53,968 bases of DNA from Alphaproteobacteria bacterium (lineage in GTDB: Bacteria > Pseudomonadota > Alphaproteobacteria > JAOXRX01). A program made the translations under genes and the position numbers. The stretch is taken from the NCBI GenBank assembly GCA_025800285.1, contig JAOXRX010000063.1:1-53968 (forward strand). Reading direction: 5' to 3'. Below, piece after piece: positions 1 to 53,968 of this stretch (its first letter is position 1; each line of letters begins with the position of its first letter). The notes below the pieces were generated by a model. The model was not told the origin of the DNA. It was given only the letters and a program-made list of their open reading frames with translations, and ran no database searches.

Positions 1-55
1 ACGTCGTTTTCTTAACAGGTTTTGCCCTCTCAGGGTTCGAGTCCCTTGCTTCATT
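1..55 (+). ncRNA. Possible 3' end of a tRNA-like RNA, cut by the window edge
   Basis: The stretch contains GGTTCGAGTCCC, a T-arm-like motif with a four-base stem (AGGG/CCCT) around a TTCGAGT loop, and an intrinsic terminator follows within a few bases. No CCA is encoded at the apparent end, although the three complete tRNAs of this window all encode CCA, and the fifth T-stem pair is a mismatch. It may be the tail of a tRNA or tmRNA, or something else. The 5' part lies outside the window. Confidence 0.3.
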
Positions 56-60
56 AAACA

Positions 61-88
61 AAAAAGCACCCACAAGGGGTGCTTTTTT
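61..88 (+). terminator. Intrinsic terminator, probably bidirectional
   Basis: The arms AAAAAGCACCC (61-71) and GGGTGCTTTTTT (77-88) form a GC-rich hairpin flanked by A and T runs. It ends the RNA to its left. Before the element inserted, it also lay just downstream of the minus-strand tRNA-Asp. Confidence 0.75.
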
Positions 89-91
89 ATT

Positions 92-140
92 TAATGGCGC
101 GAGAGACGGGACTCGAACCCGCGACCTCCTGCGTGACAGG
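92..140. repeat. Left attachment repeat of the integrative element
   Basis: These 49 bp are identical to 10552-10600. They match the 3' half of the tRNA-Asp gene, from the anticodon arm to the CCA and a few bases beyond. The sequence then diverges from the tRNA at position 141, so this copy is only a tRNA fragment and the functional gene is at the right end. Confidence 0.93.
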
Positions 141-258
141 GCGATTTTAGGTTATCAACCACAATCAATAATAAGTAATTACAATTATAAATTCAATGAC
201 TTAGCAAAAAAGCTATATTTGTCAATAATTGCGATTTATTGTCATTTTTCAATCTCAC

Positions 259-277
259 TGCACCATATTTGCACCAT
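259..277. repeat. Left pair of TGCACCAT motifs, likely integrase arm sites
   Basis: TGCACCAT occurs at 259-266 and 270-277, in the same orientation and 11 bp apart, about one helical turn. The same octamer recurs in both orientations near the right end. Repeats at both ends of an integrase-bearing element fit arm-type binding sites for the integrase or its directionality factor. Confidence 0.6.
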
Positions 278-286
278 GAGATTTTA

Positions 287-901
287 TTAGTTTTTGTTTG
301 CTTTATATAAAGAACCAACATTATTATTAGTATAATAATCTTTAAGTTCTTTTTTTGTATATTCATACTTTATTTTAGAGAGATATCTCCCCAAAACTTT
401 TAGAATAAAATTAAACCTTTTGTCCATATCCCTTAATTGTCTTTTAGTATCTTTTACAAAATCATCACTTCTATCTTCTTCTTTTTGCCTAACTATCATA
501 AATACTTTTTCTAAAACAGATTCTTCTATATATAACATTGATATATGATAAGATATAGGAGACCCTAAATACAACGCTATATCATCACTATTATATTCTT
601 TTCTCATTGTCAATAAAATATCTTTATACTCTTCAAAACTACTCACTTCTAAAGCAAACTTCATTAAAGAGTCTCCTTTTTTATTTAAAGCTTTCCTTAT
701 ATTTAAATAATTATAATATAACTTTTTAATATCAGGCTCTAATTCAAATGCTAATTCCATCTGTTTTTTACCTATATGCTCCTTTTTCCATGTATCTAAT
801 GCTTTATAAGCTATATATAAAAGAGCAACAGTAGCTACAGATATTATACCATTAAAAAACAAATCAAAAAATATATTAAAATCTATTCCAAATAACTTCA
901 T
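287..901 (-). CDS. Hypothetical membrane-anchored protein, third gene of the OLD-nuclease operon
   Basis: I do not recognise this 204-residue protein. Residues about 8-33 form one hydrophobic segment, and the rest is a charged, mostly helical domain that probably faces the cytoplasm. It follows the OLD-like nuclease gene by 50 bp on the same strand, so the two are probably co-transcribed. An inner-membrane partner beside an ATPase-nuclease is a common layout in phage-defence operons, but no catalytic motif is visible and the role is inference. It is the last gene before the left end of the element. Its start is ATG, preceded by GGAGAG about 9 nt upstream. Confidence 0.7.
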   Translation of the reverse strand: MKLFGIDFNIFFDLFFNGIISVATVALLYIAYKALDTWKKEHIGKKQMELAFELEPDIKKLYYNYLNIRKALNKKGDSLMKFALEVSSFEEYKDILLTMRKEYNSDDIALYLGSPISYHISMLYIEESVLEKVFMIVRQKEEDRSDDFVKDTKRQLRDMDKRFNFILKVLGRYLSKIKYEYTKKELKDYYTNNNVGSLYKANKN

Positions 902-951
902 ATTATATTAACTCTCCTTATTTATTGCTAAAAGTTTTAAATAATTTCATC

Positions 952-2757
952 TTACAAACCATTAGCTTTTTTAATGCCTTTGATTATTGCAGAAAAATCT
1001 TTTTTTAGATTTAAATGTTTTTCAAGATTTTTTACATTATAACTCTTCATTTTTATTATTTTTTTAGCAAAGTCTGTTTTGTTAAAGGTTTTAACCTTTT
1101 TCTGCTTTTTATATATCTCTTCAAATCTTTCATATTGACCTAATTTAACTTTGTCACTATTGAAAAATTCTTGAATTACAACATCTGGTATATAGTTCTC
1201 TACCTCTCTACCTCTAGTTATAAAATGATGTATTTTTTTATCTTGCAGATTATCTAATTCAGATTTTATTCTTCGAACATTTGTTTTTAATCTTTTCCTT
1301 GAAGAGTCTTTATCACTATCCATAAAAACACAGAAATTTTTATTTATCTTTAATATATCAATAAAATTATCTAAAGTATTCTTATCTAAATCGTTTATAC
1401 CTAATGATGACAAACAAGATCCTGCTGTATACAAAAATTGATAATGTATATTCTCTCTCAGTTTTTTATCTTCTTCTTTTCTCGAATTAAATAACTCTAT
1501 CCACTTGTTGATATAGATTCTATCTGAAGGTCCTTCACACCATATAATATAATTAGACTGCAATATATCACTAGCTTTAACACCCATATCGTCAAGCAAA
1601 TTTACTCTTTTGTCCCAAGTATCAACTTTTTTAACTGTTGAAAACCCATTTTTATTTTCTACATTTAAAATTTGACTATCTTCATCATCTTTAAAAATAT
1701 CTATTGGATAATGAGAGTGTGTAGTCAAAAACACATGACAACCATTTTCTTTAACGAAGTTTTTTATATGATTTAATAATCTTTTTTCTATTGCTGGATG
1801 TAAATTATTCTCTAATTCCTCAAAACAATAAATATATTGCCATACTGGTTGATTTTCTAACATAGGTATTAAATGCAAATTTGCCAATACTAAAAATATA
1901 GTTTTGAGACCAGAGCCACTATCAGATAAAGATATAGGTTTATCTTTACCATCTTCTTGTAGAAAAATTTGCACTCCTCCATTTTTCTTACCATCGGGTA
2001 AAAGGTGCTGTCCTTCTTTAATTTTTATTTTATTAAACTTTATATCTGGACCGACTATGTCATTAAGAGTATTCAAAAAATCATTTTCTAAAAACCTTTC
2101 TTTATCCGTATGACCTGTATTTCTCAATAAAGAATCTATAAGAGTCGTAAAATCTTTTCCATTAGATTGGAAATTAACCTTTGTTGAATTTGCTCCACTA
2201 TTTTCAACGCCAATATCTCTTTCAGCTGTAACCTCCCTTATATGGTATTTGCTGAGTAAGTAAGGGTTTTTAATCTTAGATACAGCATATTGTTGAACTT
2301 TTTCTATTTTCAAATCATTAGAAACATGAATGGGAATACTTAAATTATTAGGTCTATCAATTAAGTTTTTTGATACAAGAAACCATTTACCTAATATGTA
2401 TTGCCATAATAAATTATAATCACTCTGTTGACTAGTAGCACCTCTAATACCTTTAGATTGAGCGATTCTATTACTATTTTTAGTATTAGATAATATGTGT
2501 GAGGCACTAAGGACGAAGCCTATTTGAAAATCGAATTCAAATTTATCAAAAGTTATATCAGGTTTTAATTTTCTGTATTCTTTAATAATCTCAATTAACC
2601 TAGATTTTCCACTGTTGTTTTTCCCGATAATAATGTTTATGGGTTTAATGTTTTCAAACCCCTGATAATCTTGCTCCTTTACAAAGCACTTATACCCCTT
2701 AACTTTTAAATAACTTAATGGGAATTCAGGGATAGCTTCTTTTTTCTCTTCACTCAT
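952..2757 (-). CDS. OLD-family ATP-dependent endonuclease (AAA ATPase plus TOPRIM)
   Basis: The 601-residue protein is an ABC-type ATPase fused to a TOPRIM nuclease domain. Walker A is GKNNSGKS (45-52), the signature is SDSGSG (278-283), Walker B is CFEELE (311-316) and the switch histidine lies in TTHSH (345-349). The TOPRIM part shows E408 in WCEGPSD, DSD at 480-482 and E518/E520. OLD proteins cut DNA and act in phage exclusion and related defence, alone or with partner genes. Here the partners are unknown: a 315-residue protein encoded 21 bp upstream and a membrane protein encoded downstream. No UvrD-type helicase (Gabija) or reverse transcriptase (retron) is present. The fused ATPase-TOPRIM layout could also be compared with PARIS-type systems. 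Confidence 0.88.
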   Translation of the reverse strand: MSEEKKEAIPEFPLSYLKVKGYKCFVKEQDYQGFENIKPINIIIGKNNSGKSRLIEIIKEYRKLKPDITFDKFEFDFQIGFVLSASHILSNTKNSNRIAQSKGIRGATSQQSDYNLLWQYILGKWFLVSKNLIDRPNNLSIPIHVSNDLKIEKVQQYAVSKIKNPYLLSKYHIREVTAERDIGVENSGANSTKVNFQSNGKDFTTLIDSLLRNTGHTDKERFLENDFLNTLNDIVGPDIKFNKIKIKEGQHLLPDGKKNGGVQIFLQEDGKDKPISLSDSGSGLKTIFLVLANLHLIPMLENQPVWQYIYCFEELENNLHPAIEKRLLNHIKNFVKENGCHVFLTTHSHYPIDIFKDDEDSQILNVENKNGFSTVKKVDTWDKRVNLLDDMGVKASDILQSNYIIWCEGPSDRIYINKWIELFNSRKEEDKKLRENIHYQFLYTAGSCLSSLGINDLDKNTLDNFIDILKINKNFCVFMDSDKDSSRKRLKTNVRRIKSELDNLQDKKIHHFITRGREVENYIPDVVIQEFFNSDKVKLGQYERFEEIYKKQKKVKTFNKTDFAKKIIKMKSYNVKNLEKHLNLKKDFSAIIKGIKKANGL

Positions 2758-2778
2758 AATTTAACCTCTTATTATAAT

Positions 2779-3726
2779 TTATCTTTCCAATTTCCAGATC
2801 TCATCCATAGGAAGAGATTCTGCTTCTGACCACTTAGTATTTTCAGGCAAATCAGAAGGTATTTTTGAAAACACAACATCATTAAGAGAGTAAACCTTTT
2901 TTATATTTATCTCTTTCTTCTTTATCTCTCCATTCACAACTTCCTTTTTATATTCAGTCAAAATAGTTATAACATCATCCTTATTACTATTTCTTAGTGG
3001 AGCATTACCTGTTAAAAATTTATTTTTAAAGTCATCATCTTTTAATAAAGCTTTAATCCCCTCTTTTGTAACAATATCTTCCAACTCCCAAACAAGATCT
3101 TTATTTACATCAACAGGCTTTATAATCACAGCTTTTCTTATTATATATTCAGGATCCAAGCCTTTAATCTGATCTTCAGATATATGTTTTACAAAATCAT
3201 CTCTAGATATTTTCTTATTTGTTTTTGTTTCATATTCTATAGAATCTAGGTTAGAATTTTTAAGCTCATTTAAGTAAAAATTAGATTTTAATTTGATAAT
3301 TTTATCCATAACACCTACATTATTATCTATTCTTAACAAATCCCCATTCTCTTTTGTAAACACGCTAAACCAGAGATCGTTTAATAACTCTCCTATTTTC
3401 TCTCCTGCAATATAGCTGCTTAGTTCAATTCCTGTTAAACCTTTTACAAATCCTTTAGAAAAATCTACTATTTCTCCTTGCAAGACCCCCAATACAAAGG
3501 CAGAACCCACCAACATCTTTATTTTATGGCAGCCCACCTCAGTTGGACAAACTAACAACTCATATTCTAACTTGTTTTTAAAAATTCTTTTATTTATTTC
3601 ATTTAAAATTAAATTTGATGCCTTTATAGCACTTACATGATCTAAAGCATTTAAATCATTACTATCATCTTTCAAATTAAAATGTATATATATGTATTGT
3701 AAATCCTCTAAATTACCATTTGTCAT
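2779..3726 (-). CDS. Hypothetical protein, first gene of the OLD-nuclease operon
   Basis: The family of this 315-residue protein is not recognised. The N-terminal 70 residues are soluble in character. Residues about 74-115 form a Gly-rich hydrophobic stretch (GSAFVLGVLQG, KGLTGIEL) that could be one or two membrane segments or a buried helix pair. The C-terminal half is charged and helical. It is the first gene after the promoter at 3762-3790 and precedes the nuclease by 21 bp. The start ATG follows GAGGGGAAA about 7 nt upstream. From position it may be a sensor, toxin or regulator of the nuclease; this is inference only. Confidence 0.72.
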   Translation of the reverse strand: MTNGNLEDLQYIYIHFNLKDDSNDLNALDHVSAIKASNLILNEINKRIFKNKLEYELLVCPTEVGCHKIKMLVGSAFVLGVLQGEIVDFSKGFVKGLTGIELSSYIAGEKIGELLNDLWFSVFTKENGDLLRIDNNVGVMDKIIKLKSNFYLNELKNSNLDSIEYETKTNKKISRDDFVKHISEDQIKGLDPEYIIRKAVIIKPVDVNKDLVWELEDIVTKEGIKALLKDDDFKNKFLTGNAPLRNSNKDDVITILTEYKKEVVNGEIKKKEINIKKVYSLNDVVFSKIPSDLPENTKWSEAESLPMDEIWKLER

Positions 3727-3761
3727 TCATGTTTCCCCTCTTTAATGAAACCTCATAAGTA

Positions 3762-3790
3762 TTTATATAATATAAAAAAAATATATTCAA
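3762..3790 (-). promoter_or_regulatory. Promoter of the OLD-nuclease operon
   Basis: On the minus strand TTGAAT (3785-3790) and TATAAA (3762-3767) are separated by 17 bp. Transcription would begin about 35 bp before the ATG at 3726. The -35 box lies within the palindrome shared with the divergent promoter. Confidence 0.6.
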
Positions 3791-3803
3791 GAAATAACTT
3801 GAA
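3786..3803. promoter_or_regulatory. Palindrome spanning two divergent -35 boxes, possible operator
   Basis: TTCAAG (3786-3791) and CTTGAA (3798-3803) form perfect six-base inverted arms around AAATAA. Each arm contains most of one -35 hexamer. A dimeric repressor or activator bound here could control both transcripts. Alternatively, the symmetry simply follows from two back-to-back promoters. No regulator gene is adjacent. Confidence 0.45.
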
Positions 3804-3827
3804 ATAATATCAATAATGTGGAATAAT
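3799..3827 (+). promoter_or_regulatory. Promoter for the structured RNA and the PD-(D/E)XK nuclease
   Basis: TTGAAA (3799-3804) and AATAAT (3822-3827) are separated by 17 bp. The predicted start near 3834 is exactly where the run of stable hairpins begins. Confidence 0.55.
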
Positions 3828-3833
3828 CTTTTT

Positions 3834-4043
3834 GAGCTTTAAAAGGTGTTTAGAGCTTGGTGTTTTTGCGGATACCTCTACAACCAATTAGTTATAATCC
3901 CTATTATAGCTATTTGTAATGATTTACTAGGGACTGGAATGTAATGAACATGTCCAGTCTATTTATAGATAAAAACATTACGGCTGTGTTGTAGCAGTGT
4001 CGCAAAATTCCAGTCCACCTTTTAAAAAGGTGGCTGATTTTTT
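3834..4043 (+). ncRNA. Candidate structured RNA or attenuating leader, about 210 nt
   Basis: There is no credible ORF here, but there is strong nested pairing. Hairpin A pairs 3835-3843 with 3849-3857 (9 bp). Helix P1 pairs TTTTGCG (3864-3870) with CGCAAAA (4001-4007). Helix P2 pairs CTACAAC (3878-3884) with GTTGTAG (3988-3994). Inside P2, hairpin B pairs 3889-3898 with 3903-3912 (10 bp, CCCT loop), and hairpin C pairs 3932-3942 with 3949-3959 (11 bp, one bulge). An intrinsic terminator follows. GGACTGGAAT (3931-3940) is also fully complementary to ATTCCAGTCC (4007-4016), an alternative fold that would break P1, hairpin C and the base of the terminator. It could be a free RNA partnered with a nuclease, or a leader that attenuates the downstream gene. 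No known RNA family is recognised. Confidence 0.6.
4015..4043 (+). terminator. Intrinsic terminator just before the PD-(D/E)XK nuclease gene
   Basis: CCACCTT (4015-4021) pairs with AAGGTGG (4027-4033), followed closely by six T residues (4038-4043). It lies 18 bp before the start codon of the nuclease gene, so most transcripts from the upstream promoter should end before the gene unless termination is prevented. Confidence 0.75.
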
Positions 4044-4061
4044 ATAAACACTGGTAATAAA

Positions 4062-5351
4062 ATGAATGATGAAAAAATAATAAAAGAGCAATTAAGGCAA
4101 GATTTTGATATAACTCTTAAAAAGTTAAAAGAGTGCGATATAAGTAATGAAGAACAATTATATTTAGAAGAGTGTATATCTAAATTTATAGAGAAATTCA
4201 TTGATAACTTAAAAGATTCTAAGAAAAGAAAAAGAATATATAAAAACTATAAGGTTAGTTCTAGGAAATATATAATACACAATCCAAAGGCTTATCAGCA
4301 AATATGCTTTGGATTTAATGTCGCCTACTATCACATAAACAAATTTTTAAATAAAAATCATGAAGATGAGTGTATAGAAAATCCAAATTTAAAAAGAAGT
4401 GAGGATATTATGGAAAATGTTAATTTTATAGAAACAGTTAGAGAAAGAGATATGGACTTGTTAATTATGGAGGAGATATTCTCTTCCGAAGAGTTTAGGA
4501 CATTTCTCTTATCAAAATTTGATTTATCATCTGACAATGTAAATTTCTGGGGTTGCTGGCACTCTGTTATGGATAATGAACTTGGGGAAACTGATGTTTT
4601 AGTCGGATTTAAGACTTTAGAGAGCAAAAGAATAGTTATAATGCTAGAAAACAAGATAGATGTATCATTCCAACCAATGCAACCAGAGAGATATGTATTC
4701 AGAGGAGAAAAAGGCATTAAAGATGGTTTATGGGATGAATTTCATTTATGTATAACTGCTCCAGATTTATATATTCAAAATGTAGATAGAACAAAATTTC
4801 CAATATCTTTATCTTATGAAGAAATTATAGATACTCTAAAAGGATATTCAGCGAATGATGATAGAATTTCATTCAAAATCAATATGCTTGAAACTGCTAT
4901 TGATAAGAAGAAGAGAGGATACTCATTTATAACAAATACTACAGTAAGCGAATTTTGGCAAAGATACTATGATTTGATTGAAGAAGAATATCCAAAACTA
5001 GCAAATAAAAGACCTGCAAATAAGCCGACTCAATCTGATTGGTATTATTTCAGAAAGCCAATTATGGAGCTTCCTTTTGCTATTGTTCATAAATGGGAGT
5101 TCGGGTTCATAGATTTGCAAATCAGAGGATATGCTGATAAATTTAAAGCCGTTGAAGAGATTGTAACTTTACCTAATGATGCAATGCTAGTTAAAACGGG
5201 TAAGTCTTTAAACATTCGAAAGAGATGCTCTAGCATTAACAAGCTAGAATCTTTTGATGAACAGAAAGATTTAGTTAAAGAAGCATTAGATAAGGTTGAA
5301 GAGCTAGTTCTAATATACAAAGAATATAGAGATTGCATATTAGCGGTATAG
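4062..5351 (+). CDS. PD-(D/E)XK nuclease-superfamily protein
   Basis: The 429-residue protein has the catalytic pattern of a PD-(D/E)XK nuclease: GETD with D178, then ENKID with E196 and K198, followed by QPERY. It resembles the PDDEXK_4 group, often found in phage-defence or uncharacterised mobile genes. Residues 1-116 are a separate charged helical region with no recognised domain. An internal ATG at 4410 (M117) has a good ribosome site, GAGGA, so a 313-residue form starting at the nuclease domain is possible. The ATG at 4062 has only a weak ribosome site. The gene is alone on its strand within the element, behind the structured RNA and its terminator. Substrate unknown; defence is inferred from context. 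Confidence 0.75.
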   Translation: MNDEKIIKEQLRQDFDITLKKLKECDISNEEQLYLEECISKFIEKFIDNLKDSKKRKRIYKNYKVSSRKYIIHNPKAYQQICFGFNVAYYHINKFLNKNHEDECIENPNLKRSEDIMENVNFIETVRERDMDLLIMEEIFSSEEFRTFLLSKFDLSSDNVNFWGCWHSVMDNELGETDVLVGFKTLESKRIVIMLENKIDVSFQPMQPERYVFRGEKGIKDGLWDEFHLCITAPDLYIQNVDRTKFPISLSYEEIIDTLKGYSANDDRISFKINMLETAIDKKKRGYSFITNTTVSEFWQRYYDLIEEEYPKLANKRPANKPTQSDWYYFRKPIMELPFAIVHKWEFGFIDLQIRGYADKFKAVEEIVTLPNDAMLVKTGKSLNIRKRCSSINKLESFDEQKDLVKEALDKVEELVLIYKEYRDCILAV

Positions 5352-5363
5352 ACCCAATAACTT

Positions 5364-5395
5364 AAAAGCTCCCATTTAATTTGGGAGCTATTTTA
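5364..5395. terminator. Bidirectional intrinsic terminator
   Basis: AGCTCCCA (5367-5374) and TGGGAGCT (5382-5389) pair and are flanked by A and T stretches. The hairpin separates the convergent nuclease gene and the 168-residue gene and can serve both. Confidence 0.75.
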
Positions 5396-5899
5396 AAGAA
5401 CAGCCGCCATAAAAGAAGAAACAGGATCATCTTTAAGTTTTTTCTCTTGCAATTTGTATGCCACCTTATAAACATCCATCAACTCAGAAGCTTCTTCAAT
5501 AGAAAGTTCTCCTCTTTTTACAGCCTTTAAAATTTCACCAATCTCTGTTATTACATTACTTCTTTCTACAATCTCTCCGTTAAAATAAATCTGAGATTCT
5601 GCATTTCTTTTTTCAATATCAAGTAACATCTTAAATCCTTTTATATCTTTTTTAGCCTCTAACTCCTCAAAGAATATATCAGCAATATCATCAACAACCC
5701 TAACTTCTTTACCGTTTTCTCCAATATAAGTTTTAGACAATCTCTGCAAAATAACATCCTCCAAACCATCTTTAAGTTTTTTCTTAACCCATCCCTTCTT
5801 CTTACTATCTGAAGAGGGTTGATTTTCTGATGAAAACCTAGTGTTTTTCCCTCTCTCTGCTATTGTTTTTTCCTCACCGTTTTCAACCGTTTTTGTCAT
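5393..5899 (-). CDS. Hypothetical protein, possibly terminase-small-subunit-like
   Basis: This 168-residue charged protein is not firmly recognised. Residues about 15-40 (GKNTRFSSENQPSSDSKKKG) weakly recall the Gly/Lys-rich N-terminal motif of DUF5681 proteins, which are often found beside phage terminases. The rest is predicted helical. It ends the operon that starts with the AlpA-like gene and the HUH Rep gene, 77 bp after the Rep gene. If the resemblance is real, the element may once have used phage packaging; no large terminase is present. The start is ATG with GAAGGGAA about 9 nt upstream. Confidence 0.6.
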   Translation of the reverse strand: MTKTVENGEEKTIAERGKNTRFSSENQPSSDSKKKGWVKKKLKDGLEDVILQRLSKTYIGENGKEVRVVDDIADIFFEELEAKKDIKGFKMLLDIEKRNAESQIYFNGEIVERSNVITEIGEILKAVKRGELSIEEASELMDVYKVAYKLQEKKLKDDPVSSFMAAVL

Positions 5900-5976
5900 T
5901 TTTAAATTCCCTTCTTTTTTCTAAAATAATTTTTTTATAAAAATTTCTCTTTGTTCTTTCTTTGTTAATTTTCTTT

Positions 5977-6549
5977 TTAGCTAAATAAATCACTAAAAGT
6001 CATTATATTTTCTGATCTAATTTTTTCACCATAAATACCAAGTTCTTTCATACAATACTCTATTGCACCTTCTTTATTATAAACCTTAGAAACAACTATA
6101 TCTTTATTGTAATTACGATTATCAAATCTTGCTTTAAATTGACCATATTTTTTAGTCCCTATATCGCATTTAATATATCTAGAGACACCTCGAAAGACTG
6201 TAACAATTTGTTGATAAGAATAATCCACAGCATTAAACAATATATGAAAGTGCAAAGCCCCAGTTTTACCTTGCTCAATGACACCAAAGATATCTACTTC
6301 TTTTCTTGCAAATCTTTTCTGCCAGTGCCTGCCCATCAAACTTCTAAAAAACCTTTTCAATATATTATCAGCTTCTTTTGCCATAGAGATTCTATCCTTT
6401 GTCACATAGTGAGGTTTGATAGTTATAAACATAATCTCTCCATTACTATTAAGCTTATCACTTAACCAATTAAATACAACTGCAAAATCTTTATTAGAAC
6501 TTGCCGTTAACCTATTGTATTTATTGGATTTATTTAAAGATTTAGCCAT
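5977..6549 (-). CDS. HUH endonuclease, rolling-circle replication initiator-like
   Basis: The 190-residue protein has the HUH metal-binding motif H100-F101-H102 within GALHFHILFN. A downstream catalytic tyrosine candidate is Y165 in EYCMKEL, followed by K168, as in single-tyrosine Rep proteins. These enzymes nick one strand and stay bound to the 5' end to start rolling-circle replication. Here the protein probably replicates or mobilises the excised element. It lies 35 bp downstream of the AlpA-like gene on the same strand. It could instead act as a small relaxase, but no mobilisation partners are seen. Confidence 0.8.
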   Translation of the reverse strand: MAKSLNKSNKYNRLTASSNKDFAVVFNWLSDKLNSNGEIMFITIKPHYVTKDRISMAKEADNILKRFFRSLMGRHWQKRFARKEVDIFGVIEQGKTGALHFHILFNAVDYSYQQIVTVFRGVSRYIKCDIGTKKYGQFKARFDNRNYNKDIVVSKVYNKEGAIEYCMKELGIYGEKIRSENIMTFSDLFS

Positions 6550-6584
6550 TTGGTTGCACCATCTTTCTGTTTAAAATTTTAATC

Positions 6585-6797
6585 TTACTGTAGAGAATCC
6601 AACCACTGAAAAAAGCAATTTTCTTCAATGTATACTCTTTTGCCTAATTTCTTAATTACACCCATTTTTTGCATGCCATTTTCTTCGGCATAGAAAACCT
6701 TGTTTCTAAGTGCACTTTCAGATATAAAAGTGTGTTTCTTAGAGAAATCCTTAATAGTCATAAGGACGGGTGTCTGATTTACTGTTTGTTGTTCCAT
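6585..6797 (-). CDS. AlpA-like helix-turn-helix DNA-binding protein, possible excisionase
   Basis: The 70-residue protein has the layout of small MerR/AlpA-type winged helix-turn-helix regulators: an N-terminal helix-turn-helix (TIKDFSKKHTFISESALRN) and a C-terminal wing (KKLGKRVYIEENCFFQWL). Such proteins act as excisionases or regulate integrase genes in integrative elements. It heads the operon that includes the HUH Rep gene. The start is supported by AAGGAGG about 7 nt before the ATG. It may bind the TGCACCAT arrays at the element ends; this is inference. Confidence 0.75.
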   Translation of the reverse strand: MEQQTVNQTPVLMTIKDFSKKHTFISESALRNKVFYAEENGMQKMGVIKKLGKRVYIEENCFFQWLDSLQ

Positions 6798-6895
6798 TAA
6801 CCAACCTCCTTGTTTTTGTTATTTATGATTCTACAAACACAAGCCTCTTTTTGACCTGTTGAGGTTAGTTATATGATATATTTAAGAAAGAGTAT

Positions 6896-6935
6896 GTATA
6901 GATTATAATGTTTTTATATACAGATAAATCTATAC
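6896..6935. repeat. Inverted repeat between the integrase and Rep operons
   Basis: GTATAGATT (6896-6904) and AATCTATAC (6927-6935) are perfect nine-base inverted arms around a 22-base AT-rich spacer. The right arm overlaps the stop codon of the 275-residue gene. There is no T run, so it is not a standard terminator. It may be a protein site or part of a replication origin for the HUH protein; this is speculative. Confidence 0.35.
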
Positions 6936-7757
6936 TTTATTTTTAATGTAATCCTGAAGAGCCGATTTAATAGTTCCATCGGAATATATAGCCACATCCT
7001 CATCTTCGGGAAAGTATAAGCTCAAAAAGGAATTAGTTATTTCTGCTATATCTTTATAATGAGGCTTATTAAGGCTATCAATAAAGAAATCATACATTAT
7101 TTTAGATATAAACAAAGGTATTGCATTATCAGAACTTATCTTTTGACTGTATTTACTATCTACAAAAGCTTTTTCATTAGCTACTTGCTCAATATATGAC
7201 AATACTTCTTCTAAATCTGATATACCATCATTTATTTTTTCTAATGATGAATTTTGTAAATTAAATACTTCTCTATCTATATCTCTGCTTTGTGTTAAAG
7301 ATATAGTCCTTTTGGATATATCCCTAAATTTTGTTTTAAAATTCACAGCCATTTTTTTCAACTTCTTATAGCCCTCTTTATATTCTAGCTTAGACTGAGA
7401 ATTATAATAACTACTTCCAATGCTTTCATAAGCACTTAATAGTTTTTTTATTAACACCTCTTTTTTAATCTGATCTATATCTTGATTTTTAAAAATAGAG
7501 TTATACAACTCTTCATTCTTATTAAAAACCTGAAGAACAAAATATAAATGTTTGAGGTTTTCCAAAGCCCCTTTTTTAAACTCTTTGTGATCGATAAAAT
7601 TATAAGAAGCCTTAATTTGCCTTTTTACCTCGCTAACTACATATTCTTTTATATATTTTGGGAATATAGATGTTGTTTTAAACGCAGATAACTTCCTATC
7701 TAAAGCTTTAAACTCTGGAGAGATTCTTAAAAGATGTGACTTTTCTGTATTAACCAT
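6930..7757 (-). CDS. Hypothetical helical protein downstream of the integrase
   Basis: I do not recognise this 275-residue Lys- and Ser-rich protein, which is predicted to be almost all helical. No signal peptide, membrane segment or catalytic motif is evident. Its ATG lies 2 bp after the integrase stop codon, which implies translational coupling and a role tied to integration, excision or element maintenance. It is the last gene of a long minus-strand operon that starts near 10199. Confidence 0.65.
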   Translation of the reverse strand: MVNTEKSHLLRISPEFKALDRKLSAFKTTSIFPKYIKEYVVSEVKRQIKASYNFIDHKEFKKGALENLKHLYFVLQVFNKNEELYNSIFKNQDIDQIKKEVLIKKLLSAYESIGSSYYNSQSKLEYKEGYKKLKKMAVNFKTKFRDISKRTISLTQSRDIDREVFNLQNSSLEKINDGISDLEEVLSYIEQVANEKAFVDSKYSQKISSDNAIPLFISKIMYDFFIDSLNKPHYKDIAEITNSFLSLYFPEDEDVAIYSDGTIKSALQDYIKNKV

Positions 7758-7759
7758 AC

Positions 7760-8821
7760 CTAATCTCCTCTAAATATCTTTTTATTCATATTTTCAACTT
7801 CAAGTTTTCTTTTCTGATCACACAAGTGAGCATATCTCTTTACCATCTGCAAAGTCTTATGCCCTAAAATTTCTGCTAACTGCCCTAAAGTAACACCATT
7901 ATTAAGTAAATAGCTTGCTGCAGTGTGCCTTAAATCGTGAAAACGGAAATTAGTTATCCCAGATTCTTTGATAGCTTTTCTCCAACTTCTAGTTATATCA
8001 AATGGCTTAGAATCATCTTGACTCGGGAAAATCCACTTATCACTTGTTCTGTTCTCATATAATTCTCTCATTACTTCTTCTGACTTATAAACAATAGGAA
8101 TACTCCTCACTTCTCCGTTCTTGGTATTATACAAAATAGCTCTATTATTACCTAAATCTAAATCATCCCATTTAAGAGAAAGTATTTCCATCTTCCTCGC
8201 CCCAGTTGATAAAGCCACAACAACAGCAGGATATAAATATGGGTTTTTAGCTTTTTTACAAGCATCTAAAAGACTTTTTCTTTCATTATCATCAAGAAAT
8301 CTTATTCTTGGAGGAGCCTCTTTCATTTTTTTCACCCTCAACATAGGGTTGACCTCTAGCCATTCCCATTCATTAACAGCATAGCCATAAGCAGAGCTAA
8401 GAGCCGTTAAAAACTTATTTACTGTAGAACCTGATCTTAAAGTTCCTTTTCTTGTTTTAACCTTAGCTATTTTATCTCTCATTTCAACCAATACAGAAAG
8501 AGTAGCTTCATGTAAAGTATACATACCGATAAGACCTTTAATTTCATTGAGATAAAAAGTCCAATCATATTGAACTTTAGGCTTGTTAGGCAATACATTT
8601 TCAATATACCTGTCTATCATTTCTGCAACAGTATGTTCTTTAGCTTTAATCTGAGAAAGATACTTACCATCCCTAATTTCATTTTCTACCTTAGAAGCCC
8701 ATGTTTTAGCCTTTGTAAGCGAAGATAATGTAGCAGATTGCGTAGGGAAGTTTTTTACCCTTACAAGCACTCTATAGGAGACCTTACCTGATTTTGATGT
8801 TCTTTTAGTTATGTTTGGCAT
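7760..8821 (-). CDS. int: Tyrosine recombinase, element integrase
   Basis: The 353-residue protein has the phage-integrase layout: an N-terminal arm-binding region (about 1-60), a SAM-like core-binding domain (about 60-155) and a catalytic domain (about 170-345). Catalytic residues are R209 (STGARKMEI), K234, H295 and R298 (HDLRHT), H321 (GHKT) and nucleophile Y330 (KRYAHL). It should recombine the 49-bp tRNA-Asp attachment sites to insert and excise the element. It ends 2 bp before the 275-residue gene and starts 2 bp after the stop of a 48-residue peptide gene. The whole operon may be read from the promoter at 10238-10266. Confidence 0.95.
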   Translation of the reverse strand: MPNITKRTSKSGKVSYRVLVRVKNFPTQSATLSSLTKAKTWASKVENEIRDGKYLSQIKAKEHTVAEMIDRYIENVLPNKPKVQYDWTFYLNEIKGLIGMYTLHEATLSVLVEMRDKIAKVKTRKGTLRSGSTVNKFLTALSSAYGYAVNEWEWLEVNPMLRVKKMKEAPPRIRFLDDNERKSLLDACKKAKNPYLYPAVVVALSTGARKMEILSLKWDDLDLGNNRAILYNTKNGEVRSIPIVYKSEEVMRELYENRTSDKWIFPSQDDSKPFDITRSWRKAIKESGITNFRFHDLRHTAASYLLNNGVTLGQLAEILGHKTLQMVKRYAHLCDQKRKLEVENMNKKIFRGD

Positions 8822-8823
8822 AT

Positions 8824-8970
8824 TTATTTCTTTACTGGCGCAACTGGTTGTTTTTTGGGTGCTGGCGTTGATTTTGGAGAAGGTTTGATTGCAGTCTTTG
8901 GCGCAACTGGTTGTTTTTTTGGCTCGTGATTTTTTATAGATGTTGTATAATGTTTTACTTCTTTATTCAT
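8824..8970 (-). CDS. Small Pro/Lys-rich peptide with a repeated KKQPVAP motif
   Basis: This 48-residue peptide is rich in Pro and Lys and contains KKQPVAP twice, at about 18-24 and 39-45, with TPAPK-type sequence between. There is no signal peptide or membrane segment. It sits between a membrane protein gene and the integrase gene, with 20 and 2 bp spacing. A ribosome site, GGAAAG, lies 5 nt before the ATG. The tight spacing argues for real translation, perhaps as a coupled leader for the integrase. Function unknown. Confidence 0.6.
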   Translation of the reverse strand: MNKEVKHYTTSIKNHEPKKQPVAPKTAIKPSPKSTPAPKKQPVAPVKK

Positions 8971-8990
8971 TTTTCTTTCCTTTTTTATTG

Positions 8991-9500
8991 TTATTTATTT
9001 CTTATAAAATAGTTGTTTTTTATCTGAGAGATATAAACTTCTCCCTGCTGTCTAGGCATTTTTTTATTTAATGGATTATTTAAACACACAAATATAATAA
9101 ATAAGATTATAGATAATATAGTAGATATTATTGTAATATAATTAAAAATAACCCTTACTATTTTTAAACTCTTTGGTTCTTCTATATCAAAAGGATTCCT
9201 TGTCTCTTTATACTTTCGATCCATTGCTTCCACTAAATGCTTATGCGTATATTCCGATAGTAGATAAGACAACATTAAGAACAATATAGATAAAACAAAA
9301 CCAGACCAAGATAGATACATCCAAATAGGCTCATTATATTCAACTGGAATCAACTTTATAAAGGCTATCGATAGAGTCAGCCCCCCTAAAGACAATGTCG
9401 ATATTAATTTATTAAAACTCTCTCTAGATCTAACCCTTCCTTCATCCCAATCATCTCTCATTTTTAGATATTCATCTCTATAATCTTCATTCTTAGACAT
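8991..9500 (-). CDS. Hypothetical inner-membrane protein with three predicted segments
   Basis: The 169-residue protein has hydrophobic segments at about 33-50, 58-82 and 112-138, with a charged cytoplasmic N-terminus (DEYLKMRDDWDEGR) and a charged loop between segments two and three. The layout loosely recalls small membrane effectors such as SLATT proteins, but no family is firmly recognised. It lies 18 bp after the 227-residue membrane gene in the integrase operon. The pair may be superinfection-exclusion or abortive-infection cargo, or serve the element itself; this is inference. Confidence 0.65.
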   Translation of the reverse strand: MSKNEDYRDEYLKMRDDWDEGRVRSRESFNKLISTLSLGGLTLSIAFIKLIPVEYNEPIWMYLSWSGFVLSILFLMLSYLLSEYTHKHLVEAMDRKYKETRNPFDIEEPKSLKIVRVIFNYITIISTILSIILFIIFVCLNNPLNKKMPRQQGEVYISQIKNNYFIRNK

Positions 9501-9518
9501 TATTAACCTCCCATTTAT

Positions 9519-10199
9519 TCATATTTTATATCCCAGTTCTTTTCTTAAGTTATCTATCTCTATGTCTATCTCTTTATGAACAGCTTCATAATACAAAGTA
9601 ACTCTATCATAAGAAGCAATCATAATTTGAGTATTAGTTATAGCCATGTTATAAAACGTTCTATTAAGTTCTTCCTCTGACATATTAGGGTTCAGTTGTT
9701 TAACCACAAGCATTTCAGAATTATTACCATAAGCTACATAGGCATCTAATAGAGCCTTTGCTGAATTATATAAAAGAAATATATTCTGCAAAAAATTATC
9801 TTTATTTTGTAAATTTACTAAAGACTTATTATTACTATCGTAAAATATAAAGTAATTATTATGTGGTTTAGCCATAGACAACCTAAAAGCATCTTGTTCT
9901 CCTCTTCTAATTTTTTCCACCTCTGGCAAAAATTGTTCTTCAAAATTTTTATATAAAGCTGATATTTCTATTTTAATACCCACTAAGGTATTTAAAAGCT
10001 CTTCTCTTTTATTTCTTTCACTTCTTCTAGTGTTTATATCCAAAACATATAAAGCTACAACGACAGCCAACAAAGTTCCTATACTAGAAATAGCAGACCA
10101 AAGTGTAGTCCACTCCCAACAAAAACAACACCTAAGCCCGATACCCAACAAAAACAGCACAACAAAACTGCTTAAAGATAACTTAATCCACTTATTCAT
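9519..10199 (-). CDS. Hypothetical two-segment membrane protein, first gene of the integrase operon
   Basis: The 227-residue protein begins with two hydrophobic segments (about 5-22 and 30-52), with Cys-rich sequence between them (LRCCFCWEW). The remaining 170 residues are charged and helical. I chose ATG 10199 over an in-frame GTG at 10226 because AAGGTG sits about 6 nt before it and the promoter start falls near 10231. I do not recognise the family. The layout of a membrane anchor plus cytoplasmic helices is frequent in membrane-acting defence effectors, but nothing here proves that. Confidence 0.68.
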   Translation of the reverse strand: MNKWIKLSLSSFVVLFLLGIGLRCCFCWEWTTLWSAISSIGTLLAVVVALYVLDINTRRSERNKREELLNTLVGIKIEISALYKNFEEQFLPEVEKIRRGEQDAFRLSMAKPHNNYFIFYDSNNKSLVNLQNKDNFLQNIFLLYNSAKALLDAYVAYGNNSEMLVVKQLNPNMSEEELNRTFYNMAITNTQIMIASYDRVTLYYEAVHKEIDIEIDNLRKELGYKI

Positions 10200-10237
10200 A
10201 ATACACCTTCTTTCTGTTATTCTCACATAATAAAAAC

Positions 10238-10266
10238 ACTATACAATAGATAAAAAGAAATGTCAA
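10238..10266 (-). promoter_or_regulatory. Promoter of the membrane-protein and integrase operon
   Basis: TTGACA (10261-10266) and TATAGT (10238-10243) on the minus strand are separated by 17 bp. Transcription would start about 32 bp before the ATG at 10199. Confidence 0.7.
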
Positions 10267-10341
10267 CAAGCTATTTAAGCAGGAATACACAATACAAATA
10301 AACCAACATAATCAACAGCTTAAGCTTATGGCAAAACACCC

Positions 10342-10371
10342 ATGGTGCAATTATGGAGCACTTATGGTGCA
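10342..10371. repeat. Right arm-site array, three copies of ATGGTGCA-type motif
   Basis: ATGGTGCA at 10342-10349, ATGGAGCA at 10353-10360 and ATGGTGCA at 10364-10371 are spaced exactly 11 bp apart. They are the inverse orientation of the TGCACCAT motifs at 259-277. Confidence 0.6.
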
Positions 10372-10463
10372 AAATGGTTCAAAAAAGCCTTATTTTAACA
10401 AGGTTTAAAAAATTACTTCTTAATTGTTATTGTTTCTGAATAATTGCTGTTTTTTATTCTGAA

Positions 10464-10499
10464 TGCACCATAACTGCACCATTTGAGCTACTGCACCAC
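10464..10499. repeat. Right arm-site array, TGCACCAT orientation
   Basis: TGCACCAT occurs at 10464-10471 and 10475-10482 (11 bp apart), with a near copy TGCACCAC at 10492-10499. With the inverse array at 10342-10371 this flanks the right attachment site, as expected for integrase or excisionase arm sites. Apart from these arrays, the gene-free stretch 10200-10551 holds only the operon promoter and a terminator. Confidence 0.6.
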
Positions 10500-10515
10500 C
10501 GAATTTCAGATATAA

Positions 10516-10550
10516 AAAAATCCCTGAAAGCTAAGCTGACTGGGATTTTT
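10516..10550. terminator. Hairpin at the right end of the element
   Basis: AAAAATCCC (10516-10524) and GGGATTTTT (10542-10550) form a 9-bp stem with a 17-base loop. It lies just downstream of tRNA-Asp on the minus strand and could end that transcript or insulate the element. Confidence 0.6.
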
Positions 10551-10551
10551 A

Positions 10552-10600
10552 TAATGGCGCGAGAGACGGGACTCGAACCCGCGACCTCCTGCGTGACAGG
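10552..10600. repeat. Right attachment repeat, within tRNA-Asp
   Basis: Identical over 49 bp to 92-140. This copy is inside the intact tRNA-Asp gene and covers its 3' half including the anticodon loop, the usual target of tyrosine integrases. Confidence 0.93.
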
Positions 10601-10632
10601 CAGGCATTCTAAACCAACTGAACTACTCCCGC
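10555..10632 (-). tRNA. tRNA-Asp (anticodon GTC)
   Basis: The minus-strand sequence folds as a tRNA. The acceptor stem GCGGGAG/CTCTCGC has one G-U pair, the anticodon stem is CCTGC/GCAGG around CTGTCAC, the T-arm is GCGGGTTCGAGTCCCGT, and CCA is encoded (10555-10557). It closely resembles bacterial tRNA-Asp. The element is inserted at its 3' half and restores the sequence. Confidence 0.95.
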
Positions 10633-10651
10633 GCGGAGTAAACGATTAAAA

Positions 10652-10728
10652 TGGTGGGCAATGAGAGACTCGAACTCCCGACCCTCTCGGTGTAAACGAG
10701 ATGCTCTAGCCAACTGAGCTAATTGCCC
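10652..10728 (-). tRNA. tRNA-Val (anticodon TAC)
   Basis: The acceptor stem GGGCAAT, the anticodon arm CTCGTTTACACCGAG with TAC, a T-arm with GTTCGAGTC and an encoded CCA (10652-10654) give a complete tRNA on the minus strand. It lies 19 bp upstream of tRNA-Asp, so the two are probably one transcript. Confidence 0.95.
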
Positions 10729-10813
10729 TCGAACCACTAATCGGTTTAGGATTGAAGTTATAACCCGATTTTTTAAAATTGTCAACACCTTTTTTATATT
10801 TTTTTAATTTTTT

Positions 10814-11482
10814 TTATAAATTTAAAAAATAATCAAAAATTTCATCACTTTTTTCCGTTATTCCGGATGCCTCTGGGTGCCACTGAACACCAATACAAAA
10901 AATTTTTGTTTTATCTTCAATAGCTTCTACAAAACCATCTTTAGATAAAGCGACCGCATCCAAGCCAGTTCCTATTATATCTACAGCTTGAGTATGAGAT
11001 GTATTAACATTAATATTTGAGGATTTTACAATATCATATAATAGGCTATCTTTTTTTATATTTATAACATGAGAGCAGTCATAAACATTTTCTTTATGAT
11101 TTTTCACATCGCTTTTTATAGAGCCTCCATAAACTAGATTTATTAACTGCTCTCCGAAACATATGCCAAGCACAGGCAAATCCACTTCAAGAGCTTTTTT
11201 TATCAATTTATATTCAAAATAAGTTCTGTACTCCACAACATCATTAGAATCTTTATATCTTTCTATATCTTTTATACTAGATTCTTTGATAATACCTCCA
11301 CCAGATATAATTAATCCATCTATCAATTCTATATACTCATCTATTCTATCTGGAGCATTTGGTATAATGATAGGGATAGCCCCTCTTTTTAAAATAGCAT
11401 CAGTATAGCGACATCTTAATTCATGCCTAAAACTCTTATCTTGTGTTAAATCAATATCTGCTGTAATTCCAATTAATTTCAT
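10814..11482 (-). CDS. Class I glutamine amidotransferase, PuuD-like (peptidase C26)
   Basis: The 222-residue protein has the catalytic triad of class I glutamine amidotransferases: nucleophile C108 in GICFGEQL, and H202 and E204 in GVQWHPE. Free-standing proteins of this type hydrolyse gamma-glutamyl bonds, for example gamma-glutamyl-GABA in putrescine breakdown. No other putrescine genes are adjacent, so the exact substrate is unknown. It lies 15 bp after the L,D-transpeptidase gene on the same strand and may act in glutamyl-peptide turnover. The length is slightly below the usual 240-250. Confidence 0.85.
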   Translation of the reverse strand: MKLIGITADIDLTQDKSFRHELRCRYTDAILKRGAIPIIIPNAPDRIDEYIELIDGLIISGGGIIKESSIKDIERYKDSNDVVEYRTYFEYKLIKKALEVDLPVLGICFGEQLINLVYGGSIKSDVKNHKENVYDCSHVINIKKDSLLYDIVKSSNINVNTSHTQAVDIIGTGLDAVALSKDGFVEAIEDKTKIFCIGVQWHPEASGITEKSDEIFDYFLNL

Positions 11483-11497
11483 ATTTATCCTTATTTT

Positions 11498-12043
11498 TTA
11501 TTTATATAAAATGTTTATTTTTGTATCTGAAGTAATATATGGCAATATTCTCAACATATCGTTTTTATCTATTGCGACACAACCTTCTGTAGATTTAATA
11601 CTACCATTATTATTATATTTTGCAACATGAAAAAAGATAGCACTTCCCTTATCAGGTATTGATGGAAAAGAGTTATGCGAAGTTATAATGACTAAATCAT
11701 AAGCATCATCATCTCGCCATAATTTTTCAAAAGAGCCACCAAAAGGTAATTTAACATATTTATTATAGCTCATATTAGAATCATCGCTCCAACCACATTT
11801 TTTTGTAATAATTCTTTTAGGTAAACCACAAACAACTTCCCCAACTTTATCTTTACGATAATACAATTCAAGCAAATTATAGCTACCTATAGGGGTTGAC
11901 ATATCCCCCTCTCTCTTATTGCTTTCAGAAACCAAACCATTCTCTCCTATAGCACAAACAAACTCCTCTTCAAAACCATCGTTAAAAATGACTTTCAGCT
12001 TACTATTAAGAACTTTTATTTCCACAATTCGGACAACTTCCAT
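11498..12043 (-). CDS. L,D-transpeptidase-family protein (YkuD domain)
   Basis: The 181-residue protein ends in a YkuD catalytic region: FFHVAK supplies the histidine, and about 15 residues later STEGCVAI supplies the catalytic cysteine. YkuD enzymes cross-link peptidoglycan by 3-3 bonds or attach proteins to it. No signal peptide is visible, so export or a cytoplasmic role is unclear. I chose ATG 12043 because GTGGGAA precedes it; an upstream TTG at 12067 is less likely. The neighbouring amidotransferase and the divergent M15 peptidase also suggest cell-wall peptide work. Confidence 0.8.
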   Translation of the reverse strand: MEVVRIVEIKVLNSKLKVIFNDGFEEEFVCAIGENGLVSESNKREGDMSTPIGSYNLLELYYRKDKVGEVVCGLPKRIITKKCGWSDDSNMSYNKYVKLPFGGSFEKLWRDDDAYDLVIITSHNSFPSIPDKGSAIFFHVAKYNNNGSIKSTEGCVAIDKNDMLRILPYITSDTKINILYK

Positions 12044-12152
12044 ATTATTATTTCCCACAAACACCAATAATTAAAAACATTACTTGCTACTTTCAACTAG
12101 ACTTTTATCAAAAAACATGATATTATCTGGTCAAAGAAACAAAGGATTTTTT

Positions 12153-12968
12153 ATGATAACAAATTTATCGCAACATGACAAACAATTAATGATAGAAAAA
12201 GAATATTGGACAGAAAACCATCCTTTAAAATTAACAAGGTTCAAAAAAATTCAAGTGCCATATTGGGATTTTAAAAATAGATCTCATCAAAATGGTCAAA
12301 TAATCATGCTAGATGTAGTAAGCGAAAGTGTTGAAAGAGCATTTAATGAGTTATATCATCATAAGTTTCCTATAAAACAAATAAAACCTCATCATGAATT
12401 TAATATTTCTGATACAACAGGAAAATTAAATAGCACTAATGGATTACAAAGATTTAGAAAAGTTGTAAGTGATGACCCTTCAAAAAACATAGTATCTCTA
12501 CATTCTTTTGGATTAGCTTTAGATATAAATTATTTTCAAAACCCATTTATAGGGAAATCAAGCAACCCTAAAAATATAAGTGCTCAAACTACAGAAAGTA
12601 TAGTTTGGCCCAAGGAATCTATAAAATATCTAAACCCTGATAGAATAGCTTATATAGAAGATAACAACAGTAAATTTAGTAAATGCCATTTGTTTTGGCC
12701 TAAAAGCAAAGCAGAAAATCTTCAAATATATAAAAAAAATATAATGGGACAAGTAACACCTTTAGTTAGAAACATTCTGTATAACAATGGCTTTATAATA
12801 AATGGGGCATATGATTGGCATTTCCCTATTGATTTACATCACTTTCAAGCTGGAAGCAGACCTTTTTGTGAAAAGCTAGCATCTGTTGATAAACAAACTG
12901 GACAAGAAATGTGGGCAAATCATTTAAGAAGTATACGAAAAGAAAGATCTCAAGTTTTAACTATTTAA
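12153..12968 (+). CDS. Peptidase M15-like (VanY/endolysin-type D,D- or L,D-peptidase)
   Basis: The 271-residue protein carries the zinc-peptidase M15 pattern, HSFGLALDIN (H and D ligands) and DLHHFQ near the end (H ligand). M15 enzymes cleave peptidoglycan stem peptides. No signal peptide is evident, so it may be released by lysis or act on recycled fragments. I chose ATG 12153 because AAAGGA lies 6 nt upstream; an in-frame TTG at 12084 would add 23 residues without a good ribosome site. Its 3' end overlaps the convergent pgeF by 8 bp. Confidence 0.8.
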   Translation: MITNLSQHDKQLMIEKEYWTENHPLKLTRFKKIQVPYWDFKNRSHQNGQIIMLDVVSESVERAFNELYHHKFPIKQIKPHHEFNISDTTGKLNSTNGLQRFRKVVSDDPSKNIVSLHSFGLALDINYFQNPFIGKSSNPKNISAQTTESIVWPKESIKYLNPDRIAYIEDNNSKFSKCHLFWPKSKAENLQIYKKNIMGQVTPLVRNILYNNGFIINGAYDWHFPIDLHHFQAGSRPFCEKLASVDKQTGQEMWANHLRSIRKERSQVLTI

Positions 12969-13623
12969 TCTCAACAGTAGTTAGATTTCTGTATTTACCA
13001 AACTCATATTTTATATTTGGGTTATTTGCTTCAAACTCTCTATATGAGTGATAATTATTATCTGTATATGTATCAATATCAGAGACACTTATATCAGTCA
13101 CCTCTGATTTTTTTAATTCATTTACACAAAAAGATTTTAAATCAAATAAATATTTTATTTCATTTTTTCTTTCAAAAAAAACTGAGTTTTTCTTATCAGC
13201 TTCTAAAAAAGAATTCATCATATCTTTTTCACACTCAAAAGATTCTTTTCCCAAACAAGGACCTATATAAGCTTTAATAGAGCTAGAATCTGCTCCTAAC
13301 CTTACCATTTCTTTTATAGTTTTAGTGATTATACCTTTGCAAGCACTCTTCCAACCAGCGTGAACCGCTGATATTATATTATTATCCCTATCTACCAGAA
13401 TAATAGGAGCACAATCTGCTGTTGATATACAAAGGATAACCCCCCTTTCTTTTGTAATAGTAGCATCAACTTCAACACTATAAGCATCTATATTTTTTGC
13501 TTCTTCTAAAGAATTAATTATTAATATTTTTGATCCGTGAACTTGTTTAGGAAACACATAATTATCTGAAAGTTTTCTATAATCTAGTACAAATGACTTA
13601 TCTCCAAAATTATATTTTATCAT
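12961..13623 (-). CDS. pgeF: Laccase-domain protein, YfiH/PgeF family
   Basis: The 220-residue protein shows the full family signature: QVHGSK, CISTADCAPI, SAVHAGWKSACKG and YIGPCLGKESFEC, with metal-binding His and Cys residues. Members remove wrongly incorporated L-Ser from muropeptide precursors or act on purine nucleosides. It is the last gene of a minus-strand run with the SurA-like gene and rsmA, 4 bp after rsmA. Slightly shorter than the usual 240-260 residues. Confidence 0.9.
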   Translation of the reverse strand: MIKYNFGDKSFVLDYRKLSDNYVFPKQVHGSKILIINSLEEAKNIDAYSVEVDATITKERGVILCISTADCAPIILVDRDNNIISAVHAGWKSACKGIITKTIKEMVRLGADSSSIKAYIGPCLGKESFECEKDMMNSFLEADKKNSVFFERKNEIKYLFDLKSFCVNELKKSEVTDISVSDIDTYTDNNYHSYREFEANNPNIKYEFGKYRNLTTVEIK

Positions 13624-13627
13624 AAAA

Positions 13628-14440
13628 TTAAACCTCCTTAGAAATATTCAAAAATTCATCTAAACTAAGATTTTCTGCTCGTTTTGTTACATCTATACCT
13701 AATTTTTCTAAAATAGGTAAAAAACTCTTACAAGACTGTCTTAACATTTTTCTTCTTTGGTTAAATGCTTGCTTTACAACATTTTCTAAAACAGAAAACC
13801 TTACATCTTCCCTATCAGCTTTAGGCTTAAAGTGAACCACAGCTGAAGAAACTTTTGGAGGTGGAGTAAATGCTTGCGGAGGTAAATTAACTACAATTTT
13901 AGTGTTACATAACCAATTAGAGATAACAGCTAGCCTACCATAAGCTTTATCTCCAACACTAGCCACAATACGATTAGCAACTTCTTTCTGAAACATTAGA
14001 GTCAGACTGTCAAACTTATCTATTTGCTTTAACCAACCTATAAGAAGAGGAGTTGCAATGTTATATGGAAGATTTGCTATAATTGCTTTTTTACCAGGAG
14101 CAATTTCATTGTAATCTATTTTCATAGCATCACCTTGGATGATTTTAAGTCTATCACCAACTACAGGTAAAACTAAATCCTGTAATGCATGAACACATCT
14201 TTCATCTTTTTCAATAACCACCACTGGATTATTTGGATAAACTTCTAAAATAGCTCTTGTAAGCCCCGCAGGACCACAACCAATCTCTATAATAGTTGTT
14301 CCTTCTTCTATCTGCCCTAATCTTGCTATTTTTCTCGTTAAATTTAAATCTAACAAGAAATTTTGCCCTAAAGATTTTTTAGCCGATAATTGATACTTCT
14401 TTATAACTTCTTTTAATGGTGGTAAATCTTCTAATCTCAT
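13628..14440 (-). CDS. rsmA: 16S rRNA dimethyladenosine transferase RsmA (KsgA)
   Basis: The 270-residue protein begins with the family hallmark KKSLGQNFLLD. It has the SAM-binding loop IEIGCGPAG and the catalytic motif NLPYN (adenine N6 methylation), and a C-terminal helical domain. It dimethylates two adjacent adenines near the 3' end of 16S rRNA during late 30S assembly. It lies 5 bp after the SurA-like gene and 4 bp before pgeF, so the three are co-transcribed. surA next to rsmA is a known proteobacterial order, though pdxA, often between them, is absent. Confidence 0.97.
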   Translation of the reverse strand: MRLEDLPPLKEVIKKYQLSAKKSLGQNFLLDLNLTRKIARLGQIEEGTTIIEIGCGPAGLTRAILEVYPNNPVVVIEKDERCVHALQDLVLPVVGDRLKIIQGDAMKIDYNEIAPGKKAIIANLPYNIATPLLIGWLKQIDKFDSLTLMFQKEVANRIVASVGDKAYGRLAVISNWLCNTKIVVNLPPQAFTPPPKVSSAVVHFKPKADREDVRFSVLENVVKQAFNQRRKMLRQSCKSFLPILEKLGIDVTKRAENLSLDEFLNISKEV

Positions 14441-14445
14441 GTTTA

Positions 14446-15054
14446 TTATAATTGCACCTCTATAAAAGCACTATCCCTCAAGTCTCTTATTTTTCTTTCT
14501 TGTAACAAGTTTATTTTTTTCATAAATAAAATTTGTTTTATTTTATCCTTATTTAACTCATCAGCTTCTTCTGAATTTTTACTTATATAATCTTCAATCT
14601 CTTTATCTAAAACATTAACCCTAGGAGCTATAGTTTTACTCACATATTTATTCCATAAAACATCAGATTTAAGCTTTTCAATAAAACTATCTTTCATATT
14701 GTTATTTTGAAACACTTTTGACTTAAAGTCTTCTTCTGACATATTGTTGCTCTTAGCTATACTCAATATAGCATTATCAACTTCTTCTTCTGATATTGAC
14801 AGATTAGAATTAAAAGCTGCTTGTTTCTTCAATGTCTCTAGTATTAGCTCATTAATAACAACAGGAGATAGTTTCTTTATATTTTCTTCATTATTCTCTA
14901 AAGAGTAGTTAACTAAAGACAAGCTAATTCTATTTGAGAAATCATAAGAGCTAATTATATCATCGTTAACAAAAGCAATTACTCTCATAGAGTTTGCATA
15001 TGAGCTGCAAACCACTGAAATTAGAAAAAATATAGCAAGTAAAGTTTTTTTCAT
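14446..15054 (-). CDS. SurA-like periplasmic chaperone, N-terminal domain only
   Basis: The 202-residue protein has a signal peptide (residues about 1-20, cleaved after SYANS-like sequence). A SurA N-terminal helical domain follows: VIAFVNDDIISSYDFSNRI, then VINELILETLKKQAA and ISEEEVDNAI. The parvulin prolyl isomerase domains that normally follow are absent, so it should act only as a holdase for outer-membrane proteins. Location upstream of rsmA supports the SurA assignment. The ORF ends cleanly, and nothing suggests a recent frameshift. Confidence 0.82.
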   Translation of the reverse strand: MKKTLLAIFFLISVVCSSYANSMRVIAFVNDDIISSYDFSNRISLSLVNYSLENNEENIKKLSPVVINELILETLKKQAAFNSNLSISEEEVDNAILSIAKSNNMSEEDFKSKVFQNNNMKDSFIEKLKSDVLWNKYVSKTIAPRVNVLDKEIEDYISKNSEEADELNKDKIKQILFMKKINLLQERKIRDLRDSAFIEVQL

Positions 15055-15128
15055 TTAATATTATCCTCTTGTTATTTTCGCAAATACTAACAGTTATTTG
15101 AGAATAATGCAAACAAAATCAAAAGATA

Positions 15129-15503
15129 TTACACAAAAACTGGCAATACATAAGCCGTAAATAATCCTACAAACCATAAGAATATTGATATGAACAGCAT
15201 CATTTTATTTACTTTATTAGCGGCACTACAATACTTACCCAACTCTTTATCTATTGGGCAAGATCTCCCTGGTCTAAAAACAGACCACAAAGCTAGAGCT
15301 AATACTAGACCAGATACTATAAATATCCATAATTTATGCATAGTAAGCCAAACAAGCCAAGGAGCATTAGATGCAACTGCAGCCATAGCAGCTCCCATAC
15401 CTAAACTAACTAGTAATATTGGTAAAGCACAACACAATAGAGTTGAAGTAGTCGTAAAAAGCACTAACCACCCCAACTTATTGTACTTAATTTTATTTAC
15501 CAT
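15129..15503 (-). CDS. MerT-like inner-membrane metal transport protein
   Basis: The 124-residue protein has three hydrophobic segments. The Cys pair C24-C25 lies in the first, in STLLCCALPILLVSLGMG, a pattern typical of MerT mercuric transporters, and a second Cys pair lies in the loop (RSCPIDKELGKYC). It starts 4 bp after a HMA-domain gene resembling MerP, so the two probably move a soft metal across the inner membrane. No merA or merR is present, so the metal could be Hg, Cu or another; the conserved Cys pairs are the only evidence. Confidence 0.78.
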   Translation of the reverse strand: MVNKIKYNKLGWLVLFTTTSTLLCCALPILLVSLGMGAAMAAVASNAPWLVWLTMHKLWIFIVSGLVLALALWSVFRPGRSCPIDKELGKYCSAANKVNKMMLFISIFLWFVGLFTAYVLPVFV

Positions 15504-15507
15504 AAAA

Positions 15508-15945
15508 CTATATTTCCCTTGCTATAGTTTTACCATCTACATTTTTATAAATCATATATGGGGAAAACCCATGAGATTTAATCGCTTTAACAACTAAGTT
15601 TTCATCAAAAGCAAAACCTTCTTTGATTGCGATAGTTACAGTTTGTTTTTCTATATTAACCATAACATCTTCTACAAATGGTAATTCACTTAAGGCTTTT
15701 CTTGTCTTTTTACCACAAAGTTCACAAACGAAACCATTTACTTGCAAAACAACATATCCCTCTTCTACAACAACACTGGAGTCCATAGATAATGCCTCAG
15801 CTTCATGACTGTGCATATATCCAACATTTGAAGAGTAATCTTTGCTAAGTTTTGTTTGATCTTTGCTGACATTAGAAACAGCTACTGATATAACAGCCGC
15901 TATAACTAGCAACAAGAAGAACCATTTAAAAAAGTTCTTTTTCAT
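15508..15945 (-). CDS. Membrane-anchored heavy-metal-associated (HMA) domain protein, MerP-like
   Basis: Residues about 8-25 form a membrane anchor or signal sequence, followed by a His-containing linker (GYMHSHEAE). Residues about 62-135 are a HMA fold with the metal site GFVCELCGKK (C74 and C77). This domain would bind metal in the periplasm and hand it to the MerT-like protein encoded 4 bp downstream. A ribosome site, AGGAGG, is just upstream of the ATG. The CxxC lies in a ferredoxin-like fold as in MerP and CopZ. Confidence 0.82.
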   Translation of the reverse strand: MKKNFFKWFFLLLVIAAVISVAVSNVSKDQTKLSKDYSSNVGYMHSHEAEALSMDSSVVVEEGYVVLQVNGFVCELCGKKTRKALSELPFVEDVMVNIEKQTVTIAIKEGFAFDENLVVKAIKSHGFSPYMIYKNVDGKTIAREI

Positions 15946-16003
15946 AAAAACATCCTCCTTCCTATTAATAGTCTAGGAGCATTTTTCTACTATGTCAATA
16001 TTT

Positions 16004-17098
16004 TTATCCATCTTCTTTTTTTAATAAAATCAATATACCAATAAATAGAGAGATAAGAGATGGAATACTAGCCGCTAAGTATGGAGATATCTTACCTCCA
16101 ACACCTAAAGCCACAACAACTTCGTTTAAAAAGAAGACAGAAAAAGATATAAATATACCTATACCTATAATTTTTGCCACTCCGCCTTTTCTAGGTATGG
16201 TTAAGGAAAAACTAACTCCCAACAAAACCAATGCTAAGAACATAACTGGTTGCAATAGCAAAGAGAAGAAATTAGTTTGAATTTTATTTGAATCAAGGCC
16301 TGAATTCTTAACAATCCTTATATAATGAGGCATATTCCAAACAGATATTTGAGGATCATCAATCATAATCTCTTCTATATCTTTTGCTTTTATTTTAGAT
16401 GGTATCACCTTTCTATATGAGAATTCTTTATCAAATCCTTGTTCATTAACCCATACACTTAGGAGTTCTAACCTCTTAGCTCCCAATATCGCTTTTTCAG
16501 CATCCAGCCTTTTAACAAAGTTGTAATTCTTGTCAAAATACATAACTTTTACATTATTTAAAGAATTATTCTCTATACTTTCAGCATTTACAATCCAATC
16601 ATAATGATCATCCCCATCTTTAAACCAAAGCCCTGCTGAAGATATATTTATCTTCCCTTTTGATTTACCTAAATATTCAGTCTGCAATTGATTGTATCTC
16701 TTTAACATTGTAGATCCATAATGCTGGACAACACCTACTCTAAGCAAACCTACAATTAATGTAACCATTATAGCTGGTGATAATATTTGCCATATAGACA
16801 TACCAAAAGATCTAGCTACTATAAGCTCATAGTTTCTGGTAAACCTCCAAAAAGTTACCATCGCTGCAAAGAGCATTGCAAATGAGAATAAAGTTTGTCC
16901 TACATCTGGCAATTTATATAAAGACATTTTAAAAATAATGCTCATAGGAACATCTGTTTCAATTTTACTAGCTTTTCTAATTAACTCTATAGTATCAAAC
17001 ATGTAAATTATTGCTAAAAGAGTAGCAAAAACAACTAAAAAATTAAGTAAGAATTTTTTAGCTATATATAATGACAAAGTTTGACTTTTTTTAAGCAT
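16004..17098 (-). CDS. lptG: LPS export ABC transporter permease LptG
   Basis: The 364-residue protein has the LptF/LptG layout: three N-terminal membrane segments, a periplasmic beta-jellyroll region (about 125-265) and three C-terminal segments. With LptF and the ATPase LptB it extracts lipopolysaccharide from the inner membrane. Its ATG overlaps the lptF stop codon by one base (TAATG), which implies coupled translation. No lptB lies nearby. Assignment as LptG rather than LptF follows from gene order and the ARSFGMSIWQIL region. Confidence 0.92.
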   Translation of the reverse strand: MLKKSQTLSLYIAKKFLLNFLVVFATLLAIIYMFDTIELIRKASKIETDVPMSIIFKMSLYKLPDVGQTLFSFAMLFAAMVTFWRFTRNYELIVARSFGMSIWQILSPAIMVTLIVGLLRVGVVQHYGSTMLKRYNQLQTEYLGKSKGKINISSAGLWFKDGDDHYDWIVNAESIENNSLNNVKVMYFDKNYNFVKRLDAEKAILGAKRLELLSVWVNEQGFDKEFSYRKVIPSKIKAKDIEEIMIDDPQISVWNMPHYIRIVKNSGLDSNKIQTNFFSLLLQPVMFLALVLLGVSFSLTIPRKGGVAKIIGIGIFISFSVFFLNEVVVALGVGGKISPYLAASIPSLISLFIGILILLKKEDG

Positions 17099-18198
17099 TA
17101 TCTAGCCTTCTTTCTGCAAATAAAATAAACACCTATTAAACCTGGAATAATAGCCCATAAATACATCAATGAGCAAGCCCATACATTAGTTCTTGAAAAA
17201 TTGGACAAACCAATAGCTCCAGACTGTAAAACTAAAACTATCAAAAAGCAAGCTCCCATTCTTTTAGAGTAACCAGTTCTTCTAAAAACTCCACCGAGTA
17301 TAAATGCTAATGCTATCAAGATGAAACTAATTGTTAAAAATGGAGCTGATAACTTATAGTGTAAAATACCTATAATACCTGTTCTCAAATCATCATCTTT
17401 TTCAACATTAACAGACTTAATAAGCTCTATAAGATTCCTTTCATCAGCATCTTTTTTTATAAATTTAAATATTTTATTTTTATTTGGCTTTTTATCTTTC
17501 AAATCTACAGTATATTGCTTAAACTCAAGCTTATCCAAGCCACCATCGCTCTCATTAAATATTTGAGTCATACCATCAACTAAAGTAAGAGAAATTGTTT
17601 TATCGTCATTTATAATTGCTCCCGATTTAGCAGTTACAAACATTTCATTACCTTTTTCTCTCGCATCTTTAATAAATACATTTGTTAAATTACCATTGTC
17701 TTGCTTTGCTTCGACATAAACACTCAAACCATTACCTAAGTCGTTAAATATTTTATCCTGCAATAAAACAGCTGTTTGATTTTCAACTATATCTACTTTT
17801 ATCATATCAATCTTTTCTTTTGATGCAGGAGCAACCCAACCATCTAAAGCAAACACCAAAAGAGCAGTTATAACAGATAGAAAAACAGCAGCTCTAGATA
17901 AGTTAAAATTACTTACACCAGAAGACTTCATAATTACTATTTCATTATCTCCCATCATTTTAGAATATATAAACATTGTTACTATAAGCAATGATATCGG
18001 AAGTATAACAATAAAGAATTTAGGCAGGCTAAAAAAGATTAATTGAAGAAATGTTCCGAAAGAAGCTCCTTCATTAACCGTCATATCTATAAATTGTAAA
18101 GATTGAGATAGTAATATAGCTCCACAAAAAACAAGAGCCATCAACAATAAACTTAATAATAGCTGTTTAAAAATATACTTATCTATTGTTTTTATCAT
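17098..18198 (-). CDS. lptF: LPS export ABC transporter permease LptF
   Basis: The 366-residue protein has the same six-segment permease layout, with a periplasmic domain between about 105 and 265. The cytoplasmic coupling region reads EIVIMKSSGVSNFNL, typical of LptF. It is the first gene of the lptF-lptG pair and is divergent from priA. It forms the inner-membrane gate of the LPS transport bridge together with LptG. Confidence 0.92.
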   Translation of the reverse strand: MIKTIDKYIFKQLLLSLLLMALVFCGAILLSQSLQFIDMTVNEGASFGTFLQLIFFSLPKFFIVILPISLLIVTMFIYSKMMGDNEIVIMKSSGVSNFNLSRAAVFLSVITALLVFALDGWVAPASKEKIDMIKVDIVENQTAVLLQDKIFNDLGNGLSVYVEAKQDNGNLTNVFIKDAREKGNEMFVTAKSGAIINDDKTISLTLVDGMTQIFNESDGGLDKLEFKQYTVDLKDKKPNKNKIFKFIKKDADERNLIELIKSVNVEKDDDLRTGIIGILHYKLSAPFLTISFILIALAFILGGVFRRTGYSKRMGACFLIVLVLQSGAIGLSNFSRTNVWACSLMYLWAIIPGLIGVYFICRKKAR

Positions 18199-18365
18199 AT
18201 AAATATTCCAATTTTGTTAATACCTTTATATTCCTTAACTTTAAAGCCTAGATATTTCTAATTTAATTCTTTTTTCGATTGTAAAAAAGATTATTAAGTG
18301 TTATACAATAAAAAATTAAAAATGTAAAATTTTAAATATAAAAAAATAAATAAAAGAATAAAACC

Positions 18366-20510
18366 ATGAAGATATACGATGTAATTGTCCCTTTAGCTCT
18401 TAACTCCTCTTTTTCATACAAGAGTGAAGAAAGCTTGTTAGCGGGAGATCTTATAAATGTATCATTTGGCAGACAAAAAGTAACGGCTTTAGTTATTGGA
18501 GAAAGCACCTCAACTTATAATAAATTGAAGAATATATCTGTAAAACACAATTTAAACATTGGTGAATATAACTTAAAGTTCATAAAGTGGATATCAAACT
18601 ATACCTTGTCGCCGATAGGATTGATATTTAAAAGCTTTATAAGCTCTGCGAGTTTGAATAAATCCAACAAAACAATTAACAAATACAGCTTATCTGATAA
18701 TTGGAAAGAAGAATTTAAATCTATAACAAAAACACAATCTAGAGTAAAAACTATAGAGCTAATAAAAAGCAAAGAAAGATTAACTGCGAAAGAAATAATG
18801 GAGGAACTTTCAGTTGGAGACTCTGTTATAAAAGGGCTATTAAAAGCTAATGTATTAAAAGAAGAAAAACAAATTAGAGAATTAAATTTCCCTAAACCTG
18901 ATTTAACAATATCGGGTAAAGACTTATCAGAGGATCAAAAAAAAGCAACAAGTAAACTACTAGATAACATAGGTGATAATTTCTCTGTTTCTTTGATTGA
19001 TGGAATTACAGGATCTGGTAAAACGGAGGTTTATTTTGAGGCTATTTCTGAAGTCTTAGCAAAAGGCAAACAAGTATTAATCATGTTACCTGAGATTTCT
19101 CTATCAGGAGGTTTTATTGAAAGATTTGAGCACCGTTTTGGTATAAAACCTTATGTTTGGCATTCATCTATATCACCTGCTCAAAAAGGGAAAACCTGGA
19201 AAGGTATTATATCAGGGAAAGCTAAAGTTATTGTTGGAGCTCGCTCATCATTGTTACTTCCATATAAAAACTTAGGACTTATTGTTGTAGATGAAGAGCA
19301 TGACAATTCATATAAGCAAGAAGATGTATTTATGTATAATGCTCGTGATATGGCCGTAGTTAGGGCTAACATAGGCAAGTTCCCTTGTGTATTGGTATCT
19401 GCAACTCCATCACTAGAGAGTGTTTATAACTGCGAACAAGAAAAATATTTTCACATAGAGTTAAAATCCAGATATGGAGAAGCTAAGCTTCCAGATATAA
19501 AACTTATAGATATGAAAGATGAAAAGACTGCTACTCAAGAATTTTTATCAGACACACTAAGAACCGCAATCAAAAACAATTTTGATCAACAAGAGCAGAC
19601 ATTATTATTTTTAAACCGTCGTGGTTATTCACCTTTAGTAATATGTAAAAAATGCGGAGAAAGATTATCCTGTCCTTATTGTACAAGTTGGTTAACATCT
19701 CATAAGAAGTTTAACAAACTTATGTGTCATCAATGTGGTTTTGAAAAAAAACTTCCTGAATCCTGCCCTTCTTGTAATGAGAAAGACTCTTTTGTAATGT
19801 GTGGCCCAGGAGTCGAAAAAATTTCTGAAGAAGTAAAATCCCTTATACCAGCCGCACGATTAATAACAGTTTCGAGTGATTTAACAAACAACAATTTGCA
19901 AAGTGTAATTAAGGAAATAGAACAACATAAATACGACATAATTGTAGGAACTCAAATGATATCAAAAGGACATAACTTCCCCAAACTTACTCTTGTTGGT
20001 ATAGTTGATGGAGATATTGCCTCAGCAGATTTAAGAGCTGGAGAAAAAAACTTTCAATTAATTCAACAAGTATCTGGTCGTGCTGGTCGTCATGATCTCC
20101 CAGGTAGAGTCTTAATTCAAACTTATGAAGCAGATATAGTGCTTATGCAAGCTTTAGAAAACAACGACAAAGAAGCTTTTTTTGAAGAAGAAAAGGCTTT
20201 AAGAGCTGATAGAAACCTACCTCCTTATGGTAAACTTGCTTCTTTAATAGTATCTTGCAACGACGAAAATTTATTAAACCAAGCTTGCAGAGAACTATCC
20301 TCTCATATCCCAAAAACTGAAGGAATAATAATATTGGGTCCTGCTGAAGCTCCTATATATAGATTAAGAGGCAAGTATAGAAAAAGATATTTAATAAAAA
20401 TAGATAAAAATAAAAATGCTCAAAAGACCATACAGTTTTGGATCAATTCATCAAACATAGATAAAAAAGTAAGAGTTCAAATTGATATAGACCCTTACTC
20501 TTTCTATTAA
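18366..20510 (+). CDS. priA: Primosomal helicase PriA
   Basis: The 714-residue superfamily-2 helicase restarts stalled replication forks. Walker A is GITGSGKTE, Walker B is VDEEHD and motif III is SATPSLES. Two zinc sites are built from four CxxC pairs (CKKCG, CPYC, CHQCG, CPSC), and QQVSGRAGR is motif VI. The N-terminal 3'-DNA-binding domain is somewhat short and diverged. It is divergent from lptF. The start ATG has only a weak ribosome site. Confidence 0.96.
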   Translation: MKIYDVIVPLALNSSFSYKSEESLLAGDLINVSFGRQKVTALVIGESTSTYNKLKNISVKHNLNIGEYNLKFIKWISNYTLSPIGLIFKSFISSASLNKSNKTINKYSLSDNWKEEFKSITKTQSRVKTIELIKSKERLTAKEIMEELSVGDSVIKGLLKANVLKEEKQIRELNFPKPDLTISGKDLSEDQKKATSKLLDNIGDNFSVSLIDGITGSGKTEVYFEAISEVLAKGKQVLIMLPEISLSGGFIERFEHRFGIKPYVWHSSISPAQKGKTWKGIISGKAKVIVGARSSLLLPYKNLGLIVVDEEHDNSYKQEDVFMYNARDMAVVRANIGKFPCVLVSATPSLESVYNCEQEKYFHIELKSRYGEAKLPDIKLIDMKDEKTATQEFLSDTLRTAIKNNFDQQEQTLLFLNRRGYSPLVICKKCGERLSCPYCTSWLTSHKKFNKLMCHQCGFEKKLPESCPSCNEKDSFVMCGPGVEKISEEVKSLIPAARLITVSSDLTNNNLQSVIKEIEQHKYDIIVGTQMISKGHNFPKLTLVGIVDGDIASADLRAGEKNFQLIQQVSGRAGRHDLPGRVLIQTYEADIVLMQALENNDKEAFFEEEKALRADRNLPPYGKLASLIVSCNDENLLNQACRELSSHIPKTEGIIILGPAEAPIYRLRGKYRKRYLIKIDKNKNAQKTIQFWINSSNIDKKVRVQIDIDPYSFY

Positions 20511-20514
20511 ATAC

Positions 20515-20543
20515 TTGCAATTAATTAATAACATCTCTATATT
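20515..20543 (+). promoter_or_regulatory. Promoter for the Lol operon
   Basis: TTGCAA (20515-20520) and TATATT (20538-20543) are separated by 17 bp. The expected transcription start coincides with the ATG at 20550, and no ribosome site is present, so the transcript may be leaderless. Confidence 0.5.
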
Positions 20544-20549
20544 AAAATT

Positions 20550-21791
20550 ATGTACATGGAAAGATTTATAGCAGGTCGATATTTAAAGGCCAAAAAAGAT
20601 GGGTTTATATCTTTAATATCCACTTTTTCATTAATTGGAATAGCTTTAGGTGTTGCAACTTTAATAGTTGTGATGTCTGTAATGAATGGCTTTAGAGAAC
20701 AACTATTTTCAAGAATCTTAGGAATAAACGGACATATATCTATTTACTCTAGTTACTCTGTAAATATAGATAATTATGAAAAAATAGTTAAAAAAGCTTT
20801 AGAGGCAAACAGTGTAAGAGATGTATTCCCTATAATTGACGGTCAAGCTTTAGTTACTCAACAAGATGGATCTGCTAAAGGAATAATGATTAGAGGAATG
20901 AAAAACTCTGATATTATGCGAAAAAAGACTCTAAGTAAAAGCATATCTTCTGAAGAGCTAGCTCGATTTAAAGATGATGGTGTGTTTATAGGTAAGAACC
21001 TTGCTGATAATTTAAACTTAGGTACTGGCGATAAACTACCTTTAATATCTCCTAAAGGAGCAAAAACTCCTTTCGGCATAATGCCTAGAATGAAAACATT
21101 CGAAATTGCGGGAATTTTTGATATAGGCATGTATGAATATGATGCAAACTTTGTATTTATACCTTTAGAGACTGCTCAAAGTTTTTTCAACATGAAAGAC
21201 CATCAAGCTAAATATATAGAAGTAATGGTGGAAGATTATGAAAATCTTAGACCAACTATGATAGACCTAAGCTTAAAAATTGGGAACCATACTAGAATAC
21301 TTTCTTGGAAAGATATCAATTCTAGTTATTTTAATGCTCTTAATGTAGAAAAAAATGTTATGTTCTTAATATTAACAATGATTATATTAATAGCAGCATT
21401 TAATGTTATATCCAGCATGATAATGCTAGTGAAAGATAAAAACAAAGGTATTGCTATCATGAAATCAATGGGAGCTACAAAATACTCAATCATGAAGATA
21501 TTCTTTTTGACAGGATCCGCTATTGGAGTTTCAGGAACACTTATAGGGTTAGCTTTAGGCTTATTCATAACTGATAACATATCTAATATACAACAATTCC
21601 TAAACAAAATATCTGGTAAGGATTTATTCTCTGCAGAGGTGTATTATCTATCTCAATTACCAGCAAAGGTTAATTACAATGAAGTAATAGCCGTAGTTAT
21701 AATAGCTCTGACATTATCTCTACTATCTACTTTATACCCAGCATGGAAAGCATCAAAAATAGATCCTGTGGAGGCATTGAGATATGAGTAA
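20550..21791 (+). CDS. lolE: Lipoprotein-releasing ABC transporter permease (LolC/LolE family)
   Basis: The 413-residue protein has one N-terminal membrane segment (about 22-45), a large periplasmic domain (about 50-265) and three C-terminal segments, the MacB/LolC fold. The N-terminus ERFIAGRYLKAKKDGFISLI is typical. With LolD it releases mature lipoproteins from the inner membrane to LolA. A single permease gene next to lolD, as here, is usual in bacteria that make a LolF-type homodimer. It overlaps lolD by 8 bp. Confidence 0.93.
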   Translation: MYMERFIAGRYLKAKKDGFISLISTFSLIGIALGVATLIVVMSVMNGFREQLFSRILGINGHISIYSSYSVNIDNYEKIVKKALEANSVRDVFPIIDGQALVTQQDGSAKGIMIRGMKNSDIMRKKTLSKSISSEELARFKDDGVFIGKNLADNLNLGTGDKLPLISPKGAKTPFGIMPRMKTFEIAGIFDIGMYEYDANFVFIPLETAQSFFNMKDHQAKYIEVMVEDYENLRPTMIDLSLKIGNHTRILSWKDINSSYFNALNVEKNVMFLILTMIILIAAFNVISSMIMLVKDKNKGIAIMKSMGATKYSIMKIFFLTGSAIGVSGTLIGLALGLFITDNISNIQQFLNKISGKDLFSAEVYYLSQLPAKVNYNEVIAVVIIALTLSLLSTLYPAWKASKIDPVEALRYE

Positions 21792-22452
21792 AATTATAGA
21801 AATTAGAAACATATTCCAAAGCTTTGGTAAAGGTAGAGCAAAAATTGATGTCTTAAACAATGTTAACTTTGAGATTAACAGTGGTGAAACAGTTGCACTA
21901 ATGGCTCAAAGTGGAGCAGGTAAATCGACTCTACTGCACATAATAGGACTACTTGAAAAACAAAAATCTGGTGAGGTATTAATCGCTAACAAGAAAACAT
22001 TCAAAAAAAGTGATGGCTATAAAACTAAAATCCGCAGAGAAAACATTGGTTTTGTTTATCAATTCCATCACTTACAAGGTGAGTTTACCGCTCTTGAAAA
22101 TGTTATGATACCAATGATAATATCTAAAATGACTAAAAAAGAAGCAAAAGAAAAATCTTTAAAGCTTTTAAGCTCTGTAGGTTTAGCGGATAGAGTAAAT
22201 CATAAACCAGCAGAATTATCTGGAGGAGAACAGCAAAGAGTTGCTATAGCTAGAGCTTTAGCAAATAAACCAAAAATTTTATTAGCTGATGAGCCTACAG
22301 GTAATCTAGATAAGAAGACTGCAAAAGAAATCTTTGATTTGTTATTAACTTTATGTAAAGAACAAAAAATGGCTTGCTTATTTGCTACTCACAATCAAGC
22401 CTTAGCTAAAAAAGCAGATAGAATATTAAAGCTTGATAAAGTACAAGAGTAA
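21784..22452 (+). CDS. lolD: Lipoprotein-releasing ABC transporter ATPase LolD
   Basis: The 222-residue ATPase has Walker A in MAQSGAGKST, a Q-loop YQFHHLQGEFTALENVMIP that includes the LolD-type region, signature LSGGEQQR, Walker B ILLADEPTGNLD and a switch histidine in ATHN. It powers the permease whose gene it overlaps. The two genes form a short operon that appears to end before the rlmE promoter. Confidence 0.95.
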   Translation: MSKIIEIRNIFQSFGKGRAKIDVLNNVNFEINSGETVALMAQSGAGKSTLLHIIGLLEKQKSGEVLIANKKTFKKSDGYKTKIRRENIGFVYQFHHLQGEFTALENVMIPMIISKMTKKEAKEKSLKLLSSVGLADRVNHKPAELSGGEQQRVAIARALANKPKILLADEPTGNLDKKTAKEIFDLLLTLCKEQKMACLFATHNQALAKKADRILKLDKVQE

Positions 22453-22513
22453 TATATCATATTAATAGTATTATCTCAATGATTTTATTATAAAAAAATA
22501 AAACAATTAAACC

Positions 22514-22542
22514 TAGACAAAACAATGCTTATGTTATACAAT
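22514..22542 (+). promoter_or_regulatory. Promoter for rlmE
   Basis: TAGACA (22514-22519) and TACAAT (22537-22542) are separated by 17 bp, about 38 bp before the rlmE ATG. Confidence 0.5.
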
Positions 22543-22580
22543 ATGCAATAACTAAAATAAGGAATAAGAATAGAAGAATC

Positions 22581-23252
22581 ATGAAACAAGCAAGATCAAG
22601 AAACCAATTAAAACAAAAAGTTAAAACTGCCAGAGGTAGAAAAATATCATCTAAGCTTTGGTTAGAGAGACAACTTAATGACCCTTATGTAAAAAAAGCA
22701 AGAGAAATGGGAGTTCGTGGAAGAGCCTATTTTAAAATTGAAGAAATAGATAAAAAATTCAAAGTAATTAAAAAAGGCGGAACAGTTATTGATTTAGGTT
22801 GTGCCCCAGGGGGATGGTGTCAATATGCTGGAAAAAGGCATGCAAAGTTCGTTCTTGGAGTAGATATTTTGGAAACAAAGCCTATTGAAGGAGCTGTTTT
22901 AATACAACAAGATTTCATGAAGCCTGAAGCTATTGATTTAATTCTATCAAAAATGCCTAGAGGTCAAAAAGTTGACTGTGTTATAAGTGATATGGCCGCT
23001 AACACAACTGGGCACAAACAAACAGATCATTTAAAGACAACAGCTTTAGTAGAAAAAGCATATTTTTTTGCTAGACAAGTTCTAAATAAAGACGGAGCAT
23101 TTGTCGCTAAATTATTTAGAGGTGGAGCAGAAAAAGAGCTTCTTGATCAATTAAAACATGATTTTGAAGTTATAAAACACTTTAAACCTGACTCAAGCAG
23201 AAAAGACTCTGTTGAGATATATATAGTTGCAACTGGCTTTAAAGGTGAATAA
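22581..23252 (+). CDS. rlmE: 23S rRNA 2'-O-ribose methyltransferase RlmE (FtsJ/RrmJ)
   Basis: The 223-residue protein has the FtsJ pattern: GRAYFKIEEID with the first catalytic Lys, VIDLGCAPGGWCQ for SAM binding, VISDMAANTTG with the catalytic Asp, and FVAKLFRGG with the second Lys. It methylates U2552 of 23S rRNA in late 50S assembly. The N-terminus has an extra basic stretch of about 30 residues. Its stop codon directly abuts the ATG of the next methyltransferase gene. Confidence 0.95.
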   Translation: MKQARSRNQLKQKVKTARGRKISSKLWLERQLNDPYVKKAREMGVRGRAYFKIEEIDKKFKVIKKGGTVIDLGCAPGGWCQYAGKRHAKFVLGVDILETKPIEGAVLIQQDFMKPEAIDLILSKMPRGQKVDCVISDMAANTTGHKQTDHLKTTALVEKAYFFARQVLNKDGAFVAKLFRGGAEKELLDQLKHDFEVIKHFKPDSSRKDSVEIYIVATGFKGE

Positions 23253-24503
23253 ATGAGAGAATCTGCAAGAGCAAAAACAACATCTGATATTTTAAAAGAT
23301 GCAAGAGTTAAACCTGCTGATAAAGTTATATCTGAATATTTTCGTGCAAACAAATACATAGGATCTAAAGATAAAAAAGCTATACTAAACAGGTTTTATA
23401 GAATTTTAAGAAATTGGTTTAAGATATTATGGCTTATGGAAAGATATTCTATACAGCCTAGCACATTTTATTTTGTATTATTTGATTCAGCATTACAACA
23501 AGAAGACTACAAAGAAATATTTGATGGTGGGCCATATTCTTTTTCTAGGTTAAATCCAGAAACAGAAAAGTTATATAAAAATTTAAAAAAACAATCTTTA
23601 ACCTCAAAAGAGATACCTTTACAAGCAAAACTAGAGTGCTCTAATGAATATTGGGAATTATTTAAAGAAACATTCTCAAATGAAGAAGATTTAAATAATG
23701 AGCTTATGGCAATGCAAAAAGAAGCTCCTTTTGATTTAAGAGTCAATCTTATTAAAACAGATAGAAAAGATATATTAAACAAAATAAAAGAAGCATCACC
23801 TACTCCTCTATCTCCTGTAGGTATAAGAATGAAGAAAAGAATCAATATTAATGAGCTTTCTGAATTTAAAAATGGAGAAATTGAAGTTCAAGATGAAGGA
23901 TCTCAATTGATAGCTCTGATTGTAGATGCAAAACCAGGGGAAAAGATTGTTGATTTCTGTGCTGGAGCTGGAGGCAAAACTTTAGCAATGGCTGCAACTA
24001 TGAAAAACAAAGGGCGAATAACTGCTTGTGATATTTTTGAAGGAAAATTAAAAAGAGCAAAACAAAGGTTTAAAAGATCTGATGTTCAAAATACTTCTAC
24101 AAAGCTATTAGATAAAACCTCTAAAAAATGGATACATAGGAACACAGAAAAAATGGACAAGGTCTTAGTAGATGCTCCTTGCTCTGGATCAGGAACTTGG
24201 AGAAGAAATCCTGATATGAAAATCAAACCAATAGATATAAAATCTATAACTAGCACTCAATTGGAAATACTAGAAAGAGCCTCTAAATTAGTAAAGAAAA
24301 ATGGTTTCTTATACTATGCTACATGTTCATTATTCCAAGAAGAAAACCAAAATGTGGTCAATTTATTTTTAGAAAAACATTCAGATTTTGAATTAAGTGA
24401 AATTAAAAATGAATTTGTCGGAGAAAATCAAGGAACATTTCAAAGCTCTCCATATAGAACAAATACAGATGGTTTTTTTGTAGCAAAAATAAAGAAAAAT
24501 TAG
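23253..24503 (+). CDS. RNA m5C methyltransferase, RsmB/NOP2 family
   Basis: The 416-residue protein has an N-terminal NusB-like helical region and a C-terminal SAM methyltransferase. The SAM loop is VDFCAGAGGKTLA. The two cysteines of m5C enzymes lie in DAPCSGSGTWRRNPD and YYATCSLFQEEN. The most likely target is cytosine in 16S rRNA (RsmB), but NOP2-type relatives modify tRNA or other sites, so I give no symbol. It begins immediately after rlmE, so the two rRNA-modifying genes are coupled. Confidence 0.9.
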   Translation: MRESARAKTTSDILKDARVKPADKVISEYFRANKYIGSKDKKAILNRFYRILRNWFKILWLMERYSIQPSTFYFVLFDSALQQEDYKEIFDGGPYSFSRLNPETEKLYKNLKKQSLTSKEIPLQAKLECSNEYWELFKETFSNEEDLNNELMAMQKEAPFDLRVNLIKTDRKDILNKIKEASPTPLSPVGIRMKKRININELSEFKNGEIEVQDEGSQLIALIVDAKPGEKIVDFCAGAGGKTLAMAATMKNKGRITACDIFEGKLKRAKQRFKRSDVQNTSTKLLDKTSKKWIHRNTEKMDKVLVDAPCSGSGTWRRNPDMKIKPIDIKSITSTQLEILERASKLVKKNGFLYYATCSLFQEENQNVVNLFLEKHSDFELSEIKNEFVGENQGTFQSSPYRTNTDGFFVAKIKKN

Positions 24504-24539
24504 TTTTTTTTATTAACTATTTTGTGATACAATGCAATA

Positions 24540-24716
24540 ATGAAAAATTTAATTAAAAAGAAAAAAATAAATCTAGCATTAGCAGCCTCGCTTTTAACAG
24601 GTTGCTCTTCTGTTTATAAGTATAGCAATGACGATATACTTATAGTTAGTACAAACAAAGGTCTTAATATTATGGAGGATATTAATGGCTTTATGGGAAC
24701 TACTTCTGTCAATTAA
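24540..24716 (+). CDS. Small lipoprotein, 58 residues
   Basis: A basic N-terminus (MKNLIKKKK) and hydrophobic stretch lead to the lipobox LLTGC at residues 18-22, so the mature lipoprotein would be 37 residues, beginning CSSVYKYSNDD. It ends at a TAA just before a strong terminator. A -10-like TACAAT at 24528-24533 predicts a transcript that starts at the ATG itself, with no ribosome site. Function unknown. The sharp lipobox makes a chance ORF unlikely. Confidence 0.65.
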   Translation: MKNLIKKKKINLALAASLLTGCSSVYKYSNDDILIVSTNKGLNIMEDINGFMGTTSVN

Positions 24717-24720
24717 AAAT

Positions 24721-24757
24721 AAAAAAGAGGATAGTTATAAAAACATCCTCTTTTTTA
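24721..24757. terminator. Bidirectional intrinsic terminator
   Basis: GAGGAT (24727-24732) and ATCCTC (24745-24750) pair, flanked by six A and six T residues. It separates the small lipoprotein gene from the convergent Mur ligase gene. Confidence 0.8.
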
Positions 24758-24780
24758 ATTAATTACTATCTAAAAAAATA

Positions 24781-26157
24781 TTAAAGATTGTTTGCGACTA
24801 TATGAGATTTACCCGCTCCCATAACAACAACAGTTGAAGCATTATCTTCTATTTGTTTAGAAACAATTTTTGCCACCTCTTCAGGTTCTTCATTTACAAA
24901 AAATGCATTGTCATGATTTATCATATCTAAAAACTTTTGCATATCTGGCAGAGCTTTTCCAGCTTCCCTACCTACAAAAACAGGAGTTACATAAATTTTA
25001 TCTGCAATCTTTAATGCATCTGCATACTCTTGCATGTGATTATTTAACCTAGATATTTGATGAGCTTCAAAGACTGCAACCAGCTTTCTTTCATCACTCA
25101 TTTCTCTTGCAGCTTTTAGAGCATTCTTAACTTGAGTATGATGATGAGCATAATCATTAATAATCACTGTACCATTATCATAATTCTTAATAACTTGCAT
25201 TCTTCTATTAGCTGTTTCAAAATTTTCTATACCTTCAATTACTTTTGAAATATCAGCACCAATAACATCTGATGCCGCCAAAACAGCAACAGCATTGCTC
25301 ACATTATAATCTCCAACCACATTCATATTAATTAGATTACCTTCTAGTTCAAAAGTTCTCTTACCTGAGTTATTAGCAATAATCAAACCATCATATACCT
25401 TTTCACAAGCATATTTACTTTCCCCAGTTATAGTAAAACCTCTAACTTCAATCTTGTTTTCTACTATATAATCCTGAACAGATTCTATTAACTTTAAACA
25501 ACCAGAATCATCTAAATTAACTATAATTGTTCCGTTTTCTTTAACTGTTCTTAGAAAGTTTTCAAAGATAGCCATATATTCTTCTTCGCTATCAAAAATT
25601 TCAGGATGCTCCATCTCTGCATTGTTTAATATAACTACATCTGGAGCATATTTTATAAAGTTGCTATCATACTCATCTGCTTCAATAACAAAAATATCTG
25701 ACTGCCCTACTCTAATAGTTTTATCCCATTTAGGGACAACCCCTCCAACAAAAACTGAAGGATCAACTCCTGCATTTTCTAAAGAAGTTCCTAACATTGA
25801 AGTTGTAGATGTCTTACCATGAGTTCCGCAAATAGCGATAACTTTTTTATCTTTCATTACAAAATCACCTAAGAAATGTTGCCACTTCATAAGTTTTCCA
25901 TCTTTAAAAGCATAATCAACTTCTTCTATACCTTTTCCTAAAACAGCTGGCGAACAAGCAACTATATCTGCATCTTTAACATGAGATAAATCATGCCCTT
26001 CAAATAATTCAATTTCACCAGTATCTTTAACTTGATCTAAATATGAAGAGTTTAAATCTATACCACAACCAGAAACCTCATAGCCAGCATTAAGAGCCAT
26101 CATTGCACACCCAGCACAACCTGACCCACCTACACCTATAAAATGAACTTTTTTCAT
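24781..26157 (-). CDS. Mur ligase family, UDP-N-acetylmuramate ligase (MurC- or Mpl-type)
   Basis: The 458-residue protein shows the Mur ligase order: an N-terminal Rossmann motif HFIGVGGSGCAG, ATP loop GTHGKTSTTSM, EADEYDSNF, ILNNAEMEHPEIF, the asparagine site GDYNVSNA and INDYAHHHTQV. These place it among MurC and Mpl enzymes, which add L-Ala or a recycled tripeptide to UDP-MurNAc. It stands alone, outside a division/cell-wall cluster, which would favour Mpl; the EADEYD and YAHH motifs also occur in MurC of other bacteria. Cytoplasmic. I leave the choice open. Confidence 0.85.
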   Translation of the reverse strand: MKKVHFIGVGGSGCAGCAMMALNAGYEVSGCGIDLNSSYLDQVKDTGEIELFEGHDLSHVKDADIVACSPAVLGKGIEEVDYAFKDGKLMKWQHFLGDFVMKDKKVIAICGTHGKTSTTSMLGTSLENAGVDPSVFVGGVVPKWDKTIRVGQSDIFVIEADEYDSNFIKYAPDVVILNNAEMEHPEIFDSEEEYMAIFENFLRTVKENGTIIVNLDDSGCLKLIESVQDYIVENKIEVRGFTITGESKYACEKVYDGLIIANNSGKRTFELEGNLINMNVVGDYNVSNAVAVLAASDVIGADISKVIEGIENFETANRRMQVIKNYDNGTVIINDYAHHHTQVKNALKAAREMSDERKLVAVFEAHQISRLNNHMQEYADALKIADKIYVTPVFVGREAGKALPDMQKFLDMINHDNAFFVNEEPEEVAKIVSKQIEDNASTVVVMGAGKSHIVANNL

Positions 26158-26216
26158 AAAAAATTATTCTCCTATTTTTATATTTATATTATCTTAACTA
26201 AATCATGTCAAGTAAA

Positions 26217-26245
26217 TAAAAAATCCCAGATAATCTGGGATTCTT
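26217..26245 (-). terminator. Intrinsic terminator downstream of rpsT
   Basis: ATCCCAGA (26223-26230) and TCTGGGAT (26234-26241) pair; on the minus strand the hairpin is followed by a T run (26218-26223). Confidence 0.8.
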
Positions 26246-26268
26246 ATTTAGTATAAACGAAAAAATTA

Positions 26269-26583
26269 TTATTTTTCTTCTTTCTTAGCAGCTGCTTTTT
26301 TAGCTGGAGCTTTTTTAGCAACACCTAAAGATTTAACTCTTTTTGATAATCTTGAGATTTTTCTTGAAGCTGTTTTCTTATGCATAACACCTTTTGTAGC
26401 ACCTCTAGAGATTTCAACTTGAGCAACTTTTAAAGCTTCACTTGCTTGAGCTTTATCTTTAGCTTCTACAGCAGCAAGAACTTTCTTGATAGCTGTTTTG
26501 ATTTTAGAATTTCTATCTTTATTGATAACTCTTCTTTTTTCGTTTCTTTTAATTCTTGTTTTAGCTGACTTATGATGAGCCAT
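26269..26583 (-). CDS. rpsT: Small ribosomal subunit protein S20
   Basis: The 104-residue basic protein begins AHHKSAKTRIKRNEKRR and continues with the S20 helices (SEALKVAQVEISRGATKGVMH then KKTASRKISRLSKRV). S20 binds 16S rRNA at the base of the body. The usual length is near 87; the extra residues are an Ala/Lys-rich tail (KKAPAKKAAAKKEEK). It is a single-gene unit with its own terminator, divergent from the efflux genes. Confidence 0.97.
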   Translation of the reverse strand: MAHHKSAKTRIKRNEKRRVINKDRNSKIKTAIKKVLAAVEAKDKAQASEALKVAQVEISRGATKGVMHKKTASRKISRLSKRVKSLGVAKKAPAKKAAAKKEEK

Positions 26584-26803
26584 ATTATTTGTTTCCTTTT
26601 TCTTTAATTACTTACCAATTTTATAAGCGCTAAAAAATTAGTAAATCTATTACTTAAACTCTTTGAGACACGAGCTTGGAGAAATTTATATCAATAAAAC
26701 AAAAAAAAGTCAAGTTTTTTTTAATCAAAAAAAGCTAGACATTAACTTTCTAATTTGCTAAATATTATAATGAAACAAAATAAAAATATATAGGTAAGAT
26801 AAC

Positions 26804-27901
26804 ATGACAAAATTCAAAAACATGAAACAGTCTCATAAGATAGCTGTTATAGTTGCAGTAATAACAACACTATGGATGCTCAGCGGAGCATTATCCAACA
26901 AAGAAAGCATTGATTCAAGATCAATAGCTCAAAAGGAAGCTGAAAGCGGAGACAAACTCCAAACAGTTAGAGTTATGGACATCACTTCTGAACAAATGAT
27001 TCAAAATGTATCTATTGCAGGGAAAACAAAATCTCATAGAACTGTAACAATAAAATCTGAGACATCTGGTAGAGTCGAATCAATAGACTTCAACAAAGGA
27101 GCTTTTGCTAAAGAAGGCACATCTTTAATTAGTTTAGCTGTTGATGAAAGAAAAAGCACTTATGAAAAAGCTATGTCAAACTTACAAGCTAAAAAAATAA
27201 ATTATAAAGCTCGCTTAAAATTACAAGAAAAAAAGCTAACCTCAAACTCTGCTGTAGCTTTAGCAAAAAGTGAATTAGAACAAGCTACTGCTGATGTTGA
27301 AAGTGCTAAATTAGATTTGGAACACACAAAGATCAAAAGTCCTTTTAATGGCATCATAGAGGATAGATTTGTTGAAGTGGGCGACTATGTTGGAGTTGGC
27401 ACAGATTTAGCTAAAATAGTAGATTTAAACCCTATTAAAGCTGTAGGATACCTTTCAGAAAACATTAGAGAAAATGTAAAAGTTGGAAGCAATGCAACTG
27501 TAATACTATCTAATAAAACTGTTCAAGGTAAAATAACTTACATTGCATCCTCTGCAGACGAAGCTACTAGAACATATAAATTTGAAGTTGCTATACCTAA
27601 CGAAGATAATAAAATTACTGAAGGGCTTACCTGTACAATTAGAGTAGATGTTGTAACTTTAAATGCTCATAGCATTTCTCCTGCTCTTATCGTTTTAAAT
27701 GATGTTGGAGAAATCGGAGTAATGACTGTAACAGAAGATAATATTGTTAAATTTATCCCTGCAAACTTCCTAACAGATGAAAATGAAAGATTATGGTTAA
27801 ACGGACTACCTGACAACTTCACAATAATCACCGTTGGTCATGAGTATGTAAAAGATGGAACAAAAGTTATAACAACTTATGAAAACAAAGGGAATAAATA
27901 A
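26804..27901 (+). CDS. RND efflux periplasmic adaptor (membrane fusion protein)
   Basis: The 365-residue protein has an N-terminal membrane anchor (about 12-30), a lipoyl half (TIKSETSGRVESI), a short helical hairpin (about 120-175), the second lipoyl half (KSPFNGIIEDRFVEVGDYV) and a beta-barrel region. It would bridge the RND pump encoded 2 bp downstream to an outer-membrane channel. No TolC-type gene is adjacent and the start lacks a lipobox, so it is a membrane-anchored adaptor. Confidence 0.93.
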   Translation: MTKFKNMKQSHKIAVIVAVITTLWMLSGALSNKESIDSRSIAQKEAESGDKLQTVRVMDITSEQMIQNVSIAGKTKSHRTVTIKSETSGRVESIDFNKGAFAKEGTSLISLAVDERKSTYEKAMSNLQAKKINYKARLKLQEKKLTSNSAVALAKSELEQATADVESAKLDLEHTKIKSPFNGIIEDRFVEVGDYVGVGTDLAKIVDLNPIKAVGYLSENIRENVKVGSNATVILSNKTVQGKITYIASSADEATRTYKFEVAIPNEDNKITEGLTCTIRVDVVTLNAHSISPALIVLNDVGEIGVMTVTEDNIVKFIPANFLTDENERLWLNGLPDNFTIITVGHEYVKDGTKVITTYENKGNK

Positions 27902-27903
27902 AA

Positions 27904-30900
27904 ATGCACGGCTTTATCCAAAATGCAATAAATAGATCAAGAACAGTACTGTTAATGCTAGTACTAATATTAACTATAGGGTCTTACTCTTACTCAACTA
28001 TATCTAAAGAATCTTTTCCTGATATAAATATTCCATATGTAACAGTGAGTATGCACCATGAGGGAATCTCCCCTGAAGATGCTGAAAGAATTCTTCTTAG
28101 AAACATGGAAAAAGAGTTAAAAACTATTGAAGGAGTAAAAGAAATAACATCTAAAGCATATCAGGGTGGAGCAAGCATTACTCTAGAGTTTATTGCAGGA
28201 TTTGATGCCGATGAAGCTAAAGATGAAGTACAAACAGTTGTAGATGAGAACAAATCCGATTTACCAGAAGAAACAGATGAACCTATAGTTCAAGAAAGAA
28301 CTTTTGAAGACTTCCCCGTTATTGTTGCTACATTATCTGGCTCTGTTCCTGAAAGGATACTAACAAAAAAAGCTAGAATCTTAAGGGATGAAATTGAAAA
28401 GAACCTTTCTGTACTTGAAGTTAATATAACTGGTGATAGAGAAGAAATAGTTGAAGTAATACTAGACCCAGAAAGACTAGAGAACTACAATTTAGACACT
28501 GCAGAAGTTCTTCAAATTATAGCAAATTCCAACCAACTTGTTGCTGCTGGTAATCTTGATACTGGCTCAGGGAGTTTTGCAATAAAAGTACCAGGATTAT
28601 TTGAAACGATTAAAGACATATTATTAATGCCTATAAAAACAAATGGCGATGCTGTAGTTAGAGTCATGGATATAGCAAAAGTAAGAAGACACTTTAAAGA
28701 CCCTCAATCTTTTGCAAGAATGAATGGTAATAATGCTATAGCACTTGAGATAACAAAAAGAAGTGGCGAGAATCTAATCGAAACAGTAGAAAGTGCAAAG
28801 AAAGCAATTGAAAAAATTCAAAACTCAAAAGATTGGCCTAAAGCTATAAAAATAACATATACTTCCGATCAGTCAATTGGTATTAGAGATATGCTTACAG
28901 AACTGCAAAACAATGTTCTTAGTGCTATTATATTAGTTATGATAGTTTGTGTTGCTGCTCTAGGATGGAGAAGTGGACTTCTTGTAGGAATCTCTGTTCC
29001 AGGAAGCTTTCTCGCAGGTATTATGATAATACATTTATCAGGATTAACTGTTAATATGGTTGTTCTATTTGGACTTATATTGTCAGTAGGTATCTTAGTT
29101 GATGGAGCAATAGTTGTAACAGAGTATGCTGATAGAAAAATGTCAGAAGGAATAGACAAAAAAGTAGCTTATGCCGAGGCCTCTAAAAGAATGGCTTGGC
29201 CAATTATCAGTTCAACAGCAACAACATTAGCCGCATTTTTCCCTCTATTATTCTGGCCAGGCATGACAGGAGAATTTATGAAATATCTCCCTATTACTGT
29301 TTTAGCTGTTTTAATTTCATCTTTATTTATGGCATTAATTTTCGTACCAACTCTTGGAGGAATATGGGGAGCACCAGGTGCAACATCTGAAGAAGAGCAT
29401 GAAGCTCTTGTTTTGGCTGAAAATGGAGATCTTAATAAAATTAAAGGATTCACAGGTAAGTATATCAAGTTTTTAGAAAAAGCTTTATCTCATTATAAAA
29501 GAGTTTTATGGATGGCTGTAGGATCTTTATTTTTAGCTGTGTTCTTATATGGAGCATTTGGTAAAGGTATTGAGTTCTTTCCATCATCAGAACCAGATGA
29601 AGCACAAGTGATTGTTCATGCTAGAGGTAACATGTCTATTTATGAAAAAGATAGACTTGTAAGAGAGGTTGAAGAAATTGTTTTGCAAGAACATGGTATG
29701 GATAGTGTTTATACTAGTGTTCTTCATTCAAATGGAGGCTCTCAAAATGCAGAAGATATAATTGGGACAATATCTCTAGATTTAATGGATTGGGATACAA
29801 GAGATACTGCTGACGAAATATTAGCAAGAATTAAAAGCAAAGCAGATAAACTTGGTGGAATTGTTATAGAAACAAAGAAAAATGAAGGTGGTCCTGGTGG
29901 AGATAAACCTATTGAACTTGAAATATCTGGGACATCATTTAATGACTTAGCATCTGCAATTAAAACCATTGAGAAAGCAATGGAAGAGCTTGGTGGTTTC
30001 AGAAATATTGAAACAACTGCTCCACTTCCAGGAATACAATGGGAAGTAGATGTAGATCGAGCTCAAGCTGCTAAGTTTGGCTTAAGCCTATCTAGTGTTG
30101 GTAGTAATGTTAGATTAATAACAAACGGGATGAAAATTGGCTCATATAGACCTGATAATAGTGATGATGAAGTCGATATTTATTTAAGATACCCTAGAAA
30201 CAATAGAACTATATTCCAAATAAAAGATTTAAGAATCAAAACTCCTAATGGTTGGGTTCCTATATCCAACTTTATAGAATTAGAGCCAAAACAAAAAACA
30301 AGCACTATCAACAAAACAGATACAGTTATTGTTATGTCTATTAAATCAGATATAACTTTAGGATCTCTAGCAAATGATAAGATGCTTGAAATATCTAATT
30401 GGATTACAGAAAACCCTGACAAATTTCCAAAAGGAATAAAAATAAAAGAGAGAGGTGAAAATGAAGATCAGGCTGAAGCAGCTGAGTTCTTGAAAAAAGC
30501 CTTTTCTATTGCTCTTTTTATTATGTTAATAATTCTAGTTACTCAATTTAACTGTTTCTTCAGCGCAGGACTAATCCTTTCAGCCGTTGTGCTATCAACC
30601 ATTGGTGTTTTAGTTGGATTAATCATTACAGGCTCACCTTTTGGAATAGTTATGAGCGGTATTGGTGTAATTGCTCTAGCAGGTATTGTTGTTAACAATA
30701 ATATCGTGTTAGTTGATACCTTTTCTGGTTTAGAAAACAGGTATTCAGATGGCAAAGAAGTAATATTAAGAACCTGTGCTCAAAGATTGAGACCTGTGTT
30801 ATTAACAACTATAACAACTGCTTTAGGATTATTACCTATGGCGACAACATTTACAGTTGATTTTATCGCAAGAGAAGTTTCTTATGGTGCTCCATCAACA

Positions 30901-31056
30901 TCAATGTGGCAAAGCTTAGCAATTACAATTGTTTTCGGATTAATGTTTGCTACAGCTTTAACTTTAGTTGTTACTCCATGTGCTCTTATGCTTAAGGTTA
31001 AAATGGCCAAAGGAAAGAAAAAAGATATTACAGAAGATAAAACACTTCTTGCATAA
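27904..31056 (+). CDS. RND-family efflux transporter (AcrB/HAE1-like)
   Basis: The 1050-residue pump has 12 membrane segments in the RND order: TM1 at about 12-30, large periplasmic loops at about 35-335 and 560-870, and blocks of five segments after each. The proton-relay region of TM4 reads LVDGAIVV, with one Asp where AcrB has two. TM10 reads GIVVNNNIVLVD, with Asn where AcrB has the relay Lys. Both changes occur in other RND subgroups, but they set this pump apart from the classic AcrB site. The substrate is unknown. Co-transcribed with the adaptor gene. Confidence 0.93.
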   Translation: MHGFIQNAINRSRTVLLMLVLILTIGSYSYSTISKESFPDINIPYVTVSMHHEGISPEDAERILLRNMEKELKTIEGVKEITSKAYQGGASITLEFIAGFDADEAKDEVQTVVDENKSDLPEETDEPIVQERTFEDFPVIVATLSGSVPERILTKKARILRDEIEKNLSVLEVNITGDREEIVEVILDPERLENYNLDTAEVLQIIANSNQLVAAGNLDTGSGSFAIKVPGLFETIKDILLMPIKTNGDAVVRVMDIAKVRRHFKDPQSFARMNGNNAIALEITKRSGENLIETVESAKKAIEKIQNSKDWPKAIKITYTSDQSIGIRDMLTELQNNVLSAIILVMIVCVAALGWRSGLLVGISVPGSFLAGIMIIHLSGLTVNMVVLFGLILSVGILVDGAIVVTEYADRKMSEGIDKKVAYAEASKRMAWPIISSTATTLAAFFPLLFWPGMTGEFMKYLPITVLAVLISSLFMALIFVPTLGGIWGAPGATSEEEHEALVLAENGDLNKIKGFTGKYIKFLEKALSHYKRVLWMAVGSLFLAVFLYGAFGKGIEFFPSSEPDEAQVIVHARGNMSIYEKDRLVREVEEIVLQEHGMDSVYTSVLHSNGGSQNAEDIIGTISLDLMDWDTRDTADEILARIKSKADKLGGIVIETKKNEGGPGGDKPIELEISGTSFNDLASAIKTIEKAMEELGGFRNIETTAPLPGIQWEVDVDRAQAAKFGLSLSSVGSNVRLITNGMKIGSYRPDNSDDEVDIYLRYPRNNRTIFQIKDLRIKTPNGWVPISNFIELEPKQKTSTINKTDTVIVMSIKSDITLGSLANDKMLEISNWITENPDKFPKGIKIKERGENEDQAEAAEFLKKAFSIALFIMLIILVTQFNCFFSAGLILSAVVLSTIGVLVGLIITGSPFGIVMSGIGVIALAGIVVNNNIVLVDTFSGLENRYSDGKEVILRTCAQRLRPVLLTTITTALGLLPMATTFTVDFIAREVSYGAPSTSMWQSLAITIVFGLMFATALTLVVTPCALMLKVKMAKGKKKDITEDKTLLA

Positions 31057-31101
31057 TATCAAACTTGCTGTTAAATAATATAAAAAAGAATAGGATAAAA
31101 T

Positions 31102-31701
31102 ATGATAGCTAGATTAACAGGAACTGTTTATAAAAATGATTTAAACTCTATTATAATAAATGTAAATGGAGTTGGTTATTTAGTAAATTGCTCAAATAAA
31201 ACCATGGAAAAAGTTAGTGACGGAGAGAGTATCTCTATGGATATTGAAACCATAGTGAGAGAAGACTCTATAAAACTTTTTGGCTTTTCTTCAACAAAAG
31301 AAAAGTACTGGTTTAACACTCTAGCAACTGTTCAAGGAGTTGGTTTTAAAGTTTGCATATCTATACTTAATGTATTATCTCCTGATGATTTAACTGCAGC
31401 TATAATGTCTGGAGATAAAGCTCTTATAACTAGAGCCGATGGTGTTGGACCTAAATTAGCAGGCAGAATAATATTAGAACTCAAAGACAAAGTTTCAGAT
31501 TTATCAATTTCTCCAACTATTGCAAATAGCATAGTTACAGAATCGGAGACAAATAAATCAGCAGATGTAAATGATGCTATATCAGCTCTAATTAATCTAG
31601 GTTATAATAGAGCAAAAGCATTTATGGCTGTTAAAGCTATAAAAGAATACAGTGATCTAAACGATTTAATTAAGAAATCATTAAAAGAATTGACATCTTA
31701 G
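31102..31701 (+). CDS. ruvA: Holliday junction branch-migration protein RuvA
   Basis: The 199-residue protein has the N-terminal OB-fold (MIARLTGTVY, VNGVGYLVNC), two helix-hairpin-helix motifs (VQGVGFKVCISIL, ADGVGPKLAGRII) and the C-terminal RuvB-binding domain (DAISALINLGYNRAKAF). It binds Holliday junctions and loads RuvB. Usually ruvB follows directly, and ruvC often precedes; neither is here, so they must lie elsewhere. Confidence 0.96.
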   Translation: MIARLTGTVYKNDLNSIIINVNGVGYLVNCSNKTMEKVSDGESISMDIETIVREDSIKLFGFSSTKEKYWFNTLATVQGVGFKVCISILNVLSPDDLTAAIMSGDKALITRADGVGPKLAGRIILELKDKVSDLSISPTIANSIVTESETNKSADVNDAISALINLGYNRAKAFMAVKAIKEYSDLNDLIKKSLKELTS

Positions 31702-31765
31702 AACTACAAATGAGATAAAATTAAAATTTAATTACTATATTTTTTCTATAAAAAGCAATTTTAGC

Positions 31766-31794
31766 TTGTTTTAAATCTATTTTTATGATATAAT
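31766..31794 (+). promoter_or_regulatory. Promoter with TTTATGATATAAT -10 region
   Basis: TTGTTT (31766-31771), 17 bp, TATAAT (31789-31794), with TGA just before the -10 box. Nearly the same arrangement precedes the genes at 33257, 33903 and 38607. Confidence 0.65.
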
Positions 31795-31827
31795 TAATCT
31801 AGAAATAAACACAAAAGAGGTATACTT

Positions 31828-32709
31828 ATGAAAGCAAGTACAAAAAACGACTTAAAAAATACAGGTGTAGGGATATTATCTTCATTTATAATATCCGCAG
31901 CTATTTTCGGTTATCAAAATGCTGAAACATTAAAAAAGATACATAATTCATTAAATAATGAAGATAAAAAGCCTCAAGTATCTAAAACTGAAAAGAAAAA
32001 AGATTCTAAAAGAACTGTTGTGAAAGCAGAAGATGTTAGAGTTGAGACTAAAGTTGAAAAAGAAGCTAAAGCAAAAGCTGCAGAAAAATCTAAAGCAAAA
32101 GCTCTAGAAACAAAAAAAATCCAAGAAGAAGTTGCGGTAAAAGTTAAAGAAGAAACAAAGCTTCTTTCAGTAGCTGAAACCAACTACAATGAATTAAAGA
32201 AACTTGAAGCACAATCTTTAGGGAATTATAAAAAAGCAAAAGAAAATTATAATAAAATCTCTAATATGTTAGAACAAGCAAAAAATCACCTTGCAAAAGC
32301 TGATGACAATGAGGATGCTGTAGATAGAAATTGGTTTGAAGTTATAACATTTCAAGATAAATCTCCTGAAGAAATATCTATTGAAGGAGATAAGAAAATA
32401 ATCAGTAAAGGTATAAAAAAACTATCAGAAGCACAAAACACAGCCGAAGATAGAATGGATACTGCTGAAGAAATTTACGAAGATTATAGAGAAAAAACAG
32501 CTGAAGCTAAAACAAAAGTCGCAGAGACTAAAGCTAATCTTAAAGTAGCTAGTCAAAAAGCAATTAAGTTTATAAAAGCAAAATATGCCTCTGCAGGTTA
32601 TGCTAAAGCATCAGCAGATCTAGCAGAAAGCGGTATCAAGATTAATAACAAAAACAATCAAGATATGCAAGAACAAGCAAAAAAAACTGCAAAGACTTTT
32701 ACTCCTTAA
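31828..32709 (+). CDS. Membrane-anchored coiled-coil protein, hypothetical
   Basis: The 293-residue protein has one N-terminal membrane segment (about 15-32), followed by a Lys/Glu/Ala-rich region with long coiled coils (about 45-140 and 195-260). No enzyme motif is visible. The ribosome site AAAGAGG is followed by ATG. It has its own promoter and terminator. The composition resembles TolA-like spacer proteins that reach across the periplasm, but orientation and role are not established. It ends in FTP, and the nearby 180-residue protein ends in PTP. Confidence 0.7.
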   Translation: MKASTKNDLKNTGVGILSSFIISAAIFGYQNAETLKKIHNSLNNEDKKPQVSKTEKKKDSKRTVVKAEDVRVETKVEKEAKAKAAEKSKAKALETKKIQEEVAVKVKEETKLLSVAETNYNELKKLEAQSLGNYKKAKENYNKISNMLEQAKNHLAKADDNEDAVDRNWFEVITFQDKSPEEISIEGDKKIISKGIKKLSEAQNTAEDRMDTAEEIYEDYREKTAEAKTKVAETKANLKVASQKAIKFIKAKYASAGYAKASADLAESGIKINNKNNQDMQEQAKKTAKTFTP

Positions 32710-32731
32710 ATTAACGTAAAACACAGTTGAC

Positions 32732-32768
32732 AAACCACTTTTGATTATATATACTCAAAAGTGGTTTT
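32732..32768 (+). terminator. Intrinsic terminator
   Basis: AAACCACTTTTGA (32732-32744) pairs with TCAAAAGTGGTTTT (32755-32768), downstream of the coiled-coil gene and before thioredoxin. Confidence 0.8.
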
Positions 32769-32814
32769 AATTTTTAAAGTGTTGAAAAAACATTAAGTTA
32801 GAGAGGAAAATATT

Positions 32815-33126
32815 ATGACTTGTGAACACGTAACAAAAGATAACTTCAAAGATTTAACAGCAAAAGGTCTTGTAATTGTAGATTTTTGGGCTGAATGGTG
32901 TGGACCTTGCCGTATGCTAGGGCCTGTTTTAGACGAACTAAATAGTGAGCTAGATAATGTAACAATTGTTAAAGCAAATGTTGAAGAAGCAGAAGAGCTT
33001 GCAGTTGAATACGGAATACAAAACCTACCTACTCTGATCGCTTTCAAAGATGGTGAAAAAGTAGATATGAAAGTTGGTTCTGACAGTAAACTAAATCTAA
33101 TTGAATGGTTTGAAAAACTTAGTTAA
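32815..33126 (+). CDS. trxA: Thioredoxin
   Basis: The 103-residue protein has the thioredoxin active site WAEWCGPCRM with C29 and C32, the fold-defining Asp in VDFWA and the cis-proline in LPTLIAF. It is a cytoplasmic disulfide reductant for enzymes such as ribonucleotide reductase. The ribosome site GAGAGGA lies about 7 nt before the ATG. It is monocistronic, with terminators on both sides. Confidence 0.96.
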   Translation: MTCEHVTKDNFKDLTAKGLVIVDFWAEWCGPCRMLGPVLDELNSELDNVTIVKANVEEAEELAVEYGIQNLPTLIAFKDGEKVDMKVGSDSKLNLIEWFEKLS

Positions 33127-33148
33127 AAGTATTAACCATTAAACTAAT

Positions 33149-33182
33149 AACAAGCCCTCTTTATAGTGGGCTTGTTTTTTTT
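33149..33182 (+). terminator. Intrinsic terminator of trxA
   Basis: AACAAGCCC (33149-33157) pairs with GGGCTTGTT (33168-33176), followed by a T run. Confidence 0.85.
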
Positions 33183-33192
33183 ATTTTATAAC

Positions 33193-33221
33193 TTGTTTTT
33201 TATTTTATAACATGATACAAT
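33193..33221 (+). promoter_or_regulatory. Promoter for the 33257 gene
   Basis: TTGTTT (33193-33198), 17 bp, TACAAT (33216-33221), with ATGA before the -10 box. It overlaps an upstream in-frame ATG at 33212, which rules that ATG out as the start. Confidence 0.65.
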
Positions 33222-33256
33222 ATATTACTATAACAATAAGTAAGGGGAATTATATT

Positions 33257-33799
33257 ATGTTTTTGAAAAAAATTATATTAAGCACATCAACATTAGGTCT
33301 TCTAGCATTTGGTGTTAACAAACTACCAGAACTAGTAGAAACAAACAAAATCACTGAAATTAACGGTATAAAAAAGCAGACTAAAGCTGAACAAACACCT
33401 TTTAGTGAATATGAACATGATAGTTATGCAAAGAATAGCAATAAAATTTTTTCTAAGGCTAGTTTATTATTAGATGAAAAAGAAAAAACTAAAAAATTAA
33501 CAGAGTTAGAAAAAGAAAAATTGCTAAAGAAAAAGCTTGCTAGATTACAAAAACAGTATGACAGCACAACCTCTAGAGTTGTAACACCTGAAACCGCTCC
33601 CAACATTGCTGATGAAGCAAAACAATTTGGTGAAGATACTAAAAACATTGCCGTAGAAATAGTTAATGAGGCATATAAGAATTCAAAAGGTAAAACCGAA
33701 GGGGAAAAATCAATAGATATCTTAAAAAGTATCTTAAATAATTACGGTGGGAATTCTTATCGAAATAAAGATAACAAACCCCAAAACCCAACTCCTTAA
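33257..33799 (+). CDS. Hypothetical membrane-anchored or exported protein
   Basis: The 180-residue protein starts with a basic and hydrophobic stretch (MFLKKIILSTSTLGLLAFGV) that is a membrane anchor or signal peptide. A charged, low-complexity, helical domain follows, with a Pro-rich end (QNPTP). I chose ATG 33257 because AAGGGGA precedes it and the promoter covers the earlier ATG at 33212. Not recognised. Same layout and same promoter type as the coiled-coil gene at 31828. Confidence 0.65.
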   Translation: MFLKKIILSTSTLGLLAFGVNKLPELVETNKITEINGIKKQTKAEQTPFSEYEHDSYAKNSNKIFSKASLLLDEKEKTKKLTELEKEKLLKKKLARLQKQYDSTTSRVVTPETAPNIADEAKQFGEDTKNIAVEIVNEAYKNSKGKTEGEKSIDILKSILNNYGGNSYRNKDNKPQNPTP

Positions 33800-33836
33800 A
33801 AAGTTTTAAAAAACAGTTAAAAAGCATTGTTTATTC

Positions 33837-33865
33837 TTGTAAAATCACGCATTTTATGATATAAT
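33837..33865 (+). promoter_or_regulatory. Promoter for the phosphoribosyltransferase-like gene
   Basis: TTGTAA (33837-33842), 17 bp, TATAAT (33860-33865), with TTTTATGA before the -10 box, as at 31766-31794. Confidence 0.65.
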
Positions 33866-33902
33866 ATTTTATACAAAACAAAATAGAAAGATTATAAAAA
33901 AT

Positions 33903-34940
33903 ATGTCAATTGCTACTCATTACAGAAATTCAATATCTCCAGATTTTTGGGGATTATATTTAGGAGATATGAAGAACCATACAACTGATAGTTACACAAT
34001 AGCAAAAATACATGGTAGAAATATCGGTTCAAATTTAGATATAACTAACGAATCTTTAGTTATGGTTAGTAATATTATGCATGAAGAAGATGTTATCAAT
34101 AAATTAACTAAACTTTATGAAAAACATAAGCATAATCAACCATCTCTTGTAGCGATAGCATCTCCTTTTACAGAAGATACTATGCCAAACCCTATACCTT
34201 TAACTACAGCAATGATGATGAGTGCATTCTTAAAAGGTAAAGCAAGAAAAGAAGGAATTTTAAAACCAGAAGGGTTTTCTTATAAAAGAATAATCCAATA
34301 TAACAAAAAATACAAAAAAACGGGAGAAGATTTCTGTAAAAGAGCTATAGCATACTCTTATTTTAGAGAGTGTAGCGAAAGTGATTTAAATAGAGACCAA
34401 GAAGCAATTATAGTTGATGACCACATATCTGTTGGAGGAACAATAGCTGATGCCTATTGCTTCTTAGAGAACAATGGTATAAAGCCTATTGGCTGTATTT
34501 CAACAACAGGAAGCAAAGAGGGAGTTGAAATTGCAATAACTGACGAAACCTTTAAACAAACATGTGAAGCTTTTAATGTTAAAAGAAGATCTTTAATTAG
34601 AAACAATGTTCGTGAAAGTGAAAGACAAAAATTAAACAAAGATGCTTTAGATAGTGTAATTAGAAAAATCTTTAATATTAGAGATTATAACTCTGGCACT
34701 CATGCCTTAAAACTATTAACAAATAAAGAGGCCGCTGGAATAACAAATATGTTTAATGAATATCGTCAAAAAGAAGGAATTAAAAAAAATCAAGCTTCAG
34801 AAAATGATATAAAAACATTTGGAGAAGATGTTAAAACAAAAATAGAAAAAGCGAGAAGAACAGCTTTACGAGTCAAAGAAATATCTAAAAAACAAGTAAA
34901 AAACAGCCTTTCTCAAATAAGAATTCAAGACACCATATAG
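33903..34940 (+). CDS. Phosphoribosyltransferase-fold protein, function unknown
   Basis: Within this 345-residue protein the segment AIIVDDHISVGGTIADAY (about 164-181) matches the PRPP-binding loop of type I phosphoribosyltransferases: two acidic residues, then a Gly/Thr-rich loop. The N-terminal 110 residues could be the hood region. The C-terminal 130 residues are basic and helical and resemble no known phosphoribosyltransferase. Substrate unknown. Biosynthetic, salvage and non-enzymatic PRPP-sensing roles are all possible. Downstream lies a 45-residue coiled-coil gene, 17 bp away. Confidence 0.7.
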   Translation: MSIATHYRNSISPDFWGLYLGDMKNHTTDSYTIAKIHGRNIGSNLDITNESLVMVSNIMHEEDVINKLTKLYEKHKHNQPSLVAIASPFTEDTMPNPIPLTTAMMMSAFLKGKARKEGILKPEGFSYKRIIQYNKKYKKTGEDFCKRAIAYSYFRECSESDLNRDQEAIIVDDHISVGGTIADAYCFLENNGIKPIGCISTTGSKEGVEIAITDETFKQTCEAFNVKRRSLIRNNVRESERQKLNKDALDSVIRKIFNIRDYNSGTHALKLLTNKEAAGITNMFNEYRQKEGIKKNQASENDIKTFGEDVKTKIEKARRTALRVKEISKKQVKNSLSQIRIQDTI

Positions 34941-34957
34941 AAGAAAAAGGTAGTAAT

Positions 34958-35095
34958 ATGAAAGAAGATTTAATAATAGAAAAAATTAAAGAAGAAAGCA
35001 AAGTAATTACGGAAGAATCTTTAAAAGAATTTGAAGAAAAAACTCTGAAAATTGAAGAAAAAATTAAAAACTTCATAAAAGAAAATTCTCAATAA
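34958..35095 (+). CDS. Small acidic/basic helical protein, 45 residues
   Basis: The peptide (MKEDLIIEKIKEESKV...) is almost entirely Glu, Lys and Ile, a likely amphipathic helix or short coiled coil. AAGG lies 8 nt before the ATG, and a strong terminator follows the stop. It is probably co-transcribed with the phosphoribosyltransferase-like gene and may bind its helical C-terminus. Function unknown. Confidence 0.5.
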   Translation: MKEDLIIEKIKEESKVITEESLKEFEEKTLKIEEKIKNFIKENSQ

Positions 35096-35120
35096 AAAAA
35101 TATTAAGAAAAAACTAAAAA

Positions 35121-35148
35121 AACAAGCTTTTTTGCTTGTTTTTTTTTA
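35121..35148 (+). terminator. Intrinsic terminator before gyrA
   Basis: AACAAGC (35121-35127) pairs with GCTTGTT (35134-35140), followed by eight T residues. Confidence 0.85.
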
Positions 35149-35201
35149 TTCAAAATGCTAAAAATTATATATTATACAATAAGAAAAAGGATGCAATATT
35201 T

Positions 35202-37994
35202 ATGAGTGATGAAATGGAAAAAGAAATAATCTCAGAAAACAAAGAATTATCAGACATATCAAAGATTTCTATTGAAGATGAAATGAAGCAATCTTACTTA
35301 GATTATGCTATGTCAGTTATTGTTTCTCGTGCATTACCAGATGTAAGAGATGGATTTAAACCTGTTCACAGAAGAATCTTATTTGCAATGCATGAAGGTG
35401 GATATACTAGCTCTAAACCGTTCAAGAAGTCTGCTCGTATTGTCGGTGATGTTATGGGTAGTTATCACCCTCACGGTGATAGTGCTATTTATGAATCTAT
35501 GGTTCGTATGGCTCAAGACTTCTCATTAAGAGTTCCTCTGGTTCAAGGGCAAGGTAACTTTGGATCTATGGATGGAGACAAAGCTGCTGCTATGAGATAT
35601 ACAGAAGCAAGATTAGCGAAGGTTTCAGAAAGCCTTCTTACAGATATAGAGAAAAACACTGTAGATTTTAATCCTAACTACGATGGATCAATATTTGAAC
35701 CATCTGTTTTACCTGCTAGATTCCCTAACCTATTAGTTAACGGAACAGGTGGTATTGCTGTTGGTATGGCAACAAACATCCCTCCTCATAATTTAGGAGA
35801 AATATTATATGGAACTCTTGCTTTAGTCGATAATAGAGATTTATCTGCTGAAGAGCTTATGGAATATGTTCCAGCTCCTGATTTCCCAACTGGTGGAATA
35901 ATTTTAGGAAGAAAAGGAAGTCATTCAGCTCTAACTACAGGTAGAGGCTCTGTTGTAATGAGAGCTAAGTGTGAAATAGAAGAAATTCGTAAAGATAGAT
36001 GGGCTATAATTGTTACAGAAATACCTTATCAAGTAAATAAAGCTAGACTTATTGAAAAAATAGCTGAAATAGTAAATAGCAAACAAGTTGAAGGAATCTC
36101 AGACATTCGTGATGAATCTGATAGATCTGGTGTTCGTGTTGTTATTGAACTTAAAAGAGATGCTGTTGGAGAAGTTGTTTTAAATCAACTTTATCAATAT
36201 ACTCAATTACAAACTTCTTTTGGTGCTAACATGCTAGCAATCAATAAAGGAATACCTCAGCAAATGAATTTAAGAGAAATCCTAACTGCATTTATTGAAT
36301 TTAGAGAAGAAGTAATTACAAGAAGAACGATATTTGATCTAAACAAATCTAGAAATAAAGCTCATACATTAGTTGGTCTAGCTGTTGCTGTAGCAAATAT
36401 CGATGATGTAATAGCTCTAATTCGTGGGGCAAAAGATCCTGCAACTGCTAGAGCATTATTATTAGAAAAAGATTGGCCTGCACTAGATGTAGCTCCTCTG
36501 ATTGAGCTAATAGCAGAGCCAGGTAGAGAAGTTGTTAACGGTTGCTATAAAATGTCAGAAGCTCAAGTTAAAGCTATATTAGCTCTACAATTACATAGAT
36601 TAACAGGTCTAGAAAGAGATAAAATAGACGGAGAATTAAAAGGTGTTTGTGATTTAATAAAGAATTATTTAGAAATATTATCAAATCAAGATAAATTAAT
36701 TCAAATCCTTAAAAATGAGCTTATTGAAGTAAAAGAAAAATATGCTACTCCAAGAAAAACTGAAATATCAGACATAGAGTTTTCTACAGATATTGAAAGC
36801 CTAATCCAAAGAGAGGATATGGTTATTACTGTTTCTCACCAAGGATATATCAAAAGAGTTCCTTTAGATACTTACAAAGCTCAAAACCGTGGTGGTAAAG
36901 GAAGAACTGGTATGAATACTAAAGACGAAGACTTTGTGAAAGAGTTATTTGTTGCTAACACTCATACTCCTCTAATATTCTTTACAACAAAAGGTATTGC
37001 TTACTCTATGAAAGCATATAAACTACCTCTTTGCACTCCTCAATCAAAAGGTAAGGCTATGGTAAACATACTGCCTCTAGAAAATGGAGAGTCTTTATCT
37101 GCAATCCTTGCTTTACCAGAAGATAAAGAAGAATGGAAAGATAAATACCTAATGTTCGCTACTGCAAAAGGTGGAGTAAGAAGAAATACTCTTGAATCAT
37201 TTAGCAAAATCAGATCAAACGGTCTAATTGCTATGAAATTAGAAGAAAAAGATGATGAATTAATTTCTGTAAGAGTTTGTGATGAAAATCAAGATATCTT
37301 ACTTGCATCAAACAATGGTAGAGCAATCAGATTTAAGGTTACTGATATTCGTTGTTTCAGTTCTAGAAATTCTACAGGTGTTAGAGGATTCAGAATTGGA
37401 GAACAAGATAAAGTTATATCTATGTCTGTTCTAAATCATGTAGATGCTACTTCGGAAGAAAGAAGAGATTATATCAAGTTCCAAAATGCAATTAAGAGAG
37501 GTGAAAACCCTAATGTTGCAGAATTTGAGCACATCTCAGAAGAAAAAGTTGAATATTTATCAGAAACAGATCAACAATTATTAGTAATCAGCTCTAAAGG
37601 TTATGGAATGAAAGCATCTATTCATGATTATCGTTTAACAAACCGTGGCGGTAAAGGTATTGGTAACATGGAAGTTAACGAAAGAAATGGAGACATTGTT
37701 GCTTCATTCATAGTAGATGATAATTCTCAAATTATGCTTGTAACAGATGCTGGTCAAATGATTAGAACAAAAGTTGATTCTGTAAGACAAACAAGCAGAA
37801 ACTCAAAAGGTGTTAAAGTATTTACAGTTAAAGATAAAGAAAATGTTATCTCTGTAGCTCACATACCTTGCAATGAGGAAACTGACGAATGTTGTTCATG
37901 CGGATGTATTCCCGAAGAATGCGATTGCGATCCAGAGTGTGACTGTGGATGCAACTCTACAGAAGATAACACCACTTCAACAACTGAAGCATAA
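35202..37994 (+). CDS. gyrA: DNA gyrase subunit A with a cysteine-rich C-terminal tail
   Basis: The 930-residue type II topoisomerase subunit breaks and reseals DNA with Y133 (AMRYTEARL). The quinolone-resistance region reads [10 protein letters not shown], with Ser at the E. coli S83 position and Glu at the D87 position. The GyrA box (AQNRGGKGR) and repeated beta-pinwheel blades identify it as GyrA, not ParC. I chose ATG 35202 because AAGGA precedes it and family homology begins there; an ORF extension to 35136 runs through the upstream terminator. The last 45 residues contain ten Cys ([18 protein letters not shown]), not part of normal GyrA. Confidence 0.97.
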
Positions 37995-38003
37995 TCTTCT
38001 TAA

Positions 38004-38037
38004 AAAAGCTCCTGTAAAACAGGAGCTTTTTTTATAT
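38004..38037. terminator. Intrinsic terminator of gyrA
   Basis: AAAAGCTCCTG (38004-38014) pairs with CAGGAGCTTTT (38020-38030), followed by T residues. The A run on the left lets it serve the convergent gene too. Confidence 0.85.
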
Positions 38038-38058
38038 TTAATTAAACATATATATTTA

Positions 38059-38607
38059 TTATTTAGTTAATAACGGACCATATTTCTTTGCATTTCTAAC
38101 AAGCAATTCTGGCTTTAAAATCTCTGGAAAGACAAGTTTATTATTAAATCCTCTGTTTGATTTATTAAATTTCATAGGAACCACAATAGAGTTACCATTA
38201 TCATCCAAAGTACTCATAAGATAAGATACATTACCATTAGCTAAACAACTCATTACATTAGAGTCATAATGAGTAATTTCATGGAAATATTTGAATGTCT
38301 TATTATTTTTATCCCAAAGAGCATAAACCTTATCAGTTTTTGCCTGTTGCTCCATTTTTTCTTTCATAGCTTTATTTTCTGCCATTAATTCAGACAAAGA
38401 ACTAGTTAATTCTTGATTTTTTTGTCTTTCAATTTTTAACTGTTTCTCTTCTTCACTATCAGAAAAAATAAATTCTGTAATTTTTTCTCCTCCTGCAGTA
38501 AGAATACCAGTTAAAACAGCAGTAGTTGAGAAGCCTATAAGACTCCATTTTTTCAACTTACTTGTTTTTTTGCCTTTTTGTTGTTTTGCTTTTTTATTTT
38601 TTGTCAT
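38059..38607 (-). CDS. Hypothetical membrane-anchored protein with coiled coil
   Basis: The 182-residue protein has a Lys-rich N-terminus (NKKAKQQKGKKTSKLKK), one membrane segment (about 23-42) and a coiled coil (about 52-90). A C-terminal globular domain of about 90 residues includes VYALWDKNNKTFKYFHEITHY and a single Cys. No family is recognised. The ribosome site GAAAGGGG lies about 8 nt upstream. It shares promoter type and layout with the genes at 31828 and 33257. Confidence 0.68.
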   Translation of the reverse strand: MTKNKKAKQQKGKKTSKLKKWSLIGFSTTAVLTGILTAGGEKITEFIFSDSEEEKQLKIERQKNQELTSSLSELMAENKAMKEKMEQQAKTDKVYALWDKNNKTFKYFHEITHYDSNVMSCLANGNVSYLMSTLDDNGNSIVVPMKFNKSNRGFNNKLVFPEILKPELLVRNAKKYGPLLTK

Positions 38608-38636
38608 AGCAAACCCCTTTCAGTTGTAATATAAAG

Positions 38637-38665
38637 ATTATATCACAAAAAGAAGCATAAATCAA
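38637..38665 (-). promoter_or_regulatory. Promoter for the 38607 gene
   Basis: On the minus strand TTGATT (38660-38665), 17 bp, TATAAT (38637-38642), with TGTGA before the -10 box. Same architecture as the promoters at 31766, 33193 and 33837. Confidence 0.65.
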
Positions 38666-38711
38666 AAAAAATACATAAGTTTTTTATTTAGTTAGTATAC
38701 TAACCTATTGT

Positions 38712-39707
38712 TTAAACTATGAAACCGCCACCTAGTAGCCTACCATCTTCCCCATAAAAAACACATGCTTGTCCAGGAGCTACTGCATAATCTGGCTCTT
38801 CTAAAAGCACACTACTATCAGAAAAGTCAATACTTGCTTTTCTCAATGGTTGAGCATATCTTAGTTTTACAAAAACCTCTTCTTGCTTTTCTTTTCCAAG
38901 CCAATTAATCTCTGATAAATAAACTTTTGTTTTAGCCAATTCATTCCTATTACCAACAGTTACCTGATTCTTATCTGCATCAATCTTAACTACATATTGA
39001 GGTTCTTTTAATCCCCCTATATCAAGCCCTTTTCTTTGACCTATTGTATAATGAATAATACTCTTATGTTTTTTAATAAGATCTCCTTTTGTATCTATTA
39101 AATCAACCGGAGTTAGCTCTTCACTTCTTTCTTTTATAAACTCTGCATATTTACCATCTTCAACAAAACATATATCTTGACTTTCTCCACCTGAAGGTCT
39201 TACACCATGCTTTTCCGCTATTTTTATTATCTCTGGTTTTGTGTATTCTCCTAAAGGAAACTCACAGAAATCTATTTGCTCTTGAGTTATATTAAATAAG
39301 AAATATGTTTGATCTTTTCTACCATCTGTGGCTCTATATATAGCTCCATCTTTTTTAATAACATAATGACCTGTAGCCATTTTTTCACAACCTAGCTCTC
39401 TAGCTTTATCAGCTAATAGACCAAATTTAATAAATCTATTGCACATAACACAAGGAGTAGGAGTTTTACCCTCTTTATAAGTTTTTACAAAATAATCTAT
39501 TATTTTTTCTTCAAAAACCTTAGATATATCAATTGCATGATGCTCTATGTTCATTTTCTTAGCTAATTTTTTAGCTTCAACAAAAACTTTTCCATCACCT
39601 ATCATATCTAGAGTTATTCCAATAACTTCATATCCTTGCTCTTTTAATAGCACCACCGCGACTGTTGAGTCGACTCCTCCTGACATAGCTACTGCAATTT
39701 TTTTCAT
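38712..39707 (-). CDS. mnmA: tRNA-specific 2-thiouridylase MnmA
   Basis: The 331-residue protein has the ATP loop AMSGGVDST, the catalytic Cys pair region TPCVMCNRFIKFG (C86) and the second catalytic Cys in SQDICFVEDGKYAEF. A C-terminal RNA-binding beta region follows, including GQRKGLDIGG and AVAPGQACVFY. It thiolates U34 of Lys, Glu and Gln tRNAs in the cytoplasm using a persulfide. It lies 5 bp after pheA on the same strand, though with no functional link to it. Confidence 0.96.
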   Translation of the reverse strand: MKKIAVAMSGGVDSTVAVVLLKEQGYEVIGITLDMIGDGKVFVEAKKLAKKMNIEHHAIDISKVFEEKIIDYFVKTYKEGKTPTPCVMCNRFIKFGLLADKARELGCEKMATGHYVIKKDGAIYRATDGRKDQTYFLFNITQEQIDFCEFPLGEYTKPEIIKIAEKHGVRPSGGESQDICFVEDGKYAEFIKERSEELTPVDLIDTKGDLIKKHKSIIHYTIGQRKGLDIGGLKEPQYVVKIDADKNQVTVGNRNELAKTKVYLSEINWLGKEKQEEVFVKLRYAQPLRKASIDFSDSSVLLEEPDYAVAPGQACVFYGEDGRLLGGGFIV

Positions 39708-39712
39708 AATTA

Positions 39713-40519
39713 TTATCCTTTATTATAAACACCTAATATTTTTATATTTTTTGTAAAAAATTCTACTTCTTCTAAAGCTAACTTTACATTTTCCTCTTCA
39801 ATATTGCCTTCAATAGTAATTAAGAAATCTGCATCATTAACATTAGCATAGCTCTCTATACTTAATAAATTAACTCCGTGAGTAGCAAAGCCACCCAATA
39901 CTTTATATAAAGAAGCTACAATATTTTTTGTAGTCAGTAATAAAGTAGTAACATTTTTTTCACTAACCATTGGAATATCTAACTCTTTTTGCACCACCCA
40001 AAATGTAGTTCTATTATTGTTTTTATCTTGTAAATTTTCTTTTAATATTTTTAAACCATATATTTCAGCAGAAAGTTTTGAAGATATAGCTGCTTTAGTT
40101 TTATCTCCCAATTCTGCAACATATTTTGAAGCGGATGCTGTATTAGCATATGAGTTTTGTTTTATTCCTAACTCAATACAGTTATCAGAGCATTGCATTA
40201 AAGCCTGAGGATGAGAATAAACCTCTTTTAAATCAGATAATTTGCTATTTGGAATACCTAATAGACAGTGATTTACATTATGTACATACTCTTTAACTAT
40301 ATGCAAATCCATTTTAGGTAACAAATTATGAACATTAGCAACTCTATATGCAGAAGAGTTAGCGACAGGAAGCATACCTAAATCAACATCTCCACATTGA
40401 ACTTTTTTAATAATATCTTCAAAAGAATGACACTCAATAGTTTCACAATTAGGGTAAACATTTTTGCAAGCCTCATATGAATATGATCCAGTTATTCCTA
40501 AATAAGCTATTTTTTTCAT
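39713..40519 (-). CDS. pheA: Prephenate dehydratase
   Basis: The 268-residue protein begins AYLGITGSYSYEAC, the usual start of the catalytic domain. It contains CLLGIP, EVYSHPQALMQC and NNRTTFWVV (the Thr-containing catalytic motif), then a C-terminal ACT domain with GVNLLSIES. It converts prephenate to phenylpyruvate for Phe synthesis, with feedback control by Phe through the ACT domain. There is no chorismate mutase fusion. Its ATG overlaps the stop of the acetyltransferase gene (TAATG). Confidence 0.94.
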   Translation of the reverse strand: MKKIAYLGITGSYSYEACKNVYPNCETIECHSFEDIIKKVQCGDVDLGMLPVANSSAYRVANVHNLLPKMDLHIVKEYVHNVNHCLLGIPNSKLSDLKEVYSHPQALMQCSDNCIELGIKQNSYANTASASKYVAELGDKTKAAISSKLSAEIYGLKILKENLQDKNNNRTTFWVVQKELDIPMVSEKNVTTLLLTTKNIVASLYKVLGGFATHGVNLLSIESYANVNDADFLITIEGNIEEENVKLALEEVEFFTKNIKILGVYNKG

Positions 40520-41124
40520 TAGAAAAAACCTCCTTCATAATTTGGGATTTCATTTTTTGCATAAAAATCTTCTCTTGTTAATTTATAATCATTTCTTAAA
40601 TCTCCATTATAGTGCTGACTTTCATAAGTTTCACTACATTTAACAAATCCCATTTTTGTTAATACATTAAAAGATTTTTTATTTGTTGGCTTAGTAGTAG
40701 CATTTATATAATCATAATCAAAAAATTTAAAAAAACTATCAATCACAGCAAGAGTTGCTTCTCGAGCATAACCAAAACCTCTATGTTTTGGATCTAAAAA
40801 ATAACCTACATCTCCTAAAGTTCCATCCTCTTCTGGTATAACATAAATATCTGAATAACCTATTATCTCATTTTCTTTTTTAACAGACATTCTGAACCCA
40901 TTTCTAGGGTTCTCTTTAGTTTGCATTTTTATCGCTTTTCTTACTAATCTTTCAGCAGATTCGGGATTAGAGTCCAAAGCAGCAAATTTAATCTTTCCTT
41001 CTTTTTCATCTATATCTTTATCCATAGCTTTCCCTATTTCTTCAAAAACAGGGATGTCATCAATAGAAATTTCTTCTATTGTAATTCTATCTGTTTTTAT
41101 ATTTAAAGATGAGGCTTGTTTCAT
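40519..41124 (-). CDS. GNAT-family N-acetyltransferase (RimJ/RimL-like)
   Basis: The 201-residue protein has the acetyl-CoA motif DPKHRGFGYAREA, preceded by VGYFLDPK and followed by NATTKPTNKKSFNVLTKMGF, the signature of RimJ/RimL-type enzymes. The substrate could be a ribosomal protein N-terminus or a small molecule. It sits between ilvE (3 bp) and pheA (1-bp overlap) in an amino-acid gene run. Confidence 0.88.
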   Translation of the reverse strand: MKQASSLNIKTDRITIEEISIDDIPVFEEIGKAMDKDIDEKEGKIKFAALDSNPESAERLVRKAIKMQTKENPRNGFRMSVKKENEIIGYSDIYVIPEEDGTLGDVGYFLDPKHRGFGYAREATLAVIDSFFKFFDYDYINATTKPTNKKSFNVLTKMGFVKCSETYESQHYNGDLRNDYKLTREDFYAKNEIPNYEGGFF

Positions 41125-41127
41125 AGC

Positions 41128-41991
41128 TTACTTCCTTACTTCTTCATGATAAAGAGTTTTTAATTTTTGTAATACTCCATTCTCTACATCATATTTATAA
41201 TCATCCCAAACAGTTGCAACTGGAGTAACTTCTGCTGCAGTCCCACAAGTAAACATCGCCACAAAATCTCCTAGTTCGTCTGGAGATATTTTTCTTTCAG
41301 AAATAGATATACCTTCTCTTTTAGCAATTTCTATTACTGTTTGTCTTGTGATTCCATTTAGGAAACCTTCAGCTGTAGGAGTATGTAAAGCCCCTTCTTT
41401 ATCAACAAAGAAAACATTTGAAACAGTACATTCTGCAATATTACCTTCTACATCTAACATAAGCATATCATCATAACCTAATTCTTTAGCTCTGTTATTG
41501 TTAATTCCTGCTGCCAAATACATACCAGATGCTTTTGCTTGCACAGGAACAGTCCTTGGATCTGGCTTTCTCCATTCTGTTTTCCCTAAGTTTAAACCTT
41601 TGCTTCCATAATAACTTCCCCAAGCCCAAGCAGCAATAATTACATCAACTCCTATATCAGAGCTTTGCACTCCAAGCCCATCGTCATTTTTATATGCTAG
41701 AGGTCTAATATAACAATCTGTCAGATTATTCTTTTCCATAATTTCATAAGTAGCTTTTATTAGCTCTTGCACACTATAATCTATATTTACATGAGCTAGT
41801 TCACCAGATTTTAAGAATCTTTCATAATGCTCTTCAGCTTTAAAAATTTTACCTTCATAAGCTCTTATACCTTCAAAAACTCCACTACCATAATGCAAAC
41901 CATGTGTTAAAACATGAGTTTGACTATCTCTCCAGTTTTCAAATTTACCATTTTTCCAAATAACACCATCTTTATTTGATATCTTTTCCAT
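41128..41991 (-). CDS. ilvE: Branched-chain amino acid aminotransferase (class IV)
   Basis: The 287-residue PLP enzyme has the class IV pattern: HGLHYGSGVFEGIRAYEG near the N-terminus, the PLP lysine in AKASGMYLA and the EC-type loop NIAECTVSNVFFV. It makes Leu, Ile and Val from keto acids. I chose ATG 41991 because GGAGA lies 6 nt upstream; a longer reading to a TTG at 42048 is unlikely. It heads the ilvE-acetyltransferase-pheA-mnmA run and is divergent from dapF. Confidence 0.92.
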   Translation of the reverse strand: MEKISNKDGVIWKNGKFENWRDSQTHVLTHGLHYGSGVFEGIRAYEGKIFKAEEHYERFLKSGELAHVNIDYSVQELIKATYEIMEKNNLTDCYIRPLAYKNDDGLGVQSSDIGVDVIIAAWAWGSYYGSKGLNLGKTEWRKPDPRTVPVQAKASGMYLAAGINNNRAKELGYDDMLMLDVEGNIAECTVSNVFFVDKEGALHTPTAEGFLNGITRQTVIEIAKREGISISERKISPDELGDFVAMFTCGTAAEVTPVATVWDDYKYDVENGVLQKLKTLYHEEVRK

Positions 41992-42066
41992 TGTATTCTC
42001 CTTATTAATTCGTTCCAGGAGAATAACATAGAGTAAATAATTATTCAAGAGTTATTAAAAATAATC

Positions 42067-42094
42067 TTGACACTAATTGTATATAAATTATAAT
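42067..42094 (+). promoter_or_regulatory. Near-consensus promoter for dapF
   Basis: TTGACA (42067-42072) and TATAAT (42089-42094) match both consensus hexamers and are separated by 16 bp. The start would fall about 20 bp before the dapF ATG. Confidence 0.75.
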
Positions 42095-42119
42095 AATAAA
42101 AAATTAATAAGGAGAAAAT

Positions 42120-42929
42120 ATGAATAAGAAAATCAAGTTTTACAAAATGCATGGATTAGGTAATGATTACATTTATTTTGATTGTATATCTGAAAAACTA
42201 CCTATAGAAAAAATAATTCAATCAACCATACAAGTCTCTAAAAGACATACAGGAATTGGATCTGATGGTATTGTTCTAATATTGCCTAGCGATAAAGCTG
42301 ATATAAAAATGAGAATGTTCAACAGCATTGATGGTAAAGAAGCAGAAATGTGTGGTAATGCTGTAAGGTGTGTTTCCTATTTAGCTAATAAATTAAATAT
42401 TACAAAAGAGGCAATGACTGTAGAAACAATACCAGGTATAATAAGTTCTGAAATTATAGAAGAAAATGTTAAAGTTAAAATGTTTTATCCACCAAAAGTA
42501 CAAGACCAAGAAATGCCTATTTCTTCTTGTGATAAAAATTTTGATTTTAATTATGTTGATGTTGGTAATCCTCATGCAGTTATAAGAGCAGAAAACATAG
42601 ATAAATTAGAAATAGAAAAATATGGCAAACCAATAGAAAACAATACGAACACTTTTCCTAATAAAACTAATGTAGAATTTTATGAAGAAATATCCAAAGG
42701 AATACTAAAAATGCGCGTTTGGGAAAGAGGCTCTGGAGAAACTATGGCTTGTGGAACTGGAGCTTGTGCGACAGCAGGAGCATACAGATTAAAGAACAAA
42801 GAATGTAATGAAATAACTGTAAAAATGCTTGGCGGAGATTTACAATTATTGTGGCAAGACAATAATTTTTATATGATTGGACCAGCAAAATTTGTTTTTG
42901 CAGGAGAAATTTATTTAGAAAACTTATAA
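42120..42929 (+). CDS. dapF: Diaminopimelate epimerase
   Basis: The 269-residue protein has the start FYKMHGLGNDY and the two catalytic cysteines in EAEMCGNAVRC (C78) and MACGTGACATAGA. It converts LL- to meso-diaminopimelate for peptidoglycan and lysine. The ribosome site AAGGAG precedes the ATG. An aminotransferase gene follows 15 bp downstream, probably the same pathway. Confidence 0.97.
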   Translation: MNKKIKFYKMHGLGNDYIYFDCISEKLPIEKIIQSTIQVSKRHTGIGSDGIVLILPSDKADIKMRMFNSIDGKEAEMCGNAVRCVSYLANKLNITKEAMTVETIPGIISSEIIEENVKVKMFYPPKVQDQEMPISSCDKNFDFNYVDVGNPHAVIRAENIDKLEIEKYGKPIENNTNTFPNKTNVEFYEEISKGILKMRVWERGSGETMACGTGACATAGAYRLKNKECNEITVKMLGGDLQLLWQDNNFYMIGPAKFVFAGEIYLENL

Positions 42930-42944
42930 AAAAGGGAAATTAAA

Positions 42945-44123
42945 ATGGAAATAAAATATTCAGACAAAATTAGCGGAGCATCAAAATATGCTTTTGCGGA
43001 AATTGACAAAAAAGTTATTCAACTAAAAGAACAAGGAGTAAAAGTAATAGACTTTGGTGTTGGCGACCCGACTACTCCTACTCCGAATTTCATAACATCA
43101 AAAATGAAGAAGCTAGTTAAAAAACATAATACATCTGGCTACCCTAGCTATATTGGTAGCAAAGATTATCGTGAAGCTTGTGCTAAATACATGAAAAAAG
43201 AATTTTCTATAGAGTTAAATCCAGAAACAGAAATTTGCTCTACAATTGGTTCAAAAGAAGCTGTCTTTCACTTCCCTCTAGGATTTATAAACCCAAGAGA
43301 TTTAGTAATATGCCCTACTCCTGGATATCCTCCTTATAGAACTGGGACTCAATTTGCAGGAGGCATTGTTTATAACACCCCTCTTTTAGAAGAAAATAAT
43401 TTCCTAATAGATTATGAAAAAATCCCAGCTGACATAGCAGAAAAAGCTAAAATAATTTGGATAAATTATCCTAACTCTCCAACTGGAGTATCTGCTCCAG
43501 ATGAATGGACAAAAGGATTAATCGAATGGGCTGCAAAAAATAACATAATAATAGCCTCAGATGAAGGTTGCTATATAGATATATTTTTCAAAGAAAAACA
43601 AAACAGTATTTTAAAATTTAAAAAAGAAGGTATCATAACTTTTTATTCTTTATCAAAAAGAAATAATATGACTGGATACAGAGTTGGCTTCGTTGCTGGA
43701 GATGAAAAAATCATATCTGGATTTAAAAAAGTTAAAACAAATATAGATTCTGGAACTCCTGATTTTGTTCAAGAGGCAGCAATAATTGCTTTACAAGATA
43801 ATAAACATGCTGAAATAATGAGAAAAGAATATGAAGAAAAAAGAAATTTAATCATAGAAGCTCTATCTTCAAAAGGTTTAGAAGCTCCTAAAGGAGATGC
43901 TACTTTTTATTTATGGCAAAAAGCTCCTAATGGCATGACTGGGATAGAATTAGCTGAAAAACTAATAGAAATTGGCATAGTGGTTACACCAGGTAGCGCT
44001 ATATCTTCAAAGACAGTTGATGATATAGATCCAGGAGAAAGGTTTGTTCGTTTTGCTTTAGTGCCTAAAATGGAAGAGGTTAAAGAAGCTGTTAGAAGAA
44101 TTAAATCTAACTTAGAGATATAA
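42945..44123 (+). CDS. Class I/II aminotransferase, probable diaminopimelate aminotransferase
   Basis: The 392-residue PLP enzyme has the fold-type I pattern: GVGDPTTPTP near the start, WINYPNSPTGVSAP, IIASDEGCYID and the PLP lysine in FYSLSKRNNMTGYRVGF. Co-transcription with dapF, 15 bp away, suggests a diaminopimelate role, either LL-diaminopimelate aminotransferase (DapL-like) or succinyl-diaminopimelate aminotransferase (DapC). The sequence alone does not settle which. If DapL, the succinylase genes dapD and dapE would not be needed. Confidence 0.85.
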   Translation: MEIKYSDKISGASKYAFAEIDKKVIQLKEQGVKVIDFGVGDPTTPTPNFITSKMKKLVKKHNTSGYPSYIGSKDYREACAKYMKKEFSIELNPETEICSTIGSKEAVFHFPLGFINPRDLVICPTPGYPPYRTGTQFAGGIVYNTPLLEENNFLIDYEKIPADIAEKAKIIWINYPNSPTGVSAPDEWTKGLIEWAAKNNIIIASDEGCYIDIFFKEKQNSILKFKKEGIITFYSLSKRNNMTGYRVGFVAGDEKIISGFKKVKTNIDSGTPDFVQEAAIIALQDNKHAEIMRKEYEEKRNLIIEALSSKGLEAPKGDATFYLWQKAPNGMTGIELAEKLIEIGIVVTPGSAISSKTVDDIDPGERFVRFALVPKMEEVKEAVRRIKSNLEI

Positions 44124-44333
44124 AAAAATTGCATTATTTACTAACTCGTGGCATGAAAATTCCACAGGGAATAGATGAGTAAATTTTGCTATAGAGTGAG
44201 ATTTCAATCATATATTCTCCTTAGAATAGCTAAAAGCAACCAATAACAACTCTTATATATTTTTGTTGCAATAAATAACTATATAGTCTATACATATGGA
44301 ACATTTTAAAGTAAATAAAGAAAGGATTTTTAC

Positions 44334-44885
44334 ATGGATGCTATCGAAATGTTAAAAGAAAGAAGAAGTATTCGTAAATTTACAGACGAAAAAGTAAGTA
44401 AAGAAACAATGAAAGAAATCATAGAGATAAGTAGATTCGCCCCATCTTGGGCAAATTTTCAAGTAGCTAGATACACTCTTATTGAAAACGAAGAAACAAT
44501 CAAACAACTTGCTCATGACGGTGTTAAAGGATTCGTTTATAACATCGGCACACTAGAAAAAGCAAAAGGAGTTGCTGTATTAAGTTATGTAAAAGGTAAA
44601 AGTGGCAGTATTGAAAAATACGGCATTAAAAATGACTCTGAAGAAAACCCTTGGGAAATATTTGATGCAGGAATTGCTTGTCAAACATTTTGTTTAGCGG
44701 CTCATGCTAAAGGAGTTGGGACTGTAGTTTTAGGAGTTATTGATGACAAAAAAATTGCAGACATAGTAAAACTACCTGAGAATGAAAATGTAGCGGCTCT
44801 TATTGTTTATGGATATCCTAAAGGAGATCATCCAAAAGCGACTCCAAGAAAAGCAGCTGAAGAAATAATGAGATATTTGGATTAA
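44334..44885 (+). CDS. Nitroreductase-family FMN oxidoreductase
   Basis: The 183-residue protein starts with the FMN-binding RRSIRKFTDEKV, followed by RFAPSWANFQ. It has the central GIACQTFCLAAHAKGVGT and ends with ALIVYGYPKGDHP, the full small nitroreductase pattern. Such enzymes reduce nitro compounds, quinones or flavins; the true substrate is unknown. AAAGGA lies 5 nt before the ATG. Monocistronic with a strong terminator. Confidence 0.92.
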   Translation: MDAIEMLKERRSIRKFTDEKVSKETMKEIIEISRFAPSWANFQVARYTLIENEETIKQLAHDGVKGFVYNIGTLEKAKGVAVLSYVKGKSGSIEKYGIKNDSEENPWEIFDAGIACQTFCLAAHAKGVGTVVLGVIDDKKIADIVKLPENENVAALIVYGYPKGDHPKATPRKAAEEIMRYLD

Positions 44886-44901
44886 TCTAATTAAAAACAT
44901 A

Positions 44902-44927
44902 GGGAGCAGAAATCGCTCCCTTTTTTT
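44902..44927 (+). terminator. Intrinsic terminator of the nitroreductase gene
   Basis: GGGAGC (44902-44907) pairs with GCTCCC (44915-44920), followed by seven T residues. Confidence 0.85.
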
Positions 44928-44953
44928 ACAAAAGTTTAAGTTAAAAATAAATC

Positions 44954-44982
44954 TTGCTTTTTTTGCAAAACTAAAGTATATT
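44954..44982 (+). promoter_or_regulatory. Promoter of tRNA-Arg
   Basis: TTGCTT (44954-44959), 17 bp, TATATT (44977-44982); the start would fall a few bases before the tRNA. Confidence 0.55.
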
Positions 44983-44994
44983 GCTTGAAACAAG

Positions 44995-45071
<77 letters not shown>

Positions 45072-45074
45072 TAT

Positions 45075-45104
45075 AAAAAGATGTCCCTTTTGGGACATCT
45101 TTTT
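45075..45104 (+). terminator. Intrinsic terminator of tRNA-Arg
   Basis: AAAAAGATGTCCC (45075-45087) pairs with GGGACATCTTTTT (45092-45104). Confidence 0.85.
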
Positions 45105-45206
45105 GTATAATATATCTAGAAGATTTGAACCTGACAAAGAGATTTAATAATAAATAAATTTGATTATTTCTATTACACTCAAATATATTTATATATAATT
45201 TTGTCA

Positions 45207-45464
45207 TTACATTTCACAAATCTTTTTTTCATCATGCCAAATCCAATTATATTTTTGACAGTTTTCTTGATTTATAGTAATTAAACCGTATTCTGTATTT
45301 AATTCTAACCCTTCTTTACAATATCCAGAGTCAAGACAAGAATCTATATTTAACCAATTCCAAATTAAAAAAGATAATATAACTATTATTAAAGGGATAA
45401 AAATTTCTTTTCTATTATTTATTAAGATATTCACAAATCTGTTTTTCTTCATTCCAAATACCAT
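45207..45464 (-). CDS. Small membrane protein with C-x13-C motif, paralogue of its upstream neighbour
   Basis: The protein has up to 85 residues and one membrane segment (about 20-38). Its C-terminal domain carries Cys residues, ending NWIWHDEKKICEM with C-x13-C. The same ending, spacing included, occurs in the 56-residue peptide encoded upstream, with which this ORF overlaps by 50 bp in another frame. ATG 45464, ATG 45452 or a GTG further in are all possible starts, and none has a strong ribosome site. Function unknown. A disulfide in the periplasm is plausible. Confidence 0.5.
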   Translation of the reverse strand: MVFGMKKNRFVNILINNRKEIFIPLIIVILSFLIWNWLNIDSCLDSGYCKEGLELNTEYGLITINQENCQKYNWIWHDEKKICEM

Positions 45465-45585
45465 TCCTATCTATACAAGAGTAATTATCATCAAATAAAG
45501 CTTCACTAACAGCCCAATTTATAAAAAATAAAATAGTACCAACAAAACCTATAATTATAAAAATATATTGAATGGTTCTTATCAT
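45415..45585 (-). CDS. Small membrane peptide with C-x13-C motif, 56 residues
   Basis: The peptide has one membrane segment (about 5-24) and a short outer domain ending SCIDRNGIWNEEKQICEYLNK-like sequence, with C-x13-C and the shared pattern IWxxEKxICE. It is paralogous to the overlapping downstream gene. Its stop lies inside that gene, which suggests tandem duplication followed by overlap. Function unknown. Confidence 0.5.
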   Translation of the reverse strand: MIRTIQYIFIIIGFVGTILFFINWAVSEALFDDNYSCIDRNGIWNEEKQICEYLNK

Positions 45586-45588
45586 AAT

Positions 45589-45687
45589 TTAGCTTCCTGA
45601 TAATGTATATGTTATTAAAGATATTATTATCATAGAATAAAAAACTCCTAAAATAAAAAATAGCCATTTAAATATAAATTTAATCAT
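45589..45687 (-). CDS. Single-segment membrane peptide, 32 residues
   Basis: The peptide is almost entirely hydrophobic (MIKFIFKWLFFILGVFYSMI...), with two basic residues at the N-terminus. It sits 3 bp before the 56-residue peptide and about 40 bp after the 121-residue gene on the same strand. Its small size makes the call tentative. Confidence 0.35.
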   Translation of the reverse strand: MIKFIFKWLFFILGVFYSMIIISLITYTLSGS

Positions 45688-45726
45688 AATGGTATGATAT
45701 GGATAAATAAAAGCTTTGTCAATTAT

Positions 45727-46092
45727 TTATTTCCATAAAACTTCTCTTCTTCCTTTTGTATTAGCTTTAAAATCTTCCTTTGCATCTTTATAAACTTCTT
45801 TTATTGATTTTCCTTTATTTATGACTTGATCTAACCCTTCTGATACTTCTCTGTATAAACTTAATATATGAGACATAACATATCCATCAAAACCTCTTTC
45901 AGTTGCTTGATGATTAGCTCTTGTATGATAAAATTTATCATTCTGTCTTTTCTCTTTTAACTCTAACATATTTCTCATAAAATCCCCCATAGCATTATCC
46001 CATGTTGCGATTTCTTTGTTAAAATCTTCCATAAGCTGATTAAAAATAATCCTAAAATCTTTTTTAATTCCATCTTCATATATTTTTATCAT
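45727..46092 (-). CDS. Hypothetical protein with YHxxANxxAxxRG-like motif
   Basis: The 121-residue charged helical protein contains FYHTRANHQATERGFDGY and later REVSEGLDQV and KANTKGRREV. The order H-x3-N-x2-A-x2-RG followed by an RE and GR ending recalls small proteins found at the ends of phage and polymorphic-toxin loci, where Cys usually replaces the second His. Firm family assignment is not possible by eye. It lies 2 bp after the 97-residue gene. Confidence 0.6.
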   Translation of the reverse strand: MIKIYEDGIKKDFRIIFNQLMEDFNKEIATWDNAMGDFMRNMLELKEKRQNDKFYHTRANHQATERGFDGYVMSHILSLYREVSEGLDQVINKGKSIKEVYKDAKEDFKANTKGRREVLWK

Positions 46093-46094
46093 AT

Positions 46095-46388
46095 CTATAC
46101 CTCCAAGTTCTCTAATTCTTTTTTCAATTGCTCTATCTTGTTTTTCATATCCATTACAGCAGCACCTAAATCTTCTAAAGTTGCAATATCATGTTCACAG
46201 TTTTCGCATATTTCATGGTCAACTGGTTCAAGCCAACAATCACAATTAGGATGTATAGGTAAATCAGGAGCTTCTTTTAAAGTTTTAAATTCTTTCCCAT
46301 TATGAGCCATGCATTTATCACAGATGTTATCTCCTTCTGCATGATATATCCACTTTTTAATTTTATTTTCTTTTTCATTATTTGACAT
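46095..46388 (-). CDS. Small zinc-ribbon-like protein resembling a phage Mu gpF C-terminus
   Basis: In this 97-residue protein, residues about 20-55 hold CDKCMAHNGKEF and later PIHPNCDCWLEPV. This is the Cys/His pattern seen at the C-terminus of phage minor head proteins, followed by a second CxxC (CENCEHD) and a coiled coil (about 70-97). A metal site is likely. It may be a phage fragment kept for a new use, since the flanking genes are intact. Confidence 0.65.
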   Translation of the reverse strand: MSNNEKENKIKKWIYHAEGDNICDKCMAHNGKEFKTLKEAPDLPIHPNCDCWLEPVDHEICENCEHDIATLEDLGAAVMDMKNKIEQLKKELENLEV

Positions 46389-46931
46389 TTATAAAGACTC
46401 CTTATGATTTAAATTTTTAGATATTTCTTTAATTTCTTTTTCTGGATTTACTCTTTTATCTCTACATGATTTAGCATAAGCATTATTAAAAGCTCCTGTT
46501 CGGATTGATTTTTTAATTATATACAAAGAATAAGATTTACAAATTCTTCTTAAAGTGGCTTTTGTTATGCCACCGAAAACACCATCTTCCTTAATCTTAT
46601 TTTTTTCTTTGATAGAACTATCTTTAGAATACTTATTTAAAATATTTAAACCTCTTTGAAAATCTTTTATACATTGTTCTTTACCAACCCTCTTTGAGTG
46701 AGATTGTAAAAATTCATTTAAATCAGAAATCTTCTCTTCTAGTGATAATTCTTGATTAAACTCAAAATTAGTTGTTTTATCTTTTTTTATTTCCGGTTTT
46801 TTAATTTCTTTTGGTTTTATTTTAGGTTTTTCTTCAATTCCATATTGTTTTTTCAAAAAAGCCTTAACCTCTTGCTCAAAAAGGTGCTTTTTATAAGCCT
46901 TTTTGATATTTTCATAATTAAAAGTTATCAT
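46389..46931 (-). CDS. Protein with a peptidoglycan-binding-like motif
   Basis: The 180-residue protein has a Lys/Pro/Glu-rich linker at about 34-52. The C-terminal half has KEDGVFGGITKATLRRI, like the DGxFGxxTxxAL motif of PG_binding_1 domains. A helical region (RTGAFNNAYAKSCRDKR) follows. No signal peptide is seen, so export would need another route such as lysis or a secretion system. It is the first gene of a run of six on the minus strand. GGAG lies about 9 nt before the ATG. Confidence 0.6.
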   Translation of the reverse strand: MITFNYENIKKAYKKHLFEQEVKAFLKKQYGIEEKPKIKPKEIKKPEIKKDKTTNFEFNQELSLEEKISDLNEFLQSHSKRVGKEQCIKDFQRGLNILNKYSKDSSIKEKNKIKEDGVFGGITKATLRRICKSYSLYIIKKSIRTGAFNNAYAKSCRDKRVNPEKEIKEISKNLNHKESL

Positions 46932-46946
46932 TGTGTTTTACTCCAT

Positions 46947-46973
46947 AAAAAAAGCCCGAGCTTTCGCTCGAGC
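46947..46973 (-). terminator. Intrinsic terminator between promoter and first gene of the cassette
   Basis: On the minus strand GCTCGAGC, GAAA loop, GCTCGGGC (46954-46973), then seven T residues (46947-46953). It lies after the promoter at 46999-47027 and before the ATG at 46931. It can end the ABC-F gene transcript and also attenuate the cassette. Confidence 0.78.
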
Positions 46974-46998
46974 ATAGTTATTCGTTTTTCTATTTATT

Positions 46999-47027
46999 TT
47001 TATAGGATAAAATTCCTTTAAAGTCAA
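46999..47027 (-). promoter_or_regulatory. Near-consensus promoter of the small-gene cassette
   Basis: On the minus strand TTGACT (47022-47027), 17 bp, TATAAA (46999-47004). The start near 46992 would be about 20 bases before the terminator hairpin. Confidence 0.65.
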
Positions 47028-47135
47028 GTTTTTTCGCAAAAAAATTTCCACCATGGGAGCTTTTTACCTAATGATTCGTATGACAGCAAATATTATATCT
47101 AATATATAGAATAACCCTAAACTAAGTAAAAAGAA

Positions 47136-48620
47136 CTACTCTTTCCAGCCGACCTTTTCTAAAAAGTCTGCATAACTACCATTGAAAACTGTTACTTTAT
47201 TGTCATCAAAAACTATCAATTTTGTTGCTAAATGATGTAAAAACATCTCATTATGAGTAATTATCACAACACCACCTCTAAAGCTATCAATTGCCGCAAT
47301 AAGAGAATCACATGAATCCGCATCAAGATGATTTGTAGGTTCATCGAGCATTAATAAATTAGTTTTATTTAATAAGATTTTACCCAATGAGACCCTACTC
47401 TTTTCACCACCAGATAAAACAGAGATTTTTTTCTTAGCTAATTCTCCAGAGAATAACATTGCTCCTGCAGTATTATATGCTTCTGTATTAGTAATTCCTC
47501 CTCGAGCTGTTAATAGCTCCTCTATTATATCATTTTGAGGATTTAATCTCTGAACATTAGTTTGTCCAAAATAGCTAAGTTTGCATTTATCGTGATAAGA
47601 TACTTCTCCTGATATAGGAGTTAGCTCTCCAACCAGCAACCTCATAAGAGTTGACTTACCTTTACCATTTTTCCCAACGATACAAACTCTATCTTCTTTA
47701 GATATATGCAGAGATAAGTTCTTTATTAGCAATTCCTCTTCCGAGTATCCAAATGTCAAATCTTTAAACTTCATAAGATTTCTTGCAGGAAATTCCTCTT
47801 CATTAAAAGAGAATCCTATTGTTTTTATTAATTGTAACTCTTCTTTTTTTCCCATTTTATCAAGCATTTTGATTCTTGACTGAACTCGAGAAGCAAGCTT
47901 TGCTTTTGATCTAAATCGATTAATAAACTTCTCTATTTCTTCTCGTTTTTTAGCTTCATTTTTTGCCTGTCTTTGATATACTTCTTCTTCAAGAGCTATT
48001 TGCTCGTAAAGTTTAATTGTATCACCTTTGCATTTGACAATATTACTTCTATGTATCGCCATAGAGTGAGTTGTTATACTGTTCATAATATTTCTATCAT
48101 GAGTAATTATTATTAACTCATTTGGCCATTTTTTCAAGAATGAGACCAGCCACCTAACCGAGATAATATCCAAATAGTTTGTTGGCTCATCTAGAAGTAA
48201 TAAGTCTGGTTCTCCTGCTAAAACCTTAGCTAAATTAAGTCTAACTTGAAAACCTCCGGAGAATTCTTTAGGATCTCTTTGAAAGTCTTCTATAGAAAAA
48301 CCTAGACCAGATAATATTTTTTCAACTTTCCACTCATTCCACCATTCTTCTTCTGGCAGGCCTAAACATGCCTCCTCTAAAACCGTATCTTTGGTGAAAT
48401 TTAAATGTTGCTCTAGATAACCAATCTTATAACCAGATGAAATACTTATATCTCCATCATGATTATCTATCTTTTCAGTTAATATCTTAAAAAGAGTAGA
48501 TTTCCCCGAGCCATTAAGCCCTGCTAATCCAATTCTTTCTTTAGGATTTATCTCAAAAGAGGCATTATCAAAAATACATTGATCTCCAAATTTCAAGTCT
48601 AAATTTTTAACTCTAATCAT
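47136..48620 (-). CDS. ABC-F family ATP-binding protein
   Basis: The 494-residue protein holds two ABC ATPase domains and no membrane segments. The first has GLNGSGKST, FSGGFQVR and LLLLDEPTNYLD; the second has GKNGKGKST, LSGGEKSR and LLMLDEPTNHLD. The linker (about 205-290) is basic and helical, as in ABC-F factors that work on the ribosome (EttA, Uup, YbiT types or antibiotic-resistance relatives). The subfamily is not assigned here; FSGGFQVRL and the general layout recall YbiT. Confidence 0.92.
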   Translation of the reverse strand: MIRVKNLDLKFGDQCIFDNASFEINPKERIGLAGLNGSGKSTLFKILTEKIDNHDGDISISSGYKIGYLEQHLNFTKDTVLEEACLGLPEEEWWNEWKVEKILSGLGFSIEDFQRDPKEFSGGFQVRLNLAKVLAGEPDLLLLDEPTNYLDIISVRWLVSFLKKWPNELIIITHDRNIMNSITTHSMAIHRSNIVKCKGDTIKLYEQIALEEEVYQRQAKNEAKKREEIEKFINRFRSKAKLASRVQSRIKMLDKMGKKEELQLIKTIGFSFNEEEFPARNLMKFKDLTFGYSEEELLIKNLSLHISKEDRVCIVGKNGKGKSTLMRLLVGELTPISGEVSYHDKCKLSYFGQTNVQRLNPQNDIIEELLTARGGITNTEAYNTAGAMLFSGELAKKKISVLSGGEKSRVSLGKILLNKTNLLMLDEPTNHLDADSCDSLIAAIDSFRGGVVIITHNEMFLHHLATKLIVFDDNKVTVFNGSYADFLEKVGWKE

Positions 48621-48759
48621 ATTGCTTCGCTTTCTTTGTTTTATAGACTATATAAACCATAACTATGCATTTTGCAAGAGCTCCGAGGACAATAATGCAA
48701 ATTAAAACTTGACAAAATAGGAAAAATATCCTTCTTATAATTTAAAAATAATAAATTGA

Positions 48760-50079
48760 TTAAATACTTAAACCATCTTGTTTTTTTGTAGCCATACTTG
48801 TTAAAACTCTAGGGTTATTGTGTCCAAAAATTCTATCCGCCTCTAGTGTTAGCCCCTTACCAACACTTCCAAACAAATCAGCATCTATTATTTTAGAGTT
48901 TGGAAACTCTTTAATTACAATATTTCTTAAAGCTGGTATAGAAGAAGACCCCCCCGTGAATAAAATGGCATCAATTTCTTCCGCATCTAAGTTTGAATCT
49001 TGTAATGTATATAAAACTTCTTGTTTAATTTTATTAAGATCTTTTAAAATATTTTTTTCAAAATCCTCTCTTTTAACATTGACTTTTAATTTTTTTTCAA
49101 CAAAACCTAAATCAATATTAGTGATTTCATTTGAAGATAAAGATATCTTAGCTTTATCAGCCTTCATGAATATTTGGTATCCTTGTTCTTTATCTATAAT
49201 CTTATAAAACCTTTCAATTTTTTCAGGTTCTAAAGCCAAATAAGTCATTCTACCAAAATTATCTTCATGACCATGAGCCTCCCCTATAGTAGACCATTTT
49301 GATAAATTAATAAATGGAGCAGTAGGAATTGAACTCTTTTCTTTTTTAGTTGGATATTTATAACATTCTGTATTATATCCAAATAAAGGAGCTATTGAAT
49401 TTAAGTTTAAGGAAGCTGTAAAGTCGACTCCACCTAACCTGAACCCTCTATTAGCTAAAACATCTCCTCTCCTATCTTCTTTTAAAAATCCATTTGGAGA
49501 AACTTTTACTACAGAAAAATCAGATGTTCCACCACCTATATCAACTATTAACACATTTTCATTACATTTAACACTTCTTTCATAATTTAAAGCAGCAGCT
49601 ATAGGCTCATACTGAAATGCTATTTGATCAAAACCGATAGATTCTAAAATTTCTTTTAAATCATTTTCCGTTTTTTTATCTTTTTCTAAACTTTTATCGT
49701 TGAAATGTACAGGTCTACCAACTACAACACTAGTTAACTTATTACCAATTGATTTTTCAGCATTTTCTTTCATGTTTTCTAAAAATAATTTAATTACATA
49801 TTTTAAAGAAAGAGAATTATATCCTATCATAGTCCTCACATCTAAAATATCATCGCTTAATATTCTTTTTATATATCTCATAAGCCTTCCGGTTGGATCC
49901 TTAACAAATTCATCTATAGCATCCTGTCCAAATAATCTTTCATTTTTTTTAAACAATATAGCACTAGGTATTATAGATGATGTATTTTGTAAATTAGGGA
50001 AATAAGCCTTCCCATCTTTAATTACTCCTAAAGTAGAATTAGATGTACCAAAATCTAACCCACAAACATTTTTACTCAT
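48760..50079 (-). CDS. Hsp70-family chaperone, YegD-like
   Basis: The 439-residue protein shows the actin-like ATPase pattern: CGLDFGTSNSTLGV (phosphate 1), VVVGRPVHFND, FQYEPIAAALNYE, VDIGGGTSDFSVVKV (phosphate 2) and LFTGGSSSIPALR (adenosine). The substrate-binding half of DnaK is missing, as in YegD proteins. Its role is unclear, perhaps a specialised chaperone. A fragment of a second, different Hsp70 of the same type lies at 53372-53524. The gene has no DnaJ or GrpE neighbour. Confidence 0.92.
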   Translation of the reverse strand: MSKNVCGLDFGTSNSTLGVIKDGKAYFPNLQNTSSIIPSAILFKKNERLFGQDAIDEFVKDPTGRLMRYIKRILSDDILDVRTMIGYNSLSLKYVIKLFLENMKENAEKSIGNKLTSVVVGRPVHFNDKSLEKDKKTENDLKEILESIGFDQIAFQYEPIAAALNYERSVKCNENVLIVDIGGGTSDFSVVKVSPNGFLKEDRRGDVLANRGFRLGGVDFTASLNLNSIAPLFGYNTECYKYPTKKEKSSIPTAPFINLSKWSTIGEAHGHEDNFGRMTYLALEPEKIERFYKIIDKEQGYQIFMKADKAKISLSSNEITNIDLGFVEKKLKVNVKREDFEKNILKDLNKIKQEVLYTLQDSNLDAEEIDAILFTGGSSSIPALRNIVIKEFPNSKIIDADLFGSVGKGLTLEADRIFGHNNPRVLTSMATKKQDGLSI

Positions 50080-50183
50080 AACCCAACCTCATTTTAATTT
50101 CACACAGATTGATTCTAACATAACTTCCTAAATCTGTCAATTTACACAAAAATATCATAAAACCTTTTTTATATTATATAATA

Positions 50184-50765
50184 TTAATTCAGATTACATC
50201 TAGGAAACACTTCTCTATTTTTACTTTTAAAATTATTTAAATCCTCTGCTGATGCAATTTGCTCAATAAAACAAGAAGCTTTATTAACAATCTCTTTTAT
50301 ATTTCCCCTAGAGATAACTAAAACTGACTTTCTTTTACAAAAAGAAAAAGATTTTAAATCATCTTTTATTCTTTTATTTATTTCAACTTCTTTATCACCT
50401 CTTAATTTTAATCTTTTAATTAACTCTTCTACAGGAGGTTTTAGGTATATATAATGTATATTATCTAAATTAGAATCCTCCAATTCCTTAGCTCCATTAT
50501 CATCTAAAATTAAAATTTTATTTTTCATACATTGTTTACTAACACCATATTTTTTTTCACCTATATTTTTCTTTAAGAATAAATTAGGGTTCTTATTAAA
50601 ATCTTCAGCTGATATAAACTTATAATCCACGCCATCAACTTCTCCTTTTCTAGGAGATCTAGTAGTATAACCTAAGCATTTAGATAAAAATAAATGCTCT
50701 TTTAATAAAGAATTTCTTAAAGTTGTTTTACCACTTCCTGTTAATCCCTGGATAACTAATATCAT
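50184..50765 (-). CDS. Guanylate-kinase-like P-loop protein
   Basis: The 193-residue protein has the P-loop GLTGSGKTT and the guanylate-kinase motif GYTTRSPRKGEVDGVDYKFI. YGVS and a lid region with RLKLRGD follow. It is probably a nucleotide kinase, but a housekeeping gmk usually has SGPSGAGKST and stands near rpoZ, so this is likely a diverged, accessory copy. Its ATG touches the Nudix stop (TAAATG), so the two are translated together. Confidence 0.82.
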   Translation of the reverse strand: MILVIQGLTGSGKTTLRNSLLKEHLFLSKCLGYTTRSPRKGEVDGVDYKFISAEDFNKNPNLFLKKNIGEKKYGVSKQCMKNKILILDDNGAKELEDSNLDNIHYIYLKPPVEELIKRLKLRGDKEVEINKRIKDDLKSFSFCKRKSVLVISRGNIKEIVNKASCFIEQIASAEDLNNFKSKNREVFPRCNLN

Positions 50766-51197
50766 TTAAAATCCGTCCTCATAAAAAAATTCTTTATTTT
50801 CTGTATTTTTAATAGCTTTTAATATATAGGGGACTGTATTATTAGGCAAATTATTTAAATCTAACCATTGTAAATCGCTACATTTATCAAGTTCCATATT
50901 TTTGATTTCACCATTCCATTGTTCACAGTAGAAAAAAAATTGTAAGTATTCTACATTGTTTACATAACTGTGACAAATTGTTGCAAGTTTCAAATCTTCT
51001 TTATTTATATCAATCCCTATTTCTTCCTTAGCTTCTCTAATACATGCCTGAGAAGCTGTTTCTTTTCCATCTAAATGTCCCGCAACGACCCCCCAAAAGC
51101 CATTATAGCTTTTAGCCGACCTTAGTTGAAACAAAATTTTATCATCTTTTTTTAAAAATAAATGAGCTGCCATAGGGCACTTAAATCTTTCAGTCAT
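50766..51197 (-). CDS. Nudix hydrolase
   Basis: The 143-residue protein has the Nudix box GHLDGKETASQACIREAKEE (40-59) followed by IG, with E55, E58 and E59 as metal ligands. Nudix enzymes hydrolyse nucleoside diphosphates linked to other groups, for example oxidised dNTPs, NADH or nucleotide sugars; the substrate is unknown. It is coupled to the kinase-like gene, which hints at nucleotide handling. Confidence 0.88.
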   Translation of the reverse strand: MTERFKCPMAAHLFLKKDDKILFQLRSAKSYNGFWGVVAGHLDGKETASQACIREAKEEIGIDINKEDLKLATICHSYVNNVEYLQFFFYCEQWNGEIKNMELDKCSDLQWLDLNNLPNNTVPYILKAIKNTENKEFFYEDGF

Positions 51198-51305
51198 CTT
51201 GTAATAAATTCCTTGCTTTTTAGTTATTGATATGCTACTTTTATATGGTTAGCATAATATATTTTATATTATTTTTCAATAAATAAATGAAAAAAGGGGA
51301 TCATT

Positions 51306-52292
51306 ATGTTAGATACACAATCAGAGAAGAAAATTAAACTTAAAAAGTTAACTGTAAAATTAAATTATGATAACGCAAAATGGAAAGAAGTTTATTCTGA
51401 TTATCATAAAACAATGCTTTTATTTATAACTACATCATGTCAGTTAAATTGCCCTAAATGTTTTTGTTTACCTGAGCGAATTGCAATAAAAAAAGAAATA
51501 TCATTAGAAACTATTGAAAAAATAATAAAAAACAATCCTATTGTTGATAAATATGATATAATGGGGGGAGAACCATCACTTCATTCTAATTTTTTAGATA
51601 TTTTAAATTTGTTTGAAAAGAATAATAAGAAAATTGGATTATATACAAATGCTTTATTATTAAGTAAACTTCCAACTGATTATAAAAATTTAAAAATTAA
51701 TATGGCTTTCCATTCTATAGAATCTTCAAATAGTGCTGATAAACCTATATCTAAAAGTATTGTAGATATAAATCATGTCATGAAATATTATCCTGTGAAA
51801 ATAGTGTTTTTAATGAATGAGGATAATAAAAATAATTTATTTAAATTTGTTGATTATTGTGAAAAAAATATTCCGTTGTTATCAAAAATTACTATAGGAG
51901 CTATTCGAGATGAATCTGATTATTATAATGATGATATAAAAGGTATTATACCATTGCAAGAATATGCAAATATTATACAAGATTTTATAGATAATTATAA
52001 AGGCAATTTAAATGTTGATATATTCCCTGAAGGCATTCTTTATACAGATAACTTACCAGAAAACATGCCGAATCAAATAAATAGATTTAAATCAGTATTC
52101 CCTGAAAATGATAAAGGGGAAATGGTTTATGCAGATTGTTTATATGACATAGGTATAGATAATTTAGAAGTTTTACCTGAAACCTGCAAATTAGAGTATA
52201 AAGATTTTAAAACTTGTCCTAAAACAGGAAAAACTAGATGTATTACTGATAAAATCAAATTAGTTAATATAAATAACATTACCAAGAAATAA
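51306..52292 (+). CDS. Radical SAM protein
   Basis: The 328-residue protein has the [4Fe-4S] motif CQLNCPKC (C45, C49, C52) and MGGEPSLH for SAM binding, within a partial TIM barrel. The C-terminal 55 residues hold four more Cys (in YADCLYD, PETCKL, KTCPKTG and TRC), which could bind a second cluster like SPASM or twitch domains. The product is unknown, and no precursor peptide is recognised nearby. Good ribosome site AAGGGGA. It overlaps the convergent S66 peptidase gene by 14 bp. Confidence 0.85.
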   Translation: MLDTQSEKKIKLKKLTVKLNYDNAKWKEVYSDYHKTMLLFITTSCQLNCPKCFCLPERIAIKKEISLETIEKIIKNNPIVDKYDIMGGEPSLHSNFLDILNLFEKNNKKIGLYTNALLLSKLPTDYKNLKINMAFHSIESSNSADKPISKSIVDINHVMKYYPVKIVFLMNEDNKNNLFKFVDYCEKNIPLLSKITIGAIRDESDYYNDDIKGIIPLQEYANIIQDFIDNYKGNLNVDIFPEGILYTDNLPENMPNQINRFKSVFPENDKGEMVYADCLYDIGIDNLEVLPETCKLEYKDFKTCPKTGKTRCITDKIKLVNINNITKK

Positions 52293-53181
52293 TATTTTTA
52301 GATTTTGTATTTATAGTCACCTCTTTTTCTAAAGGTAATGCTATCTTATCATCACAATGACCAGCTGGGAAATTTAATATTATAGGGATATTATAATCTT
52401 TAAAAAAATCTGCGATCATATCACTCATAGAGCAATGGAAAGGTATGTGATACTGTGGTGTTTCATAAAAATTCCCCACAATTAAACCTTTTATATTATC
52501 TAACTTACCAGCATTTTTCAATTGATATAACATTCTTTCTACTTTGAATATGAATTCTTTTTTCTCTTCTATAAATAATATTTTATTATTAAGATCAAGT
52601 TCATATGGTGTCCCCATATTAGCCATTATAATAGTTAATGTTCCTCCAGATATATTTCCTTTGCATTTACCTTCTTTTAATATTTTAATGTTTTTAGAAA
52701 TGATTTCATTTCTTAGTTTTTTATTGTTTTCTTGTTTAAGAAACTTTACTAAATATTTAAGAGTATCATGATTTTTATCACAATTTAAATATGCAATATC
52801 TATTAAGTTGGGCCCAAAAAATACATCAATATTAGGAGAGTATTTTGTTAATGCTATGTTAAGCATGCTTATATCACTATATCCTATAAAAATCTTTTTT
52901 TTATTTATAAGATTGTAGTCAATTTTATCAAGTAACCTAATGCTACCATATCCACCTTTTGCACATAATATTATATCTATATTATCGTCAATAAAAAATT
53001 CATGTAAATATTTTATTTTTTCTTCATCTGTACCAGCTAAATATCCATTTTGTTGAGAAACTTGAGGAGCAACAACAACATTAAAGTTATTATCCTTTAA
53101 AAAATTAGTTGCTGATTTCAAATAATCTTCTTTTATCCAACTTGCTGGAGCTATGATTCCTATAGTTTTTTTCATTTTCAT
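52279..53181 (-). CDS. LD-carboxypeptidase, peptidase family S66 (LdcA/MccF-like)
   Basis: The 300-residue protein has the family start IGIIAPAS, CAKGGYGSIRLLDKID, the nucleophile serine in GYSDIS, and the histidine in PAGHCDDKIALPLE. S66 enzymes cut the terminal D-Ala of muropeptide tetrapeptides (LdcA) or hydrolyse microcin C-type compounds (MccF). Length is typical. No signal peptide, so cytoplasmic. Both roles are possible; the accessory neighbourhood slightly favours a non-housekeeping use. Confidence 0.92.
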   Translation of the reverse strand: MKMKKTIGIIAPASWIKEDYLKSATNFLKDNNFNVVVAPQVSQQNGYLAGTDEEKIKYLHEFFIDDNIDIILCAKGGYGSIRLLDKIDYNLINKKKIFIGYSDISMLNIALTKYSPNIDVFFGPNLIDIAYLNCDKNHDTLKYLVKFLKQENNKKLRNEIISKNIKILKEGKCKGNISGGTLTIIMANMGTPYELDLNNKILFIEEKKEFIFKVERMLYQLKNAGKLDNIKGLIVGNFYETPQYHIPFHCSMSDMIADFFKDYNIPIILNFPAGHCDDKIALPLEKEVTINTKSKNIISW

Positions 53182-53371
53182 ACCACTTATTCATAAAAAT
53201 ATAAGAATATATTATCATATGAAAAAAACTTATGCAATCTTTTTTTATTTTTCCAAATCACTCTTCAAAAAACATTAAAATACACTCTCATAATATAATC
53301 AATATCACAGTTTATGAAAAGAGTTTATAAATTTGTTGAAATTCTTTTAATAATAATATATATAATTATAT

Positions 53372-53524
53372 ATGACTAATTATTGTGGCATAGATTTTGG
53401 TACATCCAACTCTACTCTAGGACTATATATAAACAATGAAGCATTTCTAGTTAATCTAGAACATAATCATAAAACAATTCCTTCGGCAGTTTTCTATGAA
53501 GAAGAAACTAATGAAATTATCTAA
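53372..53524 (+). pseudogene. Truncated Hsp70/YegD-like gene fragment
   Basis: The 50 codons starting MTNYCGIDFGTSNSTLGL match the phosphate-1 region of an Hsp70, followed by IPSAVFYEEETNEI as in the intact gene at 48760-50079 (IPSAILFKKNERLF). The reading then hits a stop, and the remaining 400 codons are missing. The sequence differs clearly from the intact copy, so it is a remnant of a second family member. Its stop overlaps the 3' end of the methyltransferase on the other strand, which probably marks the junction of a past replacement. Confidence 0.8.
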
Positions 53525-53944
53525 ATTCTTTCCCCCAAGATTCAAAATCATGCCCTGAAAAAGAGAGAATTATTTCACCATCTCCTTTTAATAATTTAAT
53601 TGCTTTTCTTAAAGCTTTTATTTTATCATCAATTGAAACAAATTCATTAATTACATTAAAAGAAAAAAGAACAGAATCAAATTTATTCTTAAAATCATAT
53701 TTTAAGAAATCTCCATTAATTATTTCTTGTTTTGGATATTTTTTTTTGCGATATCAACCATATCCTTATTTAGCTCTATACCTGAATATGATTTAACTTT
53801 AGAAGAATCTCTAAATATAGAGATTAAACGACCAGTTCCACTTCCAACTTCTAACACATCACCTTTAACTAAATCTAAAAAAGCTTTTTTGTCATAAGAT
53901 ATATTTTTAGTTCTTATATCATACATCGTAGCAATATTAGGCAT
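53517..53944 (-). pseudogene. Class I SAM-dependent methyltransferase with a frameshift
   Basis: The first 74 codons contain the SAM loop VLEVGSGTGRLI and the acidic SGIELNKDMVD, then run into a stop after a run of nine A residues on the minus strand (53739-53747). Dropping one frame at that run restores a reading (KYPKQEIINGDFLKYDF, SVLFSFNVINEF, then GEIILSFSGHDFESWG) that continues the methyltransferase fold to a stop at 53517-53519. Total about 141 codons. It is either a broken gene, a sequencing length error in the run, or slippage-expressed. Substrate unknown. Confidence 0.72.
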
Positions 53945-53968
53945 ATATATTTTCCTTCTTATTATATA

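Follow-up and report, generated by a model that had tools for sequence, protein, structure and literature searches.

A structured RNA beside an unusual PD-(D/E)XK nuclease gene in an alphaproteobacterial mobile element

The Mobile Element and Its Genes

The window referred to here is the whole stretch of DNA that was analysed, 53,968 nt of contig JAOXRX010000063.1 from an Alphaproteobacteria bacterium (JAOXRX01; assembly GCA_025800285.1). It contains a 10.5-kb element inserted in tRNA-Asp and bounded by identical 46-bp direct repeats. One copy of this attachment repeat, at 95-140, represents the 3' part of tRNA-Asp and forms one end of the element, while the other, at 10555-10600, falls within the tRNA-Asp that was the integration target and forms the other end (10555-10632, reverse strand). 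A tyrosine integrase is encoded at 7760-8821 on the reverse strand (Phage_integrase, 8e-35), and together with the tRNA direct repeats it confirms the mobile element that a first-pass annotation of the sequence had proposed. The element also encodes an HUH-type Rep (5977-6549, reverse strand) which is REP_ORF2-G2P-like, carries the motif HFHILFNA, and matches with an E value of 1e-5, just below the curated cut-off. The cargo is made up of a structured RNA at 3834-4043, a nuclease ORF at 4062-5351, and a divergent three-gene operon. Directly upstream of the integrase gene there is a 24-bp direct repeat (96%) of TGGCGCAACTGGTTGTTTTTTGGG, at window positions 8836-8922.

The divergent operon (287-3726) encodes a 315-aa PDC-S42-like protein, an AAA/OLD-like ATPase, and a 204-aa protein, and is a candidate defence cassette. 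The 315-aa protein (2779-3726, reverse strand) is without a Pfam family and has a weak PADLOC match to PDC-S42. Second in the operon is the gene for the AAA ATPase, which is OLD/AriA/GajA-like (952-2757, reverse strand). A homologue of the 315-aa protein is found in another genome (G236) at approximately 40% identity, with no ATPase homologue near it. The RNA had originally been placed between two divergent nuclease genes. The nearest divergent gene, 2779-3726, is no recognisable nuclease, but the OLD-like gene does lie behind it.

Elsewhere in the window, a 121-aa ORF at 45727-46388 has a Pfam serum amyloid A match above the cut-off. It adjoins a weak Phage_Mu_F-like ORF downstream of a tRNA-Arg, and this stretch is perhaps a phage remnant. 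The strong 16-bp hairpin at 45075-45107 is the intrinsic terminator of the tRNA-Arg.

The Downstream Nuclease

The ORF at 4062-5351 (forward strand) encodes a 429-aa protein that no Pfam family matches. Residues D178, E196, and K198 are invariant in seven homologues and make up a conserved D...ExK core, and by these catalytic residues the protein is predicted to be a PD-(D/E)XK nuclease; the structure model is poor. Relatives on rhizobial and Vibrio plasmids are approximately 30-35% identical over residues 116-420 with the catalytic residues conserved. Others are present in genomes of the class, where the alignment starts at about residue 116, and in viral contigs and genome contigs the relatives occur as a single locus.

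The family-typical part begins near M117 and is preceded by a helical N-terminal extension of about 116 aa (4062-4409, forward strand) that is without homologues and has a start codon with a poor ribosome site. On reading the sequence, the ATG at 4062 is preceded by a GGT match only, whereas the ATG at 4410, which encodes M117, is preceded by GTGAGG. Because the better ribosome site is at the second ATG, two forms of the protein are possible. The N-terminal domain has no family, homologue, or structural match, and its four-helix model is of low confidence (pLDDT 60). Two weak genome matches to this domain are spurious, and reading it as HEPN from R68-x4-H73 before the last helix is unsupported.

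Architecture of the RNA

The forward strand of 3834-4043 folds with an MFE of -68.9 kcal/mol compared with a shuffle mean of -42.8, giving a z of -6.28, and none of 200 shuffles is as good. The opposite strand reaches a z of -6.19, and the same region folded as single-stranded DNA a z of -8.4. Since both strands and single-stranded DNA all fold well, fold energy alone fixes neither the strand nor the molecule and is no proof of an RNA. The forward strand is chosen because of a terminator and a promoter-like site with an extended -10 that lies 7 nt before the first hairpin. Leaving aside tRNAs, tRNA-adjoining terminators, and the contig start, the region is one of the most highly structured in the window, and no other non-coding part of the element is as structured.

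Structurally, the RNA is made up of a 5' hairpin, an interrupted stem around two further hairpins, and the hairpin of the 3' terminator, all on the forward strand. The 5' hairpin has 10 bp (3834-3858; pair probability 0.999). It is followed by a basal stem at 3864-4007 of 7+4+7+2 bp, in which 3864-3886 pairs with 3985-4007 and the pair 3867-4004 has a probability of 0.95. This stem encloses inner hairpin 1, of 10 bp (3889-3912), and inner hairpin 2 (3914-3983), which consists of an outer stem of 8+5 bp and an apical hairpin of 8+4 bp at 3931-3960. Pair probabilities are at least 0.95 for the 5' hairpin, the basal stem, and the terminator. Both of the nested 7-bp helices noticed in the first-pass annotation (3864-3870 with 4001-4007, and 3878-3884 with 3988-3994) are present in the MFE structure, joined by a further 4 bp (3872-3875 with 3997-4000), and the 10-bp hairpin at 3889-3912 is as described there. 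The 5' hairpin and the apical hairpin had also been seen, but with 9 and 11 bp instead of the 10 and 8+4 bp found here, and the outer 8+5-bp stem (3914-3926 with 3966-3983) had been missed. The loop UCCCUA (3898-3903) could pair with its complement UAGGGA (3928-3933) in a possible pseudoknot; 6-nt complements of this kind are common in shuffles, and this one is not significant. In agreement with its description as non-coding, no long reading frame passes through the RNA, the longest one wholly inside it being 32 aa on the forward strand.

Upstream of the first hairpin is the promoter-like site TTGAAA-17-AATAAT with an extended -10 TG (3799-3827, forward strand), which places the predicted +1 near 3834. 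The promoter attributed to the RNA is therefore a fair match, at 10/12, but the region has no excess of such matches over shuffles, with two found against 4.5 expected. The intrinsic terminator stands up well, with one found against 0.2 expected. Its stem, CAG-CCACCTTT/AAAGGTGG-CTG, is followed by TTTTTT (4011-4043, forward strand) and has a pair probability of 0.9999.

Alternative Pairings at the Terminator

The RNA contains two perfect stems of at least 10 bp that are alternatives to this fold, where shuffles have a mean of 0.03 and a maximum of 1. Pairing A, which was previously overlooked, joins 3838-3848 with 4016-4026 over 11 bp (forward strand), closing the RNA 5' to 3' and taking up the 5' arm of the terminator. 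As the terminator is itself palindromic, part of this complementarity is not independent information. The core stays intact in the pairing A fold, at -60.8 kcal/mol compared with -68.9, which makes the terminator fold 8 kcal/mol better. Pairing A gives the MFE structure only for transcripts with 3' ends at 4026-4030; beyond this the terminator wins. Pairing B, between 3931-3940 and 4007-4016 (10 bp, forward strand), is the one on which the RNA had been suggested to switch between two folds. The complementarity is exact and a 6-bp terminator stem would be left, but the fold, at -53.3 kcal/mol, is 15.6 kcal/mol worse, requires the core to open, and has a negligible probability of about 1e-11. 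Pairing A is the better antiterminator candidate of the two, and a switch through it is possible, with help from a ligand or protein needed.

Searches for Related RNAs

Searching with blastn detects no match to the RNA, whether in 58 genomes from the class or in phages, plasmids, or E. coli. Neither exact patterns nor a single-sequence covariance model, R1, returns an RNA homologue from viral contigs, and across 385 genomes of the class and 299 of the phylum (overlapping samples) R1 matches only itself; distant relatives may escape a model of this kind. No Rfam 15 family is matched, the best score being 16.5 bits (E 0.55) against a cut-off of 65.9. Within the window, nothing longer than 12-13 nt is complementary or identical to the RNA elsewhere, and no antisense target was found. 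One viral contig, brought in by a chance pattern match, has a 210-nt region with a z of -7.5 before a 190-aa ORF (L058:4720-4954).

A Similar Fold Upstream of a Distant Nuclease

A comparable architecture is present at one other locus, L036 in genome G318, upstream of a nuclease that is 27-29% identical to that of the window. Here the 210 nt before the nuclease (L036:5037-5246) fold with a z of -11.64 on the strand of the nuclease gene, compared with -7.30 for the opposite strand, and no other sampled region reaches the first of these values. The fold begins with a 5' hairpin of 8 bp, continues with a stem (4+10+9 bp) that encloses two hairpins, and ends in a 3' hairpin of 17 bp. The ATG follows about 30 nt past the last of these, a gap similar to that of the window RNA. 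By sequence reading, TTGACA (5005-5010) and CACTAT (5028-5033) are separated by 17 nt, and 7 nt lie between the -10 and the start of the first hairpin, as they do in the window. CACTAT matches at only 3/6 positions, and a promoter scan did not flag the site. An integrase gene adjoins the L036 nuclease. The RNA stretch is single copy in its own genome, which rules out a repeated element.

Both RNAs have the abstract shape [][[][]][], which is seen in 2.2-2.8% of shuffles. The large and small inner hairpins are in swapped order at L036, no U-tract follows the 3' hairpin, and model R1 does not match, so that the two share shape and not sequence. The missing U-tract indicates that the common feature is structure and not attenuation. 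In a tree, the two nucleases do not group as sisters, and no comparable RNA lies upstream of about 20 other relatives of the nuclease. The upstream regions of other relatives at L068, L069, L073, L075, and L026 have moderate z values and were rejected as different in architecture on reading. Strong folds turn up by themselves in about one upstream region in 100, so that a single case among some 20 relatives would not be very surprising, and kinship between the two RNAs is unproven.

Comparison With Known RNA-Protein Systems

The closest parallels in layout are AbiF and the type III TA systems. The AbiF/RCd22 system of C. difficile, also on a mobile element, has an ncRNA, a terminator, read-through, and a protein that binds the RNA (PMC12373285). 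Like AbiF, the locus has a promoter-like site, a structured RNA, an intrinsic terminator, and a downstream gene in that order within a mobile element. It differs in that the abiF RNA motif RF03085 is absent among Rfam matches up to E 10, that the nuclease, with its PD-(D/E)XK core, does not match Abi_2 at any E value up to 10, and that the RNA is about 210 nt long compared with 132 nt. In type III TA systems (ToxIN, CptIN, TenpIN), RNA, terminator, and toxin are arranged behind one promoter (PMC5086642). The window likewise has an RNA, an intrinsic terminator, and a gene in one direction, but there are no tandem repeats at 3700-4450, and the nuclease has no ToxN, CptN, or TenpN match in Pfam or PADLOC. 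The antitoxin RNA of these systems is pseudoknotted, and in the window RNA a pseudoknot is possible through the UCCCUA/UAGGGA complement, which is of a kind not above chance. On the features tested, the locus is a member of neither group.

Other comparisons are more distant. Retron ncRNAs are also structured RNAs beside a defence-type effector, and the 5' and 3' ends of the window RNA are complementary over 11 nt; the earlier statement that this is no standard retron holds, as there is no reverse transcriptase among the ten element proteins scanned and no Rfam match. Riboswitch-type attenuators share a 5' leader, a terminator, and an alternative pairing, but none of the aptamer classes in Rfam 15 is found and the alternative fold is strongly disfavoured. 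The plasmid relatives of the nuclease lack the N-terminal 116 aa, and most of them have no structured RNA upstream.

Interpretation

The region 3834-4043 is a real, unclassified structured RNA beside an unusual nuclease in a mobile element. Fold, terminator, and layout support the proposal that the RNA is tied to the PD-(D/E)XK gene downstream. The leading explanation, to which we would give a probability of roughly 0.45, is that the two form one module that works like type III TA or AbiF systems. In such a module, transcription would start near 3834 at the putative promoter, and most transcripts would stop at the terminator at 4043, leaving a folded RNA of about 210 nt to accumulate. A minority would read through to make the nuclease, so that the RNA would exceed the enzyme, and by direct contact the RNA may restrain the nuclease or serve as its cofactor. 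The module would probably belong to the anti-phage or anti-competitor cargo of the element. In its favour, the terminator ends 19 nt before the nuclease ORF, the only downstream gene, and the region is the second most structured of 102 sampled upstream regions. The lack of a match to known riboswitch or leader families and the like-shaped fold before the nuclease at L036 weigh on the same side. Against it, one other of the 102 also has a z of -6 or lower, which means that strong folds before genes arise by themselves. It also counts against a module that the searches returned no sequence homologue of the RNA, and hence no covariation, and that PD-(D/E)XK enzymes are usually DNases while the RNA-inhibited toxins known so far are RNases.

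Alternatively, the RNA may be a cis-acting leader that senses a ligand, a protein, or a stalled polymerase and frees the nuclease gene by exchanging the terminator for pairing A, with no action in trans. The terminator directly before the ORF is as expected of a leader, as are the two complements, both unusually long, with which the terminator side (4007-4026) could pair instead, and the way in which pairing A spares the core and is transiently the MFE structure. Despite this, the equilibrium lies heavily with the terminator, no known riboswitch class is matched, and the like-shaped L036 RNA, with no U-tract, argues that attenuation is not common to both and tilts the balance towards an RNA with a function of its own. 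A leader acting only in cis is somewhat unlikely, though the next most probable reading. The choice is not absolute, since in AbiF a single RNA attenuates transcription through its terminator and also binds the protein (PMC12373285), and so the trans-acting RNA and the sensing leader offered as alternatives in the first-pass annotation are not mutually exclusive.

Two further explanations are less probable. The region could be a single-stranded DNA structure, for example a single-strand origin or an origin of replication for the element, which encodes an HUH-type Rep, in which case promoter and terminator would be incidental. It folds strongly as single-stranded DNA and on both strands, is the most structured non-coding stretch of an element that encodes a G2P-like Rep, but it lies about 2 kb from rep, is bounded exactly by the promoter-like site and terminator in register with the downstream gene, and has at L036 a counterpart that folds clearly better on the nuclease strand. 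Such an origin seems improbable, and there is a similarly slim chance that the RNA is a stand-alone small RNA (decoy, antisense, or phage-interference) beside the nuclease by accident. A promoter-like site and terminator of its own would suit a stand-alone RNA, and defence genes adjoin one another for general reasons; the limit of 12-13 nt on complementary or identical stretches elsewhere in the window speaks against it, as does the comparable RNA that precedes a relative of the nuclease.

A module of RNA and nuclease could also be of a new kind. Here a dedicated ncRNA of about 200 nt (5' hairpin, stem around two hairpins, 3' hairpin) would inhibit, arm, or guide a DNA-type PD-(D/E)XK nuclease, and it would recur in unrelated mobile elements with its shape kept and its sequence changed. 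We hold this broader claim to be unlikely as matters stand. Most of the RNA-controlled toxins described to date are RNases, and the DNA nucleases that work with an RNA partner come mainly from CRISPR systems and transposons. If true, a dedicated ncRNA with a PD-(D/E)XK nuclease outside the CRISPR and transposon groups would represent a partner of a new kind, and the layout of the locus, together with the look-alike before a distant relative, makes the pairing of RNA and nuclease directly testable.
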